Source of the DNA: Defluviicoccus sp.
Lineage (GTDB): Bacteria; Pseudomonadota; Alphaproteobacteria; MPNO01
Direction of reading: 5' to 3'
Assembly (NCBI GenBank): GCA_022826125.1
Contig: JAJDVM010000309.1
Coordinates: 1-50,580 of the forward strand
Length of the DNA stretch: 50,580 bases
The notes beneath the pieces are model-generated. The model was not told the DNA's origin. It searched no databases and worked only from the letters and a program-made list of their open reading frames with translations. Made by a program: the position numbers and the translations under genes. This document shows positions 1 through 50,580 of this stretch, in pieces; position 1 is the stretch's first letter; each line of letters starts with the position of its first letter.

Positions 1-97
1 CACCACGTAGCCGCGAGACGACGCCGAACCGGATGACCGCGACGCCCTCGGCCGATAGATTGCCGCATTCGACGGACACCGCCCCCGGGAGACCTGG

Positions 98-961
98 ATG
101 ACCGAAATACCGCGGCTCAACGGCGTCGTCGCGGCGCTGGAGGCCGGCCGACCGACCTTCACGACCTTCACGACCGCCGATATCCAAGCGGCGATCTCGC
201 TGTCGGCGACGCGCTACGACGGCATCGTGTTCGAGATGGAGCACAACCCGTGGGACATCCGGGCGCTCCGCGATTCGCTGCAATACATGCTGAGCCGCGG
301 CCAGATCGCCTCCTCGGGCTCCGTCGCGCCGGCGGTGACGCCGATGGTGCGCATCCCGCCCAACGGCGGCGAGATGGCGCAATGGCACGCCAAGCAGGCG
401 CTCGATCTCGGCGTCTACGGCGTGGTCTGGCCGCATGTGAGCTCGGTGGACCAGGCCTACAACGCGGTCGCCGCGTGCCGCTATCCGAGGCTGGATTCCG
501 CACCGCTCTACGAGCCGGCGGGCATACGCGGCGACGGCCCGCGCCACGCTGTTCGGTACTGGGGCCTGTCCCAGCAGGACTATTACAGGAAGGCGGATGT
601 CTGGCCGCTCGCGCCGGACGGCGAGATCTTCGTCATCCTGATGATCGAGGACACGGCGGGCATCGAGAGCCTCGCCGACATGCTCGACAACGTGCCCGGG
701 ATCGGCGCCGTGCTGATCGGCGAGGGGGACCTCAGCCAGGAGCTCGGCTTCCCCCGGCAATACGACCATCCCGAGGTGCGCGACGCGATGGCGAAGATCG
801 TCGACACCTGCAGGTCGCGCGACGTCGTCGTCGGCCACCCCCATGTCGACGCGGGGAACGTCGAGCGGGTGCTCGAGGAGGGCTACCGGTTCCTGATGGC
901 CGCCCCGGCGACGAGCTACGCCGGGCTGGACAAGGGGCTCGAGCTCAGCGGCCGGAGTTAG
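98..961 (+). CDS. HpcH/HpaI family aldolase (retro-aldol lyase, pyruvate-type)
   Basis: Probable metal-dependent class II aldolase that cleaves a 4-hydroxy-2-oxo acid to pyruvate plus an aldehyde or keto acid. The 287-residue protein has the family signatures in order: an EMEHN segment with the likely base His49, the substrate-binding Arg85 in MVRIPPN, the metal ligand Glu184 in MIEDTAG and the second ligand Asp211 in GEGDLSQELG. The gene lies 11 bases before a LigJ-type 4-oxalomesaconate hydratase, so it may perform the next step, cleavage of 4-carboxy-4-hydroxy-2-oxoadipate to pyruvate and oxaloacetate, normally done by the unrelated LigK/RraA-type aldolase. That substrate is inferred; 2,4-dihydroxyhept-2-ene-1,7-dioate or a related compound is the alternative. 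Confidence 0.85.
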   Translation: MTEIPRLNGVVAALEAGRPTFTTFTTADIQAAISLSATRYDGIVFEMEHNPWDIRALRDSLQYMLSRGQIASSGSVAPAVTPMVRIPPNGGEMAQWHAKQALDLGVYGVVWPHVSSVDQAYNAVAACRYPRLDSAPLYEPAGIRGDGPRHAVRYWGLSQQDYYRKADVWPLAPDGEIFVILMIEDTAGIESLADMLDNVPGIGAVLIGEGDLSQELGFPRQYDHPEVRDAMAKIVDTCRSRDVVVGHPHVDAGNVERVLEEGYRFLMAAPATSYAGLDKGLELSGRS

Positions 962-972
962 AAGGAAAGATC

Positions 973-1980
973 ATGATCATCGATTGCCACGGGCATTACA
1001 CCACCGCGCCGACCGCGCTCCGGGACTACCGGGCCGCCCAGGTCGAGGGGCTCAAGGAACCGGGTTACGAGCCGCTTCCCGCGGACCTTGGCATCTCCGA
1101 CGACGAGATCCGCGAAAGCCTCGAAGGCGCGCAGCTCAAGCTGCAACGGGAACGGGGGACCGACCTTACCGTCTTCTCGCCCCGAGCAGCGGGGATGGCG
1201 CACCAAGACGGCAACGAGCCGGCCAACCGGTACTGGTCCGAGATCTGCAACGACATGATCCACCGGGCGGTGACGCTCTATCCCGACAACTTCGTCGGCG
1301 TCTGCCAGTTGCCGCAGGTGCCGGGCGTCAAGCCGGACAACTGCATCCCGGAACTCGTCCGCTGCGTCGAGGAGCTCGGCTTCATCGGCTGCAACCTGAA
1401 CCCCGACCCGACGGGCGGCTACTGGACCGACCCGCCCTTGTTCGACCGCTGGTGGTATCCGCTCTACGAGAAGATGTGCGAGCTCGACGTGCCGGCGATG
1501 ATCCACGTGTCGTCGTCCTGCAACCCGCATTTCCACTTCACCGGCGCGCATTACATCAACGGCGACACTGCGGCCTTCATGCAGCTGCTGACCTCGGACC
1601 TGTTCGCGGACTTCCCGACGCTCAAATTCATCATCCCGCACGGCGGCGGGGCGGCGCCGTTCCACTGGGGGCGCTATCGCGGGCTGGCTCAGGACATGGG
1701 CCGCCCGCCGCTCGACGAGCTGCTGCTAGACAACGTCTATTTCGATACCTGCGTCTACCACCAGCCGGGCATCGATCTGCTGACCAAGGTGATCCCGGCG
1801 AAGAACATCCTGTTCGCGTCGGAGATGGTGGGCGCGGTGCGCGGCATCGATCCCGAGACCGGTTTCCCGTTCGACGACACCAAGCGCTATATCGACGCGG
1901 CCGAAGGACTCGGCGCGGAAGAGCGGAAGATGATCTTCGAGGACAACGTCCGGCGCGTCTTTCCGCGGCTCGAGCACTGA
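973..1980 (+). CDS. ligJ: 4-oxalomesaconate hydratase (LigJ-type amidohydrolase)
   Basis: Amidohydrolase-superfamily enzyme that hydrates 4-oxalomesaconate to 4-carboxy-4-hydroxy-2-oxoadipate in the protocatechuate 4,5-cleavage (and gallate) pathway, in the cytoplasm. The 335-residue product matches LigJ from end to end as I remember it: MIIDCHGHYT at the start (His6, His8), PAMIHVS with His178, IIPHGGGA with His223 and ILFASEMVGAVRGIDP with Glu284. His6, His8, His178 and Glu284 correspond to the zinc ligands of the family. The open frame continues upstream to 250 but ATG 973, preceded by GAAGGAAAG, gives the family length. It follows the aldolase gene and precedes a TRAP transporter, consistent with uptake and catabolism of an aromatic-derived acid. 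No ring-cleavage dioxygenase gene lies in the window. Confidence 0.85.
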   Translation: MIIDCHGHYTTAPTALRDYRAAQVEGLKEPGYEPLPADLGISDDEIRESLEGAQLKLQRERGTDLTVFSPRAAGMAHQDGNEPANRYWSEICNDMIHRAVTLYPDNFVGVCQLPQVPGVKPDNCIPELVRCVEELGFIGCNLNPDPTGGYWTDPPLFDRWWYPLYEKMCELDVPAMIHVSSSCNPHFHFTGAHYINGDTAAFMQLLTSDLFADFPTLKFIIPHGGGAAPFHWGRYRGLAQDMGRPPLDELLLDNVYFDTCVYHQPGIDLLTKVIPAKNILFASEMVGAVRGIDPETGFPFDDTKRYIDAAEGLGAEERKMIFEDNVRRVFPRLEH

Positions 1981-2068
1981 ACCGCCGTTCGACTCGCTCG
2001 ATTCAGGCGATTAGTGTTCGGGTAGACCAACCGAAAGAATGCTTCTCGGAGAAAGGGAGGGTTTTTCC

Positions 2069-3136
2069 GTGTTCCATCGTTCGCTCGCCGTTATGGCCGC
2101 CATCGGCCTCGTCCCCGCCGCGCTGGCGCCCGCCTCGGCGCAGACCCTGGACATCACCGTCGTCGGGGCCCCGCCGCCCGCCGTCACCTTCGTCGGCACC
2201 TTCAAGGACAAGGTCGTGCCGGCCATCGACAAGCGCCTCGCCGAGAGCGGCAAGGGGTTCAACATCAAGTGGACCCACGCCTATGCCTTCACCCTCGCCA
2301 AGTTCAACGAGGTTTTCGAGACGGTCGAGGAAGGAATCGCCGGCGCCGGGCTGATCCTCAAGAACTTCGAGCCGTCGAACCTGCCGCTCGAGGCCTACGC
2401 CGTTCACATGCCCTTCTCCGGCATCACGCGCGAGCAGATCGCGTCCATCGACGCCAAGCTGCGCGAGACGGTTCCCGAGCTCAACCAGGCCTACGAGAAG
2501 CACAACCAGCTGTTCATCACCAGCGGCGTGAACGATTCGATGCACCTGTTCACCAAGTTCCCGGTGACCAGGGTCGAGGATCTCAAGAACCGCAAGCTGG
2601 GGTCGAGCGGGACCTTCGCGCAGTGGCTCCGCGGCACCGGCGCGGTCACCGTCGATTCCTCGATGAACCAGTCCTACACCAACATCAAGAACGGGGTGTA
2701 CGAGGGGTATCCGATCGGGGTCATCCTGAGCTTCGTCTACAAGACCTATTCCGCCGCGCCCTACTTCACCCGGGTCGATTTCGGCCCCACGATCACCTCG
2801 GGCATCACCTTCAACACCGATGTCTGGAAGAAGATCCCGGCGCACGCCCGGCAGATCATCCGCGAGGAATCCGCCAAATGGGTGAGCTACCAGAACGCGC
2901 TCGACGCCAAGAAGCGGACGAAGTTCCTCGCCATCATGAAGAAGAAGGGCGTCAAGTTCTCCGAACTGTCGGCGGCGGAGCGCAAGAAGTGGGCCTCCAC
3001 CATGCCCAACATCGCCCAGGAGTGGGCCCGGAGGCTCGACAAGCGCGGCCACCCGGGCACCCGGCTGATGAAAGCCTATATGGATGAGTTGCGCGCCCGG
3101 AAGATCGAGGTCGCGCGTCACTGGGACCGCAACTAG
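2069..3136 (+). CDS. TRAP transporter substrate-binding protein (DctP family)
   Basis: Periplasmic solute receptor of a TRAP transporter. I chose the GTG at 2069 because AAGGGAGG lies 8 bases upstream; an ATG at 2039 in the same frame would place ten extra residues before the signal peptide and lacks such a site. The 355-residue product starts with a short basic end, a hydrophobic stretch and a likely cleavage after ASA near residue 24. The body is DctP-like, with the typical TKFPVTRVEDLKNRKLGSS segment that precedes ligand contact. It is followed after 42 bases by the fused permease gene. The ligand is not visible; the LigJ and aldolase genes upstream suggest an aromatic breakdown product, a keto acid or a dicarboxylate. 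Confidence 0.85.
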   Translation: MFHRSLAVMAAIGLVPAALAPASAQTLDITVVGAPPPAVTFVGTFKDKVVPAIDKRLAESGKGFNIKWTHAYAFTLAKFNEVFETVEEGIAGAGLILKNFEPSNLPLEAYAVHMPFSGITREQIASIDAKLRETVPELNQAYEKHNQLFITSGVNDSMHLFTKFPVTRVEDLKNRKLGSSGTFAQWLRGTGAVTVDSSMNQSYTNIKNGVYEGYPIGVILSFVYKTYSAAPYFTRVDFGPTITSGITFNTDVWKKIPAHARQIIREESAKWVSYQNALDAKKRTKFLAIMKKKGVKFSELSAAERKKWASTMPNIAQEWARRLDKRGHPGTRLMKAYMDELRARKIEVARHWDRN

Positions 3137-3178
3137 CCCGGCCGTTCCCGCCCGGACCCCGGCGCGGGGACGCGCCCG

Positions 3179-5134
3179 ATGGCGAGCAGCGGCGGCCCGG
3201 CCGAAAGCGGCGAGCCGCGCCCCCCGTGGGTGCGCGGCCTGGACGGGCTGATATCTGTCCTCAACGCGGGCGGCAGCGTCTGGATCTTCTGCATCATGAT
3301 GCTGCTCTGCGCCGACGTCTTCGGCAGGGCGGCGTTCAACGCGCCGATCGACGGCGTGCCGCTGCTGGTGGCGCTGTCGATCGTGGTGATCGTCTTCCTC
3401 CAGCTGCCCGCCGCGATCCGGGCGGACCGGCTGACGCGGTCGGACGCTCTGCTGTCGCGCCTGCTCGACCGTCGGCCGTCGGTCGGGCTCAGCCTTCGCG
3501 CGCTCTATGACGGGCTCGGCGTCCTCGTCATGGGCGCGGTGGTGCTCTACACCATGCCCACCTTCGTGAAGGTGTGGGAACGCGGCACATACGAAGGGCT
3601 GGAGGGCGACTTCGCGTTGCCGTCCTGGCCGTTCAAGCTGCTGATCCTGGTGGGCGCGACGCTTTGCGGGGTGGAATTCCTGCGCGCGATGGCTCGCGGC
3701 GGGCGGTCCCTCGCGGGACTGGCCCGGGACGGGAGTCTGGACGTCCGCCGTATCGTCACGCTGAGCGCGGCGATCGCGGTCGCGGTGGCGGCGATCTACG
3801 CCGTCGCGGCGGGCGAGGTGTTGAGCAAGCCCGCGATCGGCGTCTTCTCCATCCTGTTCGTGCTCGTCTTCGTCTATGTCGGGGTGCATGTCGGCGTCGC
3901 CCTCTCGCTGATCTCCTTCGTCTGCGTCTGGGGCGTGCGCGGGGACATCGGCATCGCGGGCAAGCTGCTGGCGCTCTCGCTCGGCGAAAGCATGCAGGCC
4001 TACGAGTTCGGGGTGATTCCGCTCTTCGTGCTGATGGGCCTGCTGGTCAGCATCTCGGGTATCGGGCGCGATACCTACGATGTCGCCAACCACCTGTTCC
4101 GCAAGGTGAAAGGCGGGCTGGGAACCGCGACCGTCGGCGCCAACGCCGTGTTCGCCGCCGTGACGGGCACGACCATCGCGTCGGCCTCGGTCTTTACCCG
4201 CGTCGCGGTGCCGGAGATGCTGCGGCTCGGCTATCGCCCGCGTTTTTCGGTCGGCGTCGTGGCGGGATCCTCGGTGCTCGGCATGCTGATCCCGCCGAGC
4301 CTGCTGCTGATCATCTTCGGCATCCTGTCCGAGACCTCGATCGGCGACCTGTTCATCGCGGGCATCATTCCGGGGATCGTGCTCTCGGTAGCCTATTGCG
4401 TGCTGATTTGGATCATGGCGCGGCGCTTCCCGGAAAAGGTCGGGACGGAGGAAGCGCTCAACACCGTTCGCCCGGCGCAGATGACGAGCCTCCAGGCGGC
4501 GGTCAAGAGCGCGCCCATCGTGCTGCTGATCGCGCTCGTCCTGGGCGGCATCTACGGCGGGCTGTTCACCGCCACCGAAGCCGGCGGGGTCGGCGCGCTG
4601 GGCGCGCTGGTGCTGACCTACTTCAAGCGCGAGCTCACCCGGGCCAATCTCTGGCAGGCCCTGACCGAGACCGGGCACGTCACCGCCTCGATCTGTTTCC
4701 TGCTGGTCTCCGCGCACATCTATTCGCGGATGATCACGCTGACCGGCATCCCCAACATCATGGAGCATTACGTCGAGGCGTCCGGTCTGGGGCTCCCCGG
4801 GCTGCTGGCGATCTATATCGTCGCGATCGTCCTGATGGGGACGATCCTGGATGCCGGCTCGATCATGCTGATCACCGTGCCGCTCGCGATCCCGGCGCTG
4901 GCGCCGTTCGGGGTCGACCTGATCTGGTTCGGGATCGTCACCATCATCGCGGTCGAGATCGGGCTGCTCACCCCGCCTCTCGGCCTCGCTTGCTTCGTGA
5001 TCCACAACAACCTCGCGGATGAGCGAATACGGATCGACGACGTGTTCTGGGGCGCCGCGCCGTTCGCGCTCACGATGCTGGTGGTGCTGCTTCTGGTGGT
5101 CGCGTTTCCGGAACTCGCGACCGTCCTGGTCTGA
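3179..5134 (+). CDS. TRAP transporter permease, fused DctQ-DctM
   Basis: Inner-membrane part of the sodium-driven TRAP importer served by the preceding binding protein. The 651-residue protein combines both membrane subunits: about residues 15-190 form the small DctQ part (four hydrophobic helices, with a CADVFGR segment typical of DctQ), and residues from about 195 onward form the large DctM part with many helices and the family segments ASVFTRVAVPEML, GSSVLGMLIPPSLLL and EIGLLTPPLGL. Natural DctQM fusions are well known. The gene ends 9 bases from the stop codon of the convergent MarR-type regulator. Confidence 0.88.
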   Translation: MASSGGPAESGEPRPPWVRGLDGLISVLNAGGSVWIFCIMMLLCADVFGRAAFNAPIDGVPLLVALSIVVIVFLQLPAAIRADRLTRSDALLSRLLDRRPSVGLSLRALYDGLGVLVMGAVVLYTMPTFVKVWERGTYEGLEGDFALPSWPFKLLILVGATLCGVEFLRAMARGGRSLAGLARDGSLDVRRIVTLSAAIAVAVAAIYAVAAGEVLSKPAIGVFSILFVLVFVYVGVHVGVALSLISFVCVWGVRGDIGIAGKLLALSLGESMQAYEFGVIPLFVLMGLLVSISGIGRDTYDVANHLFRKVKGGLGTATVGANAVFAAVTGTTIASASVFTRVAVPEMLRLGYRPRFSVGVVAGSSVLGMLIPPSLLLIIFGILSETSIGDLFIAGIIPGIVLSVAYCVLIWIMARRFPEKVGTEEALNTVRPAQMTSLQAAVKSAPIVLLIALVLGGIYGGLFTATEAGGVGALGALVLTYFKRELTRANLWQALTETGHVTASICFLLVSAHIYSRMITLTGIPNIMEHYVEASGLGLPGLLAIYIVAIVLMGTILDAGSIMLITVPLAIPALAPFGVDLIWFGIVTIIAVEIGLLTPPLGLACFVIHNNLADERIRIDDVFWGAAPFALTMLVVLLLVVAFPELATVLV

Positions 5135-5143
5135 CCGCCGGGT

Positions 5144-5710
5144 TCAGGCGGTTACGGCGGATTCGAACTCGACGCAGATCTTGACGGTTTCGCCGGCCGG
5201 GATCGGCTCGTCGGTCAGCGCGCAGTGGCAGGATTCGGCGTCCTCGTTCCTCGGGCAGAAATGGACGCAGTCGAGGCACGGCCCGAATTCCGGCATCCCC
5301 TTTTCCGTCTGCACCGCGCGGACGAGGCCGTCGAGACCGTCGGCAAGCCGGGACTGCGCCTCGCAATCGAGCGCGTCCGCCGCCCGCAGCACCAGACACA
5401 GCGGATCGTTCTCGATCAGCGCCTGTCCGGTTTCGGTGAGATCGACGGTCAGCGCCCGGCGGTCGGCGTCGCATCTCTGCCGGCGGACATAGCCCTTGGC
5501 CTCGAGTGCGATGAGCGTCTGGGAGACGGTCCCGCGCGTCGTGCCGAGATAGCGCGCGATCGCGCCCGGCGAGCGGGAGTAGCGGTTGGCGCGGGCGATG
5601 AAGCGGAGCGCCTCCCACTGGGCGGGGTTCAGGCCGGAGGCGTATTGCAGCCCATGGGCCATTCTTCCCAGCCGGTCGACGAGCTCGGCTATGCGGGCGC
5701 ATTCCGACAT
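5144..5710 (-). CDS. MarR-family transcriptional regulator with C-terminal cysteine cluster
   Basis: Winged-helix dimeric repressor or sensor of the MarR family, 188 residues. The DNA-binding part spans about residues 28-100, with the recognition-helix region LGTTRGTVSQTLIALEAKG and the wing around RRQRCDADRRALTVDLT. After the dimerisation helices comes a tail with Cys145, Cys148, Cys152, Cys161, Cys163 and Cys179, spaced like a metal or iron-sulfur site; a further Cys80 lies near the wing. Such a tail is absent from standard MarR proteins of about 140-150 residues. The gene is convergent with the LigJ/TRAP operon and divergent from rpoH, so it could control either. A TTAG-AACC-CTAA inverted repeat lies just before its start. 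Confidence 0.8.
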   Translation of the reverse strand: MSECARIAELVDRLGRMAHGLQYASGLNPAQWEALRFIARANRYSRSPGAIARYLGTTRGTVSQTLIALEAKGYVRRQRCDADRRALTVDLTETGQALIENDPLCLVLRAADALDCEAQSRLADGLDGLVRAVQTEKGMPEFGPCLDCVHFCPRNEDAESCHCALTDEPIPAGETVKICVEFESAVTA

Positions 5711-5720
5711 CCCGACTTAC

Positions 5721-5732
5721 TTAGAACCCTAA
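5721..5732. promoter_or_regulatory. Candidate autoregulatory operator before the MarR gene
   Basis: TTAGAACCCTAA, a 4-4-4 inverted repeat, sits 10 bases upstream of the MarR ATG at 5710, where a bound dimer would block expression. MarR-type proteins bind such short dyads at their own promoters. No footprint is available, and the arms are short, so this could be chance. Confidence 0.3.
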
Positions 5733-5793
5733 CGACCGTTCGGCCACCCCGCGGCAACAAAATTTCTTCCGGTCGCGGCCGGTCATAATATTG

Positions 5794-5806
5794 TTTCGAC
5801 TCGATA
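5794..5806. promoter_or_regulatory. Palindromic operator candidate, upstream copy (rpoH/MarR gap)
   Basis: TTTCGACTCGATA differs by one base from the perfect palindrome TATCGA-C-TCGATA found 47 bases downstream. It lies just upstream of the -35 element proposed for rpoH. The paired copies suggest a dimeric regulator binding on both sides of the promoter; the divergent MarR protein is the obvious candidate, by inference only. Confidence 0.4.
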
Positions 5807-5812
5807 TTGTTG

Positions 5813-5841
5813 TTGAATCACTCGACAGGACCCGCTATCTT
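5813..5841 (+). promoter_or_regulatory. Promoter of rpoH
   Basis: TTGAAT (5813-5818), a 17-base spacer, then TATCTT (5836-5841). This is a good vegetative-type promoter. The sequence around the -10, CTATCTT, also resembles alphaproteobacterial heat-shock promoters, so partial autoregulation by RpoH is possible. Predicted transcription start is near 5848, leaving a leader of about 60 bases. Confidence 0.5.
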
Positions 5842-5853
5842 ATCGACTCGATA
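5841..5853. promoter_or_regulatory. Palindromic operator candidate over the rpoH transcription start
   Basis: TATCGACTCGATA is a perfect 6-1-6 palindrome that begins at the last base of the proposed -10 and covers the expected start of transcription. A protein bound here would be expected to repress rpoH. It shares 12 of 13 bases with the copy at 5794-5806. Confidence 0.42.
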
Positions 5854-5907
5854 CCAAATTACCGCGCCCGTCGGCCCGCCGACGGCGCAGGACCTGGGAA
5901 GAGCGCA

Positions 5908-6786
5908 ATGGCACAGGGGTCGACTTCCTATCCCGATCGCGGCGACCGCCGGTACATCTCGACGGTCATGGACGCGCCTATTCTGGAGCGCGAGTACGAG
6001 GCCGATCTCGCCCGGCGCTGGCGCGAAAAGGGCGACGAGGGCGCGCTCGGCGAGCTGATTACCGCGCATATCCGCCTCGTGGTCCGGATCGCATCGAAGT
6101 TCCGCGGCTACGGCCTGCCGGTCGGCGACCTGATCCAGGAAGGCAATGTGGGCCTGCTGGAGGCGGCCAACCGCTTTGACGTCGAGCGCCAGGTGCGGTT
6201 CTCGACCTACGCGACGTGGTGGATCCTGGCGGCCATCCAGGAATATGTCGTCCGCAACGCCTCGATCGTCCGGATCGGCACGACGCCGGCGCAGAAGAGC
6301 CTCTTCTTCAACCTCAGGCGGCTGCGCGCCCAGCTTACCGACAACTCCCGCCCGACCATGTCGGACGAGGAGCGCGAGCGGATCGCGCGCGAGCTCGGCG
6401 TATCCTCGGCCGCCGTCGAGCGGATGGAGGCGCATCTCTCCCACCCCGACCGGTCGCTCAACGCCAGCATTTCGGGCGAGGACGGCGACGAGATGCAGGA
6501 CTTCCTGGCCGACGACAGTCCGACGCCGGAGGACATCGTCCGCGAACGGCACGACTTCGCCGCCCGCGCGGCCTGGCTGCGCGAGGCGATGGAGGACCTG
6601 ACGCCGCGCGAGCAGCAGGTGATTTCCCGCCGGTTCCTAGGCGAGGGCAAGAGCACGCTCGCCGAGATCGGCGAGACTTTCGGCGTCACCAAGGAGCGCA
6701 TCCGCCAGATCGAGGGCAAGGCGCTCGCCAAGCTGCGGACGATCCTTTCCGACCGCAACGACCTCCAGGACCTGAAGCTCAACTGA
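5908..6786 (+). CDS. rpoH: RNA polymerase sigma-32 factor RpoH
   Basis: Heat-shock sigma factor that directs RNA polymerase to chaperone and protease genes. The 292-residue protein from ATG 5908 has the usual length and start; the open frame runs further upstream to 5791 without family similarity. Region 2 is clear (DLIQEGNVGLLEAANRFD, then FSTYATWWILAAIQEYV), the RpoH box is present as QKSLFFNLRR, and region 4 contains the helix-turn-helix around LAEIGETFGVTKERIRQIE. It stands alone downstream of a promoter flanked by palindromes and divergent from the MarR gene. The hemB gene begins 92 bases later with its own likely promoter. Confidence 0.95.
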   Translation: MAQGSTSYPDRGDRRYISTVMDAPILEREYEADLARRWREKGDEGALGELITAHIRLVVRIASKFRGYGLPVGDLIQEGNVGLLEAANRFDVERQVRFSTYATWWILAAIQEYVVRNASIVRIGTTPAQKSLFFNLRRLRAQLTDNSRPTMSDEERERIARELGVSSAAVERMEAHLSHPDRSLNASISGEDGDEMQDFLADDSPTPEDIVRERHDFAARAAWLREAMEDLTPREQQVISRRFLGEGKSTLAEIGETFGVTKERIRQIEGKALAKLRTILSDRNDLQDLKLN

Positions 6787-6821
6787 CCGGCGGGGGGCCT
6801 GCCGTCCCTGGAACCGCGTTG

Positions 6822-10269
<3,448 letters not shown>

Positions 10270-10273
<4 letters not shown>

Positions 10274-11493
10274 TGGTCATCTTCGACGATGTGGAGGCGG
10301 CCGCCGCGACAATCGCGGACAGGGTGATCGAAACGCCGACGGTCTACTCTCCGAAGCTGTCGGAGATGCTGGGAACGCATATCCGCCTCAAGCTGGAGAA
10401 CCTGCATTACACCGCCTCCTTCAAGGAGCGCGGGGCCCTCAATTGCCTGCTGGGCTTGACGGAGTCGGAGCGGCTTGCCGGGGTGATCGCGATGTCCGCG
10501 GGCAACCACGCGCAGGCGGTCGCCCGCCACGCGCAGGCGCTCGGCATCGCGGCGACGATCGTGATGCCGAGGAACACCCCGTTCCAGAAGGTCGCCAACA
10601 CCGAGGCGCTGGGCGCCGCGGTCGCGCTGGAGGGAAACGACCTCGCGGAAGCCGCGGTCTTCGCCGATGCGGAGGCGCGGACCCGGGGACTCGCCCTGAT
10701 CCACCCCTATGAGGATGCCCGGGTGATCGCGGGTCAGGGCACCGTCGCGCTGGAAATGCTGAAGGCCGCACCCGACCTCGACACGCTCATCGTTCCGGTC
10801 GGCGGCGGGGGGCTCATCGCCGGGTGCATCGTCGCGGCGAGGGAGCTCTATCCCGGGATCGAGATCGTCGGAGTCCAGGCGGCCCGCTGCCCGGCGATGC
10901 TGGCGGCGCTGGGCGGAACCGCGGTCGAGCCCCGCGCCGACACCCTGGCCGAGGGGATCGCGGTCAAGCGTCCCGGACAAACGACCCGAGCCATCATCGC
11001 CGCCTCGGGCACGGAGATCGTGCTGGCCGGGGAAGGCGAGATCGAAAGCGCGATCATGCTTATGGCGGAGGTCGAGAAGCTGGTCGTGGAGGGCGCGGGG
11101 GCCGCCGCGCTGGCCGCGATCCTGGCCCATCCGGAACGGTTCCGCGGGCGCCGCGTGGGAGCCATCGTCTCGGGCGGCAACATCGACCCGCGCCTCCTGG
11201 CGGGCGTGCTGATGCGCGGGCTGGTCCGGCTCGGCCGGCTGGTCCGCCTCAGGGCGGCGATCGACGACTTGCCGGGCAGGCTGGCCCAGCTCACCCGGAC
11301 GGTCGGCCGCCTCGGCGGCGACATCGTCGAGGTCGAGCACCGGCGATGGTTTCACGACGTGCCCGCGCGCAAGACGCTGATCGATCTGCTGGTGGAGGTG
11401 CGCAGCCCGGAAGAAGCGGGGGCGCTGGTCGACGGGCTGACGGCGGAAGGCTACGAAGTCAGTCGGCTGGGGACGACGTCGCGGACGCGTTGA
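10270..11493 (+). CDS. ilvA: Threonine ammonia-lyase (PLP dependent, with ACT domain)
   Basis: Deaminates threonine to 2-oxobutanoate. The 407-residue enzyme has the PLP lysine Lys52 in TASFKERGALN, the NHAQAVA segment, the glycine-rich phosphate loop PVGGGGLIAG and a C-terminal ACT domain of about 75 residues after the RRLAR-like linker around 325. This single-ACT architecture is the short form, used either for isoleucine synthesis or, as in TdcB relatives, for catabolism; the symbol ilvA is therefore tentative. It overlaps the acylase gene start-to-stop (ATGA). Its 3' end overlaps the convergent flavin reductase gene by 35 bases. Confidence 0.85.
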
Positions 11494-11983
11494 CCGCGGA
11501 GGCCCCGGACAGCGCGTTGTAGCGGCCCTTGTAGTAAAGCAGCGGCCGGCAATCGTCTTCCCGGTAGACCATCTCCCGGATGCGGCCGACGACGATGACG
11601 TGGTCTCCCCCCTCGTGGATCGCATCGGTGTCGCATTCGAGGTTGGCGAGACAGCCGGGCAGAATCGGGCTTCCCGTCTCCCAGGTGACGTATTCGATCC
11701 CGTTCCACTTGTCGGGCTGCGACCGGGCGAAATTGGTCGAGATCCCCTCCTGGTCCTCGCCGAGGACGTTCACGGCGAAGTGCCGGGAATTCCGGAACGC
11801 CTCGAAGCTCATCGCGTTGTAATCGAGGCAGAACAGGCAGAGCGGCGGGTCGAGAGAAAGCGAGGTGAAGGAATTGGCGGTCACGCCGTAGAGGGTTCCG
11901 TCGGAGTCGGCGGTGGTGATCACGGTGATGCCTGTGGCGAAACAGCCGAACGCATCGCGCAACGCCCTGGGATCCAAAGTCAT
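11459..11983 (-). CDS. Flavin reductase family protein
   Basis: FMN-binding split-barrel protein of 174 residues that reduces FMN or FAD with NAD(P)H, usually for a partner monooxygenase. Typical segments are ALRDAFGCFATGITVITT at the start, GVTANSFTSLSLDPPLCLFC, NSRHFAVNVLGEDQ and the closing GDHVIVVGRIREM. ATG 11983 matches the family start; the frame also runs 25 codons upstream. No flavin-dependent oxygenase gene is adjacent. A PaaI thioesterase gene lies upstream on the same strand. Confidence 0.88.
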   Translation of the reverse strand: MTLDPRALRDAFGCFATGITVITTADSDGTLYGVTANSFTSLSLDPPLCLFCLDYNAMSFEAFRNSRHFAVNVLGEDQEGISTNFARSQPDKWNGIEYVTWETGSPILPGCLANLECDTDAIHEGGDHVIVVGRIREMVYREDDCRPLLYYKGRYNALSGASAVNASATSSPAD

Positions 11984-12100
11984 CTTGTCTTTCGCCGTTC
12001 TGCCCCGTCGCGCCGCATCGGAAGGGATCGGCCCGTTCCCGTGGGTACGCTCCGGCAAGTCTACTTGAGCAGGGCTCGCCCTTCAAAGAGCCCGGGTCTG

Positions 12101-12523
12101 TCAGGACTTCGCGGCGGCGGAAAAATAGACCCCGCGTCCGCTGGCGATCAGCCTGTCCCGCGCATCGTGGACGGATGCCTCGGCGACCGCGTTGGTGCCG
12201 CCCAGACGGACCACCCTGCCCTTCGCCACGAGATCGCCGGGTTCGGCGGCACGGTGATAGTCGACACGAAGGTCTACCGTCGGCACCGGCATTCCGAGCT
12301 TGGCGGCGATCGCGAAATCGGCCGCCGTGTCTATCAGCGCGCCGATGATGCCGCCATGCGTGATCCTGAGCCTGGGGTTCGAGATCATCTCTTCCCGCCA
12401 CTTCATGCCGATCTCGATACCGTCCTCGGTATAGGAGACGATATGGAGGCCCATCCAGGCGTTGAAATGGTTGGCGACGAGGCGCGCTTCGAGCTTGTCG
12501 GCCGCGATCACGTTCTCGGCCAT
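12101..12523 (-). CDS. PaaI family thioesterase (hotdog fold)
   Basis: Acyl-CoA thioesterase-like hotdog protein of 140 residues. The signature region ITHGGIIGALIDTAADFAI holds the HGG turn and the acidic residue of the hot-dog active site, and TVDLRVDYHRAAEPGDLVAKG is the usual central strand pair. Such enzymes release stalled acyl- or aryl-CoA intermediates, for example hydroxyphenylacetyl-CoA. The gene is divergent from the leucyltransferase gene across a 265-base gap and probably co-transcribed with the flavin reductase. Exact substrate cannot be read from sequence. Confidence 0.82.
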   Translation of the reverse strand: MAENVIAADKLEARLVANHFNAWMGLHIVSYTEDGIEIGMKWREEMISNPRLRITHGGIIGALIDTAADFAIAAKLGMPVPTVDLRVDYHRAAEPGDLVAKGRVVRLGGTNAVAEASVHDARDRLIASGRGVYFSAAAKS

Positions 12524-12623
12524 TGCGGCCTCCCCTGACGGCTTGGCGGAAGCGCCGCGTTCGGCGCCTGGAAAAAGCGTCGCGCGACGGGCTCCCTTTG
12601 GTGCGCAGGATACAAATTAAGTA

Positions 12624-12636
12624 GTTGAATTTCAAC
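12624..12636. promoter_or_regulatory. Palindrome in AT-rich divergent promoter region
   Basis: GTTGAATTTCAAC is a perfect 6-1-6 palindrome inside an unusually AT-rich island (about 12608-12650) between the thioesterase (-) and leucyltransferase (+) genes. On the minus strand TTGTTG, 17 bases and TTGTAT give a possible thioesterase promoter across it. It may be an operator for a dimeric regulator. The remainder of the 265-base gap shows no gene. Confidence 0.35.
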
Positions 12637-12788
12637 AATTATTTTTGACAATCGGGTTCCGTGACAGAACCGGGCGAAGCCGTCTTCGGACGACGTCCGG
12701 CAGTACCGCTCGACCGTTGGCAGGCTGCCGCCGCAGGCCCTATGATCCCGGCGATGGAACGCGCAAAGATCGTGAAGTCGAGGCGGCG

Positions 12789-13526
12789 ATGACCGAGCAG
12801 CCGCTCCGCGGGCCGGATCGGTTTTTCTTCGGCACGCGCATCCTGCCCTGCCCCTACCTTCCGGGCCGGCGGGAACGCAAGGTCGTCACGGATCTCGGCG
12901 GATCGGGCGCCGCCGAGCTTTACGAGCGCATGTCGCGTGCCGGCTTCCGCCGCAGCCACGGCCTCGCCTACCGGCCGGCCTGCCCCGACTGCTCGGCCTG
13001 CATTCCGATCCGGATCCGTACGGACGGTTTCGAGATGACGCGATCCATCCGGCGGCTCGTTCGGACCAACGCGGATCTCGCGGTGGAGGATCTGTCGGCG
13101 ACCGCCACGGCCGAACAGTACCGCCTCTTCGCGCGCTACCAGCGCGCACGCCACGGCGACGGCGACATGTCGTCGATGACGTACCGCGACTTCCGATCGA
13201 TGGTCGAGGACACGCCGATCGACACGCGGTCGATCGAGTTCCGCACCGCCGACGGCACCCTGGTCGGCGTGATGCTCGCCGACCGCCTGCGCGACTCGCT
13301 TTCCGCGGTTTACAGTTTCTTCGGGCCAGAAGAGTCGCGCCGCGGCCTCGGCACCTACATGGTCTACTGGCTGGTGAAAGAGGCGGCGGAGACCGATCTC
13401 CCCCACGTCTATCTCGGCTACTGGATCGAGGAATGCGCCAAGATGTCCTACAAGGTGCGGTTCCGCCCGGTGGAAATCCTCGGTTCCGGGGGTTGGCGGG
13501 AGTACCGGCCGAACGGCGCGGAGTAG
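12789..13526 (+). CDS. bpt: Aspartate/glutamate leucyltransferase (Bpt-type)
   Basis: Transfers leucine from leucyl-tRNA to N-terminal acidic residues, tagging proteins for ClpAP degradation (bacterial N-end rule). The 245-residue product contains CPYLPGRRERK near the start, the characteristic FRRSHGLAYRPACPDCSAC segment with its cysteine cluster and, in the C-terminal acetyltransferase-like half, YSFFGPEESRRGLGTYMV and YLGYWIEECAKMSYKVRFRP. ATG 12789 is chosen over an in-frame start at 12645 because the family begins here. It ends 15 bases from the convergent TRAP permease gene. Confidence 0.92.
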   Translation: MTEQPLRGPDRFFFGTRILPCPYLPGRRERKVVTDLGGSGAAELYERMSRAGFRRSHGLAYRPACPDCSACIPIRIRTDGFEMTRSIRRLVRTNADLAVEDLSATATAEQYRLFARYQRARHGDGDMSSMTYRDFRSMVEDTPIDTRSIEFRTADGTLVGVMLADRLRDSLSAVYSFFGPEESRRGLGTYMVYWLVKEAAETDLPHVYLGYWIEECAKMSYKVRFRPVEILGSGGWREYRPNGAE

Positions 13527-13541
13527 AAGCGGACCGAGCCC

Positions 13542-16181
13542 TCAGAAATTGAGCGAGATATCCCGGTGAACGGCGAGGCAACCGGAGAGCGCGCTCGCCT
13601 GTTCGGCGGTCAGGCGGTCCTGCTGGCGCACGCCGATGGTGTCCCGGATGGCGAGCTCGTAGGCGGCGAGCCCGGGCGCCAGATCCACCGCGGCGCGTGA
13701 CCGCCAGGCAAGCTCGGCGCGGAGCCTCTCGACCGCCTGATCGAAGTTCCTCATCGCCTTCTCGCGGTCCGGGGTCTTCCGCCTCAGCTCCCGGCGGGCG
13801 CGCGAAAGCTTGCTCCGGATCTGGCCCGCGCCGGCGACCTTGCCGATGCTGCGCTCGACCGTGCGGATCTCCTCCATCGCCTTCTTGGGCGTTTCGTTGA
13901 CGATGAGGGTGCGCAGCCCGAGGACCGCGCCCTCGAGCGCGGCCAGCTTGCCGGTATCGCCCACGACCGTGCGCAGGGTCGAAACCGCCTCATAGGCTTC
14001 GTCGACATTCCGGCGATAGGCGAGTCGGGCGCGGCGTTCGGCGGTGTTGGCGGTCCGGAACCGTTTCTCGGTCTCCTTCCAGTCCGACGGTATCCGCGCT
14101 TCGAGCGCCTGGCGCTCGCCGATCAGGGAATCGATCTCCGCGCGGAGCGCGGGGGTGGTGCCGGTGCGCCGCGCCGCCGACTCGAGCGCCTTCTGCTCGT
14201 CGGCCAGCCGGCGGATGTTCGCCTGCAAGCCGCGCACCTCGCGATGAACCGGCTTGTAGGACGGGCGCATCGCGGCGACCTCGGCCTCCGTCTCACGCAC
14301 CTTGGCCACGCGCGCGAAGGTCGCGTCGGCGGCGTCGAGGCCCTCGGCGAAAGCGCGTCGCCGCGAGTCGGGCAGATAGCTCAGGTCGAGGCGCCGCGCG
14401 GTCCCGATACTGCGGTGGAGCGCATCTTGCCGGGCGTCGTATTGAGCGAAGAGATGATCCTCCAGGCACAGCTGGAGGCGTGGGTTCTTGGGCGGCGGCG
14501 CGGTCTCCGAACCGAGATAGACCCGGTTGGGCAAATAGTTCACCAGCGCCGGGAACAGGCCGACGATGCCGAGCGCGACGAGCTGGAGCAGGATGAACGG
14601 CACCACGCCGAGATAGATCTGCGTGGTCCGGACCTCGGGCGGCGCAACGCCGCGCAAATAGAAGAGAGCGAACCCGAAGGGCGGCGTCAGAAACGACGTC
14701 TGCATGTTGACGCCGATCATCACACCGAGCCAGACGGCGGTGACGTTGGCCGAGGTGTCGGCGAGCAGGATCGGCGCAATGATCGGCACCACGACGACCG
14801 CGATCTCGATGAAGTCGAGGAAGAAGCCGAGGATGAAGATCACCGCCATGACGACGGCGAACTTGGTGTAGAACCCGCCCGGCAGTCCGGTCAGGAACTC
14901 GCGCACTCCCTCCTCGCCGCCGAAGGCCCGGAACGCGGCGGTGAGCATCGCCGCGCCGAGCAGGATGATGAAGACCAGCGACGTCGTCTTCGCGGTCTCG
15001 ATCATCACGCCACTCAGCGTGTCGTCGATCTTGTACGCCCGCCACGCGCTCCACAGCACGGCCGCCAGGAAGACCACGGTCGCGATCCCCGCGAGCACGA
15101 TGGCGAACGCCTCGGTGTCGGTCTTGATGCTCTTGATGTTGATGTCGACGAAATAGAGCAGGCCCGCCATCGTCAGCACCGCGGCGATGGCCAGCAGCCC
15201 GGGAACGAACGCGCCCCTTTCGCCCGCCTTGAGGCGGTAGCCCGCCATGAGCAGCGCGCCGACGGCGCCGATCGCGCCGGCCTGGTTGACCGTCGCGATG
15301 CCCATGATGATCGAGCCCAGCACCAGCAGGATCAGCGCGAGCGGCGGGACCAGCGCGACCAGCACGCGGCGCACGAACCGCCAGTCGTAGTCCCCGCGGA
15401 ACGGGACCGGCGGCGCCGTCCCCGGCCTGAGCAACGACAGGACGAGGATGTAGATCATGTAGAGCCCGACCAGGACGAGTCCCGGCAGCAGCGCTCCCAC
15501 GAACATGTCCCCCGCGCTGGTCGAGGTCAGGTCGAACTCGGTCGGCATGCTGAACTGGCCGGTCGCCTGCTTGTACTCGGTCGAGCGGAGCGTGCTCGCC
15601 TGATCGGTCGCGTTGGAGAGCTGGTCGGCGAGGATGATCAGCACGATCGAGGGCGGGATGATCTGGCCGAGCGTGCCCGAGGCGCTGATCGTGCCGGTGG
15701 CGAGCGGGCGCGAATAGTTGTTGCGCAGCATCACCGGCAGCGAGATCAGCCCCATCGCGATCACCGTGGCGCCGACGATGCCGGTGGTCGCCGCGAGCAG
15801 CGCGCCGACGAAGACGACCGCGATACCCAGCCCGCCCGGGATCGGCCCGAACAGTTGCGCCATGGTGACCAGCAGATCCTCGGCCACCTTGGAGCGCTCC
15901 AGCATGATTCCCATGAAGACGAACAGCGGGATCGCGATCAGGGTGTCGCGCTCGACCTCCCAGTAGATGCCGCGGAAGTTGGTGACGCCTGCGTTGAGCC
16001 ACTGGGTCGGCCCGCCGTGGCTGAAATAGGCGTCGGTGTCGCCCGCGAACAGCCAGCCGGTCAGCGCCGCCAGCCCGATGCTCAGGATCGCCGAGCCCGG
16101 CAGCGCGAAGGCGACCGGATATCCGGACGCCAGCGCGAAGGCCATCGACAGGATCAGAACGGCGAGAAAGACCGTTTCCAT
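13542..16181 (-). CDS. TRAP transporter large permease DctM with C-terminal coiled-coil extension
   Basis: Main membrane subunit of the second TRAP importer, 879 residues against about 430-600 for usual DctM proteins. Residues 1 to about 555 are membrane domain: many helices, LFVFMGIMLERSKVAEDLL, SASGTLGQIIPPSIVLIIL and TSFLTPPFGFALFYLRG are DctM signatures, with an inserted set of helices in the middle as in the mannitol/chloroaromatic-type branch. From about 559 to the end the chain is hydrophilic, charged and helical, rich in Arg, Glu, Ala and Leu, with no membrane helix; it looks like a cytoplasmic coiled coil. ATG 16181 overlaps the DctQ stop (ATGA). The tail reads as one open frame with normal codon usage. 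Confidence 0.88.
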   Translation of the reverse strand: METVFLAVLILSMAFALASGYPVAFALPGSAILSIGLAALTGWLFAGDTDAYFSHGGPTQWLNAGVTNFRGIYWEVERDTLIAIPLFVFMGIMLERSKVAEDLLVTMAQLFGPIPGGLGIAVVFVGALLAATTGIVGATVIAMGLISLPVMLRNNYSRPLATGTISASGTLGQIIPPSIVLIILADQLSNATDQASTLRSTEYKQATGQFSMPTEFDLTSTSAGDMFVGALLPGLVLVGLYMIYILVLSLLRPGTAPPVPFRGDYDWRFVRRVLVALVPPLALILLVLGSIIMGIATVNQAGAIGAVGALLMAGYRLKAGERGAFVPGLLAIAAVLTMAGLLYFVDINIKSIKTDTEAFAIVLAGIATVVFLAAVLWSAWRAYKIDDTLSGVMIETAKTTSLVFIILLGAAMLTAAFRAFGGEEGVREFLTGLPGGFYTKFAVVMAVIFILGFFLDFIEIAVVVVPIIAPILLADTSANVTAVWLGVMIGVNMQTSFLTPPFGFALFYLRGVAPPEVRTTQIYLGVVPFILLQLVALGIVGLFPALVNYLPNRVYLGSETAPPPKNPRLQLCLEDHLFAQYDARQDALHRSIGTARRLDLSYLPDSRRRAFAEGLDAADATFARVAKVRETEAEVAAMRPSYKPVHREVRGLQANIRRLADEQKALESAARRTGTTPALRAEIDSLIGERQALEARIPSDWKETEKRFRTANTAERRARLAYRRNVDEAYEAVSTLRTVVGDTGKLAALEGAVLGLRTLIVNETPKKAMEEIRTVERSIGKVAGAGQIRSKLSRARRELRRKTPDREKAMRNFDQAVERLRAELAWRSRAAVDLAPGLAAYELAIRDTIGVRQQDRLTAEQASALSGCLAVHRDISLNF

Positions 16182-17179
16182 CAGCCGCTCTCGCCCGGCT
16201 CGGGCTCGTTGAGCAGAGTGGCCGCGCTGGAGAGAAACTGGCTGAGGAACTGGGCGAGCATGGACAGCGCATAGATCAGCAGGAACCCGGCCATCAGGTA
16301 CTTCACGTACATGCCGTAGCCGCTCTGCGAGACCTCGAAGCTGAGCAGGGGGGCGTTTATCAGGTTGGACTTGCCGCCCAGGCCGCGGACCAGGATCACC
16401 CAGCAGAGCGGCACGCCGAGCAGTGCCGCGCCCAGCGCATTCGTCCACGCCTTTCCGCGCGCGCTGAACCCGGTATAGAGCACGTCGACGCGGACATGGC
16501 CCTCATGGAGCAGGGTATAGGCGCTCGCGAACAGGAACAGGGCGGCGTACCAGAACCGGACCAGATCGCCCATGAAGGCCTGTTCGTAGGAGAACACGAA
16601 CCGCGCGATGACGATCTGGAGCTCGGCCAGGACGATCAGGAAGGCGAGCCAGGTGAATCCGATGGATCGGGTCAGGGCGGCAATGACCAGCGCAACGCCG
16701 ATCAACGGAAAGTGCACGAATTCGCCGCGGAACCGCGACTTGCCGAGCGACTCCGCGAGCTCCGCGCCGACCGCGCCGACCAGCAGGCCCTCGACCCGGA
16801 GGAAGGAGATCGCCATGTCGACGAGGCCGACCAGGAGCACGCCCCAGAAGGCGGCGCGCGCGATATAGGCGGCGATGGCGGACAATATCTCGGCGTCCCC
16901 GTGCATCGGACGCCCGCGCCACCAGGCATAGACGAAGGGCGCCAGGACCGCCGCCGCGTAGGCCGCGAACTGGAGCCAGCCGAGCGCCGCGCCGGTGGCG
17001 TCGAGGCCGCCCCCTCTGGAGTCGAAGCCCAGCACGCCGAGATGGCCGAACAGCCCTTCGAGCCCGGGCCAGCCGCGCCAGAAGATCAGATAGTTGCAAA
17101 CCGCGAATACGAAGGCGACGGCGGCCGTCGCGAGGGCGAGGCCGCGCAACGCGGTCGCCGGCCAGCCACCGGCGGTCAC
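16181..17179 (-). CDS. TRAP transporter small permease DctQ, extended form
   Basis: Small membrane subunit of the TRAP importer. The 332-residue protein is nearly twice the common length. Residues from about 175 onward carry the DctQ pattern (LAELQIVIARFVFSYEQAF, then HEGHVRVDVLY and four helices). The first 170 residues add about four further hydrophobic segments, at roughly 11-34, 68-86, 110-128 and 150-170. Long DctQ proteins accompany the TakP-like binding proteins of some alphaproteobacteria. It lies 103 bases downstream of the binding-protein gene and overlaps the DctM gene by one base. Confidence 0.8.
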   Translation of the reverse strand: MTAGGWPATALRGLALATAAVAFVFAVCNYLIFWRGWPGLEGLFGHLGVLGFDSRGGGLDATGAALGWLQFAAYAAAVLAPFVYAWWRGRPMHGDAEILSAIAAYIARAAFWGVLLVGLVDMAISFLRVEGLLVGAVGAELAESLGKSRFRGEFVHFPLIGVALVIAALTRSIGFTWLAFLIVLAELQIVIARFVFSYEQAFMGDLVRFWYAALFLFASAYTLLHEGHVRVDVLYTGFSARGKAWTNALGAALLGVPLCWVILVRGLGGKSNLINAPLLSFEVSQSGYGMYVKYLMAGFLLIYALSMLAQFLSQFLSSAATLLNEPEPGESG

Positions 17180-17233
17180 CCGCGCGCCCCGGCGGGGGAA
17201 GATACGAAACGATACATGCCCCGACGCCGAGCC

Positions 17234-17268
17234 GGCGGCCGGGCGAACGCTTCGTCCGCCCGGCCGCC
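17234..17268 (-). terminator. Intercistronic hairpin between dctP-type and dctQ-type genes
   Basis: GGCGGCCGGGCG (17234-17245) and CGCCCGGCCGCC (17257-17268) form a perfect 12-bp stem with an 11-base loop, starting 14 bases after the stop codon of the binding-protein gene on the minus strand. There is no T-run, so it is more likely a partial terminator or a 3'-end stabiliser that lets the abundant binding protein be made in excess over the permease. Confidence 0.5.
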
Positions 17269-17282
17269 AAACGACTTAAGCG

Positions 17283-18377
17283 TCAGACGTCGAGCACGCG
17301 GTTGCGCTGGGCGAGGTACGCCTGATCGGAAATCTTCGTCCAGCCCCCGACGTTCTTCCGCGCCTTGAGGAAGCTCTGGTGGATCTCGTCGGCGAGCGGG
17401 CTGTGCGCCCTCGCGGCCTCGAAGACCTCCGCGGCGGCCTCTCCGAAGCTGTCATAGACGTCGTCGTTGAACTTGCGCAGCTTGACGCCGTGATCGCTGA
17501 GCAGGCGTGCGAGCGCGGCGCCGTTCTTGGCGTTGTACTCCGCCATCATGACGTCGTTTTCCATCGCGGTCGCGGCCTCGATGGCGGCCTGGTCGGACTT
17601 GGTGAGCTTGCCCCACCAGGACGCGTTCATGCCGAAGGACAGCATCGAGCCGGGCTCGTGCATGCCGGGGTAGTAGTAGAACTTGGCTGCTTCGTAGAAC
17701 TTCATGAAGCTGTCGTTCCACGGACCCACCCACTCGGTGGCGTCGATGGCGCCCGACACGAGGTTCTCGTAGATCTGACCGCCCGGCAGCGACACCGGCG
17801 ACGCGCCGAGCTTGGCCATCACGTCGCCGCCGAGGCCCGGAATACGCATCTTGAGGCCCTTGAGATCGTCGGAGGAGTTGATCTCCTTGTTGAACCAGCC
17901 GCCCATCTGGACGCCGGTATTGCCCGCCATGACACATTTGAGGCCGTAATTGCCGGCGAGCTTGTCCCACAGCTGCTGCCCGCCGCCGAAGCGGATCCAG
18001 GCATTCATCTCGGTATAGGTGAGGCCGAACGGCACCGAGGTGAAATAGGCCCAGCCGGGATGCTTGCCTTTCCAGTAATAGTCGGCTGCGTGATACGCCT
18101 GGGCGTTGCCGGACGCGACCTCATCGAAGGAATCGAACGCACCGACCCGCTCCCCGGCGGCGAAATACTGGACCTGGATGCGACCGTCCGTCATGTCGGA
18201 CAGGTGCTTGGCGAGGCGCTGCGCGCCGGTTCCCAATCCCGGGAAGTCGCGGGGCCAGGTGGTGACCATGACCATTTCGACGCGCTGCTGCGCGACGGCG
18301 GGCGCCGCGAGCGTGGTTGCAGCGGCCGCGCCGGCGACGCCTGCACCGGCCTTGGTAAGGAATTTGCGTCTCTTCAT
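17283..18377 (-). CDS. TRAP transporter substrate-binding protein, TakP-like, Tat-exported
   Basis: Periplasmic binding protein of 364 residues. It starts MKRRKFLTKAGAGVAG, a twin-arginine signal with a cleavage site near APAVAQQ (about residue 29), so it is probably exported folded. The body matches the TakP group, which binds 2-oxo acids such as pyruvate with sodium: AAGERVGAFDSFDEVASG, GNTGVQMGGWF, LKGLKMRIPGLGGDVMAKLG and AIDATEWVGPW. The ligand is therefore likely a keto acid or another small carboxylate, by analogy. It heads the operon dctP-dctQ-dctM and is followed by a strong hairpin. Confidence 0.87.
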   Translation of the reverse strand: MKRRKFLTKAGAGVAGAAAATTLAAPAVAQQRVEMVMVTTWPRDFPGLGTGAQRLAKHLSDMTDGRIQVQYFAAGERVGAFDSFDEVASGNAQAYHAADYYWKGKHPGWAYFTSVPFGLTYTEMNAWIRFGGGQQLWDKLAGNYGLKCVMAGNTGVQMGGWFNKEINSSDDLKGLKMRIPGLGGDVMAKLGASPVSLPGGQIYENLVSGAIDATEWVGPWNDSFMKFYEAAKFYYYPGMHEPGSMLSFGMNASWWGKLTKSDQAAIEAATAMENDVMMAEYNAKNGAALARLLSDHGVKLRKFNDDVYDSFGEAAAEVFEAARAHSPLADEIHQSFLKARKNVGGWTKISDQAYLAQRNRVLDV

Positions 18378-18464
18378 CGGGAAGATCCCCCTAGGACAGA
18401 TTTCGTCCCGGCTTTCCTAGCAGATACGCTGCGCAGGCTCAATTTCTCCGGCGGACCACTCGCT

Positions 18465-20705
18465 TCAGATTTCGCGGGGGAAGAAGCGGTTCGAGCGCGG
18501 GAAGCCCTTGGGCACGACGCGGCCCGCGTGTCCGCGCTTTCCGATCCACCGATCGAGCGCCGGCTCCCGCCTCGTCCGCTGGCCGGAGCGCCAGGTCAGG
18601 CCCTCGCCGCGATCGAAGACGGCGACATCCGATAGCCCGCCCTCGGCGTAACGCTGCAAGATCACGCCCCGGCCGCGCGTCATCTCGGGCAGTTCCGAAA
18701 ACGGGAACACCAGCATCTTCCGGTTGCCGCCGACGACGGCGATGCTGTCCCCTTCGGCCGGCGCGCAGGCCTGCGCCTCGACTCCCGGGGAAAGGTTGAG
18801 GACCTGCTTGCCGGCGCGGGTCTGCGCCACGACCGAGTCCTCGGGCACCGCGAAGCCGCGCCCGTCGCCAGCCGCGACGACGAGCCTGCGGCCGGACTCG
18901 TGGACGAAGAGCTGGACGATGTCCTGGTCGTTGCCGAGGTCGATCATCAGCCGGACCGGCTCGCCGTGCCCGCGCCCGTTGGGCAGCCGGTCGCAGGGGA
19001 TGGTGTAGAAGCGGCCGTTGGTGCCGAAGGCGAGGAGCCTGTCGGTGGTATGGGCGCGGAGCACGAACCGCCCGCGGTCGCCGTCCTTGAATTTCAGTGC
19101 GGCGAGGTCCTCCTGATGGCCGCGAATTGCACGGATCCAGCCCTTTTCGGAACAGATTACCGTGATGGGTTCGCGCTCGATCGCCGGGTCGAGGGAAATA
19201 TCGGGATCGACCGGGACATCGCCGATCTCGGTCCGGCGGGCGCCGCCTTCGCCCTCGGCACCGAAGCGGTCTCGGACATCGCGGATTTCCTCCGCGATAC
19301 GCTGCCAGCGCAGCGATTCCGTCTTCAGCAGCTTCCTGAGCTCCCTCTGCTCGGACTTGAGCGTCTTGTGCTCCTTCCCGATCTCGACTTCCTCGAGCCT
19401 CCGGAGTGCGCGCAGGCGCATGTTGAGGATCGCCTCCGCCTGGACCTCGCTCATCTCCCAGCGGGCCATCATCGCCGCCTTCGGGTCGTCGGCCTCGCGG
19501 ATGAGGCGGATGATCTCGTCCAGGTTCGCGAACGCGATCAGGTAGCCGGCCAGGACTTCGAGGCGGCCGGCGATCTTCTCCAGGCGGTGCCGGGTCCGCC
19601 GCAGGAGGATGTCGTGGCGGTGGTCGAGAAACGCCCGCAGCATCTCCCGAAGGTTCATCACCTTCGGCACCCTGCCGCCGTCGAGCACGTTCATGTTGAT
19701 CGAGACACGGGTCTCGAGCTCGGTATGGCGGAAAAGCTGCGCCATCAGCATTTCGGGCTCGACGGAACGCGAGCTGGGCTCCAGCACGAGGCGCAGGTCC
19801 TCGGCCGACTCGTCCCGCACATCGGCCAGTATCGGAACCTTGCGCTCGGCAATCAGGGCGGCGATCCGCTCGATCAGGCGCGCCTTCTGGGTCTGGTAGG
19901 GAATCTCCGTCACCACGACCTGGTAGCGGCCGTGGCTGAGCCGCTCGACTTCCCACCGCGCGCGGACGCGCAGCGCGCCGCGTCCGGTGGCGTAGGCTTC
20001 CTCGATCACCGAGCGCGGCTCGGCGAGAACGCCGCCGGTCGGAAAGTCGGGTCCGGGCACCAGCTCGACCAGCTGCGCGTTGCCGGCATCGGGATGCTCG
20101 ATCAGGTGGAGCGCCGCGTCGCAGACCTCGCCCAGATTGTGCGGCGGGATGCTGGTCGCCATGCCCACGGCGATCCCGCTCGCCCCGTTGCAGAGCAGGT
20201 TGGGAACGCTCGCGGGCAGCACCGCCGGCTCGTCGTCGGTACCGTCGTAGTTGGGCCGGAAATCGACCGCGTCCTCGTCGATCCCTTCGAGCAGGGCGAG
20301 CGCGTAGCGCGTCAGCCGGGCCTCGGTGTAGCGCATGGCCGCCGCGCCGTCGCCGTCGATATTGCCGAAATTCCCCTGCCCCTCGACCAGCGGGTAGCGC
20401 ACGGCGAAGTCCTGGGCCATCCGCACCATCGCGTCGTAGATCGCCTGGTCGCCGTGCGGGTGGAACTTGCCCATGACGTCGCCGACGACCCGGGCGCATT
20501 TCTTGAACCCCGCGTCCGGATCGAGCCGCAGCTGGCGCATCGCGAAGAGGAGCCGCCGATGGACCGGCTTGAGCCCGTCGCGTACGTCGGGCAGCGACCG
20601 GGAGGTTATGGTCGAGAGGGCATAGGCCAGATACCGCTCGCCCAGCGCCTCGGTCAGAGGGATCTCGCGGGTCGCGGATTCGAACAGGTCGGCTTGGTCG
20701 GTCAT
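18465..20705 (-). CDS. parC: DNA topoisomerase IV subunit A
   Basis: Breakage-reunion subunit that decatenates daughter chromosomes together with ParE. The 746-residue protein has [20 protein letters not shown] near the start, catalytic Tyr126 in [11 protein letters not shown], and a C-terminal beta-propeller-like region. In the quinolone-binding helix ([20 protein letters not shown]) the positions equal to E. coli Ser80 and Glu84 are Gln87 and Asp91; loss of the serine may lower quinolone binding, which would be natural variation here. The start overlaps the recO stop by four bases. The parE gene is not in the window. Confidence 0.95.
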
Positions 20706-21436
20706 AGGTTCCCGGCGGGCAATCGCACCATGGCTTCGTAAAGCCGCGTCCGTGCGGACGGCATCCTGCGCTCGGCGGGCGCGAGGGCCTGGCGGGCGAG
20801 GAAATGGCCGGTCAGTCGAAGCGCGGCGGCGACGTCGGAAGGATCGGCCGACTCACCGCCATCGATCAAGAACGGCGGCAGCGCGAACAGGCGGTTTTCG
20901 TACTCGCCCGCCGCTCCGCGGGAGACCGCGCGTCCAGTGCGGGGGGAAACGAACGCGAGGTCTCCGGTTTCTCCGGTCACCGCGCAGCAGGTCAGGTCGA
21001 GGCCGAACCCCAGCGCGGCGATGAGCGCGACCTCGAATCTCGCATAGGCGGGCGACCACCGGGGCGTCGTCAGGCGGTCCAGCAGCACGACGAACGCGTC
21101 GAACACAGCCCGGTTGGGTTCGCGCTCGGGCAGCGTCGCCTCGACCAGCGCCGCGCCGGCGCCGAGAGCGGCAAGCGGCCAACGGAGTTCGAGGAGTTCC
21201 GCCGCATGGGCCCGCACGAGCTCGGCCCGATAGTTTCCCAGGTGATCCGGCAGCCTCGCCTGCCAGGTCGCGGACACCCGGTTGCCGATCTGATAGACGG
21301 CGCGGACGGCGCGCCCCGTGCCGCCCCGGACGAGACCCGCGTGCAGCCCGTGCGTTTCGGTCAGCAGCTTCGTTACGAGCGAAGACTCGCCGTGCTTGAA
21401 ACGCGCGATGACGATGCCGTGGTCCTGCCAATCCAT
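20702..21436 (-). CDS. recO: DNA repair protein RecO
   Basis: Mediator that loads RecA onto SSB-coated single-stranded DNA with RecR and RecF in gap repair. The 244-residue product starts [19 protein letters not shown], the usual RecO N-terminal OB-fold, and continues with the helical domain ([49 protein letters not shown]). The four-cysteine zinc motif of some RecO proteins is not complete. It is the first gene after a 291-base gap behind era and runs directly into parC. Confidence 0.93.
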
Positions 21437-21538
21437 CGGGGCTTACACGGATAAGTCGACGGGCGAGCGAACGGCGCGGATCGGCGACGGGACCGCCGCC
21501 CGCCCTCGCGCCAGTCCGGGTCGAAGTGTCCCCACCCG

Positions 21539-21587
21539 TGCCTTACCTCGTCATGGTCGGCGAAGGCCGACCATGACGGTAGAGGCA
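21539..21587. repeat. Long palindromic hairpin in the era-recO gap
   Basis: CGTCATGGTCGGC (21549-21561) and GCCGACCATGACG (21566-21578) form a perfect 13-bp stem with a GAAG loop. Allowing two small bulges the stem extends through TAC/GTA and TGCCT/AGGCA to 21539-21587. It lies in the 291-base gap between recO and era, which otherwise contains no gene I can support. It has the look of a REP-like extragenic palindrome or a terminator behind era; no second copy was noticed in this window. Confidence 0.6.
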
Positions 21588-21727
21588 AGACGAGAAGCGG
21601 TCCCGACGAAAGCGGACAGGCCCTGAACCGGACAGCAATCGACTTGTTCCGGACATGACGCAAGACACGTCGCGCGCGTCCCGCCCGTCAACCGTTGTTT
21701 GCAATTCCCAATCCATCGCCGGTCCCA

Positions 21728-22642
21728 TCAGGCGTTGTAATCGAGCCCCCATGGCGCGAACCGCTCGGGGTCGTCGCCCCACTTCTGGCGCACCTTGACG
21801 AAGATGAACAGGTGTACCTTTCGCTCGAGGATGGATTCGAGCTCCGCCACGGCCTGTTCGCGCACCGACTTGATGCGCGTGCCCTGGCGGCCGAGAACGA
21901 TTCCCTTCTGGCTGTCGCGCTCGACGAAGACCGTCTGCGCGATGCGAACGCTGCCGTCGTCGAACCCCTGCCAGTCCTCGGTCTCGACGGTCAGCGCGTA
22001 AGGCAGCTCCTGGTGAAGCTTCTCGAACAGCTTTTCGCGGGTGATCTCGGCCGCGAAGAGCCGGTCGTTCATGTCCGAAAGCTGATCCTCCGGATACAGC
22101 CAGGGCCCGGGCGGCACCATCGCGGCGAGACGGGCGGAGAGATCGGAAACCCCGTCCCCCGTCGCGGCGGAGATCATGAACGTGGCTTCGAAGGCGCAGA
22201 CCTCGTTGGCGTCGCGCGACAGGGCGAGAGTCCGGTCCCGCCGAACCAGGTCGATCTTGTTGAGCGCCAGAACGCAATGAGCCGGGGTCGCGGCGAGCGC
22301 GGTGAGAATCCGCCCGGCCTCCTCGTCGATCCCTTTCCTAGCGTCGATCAGCAGCAGGCGGATGTCGGCGTCCGCCGCGCCGGTCCAGGCGGCGGCGACC
22401 ATCGCCCGGTCGAGGCGGCGGCGCGGCTCGAAGATCCCTGGCGTGTCGACATAGACGAGCTGGGCGGGGCCGTCGACCGCGACGCCGCTCACGCGGTAGC
22501 GCGTGGTCTGCGCCTTCGCGGTGACGATGGACACCTTGGCGCCGACCAGACGGTTGGTAAGCGTCGACTTCCCCGCGTTGGGCGCGCCGATGACGGCGAC
22601 GAAGCCGCAGCGCCGGCCGCCGTCCGGTTCGGCGTCAGTCAC
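21728..22642 (-). CDS. era: GTPase Era
   Basis: Essential GTPase that binds the 3' end of 16S rRNA during 30S assembly. The 304-residue protein shows G1 GAPNAGKST, G3 VDTPGIF, G4 NKIDL and G5 SAATGDG, and the C-terminal KH domain around GIVLGRQGTRIKSVREQA followed by the typical VFIFVKVRQKWGDDPERF-like ending. The GTG at 22642 overlaps the end of rnc by eight bases, the usual coupling in this cluster; an in-frame ATG further upstream lies deep inside rnc. Followed by a 291-base gap with a hairpin. Confidence 0.95.
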   Translation of the reverse strand: MTDAEPDGGRRCGFVAVIGAPNAGKSTLTNRLVGAKVSIVTAKAQTTRYRVSGVAVDGPAQLVYVDTPGIFEPRRRLDRAMVAAAWTGAADADIRLLLIDARKGIDEEAGRILTALAATPAHCVLALNKIDLVRRDRTLALSRDANEVCAFEATFMISAATGDGVSDLSARLAAMVPPGPWLYPEDQLSDMNDRLFAAEITREKLFEKLHQELPYALTVETEDWQGFDDGSVRIAQTVFVERDSQKGIVLGRQGTRIKSVREQAVAELESILERKVHLFIFVKVRQKWGDDPERFAPWGLDYNA

Positions 22643-23315
22643 CCGATGCCGCCGCGATGTCGAGCAGGCCCCGCGCGGCGGCCTGCTCCGCGGCGCGTTT
22701 GGACCCCGCGCTCGCCTGTACGGGCTCAAACCCTTCCACGCGGACCTCGACCGTCAGCGTGGGCGCGTGCGGCGGGCCGTCGGTGACGACGAGCGCATAG
22801 GACGGAAGCGGCAGCGCGCGGGCCAGCGCCCACTCCTGCAGCACCGTCTTGGGGTCTCGCGGAGGCCGGCCGCCGATCAGCTTCTCCCAGAACCTTTCGA
22901 CGAGCGCCATCGCCGCGTCATGGCCGCCGTCCAGATAGACCGCCCCGATTATCGCCTCGCAACTGTCCTCGATCATGGACGGCGGCAAGGCTTCGCGGTC
23001 GTGCCCCTTCTCGACCCGCAGATGCCGCTGCAAACCGATCCGCCGTCCGATGGAGGTCAGCGTTTCGCCGCTGGCGAGTCGGGCATGGCGGCGCGAGAGG
23101 TCTCCCGGCGCCTCGTCGGGATGCGCTTCGCACAGCATGGCCGCGAGCGCGAGCCCGAGAACCCGGTCGCCGAGGAATTCCAGCCTCTCGAGCGACGGGC
23201 GGCGAACGCCGCGCGCGGCGCTCGCGTGGGTCAGCGCTTCCTCGAGCAGCGCGCGGTCGGCGAAGCCGTAGCCCAGCGCGGCCTCGATCTCGTCCAGGGC
23301 GACCGGTCCGGCCAA
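22635..23315 (-). CDS. rnc: Ribonuclease III
   Basis: Double-strand-specific endoribonuclease for rRNA processing. From TTG 23315, two bases after the lepB stop, the product is 226 residues; an ATG at 23381 in the same frame would overlap lepB by 64 bases. The catalytic helix SLERLEFLGDRVLGLALA and the second acidic site MIEDSCEAIIGAVYLDGG are intact, and the C-terminal double-stranded RNA-binding domain ends with AGSKRAAEQAAARGLLD. The start codon choice rests on spacing and family length. Confidence 0.92.
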   Translation of the reverse strand: MAGPVALDEIEAALGYGFADRALLEEALTHASAARGVRRPSLERLEFLGDRVLGLALAAMLCEAHPDEAPGDLSRRHARLASGETLTSIGRRIGLQRHLRVEKGHDREALPPSMIEDSCEAIIGAVYLDGGHDAAMALVERFWEKLIGGRPPRDPKTVLQEWALARALPLPSYALVVTDGPPHAPTLTVEVRVEGFEPVQASAGSKRAAEQAAARGLLDIAAASGD

Positions 23316-23317
23316 GG

Positions 23318-24064
23318 CTATTCCACGGGGTCGAAGAACCGCGTGAAGCGGATCGTCTTCGGCCAGCGCCAGAATTCCCAAACGCTCGCCGAGCCGTCGA
23401 TGGAGAAGAAGAGGATTTCCGCGCGCCCCACCAGGTTCTCCGCCGGCACGAACCCGACGCCGCTCAACACCCGGCTGTCGAGCGAATTGTCCCGGTTGTC
23501 GCCCATCGCGAAATAGTGCCCCCCGGGCACGACATAGACCGGCGTGTTGTCGAGCTGGCCCCGGTCGGTGTGCTCGAGGATGCGGTAAGTCCGGCCGTTG
23601 GGCAGGGTTTCGTCGAATTGCGCGGTCCGGTGCACTCTCCCGAACCGATCGACCTCGACGAAGTCCGCGACCCGGCGACGGACCACCTGCTCGCCGTTGA
23701 GATAAAGACGGCCCTCGCGCACCTGTACGCGGTCGCCCGGCAATCCGACGATGCGCTTGATGTAGTCGGTCTCGTTGTCGGTCGGCAGCTTGAAGACCGC
23801 GATATCGCCGCGCTCGGGCTCCGACATCAGAATACGCCCGGGAATCAGCGGCAGGCTGAGCGGCAGGGAGTGGCGGCTGTAGCCGTAGGAATATTTCGCC
23901 ACGAAGAGATAGTCGCCGACCAGGAGCGTCGGCTTCATGGAGCCCGACGGGATGTTGAAGGGCTCGAACGCGACGGTGCGAATGGCGAGCGCGATCAATA
24001 CCGCGTAGACGACGGTCTTGATCGTATCCCAGAGCTTTCCCGACTTTCGGCTCGCCGTCGTCAC
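23318..24064 (-). CDS. lepB: Signal peptidase I
   Basis: Membrane-anchored serine/lysine protease that removes Sec and Tat signal peptides. The 248-residue protein has one N-terminal membrane helix ([17 protein letters not shown]), catalytic serine in [15 protein letters not shown], catalytic lysine in [13 protein letters not shown] and the box [17 protein letters not shown]. The GTG at 24064 overlaps the acpS stop (GTGA); the frame is open further upstream inside acpS. It sits in the conserved pdxJ-acpS-lepB-rnc-era order. Confidence 0.94.
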
Positions 24065-24471
24065 CGGTCCGGCCTCTCCTCGACGACGGAAATTATCACC
24101 ATCGCGTGAGCCAGCGGCGGCTCGTCGGTCATCGTGAGCTCGACCGTCGGGGTCATGCCCGGGGGCGTGAGGGACTTCAGCCGCTCGGCGGCACCGCCGG
24201 TCAGCGCCATCGTGGGCTTGCCGCCCGGCATGTTGACGACCCCGAGGTCGCGCCAGTAGACGCCCTGGCGGAACCCGGTTCCGAGCGCCTTCGCGCAAGC
24301 CTCCTTCGCCGCGAAGCGCTTGGCGTAGCTCTCCGCCCTTCCCGCTCTGCCTTCCGAGCGCCGGCGCTCGGTCTCGGTGAAGACCCGATCGAGAAAGCGG
24401 TCGCCGAAACGCTTGAGCGTCCGCTCGATGCGGCGAATGTCGATCAGATCGGTGCCGGTACCGACGATCAC
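24061..24471 (-). CDS. acpS: Holo-[acyl-carrier-protein] synthase
   Basis: Transfers phosphopantetheine from CoA to acyl carrier protein. The 136-residue enzyme from GTG 24471 starts directly with [19 protein letters not shown], holding the metal-binding aspartate, and has the second motif [18 protein letters not shown] with the family lysine and glutamate. A start at 24519 would add 16 residues and overlap pdxJ. It lies 10 bases after pdxJ and overlaps lepB by four bases. Confidence 0.93.
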
Positions 24472-24481
24472 GCCCGCGCGC

Positions 24482-25234
24482 TCACGCGATATCCGCGTCG
24501 CCGGGCCGCCGCGCCGCATCCATCAGGGTCCGCATGCGCGCTATCGCCTTGTCCAGCCCGCCGAAAATGGCCTCTCCGATCAGAAAGTGGCCGATATTGA
24601 GCTCGGCGAGGGTGGGGATGCGGGCGATGGGTCCGACGGTATCGAAGGCGATTCCGTGCCCGGCATGGCATTCGAGACCGAGGGCGTCCGCCGCCGCCGC
24701 GGCCTCCTCGATCCGCGCGAGCTGCGCCGGCGCGGTATCGGCGCCGGCCTCGCAAAAGGCGCCGGTGTGCAGCTCGACCACGGGCGCGCCGAGCGCCGCG
24801 GCCGCTTCGATCTGCCGCGGATCGGGCTCTATGAACAGGGAGGTCCTGATCCCCGCCGCGTTGAGGGCATCGACGAAGCGGGCCAGATGACCGCGCCCTC
24901 CATCCGCATCCAGCCCGCCCTCGGTGGTCCGTTCGGCGCGCCTCTCGGGGACGATGCAGGCCGCGTGAGGGCAATGACGAAGCGCGATACCGAGCATTTC
25001 GTCGGTCGCCGCCATCTCCAGGTTGAGAGGCAGCTCGATGTCGACGATCAGCCGTTCGATGTCCGCGTCGGTCATGTGCCGGCGGTCCTCGCGGAGATGG
25101 GCGGTGATGCCGTCCGCGCCGGCCGATGCCGCGAGGCGGGCGGCGCGGACGGGATCCGGATGCGGGCCGCCACGAGCGTTCCGGATGGTCGCCACGTGGT
25201 CGATATTTACTCCCAGTCGAAGATGTCGGGGCAT
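24482..25234 (-). CDS. pdxJ: Pyridoxine 5'-phosphate synthase
   Basis: Ring-closing enzyme of the DXP-dependent vitamin B6 pathway; it joins 1-deoxyxylulose 5-phosphate and aminoacetone phosphate. The 250-residue TIM-barrel product starts [20 protein letters not shown] and has [24 protein letters not shown] and [13 protein letters not shown], all family signatures. Cys at the ACIVPERR strand and the catalytic His/Glu residues are in place. ATG 25234 is chosen within a longer open frame that extends into the rel gene. First of the pdxJ-acpS-lepB-rnc-era run. Confidence 0.95.
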
Positions 25235-25260
25235 CGACGCGTCCGATGAATGAGCCGGTT

Positions 25261-27432
25261 TCAGTAAAGGCTTCTCGCGCGCTCGACTGAGGTGACGGAA
25301 GGCGTCGACCGGAGAGCGGCGATGATATCGGTCAGATGGCCGGCGTCGGTGACCTCGATGTCGAGGACCATCTCGAAGAAATCGGGAGTCCTGTTGGTGA
25401 ACCTCAGATTGTTGATGTTTCCCAGATGGTTGCCGATCATCGTGGTCAGGTTGCCGAGCGTTCCGGGTTCGTTGGATACGACGATGGTTATCCGTCCGAT
25501 GTGGGAATCGGCGCCCACCGCATCCACGTCCCAGGCGACATCCAGCCATCGTTCCGGCGTCGCCTGAAAGCTCTCCAGGCTCTCGCAGTCCCGGGTGTGG
25601 ATCGACACCCCCTTGCCCGCCGTGACGATGCCGACGATCCGGTCGCCGGGCAGCGGATGGCAGCAATTGCCGTAATGCACGGCCATGCCGGGGATGAGCC
25701 CGCGGATGGGCACCGGGACGGTGTCGCCCGCGCCGGGGCGTTCGAACGGCACGACGTTGTCGGCCGCCTGCGCCTCGTCCTCGCCCTTCGCCACCCGCCG
25801 GCCGCGGCGCGTTCTGGGAGCGATCGCCGCGATGACGTCGGCGCCGGTGATCAGCCCCTCGCCGATCGCGACATAGAGATCGTCCTCGGTCTTGACGTCG
25901 AACTTGCCGAGAACGCGCTTCACCACGGCGGCGGACGGCTTGTAGCCGACATCGCGATAGCCCTTTTGCAGGATCGCCTTGCCGAGCCTGAGGAACTCCT
26001 CGCGGCGTTCGCTTCGAACGAAACGCCGGATGCGGGCGCGCGCCTTGCCGGTGACCACGATATCCTCCCAGGCGGGGGCGGGCGTCCCGGTCCTGGAGGT
26101 CACGATTTCGACCTGATCGCCGTTGCCGAGCACGGTGCGCAGCGGCATCACCCGGCCGTTGATCCTGGCTCCCACGCACCGGTCGCCGACCTCGGAGTGG
26201 ACGGCGTAGGCGAAGTCGACCGGGGTCGCGCCGCGCGGCAGCGCGATCAGCTCGCCCGCCGGGGTGAAGCAGAAGACCTGGTCCTGGTACATTTCGAGCT
26301 TGGTGTGCTCGAGAAACTCCTCGGGCCCGGACGCCTGCTCCAGGATGTCCAGCAGGTGACGCAGCCATCGATACTGCCGCCCCTCGGTGCTCGTCTCGTC
26401 CTGCTTGTAGCGCCAATGCGCGGCAACGCCGTACTCGGCGACCCGATGCATGTCGGTGGTGCGGATCTGTATTTCGATGCGACGGCCCTCGGGGCCCATC
26501 ACGCAGGTATGGAGCGATCGGTAGCCGTTCATCTTGGGCGTCGAGATGTAGTCGTTGAACTGGTCGGGCACCACCGCGTAGGCGGTGTGGATGGTACCGA
26601 GCGCCCGGTAGCAATCCCCGACCGTGGGCACGACCACGCGGAACGCCATGACGTCGGAAAGCTGGTCGAAATCTATGTTCTTGCGCTGCATCTTGCGCCA
26701 GACCGAATAGGCGCGCTTGATCCGGCCCGAAACCTCGGCGTCGAGCCCGCCCTCCGACAGATCCCGCTTTAGCCGGTCGACGATCTTGGGGATCGATTCC
26801 CCCGCCGTCTCGTGCAGGTAACCGAGACGTTTCTCGATCGACGCCGCGGCATCGGGGTAGAGATGTCCGAAGGACAGCTCGTCCAGCTCGTCCTTGATTT
26901 CCTGCATGCCGATGCGCTCGGCGAGCGGAGCGTAAATCTCCATGGTTTCGGCCGCGACGCGCCGGCGTTTCTCCTCCGAAGGCAGGTGATGGAGGGTGCG
27001 CATGTTGTGCAGCCGGTCGGCGAGCTTGATCAGCAGGACACGGATATCTTCCGAGGTCGCGAGCAGCAGCTTGCGGAAATTCTCGGCCTGGCGCGTGTCG
27101 TCGGACTGGAGTTCGAGCAGGGAGAGCTTGGTGACCCCGTCGACCAGCCGCGCGACCTCGCCGCCGAAGCTGGCCTCGATCTCGGGCAGGGTGGCGACCG
27201 TGTCCTCCACGGTGTCATGAAGGAGGCCGGTTACGATCGAGGCGCAGTCGAGCTTCAGCTCGGAGAGAATGCCCGCGACCTCGACCGGGTGGGAGAAATA
27301 CGGATCGCCGGAGGCGCGGGTCTGGCTGCCATGCGCCTTCATCGAGAACACGTAGGCGCGGTTCAGCGCGTCCTCGTCGGCCGACGGGTCGTACGCCCTG
27401 ACTCTTTCGACGAGTTCATATTGCCGGATCAT
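25261..27432 (-). CDS. Bifunctional (p)ppGpp synthetase/hydrolase (RelA/SpoT homolog)
   Basis: Long RSH enzyme of the stringent response, 723 residues. The HD hydrolase domain is intact (His48 in [10 protein letters not shown], His72-Asp73 and Glu76-Asp77 in LLHDTVEDT), which separates it from hydrolase-dead RelA. The synthetase domain shows [16 protein letters not shown] and [20 protein letters not shown] domain (about residues 385-450, [21 protein letters not shown]-like start) and a C-terminal ACT domain ([15 protein letters not shown]) follow. The single alphaproteobacterial RSH is usually called rel, relA or spoT, so no symbol is forced. It lies 102 bases downstream of rpoZ. Confidence 0.95.
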
Positions 27433-27534
27433 CGCGCCGATCCATCGCCGCCCGCCGCCATTCCGGCATCCTCGCCCGCGCCGCTCCCGGCCGGCATCCA
27501 GGGGGCCGGCCGGCGGCGCGGCTGTCGGCCGGAT

Positions 27535-27972
27535 TTACTCTTCCGGCGTTTCGTCCGACTCGCTCCTGGCCTCCGCTTCCGAGATATCCTGGAACGCGAC
27601 CATGGCGGGCCCGCTGTCGCCGTCCTCCGGCGCCGAGGCCACCGGAGAGATCGCGTCGGCCCGCCGGAATCCCATCTGGGCGAAGTCGCCGAACGCATCG
27701 TCTTCCACGAGGAAGCCGTCGCCCTCTTCCGAGGGCTCGTCGATATCGACGTATTTCTGCAGCCCGCGAACCACGGACGCCTCGATCTCCTCGGTGTCCA
27801 CCGTCTCGTCGGCGATCTCGCGGAGCGCCACCACGGGGTTCTTGTCGTTGTCGCGGTCGACGGTCAGTTCGGCCCCGATGGACAACTCGCGCGAACGCTG
27901 GGCCGCCACCATGACCAGCTGGAAGCGATTGGGAATCTTGAGAATGCAATCTTCTACGGTAACCCGCGCCAT
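27535..27972 (-). CDS. rpoZ: DNA-directed RNA polymerase subunit omega
   Basis: Small RNA polymerase subunit that assists beta-prime folding and contributes to a ppGpp site. The 145-residue product starts [20 protein letters not shown], continues with [16 protein letters not shown] and [16 protein letters not shown], the conserved core of about 75 residues. The remaining 70 residues form an acidic, low-complexity tail ending SDETPEE, longer than in many omegas; extended acidic tails occur in alphaproteobacteria. Its linkage to the RSH gene is conserved across proteobacteria. Confidence 0.94.
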
Positions 27973-28058
27973 GGCTGCTTCGCTCTCTGTTATTCGCCGT
28001 CGCGGGAGATATATGACAGCGCGGCCCGATCATCAAGCGAGATCAATGACATCGGGCC

Positions 28059-28583
28059 TCACCGCAACGCGGTGCAGCGCTGCCCGGCGGGCAGGCGGGC
28101 GATGAGCTGGGACAGCGTCCTCCCGCTCCGGGGATGCCTCCACCCGGCCGCGATATCGCGCAGCGGCAGGAGCACGAACGCGCGTCGGTCCAGCCTGGGA
28201 TGAGGCAGGACGGGTCCGCCGCCGCGCGCGTCGGGCTCACGGCACAGGGTGCCGTAGGCGATCAGGTCGAGGTCGATCGGACGCGCTTCGTTTCTGGTCT
28301 GCCGGATCCGCCCGAGCCGATTCTCGACGTCGTGGAGCGTCGCCAGCAGATCGTCGGGCGAAAGCGCCGTCCCGACACGTACGACGCCGTTGACGAAATC
28401 GGGCTGTTCGGAAGCCGGCACGGGTGCCGAACGATACCAGCGCGACCGGGCCAGAACGTCCACCGGCCCGTCGGACAGGCACTCCAGGGCGCGTTCGCAA
28501 CTCTCGAGCGGCGACCCTCCGGGCGCCAACGGCAGGTTGGACCCGACCGCAACGAAGATGCCGCTGTCGGAGCCGTGTAACAA
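28059..28583 (-). CDS. folK: 2-amino-4-hydroxy-6-hydroxymethyldihydropteridine diphosphokinase
   Basis: Pyrophosphorylates hydroxymethyl-dihydropterin with ATP in folate synthesis. Signatures are GIFVAVGSNLPL at the start, ALSPDDLLATLHDVENRLGR, the metal-binding ARPIDLDLIAYG and LPHPRLDRRAFVLLPL. I prefer the TTG at 28583 (174 residues) over the ATG at 28628 (189 residues): the extra 15 residues are outside the family core, and a perfect TATAAT on this strand at 28625-28620 lies downstream of that ATG, so a transcript from it would miss the ATG. If that hexamer is not a promoter the longer form stands. The gene is upstream of rpoZ on the same strand. Confidence 0.85.
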   Translation of the reverse strand: MLHGSDSGIFVAVGSNLPLAPGGSPLESCERALECLSDGPVDVLARSRWYRSAPVPASEQPDFVNGVVRVGTALSPDDLLATLHDVENRLGRIRQTRNEARPIDLDLIAYGTLCREPDARGGGPVLPHPRLDRRAFVLLPLRDIAAGWRHPRSGRTLSQLIARLPAGQRCTALR

Positions 28584-28619
28584 ACTTTTGAACTTTCTTG
28601 CGAGGCCGTTCCTCGTATC

Positions 28620-28625
28620 ATTATA
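28620..28625 (-). promoter_or_regulatory. Perfect -10 hexamer for folK
   Basis: On the minus strand this reads TATAAT. A weak -35 (CCTTGC, 16 bases upstream) precedes it. Transcription would begin near 28613, leaving about 30 bases before the TTG start of folK. It lies in the AT-richer 150-base gap divergent from the NYN-domain gene. Confidence 0.4.
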
Positions 28626-28779
28626 CATGATGCTTGCCGCAGCAAGGTTTGCCTACCATATAGAAACACGCTTGAAGAGAAATTCTGGACAGATTTACGA
28701 GCGGTGGTAAAGGGGCTAGACTGCAATTGGACCGATAATCGCCGCTGCGGAACCGAATCGGAAAGGCTCAGGTAAACTC

Positions 28780-29373
28780 ATGAATTTTTATCCGCAGGAG
28801 CGCATCGCCATATTCATCGACGGGTCGAACCTGTATTCGGCGGCGCGTGCGCTCGGCTTCGACATCGACTACAAGAGCCTGCTGGACCTTTTCTCGGCCC
28901 AGGGACGGCTGGTGCGGGCGTTCTACTACACCGCGCTGGTGGAAGATCAGGAATATTCGCCGATCCGCCCGCTGGTCGACTGGCTCGACTACAACGGCTA
29001 CACGCTGGTCACCAAGCCCACCAAGGAATTCACCGACGCGATGGGTCGGCGGAAGATCAAGGGCAACATGGACATCGAGCTCGCCATCGACGTGATGGAG
29101 ATGGCCAAGAAGGTCGATCACATCGTCCTGTTTTCGGGGGACGGCGACTTTCGCCGGCTGATCGAGGCGGTCCAGCGCGAGGCGGTTCGCGTCAGCGTGG
29201 TGTCCACGCTCAGGTCCTCGCCCCCGATGGTCGCGGACGAGCTGCGGCGCCAGGCCGATACCTTCATCGAATTGCAGGACCTCGCGCCGCAGATCGCGCG
29301 CGCGCCCCGCCAGACCGAGAGCCGTATCCCGACCCCGGCGCGGCCCGACCTCGACACCGTGGACATCGACTGA
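28780..29373 (+). CDS. NYN domain protein (LabA/DUF88 family, PIN-like nuclease)
   Basis: Predicted PIN-fold ribonuclease-like protein of 197 residues. The acidic site is recognisable: Asp in IAIFIDGSNLYSAA near the start, Asp98 region in NMDIELAIDVMEMA and the FSGDGDFRRLIEAVQ segment. The N-terminal NYN domain fills about residues 5-165; the C-terminal 30 residues are proline- and arginine-rich. LabA-type proteins have been linked to RNA turnover and circadian output in cyanobacteria, but the role in proteobacteria is not established. The conserved location between folK and smpB suggests a housekeeping RNA function. Confidence 0.85.
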   Translation: MNFYPQERIAIFIDGSNLYSAARALGFDIDYKSLLDLFSAQGRLVRAFYYTALVEDQEYSPIRPLVDWLDYNGYTLVTKPTKEFTDAMGRRKIKGNMDIELAIDVMEMAKKVDHIVLFSGDGDFRRLIEAVQREAVRVSVVSTLRSSPPMVADELRRQADTFIELQDLAPQIARAPRQTESRIPTPARPDLDTVDID

Positions 29374-29397
29374 CCCGCCGCCGCCCCGGGAAAGCAC

Positions 29398-30039
29398 ATG
29401 ACCCCGAAGCAACCGCCGCGGGATTGCGGCCTTTGCCCCCGGCTGGCCGGGTTTCGCGAGCGTCACCGGGCGGCGGAGCCGGGATGGCATAACGCGCCGG
29501 TTCCTTCGTTCGGCCCGCTCGATGCGCATCTCCTGATCGTCGGCCTCGCGCCGGGACTGCGCGGCGCGAACCGGACCGGACGCCCATTCACCGGCGACTA
29601 TGCGGGGGACCTGCTCTACGCCACGCTGCTCGAATTCGGGTTCGCCGCCGGCCGTTACGACAGGCGTCCGGACGACGGCCTCGCGCTGGTCGATTGCCGG
29701 GTGACCAACGCGGTGCGCTGCGTGCCGCCCGAGAACCGTCCGGTGGGCGCCGAGATAAACGCCTGCCGCCGGTTCCTGGACGGCGAACTGGCGGCCATGC
29801 CGAGGCTCGCCGTCGTGCTCGCGCTCGGCACGGTCGCCCACGCCTCGGTCCTGAGGACGCTCGGTCATCGCGTCTCCGGCTTCAAGTTCGTTCACGGAGC
29901 GATGCACGTGCTGGAAGGCGGGCCGATCCTCGCCGACAGCTACCACTGCTCGCGCTACAACCTCAACACGGGCCGGCTGACCGAATCCATGTTCCGCTCG
30001 GTGTTCGAGGGCATCAGGGCGACGATCGAACGGGAATAG
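29398..30039 (+). CDS. Uracil-DNA glycosylase, family 5 (UdgB type, iron-sulfur)
   Basis: Removes uracil and possibly other deaminated bases from DNA. The 213-residue enzyme has motif 1 as GLAPGLRGANRTGRPFTGD (about 49-67), the family 5 form without the polar catalytic residue of family 4, and a late motif SYHCSRYNLNTGRLTESMF. Cys10, Cys13, Cys110 and Cys125 are placed as in the 4Fe-4S ligands of families 4 and 5. It follows the NYN gene after 24 bases and converges on smpB. Confidence 0.88.
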   Translation: MTPKQPPRDCGLCPRLAGFRERHRAAEPGWHNAPVPSFGPLDAHLLIVGLAPGLRGANRTGRPFTGDYAGDLLYATLLEFGFAAGRYDRRPDDGLALVDCRVTNAVRCVPPENRPVGAEINACRRFLDGELAAMPRLAVVLALGTVAHASVLRTLGHRVSGFKFVHGAMHVLEGGPILADSYHCSRYNLNTGRLTESMFRSVFEGIRATIERE

Positions 30040-30064
30040 ACGCCCCGGATCGTCCTCCGCCGCG

Positions 30065-30529
30065 TCATTCCTTTCCGCGCAGCAGACGCGCCTGCTCGCG
30101 CTGCCAGTCGCGCTTCTTCTCGACCTGGCGCTTGTCGTACTGGCGCTTTCCGTAGGCGAGGCCGAGTTCGAGTTTGGCGATCCCGCGGTCGTTGAAATAG
30201 AGCCTGAGCGGCACCATGGTCGCGCCCTCGCGCTGCACCGCGCCGAGAAGCCGGTCGATCTGGCGGCGTTGCAGGAGCAGCTTGCGCGGGCGCCTCGCGT
30301 CGTGCCCCGCCGGGCCCGCCTGCTCGTACTCGTCGATATGCGCGTTGACGAGAAAGATCTCGCGCTCGACCGGCCGCGCATAGGCTTCGGAGATGTTCGC
30401 GCGTCCGGCGCGCAGGGACTTCACCTCGCTGCCGGTCAGCTGGATCCCGGCTTCGAGCGAGGATTCGATCGAATAGTTGCGTCGTGCCTTGCGGTTGTCC
30501 GCCGCGACCCGGGTCGTCCCCCGCGCCAT
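30065..30529 (-). CDS. smpB: SsrA-binding protein SmpB
   Basis: Binds tmRNA and delivers it to stalled ribosomes for trans-translation. The 154-residue protein has [40 protein letters not shown] and the basic C-terminal tail [20 protein letters not shown] that enters the ribosomal mRNA channel. It lies 4 bases downstream of dapA on the same strand, an arrangement common in alphaproteobacteria. The ssrA gene was not found in the window. Confidence 0.95.
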
Positions 30530-30533
30530 GCCG

Positions 30534-31409
30534 TCAATTGAGGAGACCGGCGGACCGCATCGCGTCTTCGACCGTGCGCTTGGAACTCTCGGCGATCTCG
30601 CAGAGCGGCAGCCTGGTGTCGGGCAGGCACTTGCCGAGCAGGCTCGCGCCGTACTTCGCCGGGCCCGGGCTGGTCTCGCAGAACAGGCCGGAATGGAGCG
30701 GCATCAGGCGCTCGTTGATCCGCTGGGCGGTATCGACCTCGCGGTCCTGCCAGGCGCGGTGCATCTCCGACATGTCCTTCGGCGCCACGTTGGCGGTCAC
30801 CGAAATGCAGCCGTCGCCCCCTTGGGCGAGGAAGCCGAGCTGGGTCACGTCCTCGCCGGAGAGCTGGCAGAAATCGGCGCCTGCGGCGAGACGCTGCTGC
30901 GTCGCGCGCGAGACGTCGGCGGTAGCGTCCTTCACCCCGACGATGTTCGGGAGCTCGGCGAGCTTCGCCATGGTGTCGACCTTCATGTCGACGATGGAGC
31001 GCCCGGGGATGTTGTAGATGATGATCGGAATGTCGACCTCGTCGTTGAGCGCCTTGTAGTGCCGGTAGAGCCCCTCCTGGGTCGGCTTGTTGTAATAGGG
31101 CGTGACCACGAGCGCGGCGTCGGCGCCGGCCTCCTTGGCATGGCGGGTGAGCTCGATCGCCTCTTCGGTACAGTTCGACCCGGTGCCCGCGATGACCGGC
31201 ACCCGCCCCTTCGCGACGCCGATGCAGATTTCGGTGACCCGCCGGTGCTCCTCGTGGCTGAGTGTCGGCGACTCACCGGTCGTCCCGCACGGAACGACGG
31301 CGTTGGTGCCCTCCCCGATCTGCCAGTCGACGAAGGCCTCGTAGGCCTCCTCGTCGACGGCGCCCTCGCGGAACGGGGTGATCAACGCGCAGATGGAGCC
31401 GTTGAACAT
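30534..31409 (-). CDS. dapA: 4-hydroxy-tetrahydrodipicolinate synthase
   Basis: Condenses pyruvate with aspartate semialdehyde at the first step of lysine and diaminopimelate synthesis. The 291-residue TIM-barrel protein has [47 protein letters not shown] and the Schiff-base lysine in [14 protein letters not shown] 31409 follows GGAGATAG; the open frame extends far upstream without similarity. The leader carries a stable nested hairpin (31425-31467). It is followed closely by smpB. Confidence 0.96.
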
Positions 31410-31424
31410 GGCTATCTCCGGCCA

Positions 31425-31467
31425 GTTGTGTGCCGCCGCGCAAACCGGCGGATCGCTGCCGCACAAC
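31425..31467 (-). promoter_or_regulatory. Structured 5' leader of dapA (nested hairpin)
   Basis: Outer arms GTTGTG (31425-31430) and CACAAC (31462-31467) enclose inner arms CCGCCG (31433-31438) and CGGCGG (31446-31451). On the minus strand it ends 15 bases before the dapA start codon and just before the GGAGA ribosome-binding site. It is too short for a lysine riboswitch. It could be a protein-binding leader, an RNA thermometer-like element or chance GC pairing. Confidence 0.35.
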
Positions 31468-31516
31468 CTACCCCCGACCCCGGAGACGGGCAAGCAGGGC
31501 CGCAGGGCGGGGCACC

Positions 31517-32122
31517 TTAGTCGCCGCCCGGCCGGTTCGGCTCGTGCCCGCGCTCGAGCTCGGCGATCCGCTCTTCCAGGTCCCTGATCTTGCGTTCGAG
31601 CGGCTCCGTGCCCTCTTCCTCGGCCGCGTGCGTCATCGGCTGACCCGAAAAGGCCGCCACGGAGCGCTGGAAGTCCTCGAGGTTGCGCCGCGATATGTCG
31701 GCCATCCGGTCGAACGCGGTGCCGGGGTCGAGCATCTCGCCCATCTGTCGGGCGACGCTTTGCTGATGGCTCGCGAAAGCCTCCATGCCGCGTTCCAGAT
31801 ATTCGGCGAGCTGCGGGCCTACCCCTTCGCTGTACGCCTTGAGCGCCTGGCGCAGATACTCGTGCGGCAGCACGCTGTGCCCCCTGGTCTCCTCCTCGGC
31901 GATGATCTGGGCGAGGACCGACGCGGTGATGTCGCGCCCGGTCTTTTCGTCCCGCACAACGAACAGCTCGCCGTCCTTCACCATCCGGTGCAGATCGTCG
32001 AGCCTCACGAAGGACGCGGTCGCCGTGTTGTACAGCCGGCGGTTGGCGTATTTCTTGATGACGATCGGCTCGTCTTTCGGGTTTCCGTCGGCCACGGCGC
32101 GTTCGCTCCCCTGTCGGGCCAT
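31517..32122 (-). CDS. phaR: Polyhydroxyalkanoate synthesis repressor PhaR
   Basis: DNA- and granule-binding repressor that controls phasin and PHA genes. The 201-residue protein has the N-terminal PHB/PHA regulator DNA-binding domain (IVIKKYANRRLYNTATASFV, then GRDITASVLAQIIAEEE), followed by PHB-accumulation repeats (LPHEYLRQALKAYSEG and onward) and a C-terminal coiled-coil end rich in Glu. ATG 32122 gives a start before MARQGSERAV; the frame extends 19 codons further into the operator region. It is divergent from the phasin gene, and the gap holds repeated GCAAAAT dyads that are its likely targets. Confidence 0.93.
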   Translation of the reverse strand: MARQGSERAVADGNPKDEPIVIKKYANRRLYNTATASFVRLDDLHRMVKDGELFVVRDEKTGRDITASVLAQIIAEEETRGHSVLPHEYLRQALKAYSEGVGPQLAEYLERGMEAFASHQQSVARQMGEMLDPGTAFDRMADISRRNLEDFQRSVAAFSGQPMTHAAEEEGTEPLERKIRDLEERIAELERGHEPNRPGGD

Positions 32123-32165
32123 TGTGACACAGCGCGCGGCTTTGCCGTGCCGCAAAATGACGCTC

Positions 32166-32182
32166 TTTTTGTAGCGCAAAAT
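32166..32182. promoter_or_regulatory. PhaR-type operator candidate, upstream site
   Basis: TTTTTGTAGCGCAAAAT matches the downstream dyad at 32219-32235 in 14 of 17 positions. It lies just upstream of the phasin -35 and between phasin and phaR. A third GCAAAAT element without a well-spaced partner lies at 32152-32158, nearer to phaR. Confidence 0.5.
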
Positions 32183-32188
32183 ATTTTG

Positions 32189-32216
32189 TTGAAATCCCTC
32201 GATAACAGCCTATATT
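32189..32216 (+). promoter_or_regulatory. Promoter of the phasin gene
   Basis: TTGAAA (32189-32194), a 16-base spacer and TATATT (32211-32216) form a strong vegetative promoter. The predicted start near 32223 falls inside the downstream PhaR-type dyad, so repressor binding would directly block initiation. Confidence 0.55.
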
Positions 32217-32218
32217 GT

Positions 32219-32235
32219 ATTTTGCATCGCAAAAT
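32219..32235. promoter_or_regulatory. PhaR-type operator candidate over the phasin start site
   Basis: ATTTTGC-ATC-GCAAAAT is a perfect 7-3-7 inverted repeat covering the expected transcription start of the phasin gene. PhaR proteins recognise TGC/GCA dyads at phasin promoters, and phaR is the divergent neighbour. This is the clearest operator in the window. Confidence 0.6.
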
Positions 32236-32265
32236 GCCTTCCATCCGAGATTGAGGAGACCACCG

Positions 32266-32685
32266 ATGACCACCGAGAAGCCCGCCGGCAAGACCGCCCG
32301 GAAAGCCGCCGCCGACACCGCCGAACAGGTCCACGCGCAGGTCGAGATGGCCAAGACCGTGGGCACCGCCAACCTGGACGCGCTGGCCGAGGCCTCCGCG
32401 CACGCTATCGAGGGCGCCCAGGCGTGCATCGCCGAGATGGCGGATTACGCCCGTACCTCCGTCGCCCGCAACTTCGACCTGATGGAACGGCTGTCCGCGG
32501 TCAAGACGCCGCAGGAGTTCATGGCGATCCAGATCGAAGAGGGCAAGGAGTCGGTCAACCGCGCCGTCGCCCAGACCACCAGGATCAACCGCATCGTCAG
32601 CGATTCGATGATCAAGGCCTCGGCCCCGCTCAACGCGCGCGCGAACGAGACGGTGGAGACCTTCCTCAAGCCCAACACCGCGTAA
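32266..32685 (+). CDS. phaP: Phasin family protein
   Basis: Small helical protein that coats polyhydroxyalkanoate granules. The 139-residue product starts with a Lys/Ala-rich segment (KPAGKTARKAAADTAEQV) and continues with an amphipathic helix bundle typical of the phasin family: AEMADYARTSVARNFDLMER, then VKTPQEFMAIQIEEGKESV. ATG 32266 is preceded by GAGGAGA and lies downstream of a strong promoter with a PhaR-type dyad at its start. A T-tailed hairpin follows the gene, so it is probably transcribed alone and abundantly. Confidence 0.88.
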   Translation: MTTEKPAGKTARKAAADTAEQVHAQVEMAKTVGTANLDALAEASAHAIEGAQACIAEMADYARTSVARNFDLMERLSAVKTPQEFMAIQIEEGKESVNRAVAQTTRINRIVSDSMIKASAPLNARANETVETFLKPNTA

Positions 32686-32703
32686 GCGACGATCCCCGGC
32701 AAT

Positions 32704-32734
32704 GGGCATGGCGATCCCGTCATGCCCACTTTTT
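32704..32734 (+). terminator. Terminator behind the phasin gene
   Basis: GGGCATG (32704-32710) pairs with CATGCCC (32721-32727), followed by AC and a run of five T (32730-32734). This fits an intrinsic terminator separating the highly expressed phasin from phaC. Confidence 0.6.
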
Positions 32735-32738
32735 CCCG

Positions 32739-32770
32739 GCGCGGAAGCGACATAGACTCGCTTTCCGCGC
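32739..32770 (+). other. Second hairpin in the phasin-phaC gap
   Basis: GCGCGGAAGCG (32739-32749) pairs with CGCTTTCCGCGC (32759-32770), with one bulged base and a 9-base loop. It has no T-run and lies 30 bases before the phaC start, so it may shape the phaC leader or protect a transcript end rather than terminate. Confidence 0.4.
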
Positions 32771-32800
32771 AAGGATCGGTTCCGACACGGCGTAAATCGG

Positions 32801-34585
32801 ATGACGGGTAAAGACGACAGCGGAAACGCCGGCCAAGACGACCCCGTCGCCGCGCTCGGGGAGGCGTTGGGAGCCGCCGCCCAGCAGTGGAACGAGGGTT
32901 GGTCGGACTGGATGGCGGCGCTCACCCCGCCGGGCGGCACGGATGCGCCGGGCGAGGCCCCGGCCGCACCCGAAATCAATGTCGATCCCGCCAGGATGCT
33001 CGAAGCCCAGATGGAGCTCTGGCACGACTTCCAGACGCTGTGGGCCGCGACCACCGCCCGCATGATGGGGAGGGAAGCGGCGCCGGTGATCCAACCCGAA
33101 GCGGGCGACAACCGGTTCCGGGACGCCGAGTGGTCGGACAACCCGATCTTCGACTTCCTCAAGCAGTCCTACCTGCTCAACGCCCGGTGGCTGCGGCGCG
33201 GCCTCGCGGGGATCGAAGGTCTCGACCGGGCCGGCGCGGAAAAGCTCGATTTCATCGGACGCCAGATCGTCGACGCGTTCTCGCCCGCCAATTTCGCGCT
33301 CACCAACCCGGTGGTCCTGCGCGAAATGCGCGAGACCAAGGGCGAAAGTCTCATGCGGGGGCTGCGGCAACTCGCGGAGGACCTGAAGGACTCCGAGCAC
33401 GGGCTGCGCCCCAGGCAGACCGACATGGACGCCTTCGAGGTGGGCGGCAACATCGCCACCAGCACTGGCTCGGTCGTGCATCAGACGCAGGTGATGCAGC
33501 TCATCCAGTACGAGCCGAGCACCGAGACGGTATTCCGGAAGCCGCTGCTGATCGTGCCGCCCTGGATCAACAAGTTTTATATCCTCGATCTTCGGCCCGA
33601 CAACTCGTTCATCCGCTGGGCGGTCGATCGCGGATACACGGTCTTCGTCGTCTCGTGGGTCAACCCGGACGAGAGCCACGCGGGCCTCTCCTTCGACGAT
33701 TATCTCCGCGACGGACTCCTCGCGGCGCTCGACGCCATCGGGCAGGCGACGGGAGAACGCCAGACCACGGCAATCGGCTATTGCATCGGCGGCACGCTGC
33801 TCGCCGCCGCGCTCGCCTACATGAACGCCGTTGGCGACGATCGGATCGGCGCCGCCACTTTCTTCGCCTCCCAGGTCGACTTCGAGGATGCCGGCGAGCT
33901 CCGCATCTTCACCGACGAAGCCCACATGGACGCGCTGGAAACGCAGGTCCGGGAGAAGGGCTATCTCGACGCGGCGGACATGGCGGGAACCTTCAACGCG
34001 CTCCGCGCCAACGACCTGATCTGGTACTTCGTGATCAACAACTACCTGCTCGGCAAGGAGCCCCCGGCGTTCGACCTGCTTTACTGGAACGCGGATTCGA
34101 CCCACTTCCCGGCCCAGCTCTTCGTCGACTACCTGCGCAACATGTACCAGCGGAACAACCTTGCCCGTCCGGGCGGGTTCGAACTGCTGGGCGAGAAGAT
34201 CGACCTCGGCCGGATCGGGATCCCGACCTATATCCAGGCCTCCAGGGAGGACCACATCGCGCCGGCGGGATCGGTGTTCAAGCTGACCCGGCTGTTCGGC
34301 GGGAAGAAGCGGTTCGTCCTCGCCGGGTCCGGCCACATCGCCGGCGTGATAAACCCGCCGGAGAAGAAGAAGTACCAGCACTGGCTGGTCGAGGGCGACG
34401 CGGTCTACGACGATTTCGAGTCCTGGTTCGCCGACGCGGTGGAGCATCCCGGCTCCTGGTGGCCGGATTGGCATCGCTGGCTGTCCCGGCGGTCGGGCAA
34501 GAAGGTTCCCGCCCGCAGGCCGGGCGGAGGCGAGCTCGGCGTTATCGAGCCCGCGCCGGGCTCCTATGTTAAAAGGCGCAGCTGA
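32801..34585 (+). CDS. phaC: Class I poly(3-hydroxyalkanoate) synthase
   Basis: Polymerises (R)-3-hydroxyacyl-CoA into storage polyester on granules. The 594-residue enzyme has the N-terminal PhaC domain (about 65-240), then an alpha/beta-hydrolase core with PPWINKFYILDLRPDNSFIRW, the lipase-like box GYCIGGTLL with nucleophile Cys328, the aspartate in QASREDHIAP and the histidine in LAGSGHIAGVINPP. Length and lack of a PhaE/PhaR-Bacillus partner indicate class I. The ribosome-binding site is weak. It begins a run of eight same-strand genes. No phaA or phaB lies in the window. Confidence 0.95.
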   Translation: MTGKDDSGNAGQDDPVAALGEALGAAAQQWNEGWSDWMAALTPPGGTDAPGEAPAAPEINVDPARMLEAQMELWHDFQTLWAATTARMMGREAAPVIQPEAGDNRFRDAEWSDNPIFDFLKQSYLLNARWLRRGLAGIEGLDRAGAEKLDFIGRQIVDAFSPANFALTNPVVLREMRETKGESLMRGLRQLAEDLKDSEHGLRPRQTDMDAFEVGGNIATSTGSVVHQTQVMQLIQYEPSTETVFRKPLLIVPPWINKFYILDLRPDNSFIRWAVDRGYTVFVVSWVNPDESHAGLSFDDYLRDGLLAALDAIGQATGERQTTAIGYCIGGTLLAAALAYMNAVGDDRIGAATFFASQVDFEDAGELRIFTDEAHMDALETQVREKGYLDAADMAGTFNALRANDLIWYFVINNYLLGKEPPAFDLLYWNADSTHFPAQLFVDYLRNMYQRNNLARPGGFELLGEKIDLGRIGIPTYIQASREDHIAPAGSVFKLTRLFGGKKRFVLAGSGHIAGVINPPEKKKYQHWLVEGDAVYDDFESWFADAVEHPGSWWPDWHRWLSRRSGKKVPARRPGGGELGVIEPAPGSYVKRRS

Positions 34586-34607
34586 CGCGGTTACGGGAGA
34601 GCGAACG

Positions 34608-34847
34608 ATGAAGCTGTCCATCGATATCGACTGCACCCCCCAGGAAGCGCGCGCCTTTCTCGGCCTGCCCGATGTCGAGGCGTTCCAGACGGAGATGATG
34701 GCCGAGATCCAGAACCAGCTGCGCAATCACGTCGCGGCGATGGATCCCGAGGCGCTGATGAAGACCTGGATGCCGATGGGCACCAAAGCTTTCGAGACCT
34801 TCAGGGACGCCTTCGTGCAGGGCTTCCAGAAGCGTTCGTCCGACTAG
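34608..34847 (+). CDS. DUF6489 family protein
   Basis: Short protein of 79 residues starting MKLSIDIDCTPQEARAFLGLPD, with predicted helices in VEAFQTEMMAEIQNQLRNHV and TKAFETFRDAFVQGFQKRS. The amphipathic helical C-terminal half is phasin-like in character, and its place 22 bases after phaC supports a granule-associated role, which is inference. ATG 34608 has GGGAGAGCG upstream. I recognise the family as DUF6489, found next to PHA synthase genes in alphaproteobacteria; no biochemical function is known to me. Confidence 0.75.
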   Translation: MKLSIDIDCTPQEARAFLGLPDVEAFQTEMMAEIQNQLRNHVAAMDPEALMKTWMPMGTKAFETFRDAFVQGFQKRSSD

Positions 34848-34863
34848 CCCGACAGGAGCAGAG

Positions 34864-35349
34864 ATGGATTCGCAGACCCCGCCGAACGCCGACGATCCGC
34901 TGCACGGGTATTACATGGAGGATCTGGAGGTCGGCATGACCGCCGTCTACGGACGGACGATCGCCGAGGGCGACGTCAGCCTGTTCGCCGGCCTTTGCGG
35001 AGACGACAACCCGCTGCACGTCCACGAGGAGTTCGCGTCCCGGAGCCGTTTCGAAGGCCGCATCGTGCACGGCGCGCATACCGCGAGCCTGATCTCGGCC
35101 GTGCTCGGCACCCGAATGCCCGGCCCGGGGGCGATCTATCTCAGCCAGAATACGCGCTTCAAGGCGCCGGTCCGGATCGGCGACACCGTGAACGTCTGCG
35201 CGACCGTCACCGAGATCGACCGCGGCAGGAACCGGGCGACCATCTCGACCGTGTGCAATGTCGGCGAGACGGTCGTGATCGACGGCGAGGCCACGGTATG
35301 GGTACCCTCGCGCGACCGTGGCGAGTCCGGCAACGGGTCCGGCCGATGA
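34864..35349 (+). CDS. MaoC family dehydratase ((R)-specific enoyl-CoA hydratase-like)
   Basis: Hotdog-fold hydratase of 161 residues with the hydratase 2 motif: Asp and His in DDNPLHVHEEFASRSRFEGR followed by IVHGAHTASLIS. Enzymes of this type hydrate 2-enoyl-CoA to (R)-3-hydroxyacyl-CoA, the PhaJ reaction, which would feed the PHA synthase encoded two genes upstream. The C-terminal half (YLSQNTRFKAPVRIGDTVNV) is standard. It lies 16 bases behind the DUF6489 gene and overlaps the dehalogenase gene by four bases. Confidence 0.87.
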   Translation: MDSQTPPNADDPLHGYYMEDLEVGMTAVYGRTIAEGDVSLFAGLCGDDNPLHVHEEFASRSRFEGRIVHGAHTASLISAVLGTRMPGPGAIYLSQNTRFKAPVRIGDTVNVCATVTEIDRGRNRATISTVCNVGETVVIDGEATVWVPSRDRGESGNGSGR

Positions 35350-36032
35350 CCGCGCCGGACTTCGACGACATCGGCGCCTGCGTCTTCGACGCCTACGGCA
35401 CGCTGTTCGATTTCAATTCGGCGGTCGATCGCTGCCGCGACAGGATCGGCGATCGCGCCGACGAGCTCTCGGCGCTGTGGCGGCAGAAACAGCTGCAATA
35501 CACGTGGCTCCGCAGCCTGATGGGGCGGTTCGTGGATTTCTGGCATGTGACGGGAGAAGCGCTCGACCACTCCATGAAGGTCGTCGGCCTCGACGATCGG
35601 GCGCTCCGGGCCGAACTGATGCAACTCTATCTCAGCCTCGAAGCCTATCCGGATGCGCGCGACTGCCTGATGCGCCTCAAGGAAGCCGGGACCAAGACCG
35701 CGATCCTGTCCAACGGCTCGATGACCATGCTGGTCTCGGCGGTGAAGAACGCCGGGCTCGACGACGCGATCGACGCGATCTACTCCGTCGACCGGGCGGA
35801 GATCTTCAAGCCTCACCATTCGGTCTACCAGATCGCCGTCGACGAACTGAAGGTTCCGGCCCAGCGGATCAGCTTCCAGTCGGCCAACGGCTGGGACGCG
35901 CACGGCGCGGCCGCGTTCGGCTTCCGGGTGGCGTGGATCAATCGCTTCGGGCAGCCCGCGGAGGCGCTGCCGGGCGACATCCACGCGGAACTCTCCTCGC
36001 TTGCCGACCTGCCCGCCCTCGTCGGTGCCTGA
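35346..36032 (+). CDS. Haloacid dehalogenase type II
   Basis: HAD-superfamily hydrolase of 228 residues close to L-2-haloacid dehalogenases. The nucleophile Asp15 lies in CVFDAYGTLFDFNSAV; further motifs are TAILSNGSMTML, the lysine in EIFKPHHSVYQIAV and SFQSANGWDAHGAAAFGF. The substrate-binding cap between residues about 20 and 100 has the typical QLQYTWLRSLMGRFVDFW segment. These features fit dehalogenation of 2-chloro- or 2-haloacids, but related HADs act on other organic acids. The start overlaps the MaoC gene stop (ATGA). Confidence 0.87.
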   Translation: MTAPDFDDIGACVFDAYGTLFDFNSAVDRCRDRIGDRADELSALWRQKQLQYTWLRSLMGRFVDFWHVTGEALDHSMKVVGLDDRALRAELMQLYLSLEAYPDARDCLMRLKEAGTKTAILSNGSMTMLVSAVKNAGLDDAIDAIYSVDRAEIFKPHHSVYQIAVDELKVPAQRISFQSANGWDAHGAAAFGFRVAWINRFGQPAEALPGDIHAELSSLADLPALVGA

Positions 36033-36882
36033 GCCGGCGTACCGCGAGCGCCGCTTCACCGCCCCGGACGGGCTCGGCCTTTATTTCCGCGATTACGGCG
36101 ACCCGGGTTCCGCCGCGACGCCGGTGCTCTGCCTCGGCGGGCTCACCCGCAATGCCAAGGACTTCGACGCGTTGGCCCGACGGGTGGCGCGGGAGCGCCG
36201 GGTGCTCTGCCCCGACCTCAGGGGCCGCGGACGCTCGGACTACGATCCGAACTGGCGCAACTACCATCCCGCGACCTATCTGAACGACATCGCCCATCTG
36301 CTCACGGTCGCGGACGTCCATCGCGTCGTGGTGGTCGGAACCTCGCTCGGCGGGGTACTGGCGATGGCGATGGGCGCGTCGATGCCGTCGGCGCTGGCGG
36401 GGGCGGTGCTGAACGATATCGGCCCGGAAATCGAGCGCGGCGGCCTAGAACCCATCCTCTCCTATATCCGCGTCGACCGCCCGCAGCCGAACTGGGAAAG
36501 CGCGGTGCGGACGATCAGGACGCTCCTGCCCGACCTGGTCTACCAGGACGAGGCGATGTTCGAGGCCATGGCCCGCAACACATACAGGGAGGGCGACGAC
36601 GGGCTGCTCCACTTCGACTGGGACGTGAACATCGTCAAGCCGGCCCTCGCCGACCGCGGCGCGACACCGGATCTGTGGCCCCTTTTCCGCGGGCTGCGCC
36701 CGATTCCCCTGCTCGCCTTCCGCGGCGAGGCCTCGAAGCTGCTGACGGCGGACTGTTTCTCCCGGATGGCGCGCGAACGGCCGGACGCCAGTACGATCAC
36801 CGTGCCTCGCACCGGCCACGCACCAACGCTCGACGAGCCCGAATGCGTGGCCGCGCTCGACGCTTTCCTGCGGGAACTGTGA
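36025..36882 (+). CDS. Alpha/beta-fold hydrolase
   Basis: Serine hydrolase of 285 residues. The nucleophile elbow GTSLGGVLAM, the oxyanion region CLGGLTRNAKDFDALARRV and the closing histidine in PRTGHAPTLDEPE are present. The GTG at 36025 overlaps the end of the dehalogenase gene by eight bases; a TTG at 36001 in the same frame is the alternative. Related proteins include 3-oxoadipate enol-lactonases and esterases; the substrate cannot be assigned. A 77-base gap with a small hairpin and a TATAAC follows. Confidence 0.85.
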   Translation: MPEPAYRERRFTAPDGLGLYFRDYGDPGSAATPVLCLGGLTRNAKDFDALARRVARERRVLCPDLRGRGRSDYDPNWRNYHPATYLNDIAHLLTVADVHRVVVVGTSLGGVLAMAMGASMPSALAGAVLNDIGPEIERGGLEPILSYIRVDRPQPNWESAVRTIRTLLPDLVYQDEAMFEAMARNTYREGDDGLLHFDWDVNIVKPALADRGATPDLWPLFRGLRPIPLLAFRGEASKLLTADCFSRMARERPDASTITVPRTGHAPTLDEPECVAALDAFLREL

Positions 36883-36915
36883 AACCGCCGTCTGGCGCGG
36901 CGGCGCCTCCGCCTC

Positions 36916-36921
36916 TATAAC
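36916..36921 (+). promoter_or_regulatory. Possible -10 element before the Rieske gene
   Basis: TATAAC stands out in a GC-rich 77-base gap, just after a CCGCC/GGCGG stem at 36885-36903 behind the hydrolase gene. It has no convincing -35. If used, the Rieske, 110-residue and amidohydrolase genes form a separate unit. Confidence 0.25.
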
Positions 36922-36959
36922 TCGGTCCGGTCGAGAGCCCATGCGAGGGAGGATCCGGA

Positions 36960-37325
36960 GTGGCGGAAATTTACGTCGGCAAGGAAGACGAGTTCGGCGA
37001 GCGCGATCGGAAGATCATCGCCCAGGGCGATCTCGAGATCGGCATCTTCTTCGTGGGCGGGGAGTTCTACGCCTACGAGAACAACTGCGTCCACCAGGGC
37101 GGGCCGGTCTGCCAGGGCAAGATCCTCGGCAAGGTGGAGGAGGTGCTGGGCGAGGACAAGACCTCGAAGGGTTTGCGCTTCTCGGAAAGCGACATCCACA
37201 TCGTCTGCCCCTGGCACGGCTACGAATACAACATCAAGACCGGCCGCCACCCCGGCGACAGGAACGTCCGGCTCAGGCCCTACGACGTGAAGGTCGCGGA
37301 CGGAGAGGTGTATGTCGTCGTCTGA
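36960..37325 (+). CDS. Rieske [2Fe-2S] ferredoxin-like protein
   Basis: Single-domain Rieske protein of 121 residues that would carry electrons or sense redox state in the cytoplasm; it has no signal peptide. Cluster ligands are Cys43 and His45 in NNCVHQGGPVCQGK and Cys83 and His86 in IVCPWHGYEYN. Between the two ligand loops there is an inserted, charged segment (about 52-80). The GTG start has GGAGGATCCG upstream. No Rieske oxygenase alpha subunit or reductase is nearby; instead it overlaps an unknown small gene and an amidohydrolase gene follows, so its partner is unclear. Confidence 0.9.
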   Translation: MAEIYVGKEDEFGERDRKIIAQGDLEIGIFFVGGEFYAYENNCVHQGGPVCQGKILGKVEEVLGEDKTSKGLRFSESDIHIVCPWHGYEYNIKTGRHPGDRNVRLRPYDVKVADGEVYVVV

Positions 37326-37644
37326 CGACGACCGCGCGCCCGACCTGGACGCGCTGGGAGAAGCGACGGCAAAGGCGCTCGCGATCGCCGAGAAGGCGCT
37401 CGACGACGGGACCACGGACGCGGTCCCGGACGAGATGGTGCAGCGGCTGCTGACCGCGGGCACGAGGCTGTTCGCCAACAAGGTGGAGATGGAAGACCGG
37501 GTGTTCCGGCCCTTCGTGTCCGCCGAATCGGCGACGGCGACCGATGTCGTGGTGACGGTGACGGAAATGCTTCACGCGGCGAACCTGAACACGTTCGACC
37601 TCGCGATGTGGTTCCGCAGGCCGCGCCCCGGCACGGACGACTGA
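37312..37644 (+). CDS. Uncharacterised 110-residue protein of the Rieske/amidohydrolase unit
   Basis: I do not recognise this family. The product has an acidic N-terminus (SSSDDDRAPDLDALGEA), then helical segments (ALAIAEKALDD, EMVQRLLTAGTRLFANKVEM) and a C-terminal helix with TVTEMLHAANLNTFDLAMW. There is no signal, membrane helix or metal motif. It overlaps the Rieske gene by 14 bases and precedes the amidohydrolase by 13 bases, so the three are probably translated together. Its size and helical make-up fit an accessory or adaptor subunit; this is inference. Confidence 0.75.
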   Translation: MSSSDDDRAPDLDALGEATAKALAIAEKALDDGTTDAVPDEMVQRLLTAGTRLFANKVEMEDRVFRPFVSAESATATDVVVTVTEMLHAANLNTFDLAMWFRRPRPGTDD

Positions 37645-37657
37645 AGGAGCGGAGACG

Positions 37658-38866
37658 ATGGACAGCGGACTCGAACCCCTGCGCGAGAACCCGGTCAGGC
37701 AGATCGACGTATCGACCGACACCAGGGAGATCCTCGCGCGCGCCAGGCGCCAGGCCGATGAGCGGAACTTCGACGACGTTTTCATCGTCGACATGGATTC
37801 CCACCATACCGAGAGCGAGTCCTGGGCCGACATCATCTCCTATCTCGACGACGAGGTGATCCGCTCCCAGGCGCTCGACTACCTGCAGAACCGGACCGGC
37901 ACGCCGCCCTACGGGCTCAACGGCGACCTGGCGCTGCGCTACCAGGATTGCGGCGGACGCATTCCGCATCAGGCGGCGCGCCGCGAGGATGCACGCGAGA
38001 ACGGACTCCACCGCGACGTGGTGCTGGCCAAGCGGGCGTACGAGTCGATGTCGATCGACAAGCAGATCGTCTTTCCGACGCCGATGCTGTTCCTCGGCAT
38101 GCACCCGCAGTTCGACATGGAGCCGCTGCTCGGCAACGCCTACAACCGCTGGACCGTCGACACGCTGCTCGCGCAGGACGACAGGCTCAAGTCGATGGCG
38201 TTCCTGCCGTTCAACGACGCCGACGAGGCGCTGAAGACGGTCGAGGAGTTCGGCGACGCGCCGGGCGTGGTGGGATTCATGGTCACCTCGGTGCGCAACA
38301 AGCCGGTCCACCACAACCACTACATGAAGGTCTACCGCGCGCTCGAGCAGCGCGGCCTACCGCTGGGATTCCATGCCGGCTATTACTGGCAGGACCCCTC
38401 GATGATGCAGATCAACCGCTTCGGCTCGATGCACGCGCTCTCCTTCGTCTGGTGCAACGTGGTCCACTGCACCAACTGGGTGATGAACGGCCTGCCCGAG
38501 CGCTTCCCGGGCCTCCCGGTGGTGTGGATCGAAAGCGGGCTCTCCTGGGTGCCGTGGCTGATGCAGCGCCTCGATCACACCTACATGATGCGCACCTCGG
38601 AGGCGCCGCTCCTGAAGCGGAAGCCGAGCGAGTACATGGCGGAGATGTATTACACCTCGCAGCCGCTGGAGACCGACAACCTGAAGGCGCTCGAGCTCAC
38701 CTTCGAGATGACCGCCGCCAGGACCCAGCTGCTCTACGCGTCCGACTGGCCGCACTGGGACTTCGACCCGCCGGCGGTGATCTGGGACATCCCGTTCCTC
38801 GACGACGAGGCCCGCAAGAACATCCTCGGCCTCAACGCGAAGCGCATCTTCGACCTGGAGAAGTAG
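37658..38866 (+). CDS. Amidohydrolase family protein (amidohydro_2, ACMSD-like)
   Basis: TIM-barrel metal-dependent hydrolase or decarboxylase of 402 residues. The first metal motif is altered: VFIVDMDSHHTESES (Asp45, Asp47, His49, His50) in place of a plain DxHxH. Later sites are the histidine in LPLGFHAGYYW, VVWIESGLSWVPWLMQRLDH and the aspartate in YASDWPHWDFDPP, all typical of the ACMSD/gamma-resorcylate decarboxylase branch. The acyl or carboxyl substrate is unknown. It ends the eight-gene run that began with phaC and is tightly coupled to the Rieske and 110-residue genes. Confidence 0.87.
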   Translation: MDSGLEPLRENPVRQIDVSTDTREILARARRQADERNFDDVFIVDMDSHHTESESWADIISYLDDEVIRSQALDYLQNRTGTPPYGLNGDLALRYQDCGGRIPHQAARREDARENGLHRDVVLAKRAYESMSIDKQIVFPTPMLFLGMHPQFDMEPLLGNAYNRWTVDTLLAQDDRLKSMAFLPFNDADEALKTVEEFGDAPGVVGFMVTSVRNKPVHHNHYMKVYRALEQRGLPLGFHAGYYWQDPSMMQINRFGSMHALSFVWCNVVHCTNWVMNGLPERFPGLPVVWIESGLSWVPWLMQRLDHTYMMRTSEAPLLKRKPSEYMAEMYYTSQPLETDNLKALELTFEMTAARTQLLYASDWPHWDFDPPAVIWDIPFLDDEARKNILGLNAKRIFDLEK

Positions 38867-38875
38867 GGCCCCTAC
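38863..38875. terminator. Palindrome spanning two convergent stop codons
   Basis: GTAGGG-C-CCCTAC is a perfect 6-1-6 palindrome. The stop codon of the amidohydrolase (TAG 38864-38866) and that of the convergent GNAT gene (38872-38874 on the minus strand) are both inside it. It is too short for a confident terminator but could act in both directions. Confidence 0.25.
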
Positions 38876-39804
38876 CGCCAGTCGTCGATCGCGTAGATGC
38901 CGGGAACCCCGTAGCCCTCGCCCGCCGGGCGGAGCATGGCGACGGCGTTCATGAAGCTCGCATAGCCGCGCTCGCGGAGGATGCGGTAGGCCTCGCGGCG
39001 GCCGGTGTTGGTGCCGGCGGCGATGGCCTCGGCGCCGCGACGGGCCGCGAGCGCTTCGCAAGCCGCGAGCAGCGCGTGCATATCCTCCGCCGCGTTCGGA
39101 CCGGACCTTACCGCCGCGGCCTTCACGAACAGGAGCGCCGAATTGCCCTCGCTGCCGGCGCCGTGGTGGCACACGGCATAACCCGTGAGCCCCTCCCCGC
39201 CGTCCGAGCGCGCGAGCAATACCGTTTCGCCGAGCCCGTGGTGGAGCACCGAGGCGATCTCGCGCGTGTGGTCGAGCCCGGTCCGGACCGTGTCGGCGAC
39301 CTCGCGACAGGCGGCGCACTCGCCGATGTCGGTCAGCAGCCCCGCGCGGTCGGGCATCGCGGCCGGCCGCGCCTCGCGCCGCAGGACCGCGATCGGGCGT
39401 TGAAGCTCGAAACCATAGGATTCGTAGAGCCTGACATGGCGCGTACTCTGGGGGTGGGTCAACAATCCGACGAAATCGTGGCCCCGCGAATCGAGAAGGT
39501 CGAGCATCGCTTCGGTAAGGCGCCGCCCGATCCCCGAGCTCCAGCGATCCGGATGGACGGTGAGCGGCCCGAACAGGCCGACGCGGCCCCAGTTCGTTAC
39601 CACGCCGGAGCCGACGACGCCGTCTTCGGTCCTGGCGACCAGCACGCCGGACGGGTCGGTGAGGTAGCGCGGCCGGACGAGCGCTCCGTCGCCGCGGAAG
39701 GAGACGGGGTCGGGGAGGCCGAAAAACGTCCCGAAAGCGAGCCGGCAGACATGTTCGGCCGCCTCGACGTCGGACTCGGCGAGAGGCCTGATCTCGATCG
39801 TCAT
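38872..39804 (-). CDS. GNAT family N-acetyltransferase (double domain)
   Basis: Acetyl-CoA-dependent transferase of 310 residues. The N-terminal domain starts MTIEIRPLAESDVEAAEHV and has the acetyl-CoA loop in SSGIGRRLTEAMLDLLDSRG followed by LYESYGFELQRP. The second half (about 165-310) resembles a degenerate GNAT domain, with LTGYAVCHHGAGSEGNSALL and MHALLAACEALAARRGAEAI. The acceptor is not known. Its start overlaps the FAH-family gene stop by four bases, so it belongs to that operon. Confidence 0.83.
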   Translation of the reverse strand: MTIEIRPLAESDVEAAEHVCRLAFGTFFGLPDPVSFRGDGALVRPRYLTDPSGVLVARTEDGVVGSGVVTNWGRVGLFGPLTVHPDRWSSGIGRRLTEAMLDLLDSRGHDFVGLLTHPQSTRHVRLYESYGFELQRPIAVLRREARPAAMPDRAGLLTDIGECAACREVADTVRTGLDHTREIASVLHHGLGETVLLARSDGGEGLTGYAVCHHGAGSEGNSALLFVKAAAVRSGPNAAEDMHALLAACEALAARRGAEAIAAGTNTGRREAYRILRERGYASFMNAVAMLRPAGEGYGVPGIYAIDDWR

Positions 39805-40658
39805 TCTGCCGCCCGGACGGAGACCTCCATCGCGCCGATGCCCTCGATCTCGCAGCGCATGACGTCGCCGGGTTGAACCGGTCCGACTCCCTCGGGCGTG
39901 CCGGTCATGATCACGTCGCCGGGATAGAGGGTGTAATGCCGCGACGCGTAGGCGATCAGCCTGCGGCAGTCGAATATCTGCTTCGCGGTGGTCGAATCCT
40001 GGCGCAGCTCGCCGTTCACCCAGAGCCGGAGCGCGAGCGCGTCGGGGTCGTCGATCTCGTCGGCGGTGACCAGCCAGGGGCCGAGCACCGAGTACGAGTC
40101 GATGGCCTTGCGGAGACTGCGGTCCTCGCGGCCCCGCACCGTCATGTCCAGGCCGATCGCATAGCCCGCGACGCAGTCGAGCGCCTCCGCCTCGGCAACG
40201 TCCTTAACCGTCCGGCCGATCACCATCGCAAGCTCGACCTCGTGGTCGTTGCGCCGGTCGGTGTAGCGGAGCGCGACGCCCTCGGAAGGCCCGACCGGGA
40301 CCGGGTTCTTGAGGAACAGCCCGTATTCGTCGATGGCGCTCGTCGTCGCACCGAAGGTGATCCCGGGATCGGCATTGGCTTCGTCGATATGGGCGCGATA
40401 GTTGGCCGGAGCGCCGATCACCTTGGTCGGGTTGGCGACCGGACTCAGCAGCGACACGCTCTCGTGGAGCTGGACGAAGCCCCATTTGCGCCGTTCTTCC
40501 ACGTCGGCCCGGACGGCGTCGAGCGCGGCGATCAACCTGTCCCCCGACGGCAGCGGCCAGCGCCATTCCCCGGCCGCTTCGATGGCCTCGGTGACGTCGA
40601 TCAGCTGCTCGCCCACCACGAGGCCGAGCTTCTGGTCGTTATAGCGGCAGAGCTTCAT
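39801..40658 (-). CDS. Fumarylacetoacetate hydrolase family protein
   Basis: FAH-fold enzyme of 285 residues. The segment VIGAPANYRAHIDEAN, the metal site in NDHEVELAMVIGRTVKDV and in YAIGLDMTVRGREDRSLRK, and the closing YPGDVIMTGTPEGVGPVQPGD are family signatures. Members act as 2-oxo-acid decarboxylases, hydratases or C-C bond hydrolases. Nine bases upstream lies an acid-sugar-type dehydratase gene, so hydrolysis of a 2,4-diketo-3-deoxy acid, as in the oxidative fucose and rhamnose routes, is a reasonable guess. It overlaps the GNAT gene. Confidence 0.88.
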   Translation of the reverse strand: MKLCRYNDQKLGLVVGEQLIDVTEAIEAAGEWRWPLPSGDRLIAALDAVRADVEERRKWGFVQLHESVSLLSPVANPTKVIGAPANYRAHIDEANADPGITFGATTSAIDEYGLFLKNPVPVGPSEGVALRYTDRRNDHEVELAMVIGRTVKDVAEAEALDCVAGYAIGLDMTVRGREDRSLRKAIDSYSVLGPWLVTADEIDDPDALALRLWVNGELRQDSTTAKQIFDCRRLIAYASRHYTLYPGDVIMTGTPEGVGPVQPGDVMRCEIEGIGAMEVSVRAAE

Positions 40659-40667
40659 CGGAACGCC

Positions 40668-41756
40668 TCAATCCCGGACGCGGTACTCTTCGCGGACGCC
40701 GGTGGCCCACGCGAGCCCGTGGCCCGGCGCGTCGCCGGGCGTCATCGATCCATTTTCGTCCATCGCGAGGGGGGTGTCGAACAGGGGCTCGAGCAGTGGA
40801 AAGTCCTCGAGCCAGCGAACGTTGGGCGACGCACAGGCGAGGTGGACGAACAGCGCCGGCAGGAAATGGGGCGAGACGGAGACGTCGTGATACTCGGCGA
40901 TCCGCGCCGCCCGCAAACATTCGCTTATCCCGCCCATCATCGCGAGGTCGGGCTGGAGTACCGCGCACGCATCGTTCGAGAAATAGGGTTTGAGCTCGAC
41001 CGCGCCCTGCAGGTGTTCGCCGGTCGCGATCGGCACAGGCGATCGCGAGGAGAGCGTCGCATAGCCGTGCAGCGCGTCTGCCGGCAGGGGCTCCTCCAGC
41101 CAGAGCGCATTGACGGCGGCGCATTCGTTAGCGAGCCAGAGCGCGCGGGCGAGATCGCATCGCTCGTTCGCGTCGACCATCAGTTCGACGCCGTCGGGCA
41201 ACGCATCGGCAACCGCGCGCATCCGCGCGACGTCGGCCCGGTTCCCCGCGACCCGAAGCTTGACCGCCCTGCACCCCCGCCCGGCATAGGCGAGCGCCCG
41301 GGCGACCGCGGCGTCGGGGTCCTGGTGGGGCCGGAACCCGCCGGAGCCGTACACCGGAACGGTCCGCGCGACGCCGCCGAGCGCGGCATAAAGCGGCATC
41401 CCGGACGCGCGCGCGTGCAGGTCCCAGGCGGCGAGGTCGATGGCAGCGATCGCGACATAGCCGATCCCTCGTCCGACACGATTGAGCGAAGCGGCGAGCC
41501 GCCGCCACAGAGCTTCGGGCGGCACGCAACCCTCACCGGCGACGAAGCGCGACAGGAGGTCGTCGGCCGCCGCCTTCACCACCGCGCCCCCTCCGCCAAG
41601 CACGTAGCTGAAACCGAGCCCCGTCTCCCCTCCGGAATCCTCCAGCGAGACGACGATGACATCGACGGCGGTGATGCCCGAGCCGCCGGTCGGCCCCGCG
41701 AGCGGGTAACGCCAGAGCTCCGCCTCGGCCCTCACGTAGCGTCTCGCGCCCGGCAC
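40668..41756 (-). CDS. Enolase-superfamily dehydratase (mandelate racemase/muconate lactonizing group)
   Basis: Mg-dependent enzyme of 362 residues. Metal ligands are Asp195 in LMVDANERC, a glutamate in WLEEPLPAD (221-222) and Glu247 in IATGEHLQG. The general acid/base pair is Asp270 in LQPDLAMMGG and His297 in SVSPHFLPAL, as in mandelate-racemase-type acid sugar dehydratases. The usual K-x-K on the second strand is K166-L-R168. The start is a GTG 4 bases after the stop of the DUF120 gene. An acid-sugar dehydratase is the best reading; the substrate is unknown. Confidence 0.87.
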   Translation of the reverse strand: MPGARRYVRAEAELWRYPLAGPTGGSGITAVDVIVVSLEDSGGETGLGFSYVLGGGGAVVKAAADDLLSRFVAGEGCVPPEALWRRLAASLNRVGRGIGYVAIAAIDLAAWDLHARASGMPLYAALGGVARTVPVYGSGGFRPHQDPDAAVARALAYAGRGCRAVKLRVAGNRADVARMRAVADALPDGVELMVDANERCDLARALWLANECAAVNALWLEEPLPADALHGYATLSSRSPVPIATGEHLQGAVELKPYFSNDACAVLQPDLAMMGGISECLRAARIAEYHDVSVSPHFLPALFVHLACASPNVRWLEDFPLLEPLFDTPLAMDENGSMTPGDAPGHGLAWATGVREEYRVRD

Positions 41757-41760
41757 CGCC

Positions 41761-42168
41761 TCAGCCCTCCACCCGCTCGATCGTCAGGGTCACTGGATCG
41801 CCGTCCTCGACGTCCAGCGCCTCGCGCAGATCGACTTCGGCGACGATCTCGACCTGGGCGGGCGGATAGCCGTCGACTTCGGGGTAGACGATGGCCCCGT
41901 CGATCCGCCCGTCCACCTTCACGGGGTAGCAGCGCGCGTCGCAATCGTGCGGACCGTCATTGGGGTTTTCCATCCGAATGCCGGGTGTCCGCCTGAGCCG
42001 CACCCACACGGGCATCGCGTCGGGATCGTCGACGACGATGTTGAAGGTGCCGGGCCAGGGATCGATTCCCAGCCGTCCGACGAACTGTTCGAGCGCCCAG
42101 GGAAGCCGGGTGAAATGCCTGCCCTGCCCGATGCCGCTGGCGACCCGGCCCCTGATTTCCCCGGTCAT
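41761..42168 (-). CDS. DUF120 domain protein (archaeal CTP-dependent riboflavin kinase-like)
   Basis: A 135-residue protein that looks like the single-domain archaeal riboflavin kinase RibK (DUF120), which phosphorylates riboflavin with CTP. Matching features are IRGRVASGIGQGRHFTRL at the N-terminus, PWPGTFNIVVDD with the Thr-x-Asn metal site (Thr41, Asn43), and the C-terminal VEIVAEVDLREALDVEDGD. Residues CDARC in the middle are unusual. ATG 42168 has GAGAGGAAC upstream. It sits first in an operon with an enolase-type dehydratase and an FAH-family enzyme rather than with riboflavin genes, so it may phosphorylate something else or modulate flavin supply. Family call is from motif memory, not a search. 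Confidence 0.7.
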   Translation of the reverse strand: MTGEIRGRVASGIGQGRHFTRLPWALEQFVGRLGIDPWPGTFNIVVDDPDAMPVWVRLRRTPGIRMENPNDGPHDCDARCYPVKVDGRIDGAIVYPEVDGYPPAQVEIVAEVDLREALDVEDGDPVTLTIERVEG

Positions 42169-42246
42169 GCCGTTCCTCTCGTTCAAGCCGCGTCCGTGAG
42201 GGTAATGGCAGCGGCGGGACCGCGGGTCCAGCGAAATTGGTTGCGC

Positions 42247-42900
42247 TTACCGATGGCGCGCGGCGCAGGCGGCAAGCCCGGCTGCGAGGGCGCCGAGCAC
42301 CGCCCAGCCCTGCCAAACGCCCATCGTGAAAAGCGTAACCCCGGATACCGCGAGCCACAGCGCGGGGACGACACACAGGAGAGCCGTCCATCGGCTGCGT
42401 GCCGCGAGTGCGATCAGGGCAAGCGTGGCGGCGGCGGTCGGGTCGGGCGCGACGCCGAAGACCTCTGCCTCGCGCCACGACCGCCCGTCGAGCGGCGCCA
42501 GGAGCGGCCAGGCGAGGAACGCCGCCGCCAATAACCCGATCCGCGCGCGCGCCGCGCGCACCTGCCTTTCGAAGACCAGCCTGCCCGAGAGGCCGAGCGT
42601 CACTAGGAGCGCCCCCTGGGCATACAACCCCCAGGCGAGAGTCGGCGCGGCCCAGTTGAGCGTTCCGTAACGCAACGCCACGAACTGCCAACCGGCCCAG
42701 AGCCACGCCGCGCCGAGCGCGGGACCCAACCACCGCCCCGACGGCCGCCAGCCCCGCGACAGCAGCAGAACGAGCAGCGCTCCCGCCGCCAGCAGCAGCG
42801 GCTGGACCGGCCAGACCGCCTCGTTCTCCAGCGCGAAGAGCCGCCAATAGGCGCGCGGCGAGAACAGTAGGAAATCCTCCAGAGCCCAAGACCCCGCCAT
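42247..42900 (-). CDS. DUF6064 family membrane protein
   Basis: Polytopic membrane protein of 217 residues with six to seven hydrophobic segments. The N-terminal DFLLFSPRAYWRLFALEN motif, followed by a helix after WPVQPLLLAAG, and a final helix pair around TLFTMGVWQGWAVLGALAAG match the DUF6064 family. Function is unknown. It lies 78 bases upstream of the DUF120 gene on the same strand and 37 bases after the aldo/keto reductase. Confidence 0.7.
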   Translation of the reverse strand: MAGSWALEDFLLFSPRAYWRLFALENEAVWPVQPLLLAAGALLVLLLSRGWRPSGRWLGPALGAAWLWAGWQFVALRYGTLNWAAPTLAWGLYAQGALLVTLGLSGRLVFERQVRAARARIGLLAAAFLAWPLLAPLDGRSWREAEVFGVAPDPTAAATLALIALAARSRWTALLCVVPALWLAVSGVTLFTMGVWQGWAVLGALAAGLAACAARHR

Positions 42901-42937
42901 CGGGAGCCTCTACGCCGTCCGCGCGAACCGGGCGGTC

Positions 42938-43840
42938 CTACAGATCGCGCACATGATCCGCCATGCGGCGCCGCATGGCCGCGTCGGGCATCGGCTCGAA
43001 GGCGGCGGACTTGTTTTCGCGCAGATGGTCGACGCGGCGAGTCGCGGGGATGGCCGACGTTACCGCGGGGTGGGACAGGATGAACTTGAGCAGAAATTGC
43101 GGCCAGGTGGACACCCCGATCTCCTTCGACCAGCCGGGCATCGGGCGGCCTGCGAGCCGGTCCGGCAGCCGGCCGCGCCGGAACGGCCGGTTGCAGATGA
43201 CCGCGATCCCCCGCTCCAGGGCGATCGGCAGCAGGCGCCGTTCGACCTCCCGGTCGACGATGTTGTATGTGAACTGGACGAAATCGGGCGGGCGGCGCCG
43301 CATGATCTCTTCCAGCTCGCGATGCCGGCGACCGTGCGAGGTGGTGACGCCGGTATAGCGCAGCCTGCCGGCTTCCTTCATGGCGGCGAGGGTGTCGAGA
43401 TTCCGTTCCCAGTCGATCAGGTTGTGAACCTGCAACAGATCGAAGCGGTCGACGCCCCAGCGCCGCGTCGTTTCCGCGATCTGCGCGGGCCCGTCGTCGG
43501 CGCCGGTCCATACCTTGTCGGCGGAGAACAGTCCGCGAGGACGGCCCAGCTTCGCCAGGGCGTGGCCGATCACCTCCTGCGAGGAGCCGTACATGGGCGA
43601 GGAGTCGACGATGCCGCCGCCGGTCTCGAAGAAGGCCGACATGACGGCGCGGCATTCGGCGCGCAGCGCCGGATCGTCGCCGACGTTGAAGGTGATCCAG
43701 CTTCCGATCCCGACCGCGGGAACCGGTTCCCCGGTCGCCGGAATTCGTTTGGAAAGCGCCTTTCCTGCCAGCGCGCCGAGCGCCGGCGCGGCAAGCGCGG
43801 CGCCCGCTCCGGCCAGCACCGCCCGGCGTGTCGCGCGCAT
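42938..43840 (-). CDS. Aldo/keto reductase with Tat signal
   Basis: NAD(P)H-dependent reductase fold of 300 residues. It starts MRATRRAVLAGAGAALAAP, a twin-arginine signal, so it should be exported folded. The AKR tetrad is visible: Asp and Tyr in GGIVDSSPMYGSSQEVIG, Lys in LFSADKVW and His in DLLQVHNLIDW. ATG 43840 with AGGAAG upstream is preferred to a start nine codons earlier. Exported AKRs are uncommon and would need a cofactor bound before export; the substrate is unknown. Confidence 0.85.
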   Translation of the reverse strand: MRATRRAVLAGAGAALAAPALGALAGKALSKRIPATGEPVPAVGIGSWITFNVGDDPALRAECRAVMSAFFETGGGIVDSSPMYGSSQEVIGHALAKLGRPRGLFSADKVWTGADDGPAQIAETTRRWGVDRFDLLQVHNLIDWERNLDTLAAMKEAGRLRYTGVTTSHGRRHRELEEIMRRRPPDFVQFTYNIVDREVERRLLPIALERGIAVICNRPFRRGRLPDRLAGRPMPGWSKEIGVSTWPQFLLKFILSHPAVTSAIPATRRVDHLRENKSAAFEPMPDAAMRRRMADHVRDL

Positions 43841-43921
43841 CGGACTTCCTGTTCCTGCCTCCCGCAAAACTAGGGCTTATCCAATTCGATTGAAACCACA
43901 GCGAAGCCGGCGCGCCGGTCG

Positions 43922-45136
43922 TCACACACCCGCGGGCCGTGCGGCGAGGATGCCGGTGCGCGGCAGCAACAGAACGGCGGCCAGGATGCCGCCCGCCGCG
44001 ACCGCCATCACCACGAACAGCGCCGAGAACCCCCAGCTCGCATGGATCCCCGCGATGACCGGCAGGGTCGAGGCCATCACCGAGAAGGTGACGATGTAGC
44101 GGATGGCGTAAAGGCGGCTGCGCCACGCGTTCGACGCGATCCGGCCGACCAGCACGTCGTTGATCGGTATCTGCCCGAACACGACCAGCATGAAGGCGAG
44201 AGCGACGATGAGCGCGGCAAGCCCGGTGAGCTGGTACATGACCGCAAAGAACACGGCCTGCAACCCGGCGACGAACGCGAACACGGTGCGCACCGGGTGC
44301 CGGTCGACGAGGTAGCCCACGACGATCTGCGCCAGCGCGGCCACCGCGAACACGAGAAACGCGTAACCGCCAATCTCGGTGGCGGACCCGGCGAGCCCGG
44401 CGAGCCGTTCCTCGAAAACCTTGGGCAGGGCGAAGGTAGTGCTCTGGAAGATCAGCCCGCCGATCGCGGTGCTGAACACGACGATCGCGAGCACCCGCGC
44501 GAAGGTCGCGCGATCGAGAGAGGTGGCGCCGGCGGCCGCCGTCCGCGCCGGTGCTTCTCCCGGACCGGAAACGGGGTCTTCCCCGCGTTCGGTGCGGATG
44601 AAGACGGCATAGGCGATGCCGAACCCGATCGAGACGACGCCGGGCAGAACGAACGCGTTGCGCCAGCCGCCGGTGTCGATAAGGAAGCCGGTCAGCAGCG
44701 CCGCCACGGCCACCCCCAGATTGCCGAACACGCCGTTGACGGCGAGCGGAATGCCGGTCTTCTCGCGCCCCTCGACGACGAGCGCGAGCCCCACCGGGTG
44801 GTAGATCGCGGCGAACGCACCGATGGCGAACAGCCCGAGCGCGATGCCGAGCGGCGAGTCCGCGAGCGCCGTCGCGATCGAGCTCGCCCCGATACCGACG
44901 AAGAAGACGACCATCATGGCTTCGCGGCTCCACTTGTCGGCGATCCAGCCGGCCGGGATGGCGCAAATGCCGAACGCGATGAAGCCGGGCGTGGCGTAGG
45001 GGATGAGCGCCGCGTAGCTCATGTCCCACTCCACGGCGAGCCGCAGCGCGGCCACCGTGGCGAAGATCAGCATGAACAGGTGATCGAAGAAGTGCCCGAC
45101 ATTGAGGAAGAGGAAGTTGAGCCTGCCGCGCGACAC
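43922..45136 (-). CDS. Major facilitator superfamily transporter
   Basis: Twelve-helix secondary carrier of 404 residues. It starts MSRGRLNFLFLNVGHFFDHL from a GTG, and the loop between helices 2 and 3 holds GWIADKWSREAMMVVFF, the MFS motif A variant. A hydrophilic loop of about 35 residues (RTERGEDPVSGPGEAPARTA) separates the two six-helix halves. It lies 7 bases behind the nitronate monooxygenase-like gene, so the two are co-transcribed. Substrate and direction are unknown. Confidence 0.87.
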   Translation of the reverse strand: MSRGRLNFLFLNVGHFFDHLFMLIFATVAALRLAVEWDMSYAALIPYATPGFIAFGICAIPAGWIADKWSREAMMVVFFVGIGASSIATALADSPLGIALGLFAIGAFAAIYHPVGLALVVEGREKTGIPLAVNGVFGNLGVAVAALLTGFLIDTGGWRNAFVLPGVVSIGFGIAYAVFIRTERGEDPVSGPGEAPARTAAAGATSLDRATFARVLAIVVFSTAIGGLIFQSTTFALPKVFEERLAGLAGSATEIGGYAFLVFAVAALAQIVVGYLVDRHPVRTVFAFVAGLQAVFFAVMYQLTGLAALIVALAFMLVVFGQIPINDVLVGRIASNAWRSRLYAIRYIVTFSVMASTLPVIAGIHASWGFSALFVVMAVAAGGILAAVLLLPRTGILAARPAGV

Positions 45137-45143
45137 GGTTTGG

Positions 45144-46145
45144 CTATCCCGGGCGCGGCGCCGCTGCCAGCGCCTGCACGGCTTCGTCCACGATCCGCCG
45201 GACCAGGTCGGCCGCGCCGGGCCGGTCGGCGATCAGGTCCAGCCCTTCGCCGGCGAAGGTGACCGCCGTGTCGGTGTCGCCTTCGCGCTGGGCAGCGAAG
45301 AAGCGTTCGCGCATCGCCGGCCCCCCCGCGCGCAGCGCGTCGTCGCGGCCATGCCATGTCCCGGAGAAGGCGTTGCGTATGGCGCGCCCGGTCCAGGGTT
45401 CGGGCCAGACGATGCCGCGCGCGGTGTCGAAGACCCTGGTGCGGAGCGTGTCGTCGCCCCCGGACCGCTCGATCAGCGCCTTCTGGTTCGCATGGCCCAG
45501 CGCCTCCGGCGTCGCCCAGAACCGGGTGCCGATCAGCGCCGCCCCGGCGCCCAGCGTCAGCGCGGCGGCGAGACCCCTGCCGTCGGCGATGCCCCCGGCC
45601 GCAGCGACGGGAACCGGCGAGACGGCGTCGACGACCGCGGGAACGAGCGGCAGGGTCGCACGGTCGGCACCGTGCCCGCCGGCCTCGGTGCCCTGGGCAA
45701 CGACGATCTGGGCGCCCTTTGCCGCCGCCTCGCGCGCGTCCTTCAGCGTCTGGACCTGACAGATCAGGACCGCGCCGGCATCGCGGATCTTCGTCGCGAA
45801 TGGCGCGATGTCGCCGAACGAGAGCATGACCGCCCTGGGCCGCATCTCCAGCGCGACGTCGAGCGCGGCCGGCCGCTTATCCAGCGCCCAGGTGATGAAG
45901 CCGACACCGACCGCGCGGTCGCCCGCCTTGTCGAACTCGTCCCGGATCCAATCGTCGGAGCCCCAGCCGACCGCGGGATCGGCATAGCCGGCGCCGATCA
46001 GCCCCAGCCCGCCGCCTGCCGTGACCGCGCCGGCCAGCGCACCGCCTGCCACCCCGCCCATCGGGGCGAGCAATACGGGGTGGTCGATGCCCAGCAGGCG
46101 GGTGACGGCGGTCGAGAGTCTTTCGGGATCGGGCATTACGGCCAT
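45144..46145 (-). CDS. Nitronate monooxygenase-like flavoprotein (2-nitropropane dioxygenase family)
   Basis: FMN-dependent TIM-barrel enzyme of 333 residues. The N-terminus IDHPVLLAPMGGVAGGALAG, the glycine-rich GGGLGLIGAGYAD, the segment IVVAQGTEAGGHGADRAT and the phosphate-binding PVAAAGGIADGRGLAAAL are all family marks. Members oxidise alkyl nitronates or act as NAD(P)H:quinone reductases or enoyl reductases. Start may be ATG 46145 or 46136. It is followed by the MFS gene and preceded on the same strand by a desaturase gene 51 bases upstream. Confidence 0.88.
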   Translation of the reverse strand: MAVMPDPERLSTAVTRLLGIDHPVLLAPMGGVAGGALAGAVTAGGGLGLIGAGYADPAVGWGSDDWIRDEFDKAGDRAVGVGFITWALDKRPAALDVALEMRPRAVMLSFGDIAPFATKIRDAGAVLICQVQTLKDAREAAAKGAQIVVAQGTEAGGHGADRATLPLVPAVVDAVSPVPVAAAGGIADGRGLAAALTLGAGAALIGTRFWATPEALGHANQKALIERSGGDDTLRTRVFDTARGIVWPEPWTGRAIRNAFSGTWHGRDDALRAGGPAMRERFFAAQREGDTDTAVTFAGEGLDLIADRPGAADLVRRIVDEAVQALAAAPRPG

Positions 46146-46196
46146 ACCGGTGAGTACGGTTCGGGTTGTCGGGCCGAAATCCGACTCCGCCCTTCG

Positions 46197-47198
46197 CTAA
46201 ACCGCCGGGGATGCCCAGGCGAGACGCGCGGCGGAACCCACCGGCCTGATCTCGGCGTCTTCCAGTTGGCCATTCTCGCGCAGCGCCCGATGGGCCCTGG
46301 GCAGGTTGTAATGGGGCACCGACGGGTAGAGATGGTGCTCCAGATGGTAGTGGACGTGATGGGGAAAGATCAGCCACATCAGCCATCCGGGACCGAGATT
46401 GGTGCGCGCGTCGTGCCAGACGTCGCCGGTCTCGGTGGTCATGCCGTGTTCGAGGATCGAGCGGAAGCGCAACAGCGGCTGCAGCAGGAACCAGAGCGGG
46501 ATCGCCCAGAGCAGCAGATATTCCGCGAAGAAGCCGAAGGCGAGCGCGGCGGCGGGCAGGGTGAGGTGGAATCCCGCCACCGCCCAGCGGTCGTTGAGCG
46601 CGTCGCGGCGCAGCTTCGGCGAAGTATCGCCCAGCGGATCGCTCTTCGCCCCGTCGATCCGGGCGGCGGACGGCGCTCCCCAGAAATAGGCATAGGTCTT
46701 CCACGCCGTGAGCCCTGCCACGTCCCGCAGCAGCTTGCCCGCGAGATAGGCACGGCCGCGCGGATAACCGCCATGGATCGGCGTATCCGGGTCCCGCCTG
46801 CCGAACAGGTGGTTGTGGTGCAGCCGGTGGATCACCCGGTAGGAGAACATCGAGATGCCGCCCGGCGTCGCGCACAAACGCCCGACCAGATCGTTCAGCC
46901 AGCGAGTCTCGTAGAGCCGGTAATGCACCGCCTCATGGGCCAGTATGAACAGCGCCTGCGCCCGGGTCGCCAGCAGGATCATGCAGGGCGCGACGACCCA
47001 CCATTCCGGAAACCGCACCGCGAGCGCCATCAACAGGGCGACTTCGAGCCACGTCCGGACCACGGACACGGTCGAACGTACGGGGTCGAGCCGCGTCAGC
47101 TCCTTGATCAGCACGGGGTCGAGCCCGCGACGATCACCGAGATCGTCGTGGAACTCGTCTCTCTCGAGCCTAGCCGGATCCGGTGAAATTGCGGTCAT
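46197..47198 (-). CDS. Fatty acid desaturase family protein
   Basis: Membrane di-iron enzyme of 333 residues. The three histidine boxes are intact: HEAVH (88-92), HRLHH with a following NH (124-130) and HYHLEHH (283-289, followed by LYPSVPHYNL). Hydrophobic segments at about 50-85 and 210-245 surround them. The family includes acyl-lipid desaturases, hydroxylases and carotenoid-modifying enzymes, so position and substrate of oxidation cannot be set. It lies 128 bases downstream of the DmdA-like gene. Confidence 0.88.
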   Translation of the reverse strand: MTAISPDPARLERDEFHDDLGDRRGLDPVLIKELTRLDPVRSTVSVVRTWLEVALLMALAVRFPEWWVVAPCMILLATRAQALFILAHEAVHYRLYETRWLNDLVGRLCATPGGISMFSYRVIHRLHHNHLFGRRDPDTPIHGGYPRGRAYLAGKLLRDVAGLTAWKTYAYFWGAPSAARIDGAKSDPLGDTSPKLRRDALNDRWAVAGFHLTLPAAALAFGFFAEYLLLWAIPLWFLLQPLLRFRSILEHGMTTETGDVWHDARTNLGPGWLMWLIFPHHVHYHLEHHLYPSVPHYNLPRAHRALRENGQLEDAEIRPVGSAARLAWASPAV

Positions 47199-47326
47199 GA
47201 CTCAAGAATATCGCAGGGGCGCGGGAAATCGAATAGCGATCCGAGGTCGCGGCGCCTCCGGACGAGATGCGTTCGGACCGACAGCCAGCGGCGCGACGGC
47301 CAACGAGCAGGGGTCTGCGGACCCGC

Positions 47327-48634
47327 TCAATACGCGGCATCGCGGCCATCCATCCTCGCGATCTCCCGCGCGTTCGGGTTGACCGAGGGCCGGAAGGGCA
47401 TCTCCACGACCGTCCCATCATCCGGCTGCCCGGGTGTCGTCGCGTACTCCTCGGGCAACCACACCTTCACCCGGGTTCCCAATGCGGCCATCGCGCAGGG
47501 GACGTAACCCATCGCGATATTGGTTTCCAGCTCGGGGGAATACCAGGGCGAGGTGACATAGCCGACGGGTTCGCCGCCGTCCGCCCCGGAAATGAGCCAG
47601 AAATCCGGTGCGTAATCCTCGATCGGCCTGCCGCCGAGGACGAGCCCCGCCAGCGTCAGCCTGAAGGGGGGCGTGCCGGCCTCGACCAGGGCGCGGACCT
47701 CTTCCAGCCGCGCCTTGCCGATATAGTCGGCCTCCTTCGCGCGCGGCACCTGGTAGCCGAGATTGCACTGAAAGGGCAGGGTCTCGGCATCCATGTCCTG
47801 ACCCCATGACAGGATACCTGCCGCGATCCGGCGGTGATGCGCCGGGGCGATCACCATGAGATCGTGCGCCTCGCCGGCCTCCAGGATGGCGTTCCACAGC
47901 TTCTCGGCATGGAGCGTCGCATCGCGCAGATAGAACTCGTAGCCCTTTTCGCCGGTGAACCCGGTCTGCGACACGACAACGTCGCAATCCGCCACGCGGG
48001 CTTCCATGAGGCCGTAGGAGGGCAAGTCGCGAACCTCGTCGCCGATCAGGTCGGCCATCAGGTCGGCGGATTTCGGGCCCTGGATCTGCAACGGGCAGAC
48101 ATCGATCTCGTCGATTTCCACGTCGGCCTTCATGCCCACGTTCACACCCTGCAGCCAGAACATGACGTCGGAATCGGACAGGCTGAACCAGAACTCGTTC
48201 TCCGACAGCCGGAGCAGCACTGGATCGTTGAGGATTCCCCCTTTTTCGTTGCACAGGATCACATACTTGCCGTTCATCGGCCGAATGCGCGTCGCGTCGC
48301 GCGTGATGACGCGGTTTACGAACGCCTCGGCGTCGGGTCCAGCGACGCGAATCTGGCGCTCGACCGCCACGTTCCAGAGCGTCACGCGCTCGACCAGCGC
48401 GCGGTATTCGACCATCGCGCCGCCGTCTTCGGGCCGGACGTAACCGCGCGGGTGATAGATGCGGTTGTATACCGTGGCGCGCCAACATCCCGCCTCATGC
48501 GACAGATGCCAGTAAGGCGATTTGCGCACCCGCGTCGATATGAGCAATTGCGTGGGCGTGGATCCCGACTGTCTGAGATTGATCGGAACCTTGCGATCGG
48601 ACTGGTCCACCGAATGCTGATGGTTCACCGTCAT
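47327..48634 (-). CDS. DmdA-like GcvT family tetrahydrofolate-dependent methyltransferase
   Basis: T-protein-fold enzyme of 435 residues. The order of segments (STRVRKSPYWHLSHEAG, VYNRIYHPRGYV, LWNVAVERQIRVAGPDA, GGILNDPVLLRL, FSLSDSDVMFWLQGV, CPLQIQGPKSADLMADL) is close to what I remember of dimethylsulfoniopropionate demethylase DmdA, which moves a methyl group to tetrahydrofolate; but a wider set of glycine-betaine and other demethylases shares it. ATG 48634 has GGGAGGGG upstream. It is divergent from a dimethylglycine-dehydrogenase-like gene, favouring an N- or S-methyl substrate. Confidence 0.8.
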   Translation of the reverse strand: MTVNHQHSVDQSDRKVPINLRQSGSTPTQLLISTRVRKSPYWHLSHEAGCWRATVYNRIYHPRGYVRPEDGGAMVEYRALVERVTLWNVAVERQIRVAGPDAEAFVNRVITRDATRIRPMNGKYVILCNEKGGILNDPVLLRLSENEFWFSLSDSDVMFWLQGVNVGMKADVEIDEIDVCPLQIQGPKSADLMADLIGDEVRDLPSYGLMEARVADCDVVVSQTGFTGEKGYEFYLRDATLHAEKLWNAILEAGEAHDLMVIAPAHHRRIAAGILSWGQDMDAETLPFQCNLGYQVPRAKEADYIGKARLEEVRALVEAGTPPFRLTLAGLVLGGRPIEDYAPDFWLISGADGGEPVGYVTSPWYSPELETNIAMGYVPCAMAALGTRVKVWLPEEYATTPGQPDDGTVVEMPFRPSVNPNAREIARMDGRDAAY

Positions 48635-48760
48635 CGGAGCCCCTCCCGGTGAAATGCCAATGCCGCGCGCCTGCCTCGGACCGGCCAATCCGGAGATGGT
48701 TTGCCGGGACCATCTATGCAAGGGTGATTGTCGACCCGTGAGCACGCGAGGGAGCCTGCG

Positions 48761-50580
48761 GTGAGGACACATGCAAGGGCGGTGGTCATCGGCGGCGGCG
48801 TGGTCGGCGTCTCGACCCTTTATCACCTCGCCAGGAAGGGCTGGTCCGACGTCGTGCTCTGCGAGCGCACCGAGCTGACCGCCGGATCGACCTGGCACGC
48901 CGCCGGCCTGCTGCCGCTGTTCAACATGAGCTACGGCGTCGGCCAGCTGCACAAGTATTCGGTCGATCTCTACAAGTCCCTGCCCGCGGAAACCGGCCAG
49001 GACGTCGGCTTCCACGTGACGGGCAATCTCCGGCTTGCCACCAACGACGAGCGCATGGACGAGTACCGCAAGTATTGCGGTACGGCCAACACCATCGGCG
49101 TCCCGTTCGAGATCGTCTCGCCCGCCGAAATCGCGGAGCTCTGGCCGCTCTGCGATACCGAGGGCCTTGTCGGCGCGCTCTACCATCCCGACGACGGCCA
49201 TATCGCTCCGGCGGACGTCACCCAGGCAATGGCGACCGGGGCGCGCAACATGGGGGCGGAGATTTACCGCGATACCCCGGTCGGCTCGTTGGACCGCAAG
49301 TCCAACGGCGAATGGCGGGTCGGGACGAGCCGGGGCGACATCGTTTGCGAGCACGTGGTGTGCGCGACCGGGAATTACAGCTGGCACACCTCGCAAATGC
49401 TCGGGATCTACATCCCGGCGATCCCGGTGGAGCACCAGTACATCGTCACCGACGAGGTGCCCGAACTCGTCGAACGGCATCGCCACGGGCTGCCGGAAAT
49501 GGCGGTGCTGTGCGAATCCGGTGCGTCCTATTACCTTCGGGAAGAGCGTCAGGGTTACATCCTGGGGCCTTACGAAAAAGGCGCGCCGGCCCGGTTCTGG
49601 GACGGCGTTCCGGACAGCTTCGAACGCGACCTGTTCCCGGGGGATTTGGACCGGTTGATGCCGCATCTGGAGGCGGCGATCGCCCGGGTTCCCAGCTTCG
49701 AGCGCGCGGGCATCAAGGACATCGTCAACGGCCCGATCGCCTATACGCCGGACGGCAGCCCGCTGGTGGGGCCGGCGTGGAACCTGCGCAATGTGTGGCT
49801 CAACGAAGGCCACAGTTTCGGCATCACTGCGGCGGGCGGAGCCGGCTGGCAGCTCGCGGAATGGATCGTGGAAGGCGAGCCGTCGATCGACATGATGGAC
49901 GTCGATCCGCGCAGGTTCGGCGCCTATGCCAACAAGCCCTACGTGAGGGCAAAGAACGAGGAGGCCTACGAGCACGTCTTCATCGTCCACTACCCGGACG
50001 AGGAACGGCCCGCGGCGCGCCCGGCGAAGACCAGCCCGATCCACGACCTGCTCGACGGCATGGGCGCGGTCTGGGGCCAGCGCTACGGTTGGGAGCGGCC
50101 CAACTGGTTCGCGCCGGCCGGGGTCGAGCGGGCCGATGTGTGGAGCTTCCGGCGAACCAACTACTTCCCGCACGAGGCCCGGGAACACCGGAACGTGCGC
50201 GAGAATGTCGGGATCGTCGACATCACCGGCTTCTCCAAGTTCCTCGTCTCGGGACCGGGCGCCGAAGCCTGGCTCGACCGGCTGCTGTGCCGCCGCCTGC
50301 CGAAGGCGATCGGGCGCATCAACCTGTCGCACGCGCTGACCTCGCGCGGCGGGGTGCGTTCGGAATTCACCGTGATGCGCGACGGCGAGGAGCGCTTCTA
50401 TCTCGTGAGCTCCGGCGCGGCGGAGCGCTACGATGGCGACTACCTCGCGAAGAACCTGCCCGACGACGGCAGCGTCCGGTTGGACAACCTGACGACCTCC
50501 CACGCAACGCTCGTCGTCGCGGGTCCCAACGCCCGGGCGGTGATGGAGAAGATCGCCGAGGCCGACCTCGACAACGGGTC
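48761..50580 (+). CDS. Dimethylglycine/sarcosine dehydrogenase-like FAD oxidoreductase, 3' end outside window
   Basis: N-terminal 606 residues of a flavoprotein that oxidises N-methyl groups, with a fused tetrahydrofolate-binding GcvT-type domain. The GTG at 48761 has GAGGGAG six bases upstream. Dinucleotide motif: VVIGGGVVGVSTLYHLARKG at residues 8-27; then STWHAAGLLPLFNMSYGVGQ with the histidine used for covalent FAD in this family; TPDGSPLVGPAWNLRNVWL and the FAD closing motif follow at about 325-370. From about 420 the T-protein part begins (RRTNYFPHEAREHRNVREN). The usual length is about 800 residues, so roughly 200 are missing. It is divergent from the DmdA-like gene. Confidence 0.88.
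   Translation, partial: MRTHARAVVIGGGVVGVSTLYHLARKGWSDVVLCERTELTAGSTWHAAGLLPLFNMSYGVGQLHKYSVDLYKSLPAETGQDVGFHVTGNLRLATNDERMDEYRKYCGTANTIGVPFEIVSPAEIAELWPLCDTEGLVGALYHPDDGHIAPADVTQAMATGARNMGAEIYRDTPVGSLDRKSNGEWRVGTSRGDIVCEHVVCATGNYSWHTSQMLGIYIPAIPVEHQYIVTDEVPELVERHRHGLPEMAVLCESGASYYLREERQGYILGPYEKGAPARFWDGVPDSFERDLFPGDLDRLMPHLEAAIARVPSFERAGIKDIVNGPIAYTPDGSPLVGPAWNLRNVWLNEGHSFGITAAGGAGWQLAEWIVEGEPSIDMMDVDPRRFGAYANKPYVRAKNEEAYEHVFIVHYPDEERPAARPAKTSPIHDLLDGMGAVWGQRYGWERPNWFAPAGVERADVWSFRRTNYFPHEAREHRNVRENVGIVDITGFSKFLVSGPGAEAWLDRLLCRRLPKAIGRINLSHALTSRGGVRSEFTVMRDGEERFYLVSSGAAERYDGDYLAKNLPDDGSVRLDNLTTSHATLVVAGPNARAVMEKIAEADLDNG

Follow-up and report, generated by a model that had tools for sequence, protein, structure and literature searches.

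Throughout the order to which the Defluviicoccus sp. contig analyzed here belongs, a DUF120 gene and a dehydratase gene form a unit in genomes that also encode RibF, which suggests a CTP-driven kinase with a target other than routine FMN supply. The unit lies within the window, i.e., the whole stretch of 50,580 nucleotides that was analyzed, and its DUF120 protein is likely a CTP-dependent kinase, with CTP use and kinase activity both being inferred. An intermediate of the pathway formed by the dehydratase and a fumarylacetoacetate hydrolase (FAH)-family hydrolase would be its acceptor, an assignment to which we give somewhat less than an even chance. In a bacterium, the preliminary description had considered such a protein unexpected. 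DUF120 is indeed unusual there, but hardly a surprise, as it belongs to the core of this order and has a patchy occurrence in other bacterial groups.

The open reading frame proposed previously is a real gene for a protein of 135 aa, with an ATG preceded by a Shine-Dalgarno sequence (Table 1), and the RibK motifs ascribed to it (GRVASGIGQG, PGTFN, and LREALDVEDGD) are all present. The protein matches the PF01982 profile over its full length (positions 1–121 of 121; 100.8 bits, the cut-off being 25; E = 6.3e-29), and among PDB sequences it matches only MJ0056 and Ta1064, both of them riboflavin kinases (E = 4e-13 to 3e-12). The scores for the NCBIfam RibK equivalogs are far below the cut-offs (NF010762, 87 versus 279 bits; NF040694, 60.8 versus 168 bits). 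An AlphaFold2 model built with 9 homologs (mean pLDDT 88.8) shows the RibK cradle-loop barrel fold; Foldseek matched it to the CTP complex of RbkR (5trd, TM 0.84–0.86) and to MJ0056 (2vbu, TM 0.77; 2vbs; 2vbv), all with E values around 1e-8, and returned no significant match besides RbkR and MJ0056 structures. Furthermore, comparison with 2 Defluviicoccus relatives (dN 0.037 and 0.060; dS 0.29 and 0.44; dN/dS approximately 0.13) shows that the gene is under purifying selection. In view of the Pfam match and the dN/dS ratio, we rejected a chance or spurious ORF.

Table 1. Location of the DUF120 gene, its motifs, and its operon partners within the window.
Feature	Position	Strand	Basis and remarks
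DUF120 (PF01982) kinase-like gene, 135 aa	41761..42168	-	Pfam, PDB matches, AlphaFold2 model, Foldseek
Shine-Dalgarno GAGAGG of the DUF120 gene	42175..42180	-	Sequence; 6 nt upstream of ATG at 42168
SGIGQGRHF, glycine-rich loop, residues 11-19	42112..42138	-	Alignment (36 bacterial, 58 archaeal sequences)
PGTFN, Thr41/Asn43 equivalent to MJ0056 Thr43/Asn45	42040..42054	-	Alignment
CDARC, Cys76	41929..41943	-	Alignment
VDGY, residues 98-101	41866..41877	-	Alignment
LREALDVEDGD, end motif	41797..41829	-	Sequence; R115, D122, and G123 common with archaea
Enolase-superfamily protein, mandelate racemase (MR) subgroup	40668..41756	-	PF13378, E=5e-54
FAH-family hydrolase	39801..40658	-	PF01557, E=4e-52
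GNAT protein	38872..39804	-	PF00583, E=1e-10; 4-nt overlap with FAH stop
Divergent cassette, 3 genes	36960..38866	+	Pfam, neighbourhood comparison
Rieske ferredoxin (cassette)	36960-37325	+	
110-aa protein without Pfam match (cassette)	37312-37644	+	
Amidohydro_2 (cassette)	37658-38866	+	

In fold, domain length, glycine loop, PGTxN, the conserved Glu, and the R...DGD end, the window protein equals archaeal RibK (MJ0056) and RbkR (Ta1064). When 36 bacterial DUF120 sequences are aligned with 58 archaeal ones, the nucleotide/Mg positions G12, G14, P39-G40-T41, N43, E107, R115, D122, and G123 are common to both groups, and the Mg/phosphate motifs, i.e., the glycine loop and PGTxN, are invariant or nearly so in each, with the Thr and Asn of PGTxN being invariant across all rows. 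Their counterparts in MJ0056, Thr43 and Asn45, are presumably the Mg ligands. The previously proposed kinase function is therefore probably right, given the modeled DUF120 fold together with these intact motifs. To our knowledge, few small-molecule kinases depend on CTP, and no acceptor besides riboflavin is known for DUF120.

About a dozen positions separate the bacterial DUF120s from the archaeal RibKs. The archaeal Y-Y at the end of the glycine-rich loop is replaced by F at 18–19 followed by T20, G-Y by W-[AV] at 24–25, G-F by [PN]-P at 68–69, and R-[TS]-[H], a triplet close to the conserved Glu, by V-x-x at 98–100. Cys76 is invariant within the bacterial clade, whereas nearly all archaeal RibKs have Gly at this position. 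This results in the signatures F-T, W-[AV], C-x-A, and V-x-x-Y for the bacterial clade versus Y-Y, G-Y, G, and R-[TS]-x-[YH] for archaea, the last one preceding Glu107. The Thr of the archaeal R-T triplet and the conserved Glu of MJ0056 are taken here to be FMN contacts; of these presumed flavin-side positions, the window protein has kept the Glu and lost the Arg-Thr. A new substrate, as suggested in the preliminary description, is plausible, and the altered positions close to the flavin-site Glu would count in its favor. Nothing was found that identifies an acid sugar, also brought up there, as the acceptor.

The enolase-superfamily, FAH, and GNAT neighbors recognized earlier from the sequence were borne out by Pfam. 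DUF120, enolase, FAH, and GNAT genes follow one another with gaps of 4, 9, and −4 nt, the first separating the DUF120 stop from the enolase start. The nearest named PDB enzyme to the enolase is L-talarate/galactarate dehydratase (E = 4e-47), with which, as with other MR enolases, it shares the 3 metal ligands (D/E/E) and the His-Asp dyad, all conserved in the orthologs of the order (DANE [DxNE], EEP, GEH, QPD, PH). It differs from them in having K-x-R in place of K-x-K, and its best NCBIfam equivalog, TalGalacDh, stays below the cut-off (210 versus 500 bits). For the FAH protein, the nearest PDB entry is maleylpyruvate hydrolase (E = 4e-56). The DUF1537 acid-sugar kinases set a precedent for a DUF kinase in acid-sugar catabolism, and there too a kinase-like gene lies beside acid-sugar-type enzymes; that family is not known to be related to DUF120, and we found no domain common to both. 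The divergent Rieske/110-aa/Amidohydro_2 cassette is kept beside the DUF120-enolase pair in 2 families of the order. In a further genome (G298, L164:9639-11557), the same cassette adjoins a 46% identical enolase with no DUF120 beside it; the kinase is thus dispensable in some forms of the pathway.

The association with the enolase turned out to be much stronger than could be known from the window. DUF120 was detected in 24 of the 27 genomes of the order and the orthologous MR-type enolase in 25, and every DUF120 gene is located directly upstream of this enolase on the same strand (24/24, by coordinates), with a stop-to-start gap of −8 to 21 nt wherever both genes are readable (at L144, set apart from this range, the enolase frame is broken). 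The only enolase ortholog without DUF120 is that of G761, where just 55 nt separate its start from the end of a contig, and the 2 genomes devoid of both genes are 67 and 79% complete. The closest named genomes, the Defluviicoccus MAGs L026 and L027, have the same gene order as the window, and the gene is present in all 5 genomes of the genus, which led us to reject contamination or an archaeal contig. Across the order, FAH, CaiB, SDR, class II aldolase, amidohydrolase, and Rieske genes recur near the pair; the neighborhood comparison revealed no flavin-dependent gene conserved next to it. In one genome (G756; L125, L126, L127, L150, L151), contig C4 carries a second copy of the pair in which both the DUF120 and the enolase gene are interrupted by stop codons, and contig C6 carries a frame-broken DUF120 adjoining an intact enolase; the pair seems to be duplicated and decaying, or the assembly faulty there.

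Outside the order, DUF120 is rare. A class sample of 385 genomes contained 8 others with DUF120, the match being weak in several cases, and a phylum sample of 398 contained 2, one of which is the genome of the window itself; E. coli, included in the control set, had no PF01982 match. Further bacterial occurrences are scattered among Betaproteobacteria, Bacillota, Chloroflexota, Rokubacteria, and Desulfuromonadales. In other Alphaproteobacteria, very divergent DUF120-like proteins are encoded in unrelated surroundings (L023:9478-10044, L106, L024:9499-9918, L025:9679-10095), and a TauD-type dioxygenase gene directly follows DUF120 in 4 loci (L020:8764-10097, L022:8594-9945, L033:9953-11312, L035:9986-11312).

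The search for ribF elsewhere in the genome, advised in the preliminary description, was positive, and RibF is encoded in 27/27 genomes of the order; of 18 further bacterial genomes with DUF120 that we tested, 17 encode it too. Routine FMN synthesis in the order therefore does not depend on DUF120, and a role as the sole FMN maker was rejected. In this respect, and in lacking both an HTH domain and riboflavin genes nearby, the bacterial proteins differ from archaeal RibK/RbkR.

In a tree of 65 DUF120 sequences (L163 and L172 left out), 36 bacterial ones, including that of the window, form one group (99/91) separate from archaeal RibK. On the sequences, the bacterial DUF120s are thus a clade of their own. 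Long bacterial branches (L007, L062, L072) and a Bathyarchaeota sequence (L084) fall on the archaeal side with uncertain placement. The latter (L084:4555-4947) is a bacterial-type DUF120 and the only one in its MAG, which gave no RibF match and, at 0.9 Mb, is probably incomplete.

UbiX and/or UbiD are encoded within approximately 10 kb of DUF120 in Alphaproteobacteria (L030), Bacillota (L038, L039), Chloroflexota (L040), and Betaproteobacteria (L042, with L044 being similar but carrying a different label), as well as in L062 (UbiD only), L163, and L172. On plasmid pAZKH of Azoarcus sp. KH32C (L163), a phenol operon comprises phenylphosphate carboxylase, UbiD, and UbiX genes, followed by DUF120 (AZKH_RS23515) and a NUDIX gene, and this gene set recurs in another phenol-type cluster from Betaproteobacteria (L172). 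Both Bacillota loci combine LpdD-like PAC_bac, HAD, DUF120, and UbiD, with an additional dodecin in L038, and the Chloroflexota locus combines NUDIX, UbiX, PPOX, and DUF120. The set of UbiD, UbiX, DUF120, NUDIX/HAD, and PPOX-like/LpdD-like genes thus recurs (L163:6693-9979, L172:7444-9964, L040:6278-8448, L038:1606-5154) and is a possible prenyl-FMN supply module. HAD hydrolase-DUF120 fusions were also seen (L042:9995-11035, L043:3474-4517, L044:8732-9856, L173:8210-9259), with the domains in reverse order in L174:7745-8833; they are reminiscent of the HAD::riboflavin kinase fusion of plants. UbiX uses FMN and DMAP as substrates. In E. coli, NudJ converts DMAPP to DMAP (PMC12359138). LpdD is a prFMN chaperone (PMC10865409). 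The location of these DUF120s in UbiX/UbiD operons with NUDIX or HAD hydrolases points to prenyl-FMN supply, which is the simplest reading of these operons.

A flavin role is possible for the window protein as well, since its closest bacterial sister groups reside in UbiX/UbiD operons. DUF120 would then be a true CTP-dependent riboflavin kinase for dedicated, RibF-independent FMN synthesis, which feeds UbiX in the sister groups and was kept in the order after a move beside the enolase. The closest characterized relatives are indeed riboflavin kinases, the NUDIX/HAD hydrolases of the UbiX/UbiD clusters could make DMAP as the second UbiX substrate, the UbiX-linked lineages are basal in the tree with the enolase-linked ones nested, and the Bathyarchaeota MAG, incomplete as it probably is, has bacterial-type DUF120 without RibF. 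Most important, the DUF120s of the UbiX/UbiD operons (AZKH_RS23515, L038–L044, L172) have the same kept motifs as the window protein, and those placed in the tree (i.e., all except L163 and L172) belong to the same clade, while their neighbors are UbiX, UbiD, and NUDIX/HAD rather than an enolase and a FAH hydrolase. As these clade-mates have the same diagnostic residues and FMN making is the simplest role for them, they favor a flavin acceptor and are the strongest reason for caution about a non-flavin substrate. However, RibF accompanies DUF120 at the frequencies given above, UbiX/UbiD are absent from the window and were not seen in the conserved neighborhood of the order, and the bacterial clade lacks the R-[TS]-[H] triplet of archaea. 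On balance, we regard this flavin-based explanation as less likely than a pathway intermediate, though not by a wide margin.

An intermediate of the pathway is favored by the tight coupling to the dehydratase, the lack of conserved flavin genes beside the pair, the redundant RibF, and the altered residues. Accepting this, the bacterial-type kinase would bind CTP-Mg in its cradle-loop barrel like archaeal RibK and, with the gamma-phosphate as the group transferred, phosphorylate not bulk riboflavin but a hydroxyl group on some intermediate of the operon's catabolic route, in which the MR-type dehydratase would be followed by the FAH hydrolase. An obligate complex would likewise be consistent with the near-overlapping genes and the 24/24 co-occurrence; DUF120 would then no longer phosphorylate and would act as a CTP- or metabolite-binding regulator or a subunit of the enolase complex. 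This is quite improbable considering that the protein retains Thr41/Asn43, Glu107, Arg115, and the glycine loop and that dN/dS is low. We give least credence to a clade phosphorylating another cofactor-side alcohol, e.g., prenol (dimethylallyl alcohol), to yield DMAP for UbiX, with a later switch of alcohol in the enolase-linked branch: the UbiX operon context, the changed clade-specific residues, and the prenol-to-DMAP kinase route via ThiM in E. coli (PMC12359138) agree with it, but the NUDIX/HAD hydrolases of the same operons could already convert DMAPP to DMAP, those operons have no known prenol source, and the enolase operon shows no link to prenol.

For the family as a whole, we more guardedly propose that bacteria have a second branch of DUF120, made up of CTP-dependent kinases with a non-riboflavin acceptor, which in this order would be the obligate partner of an acid-sugar-type dehydratase. 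Our literature search on DUF120 in bacteria found nothing relevant, and the recurrence of DUF120 with UbiX, UbiD, and NUDIX/HAD hydrolases was mentioned nowhere in what it returned; this recurrence makes DUF120 look like an accessory of prenyl-FMN biosynthesis, which can be tested. Furthermore, the bacterial branch, with its own signature and kept alongside RibF, narrows the search for a new acceptor to a defined group of proteins.
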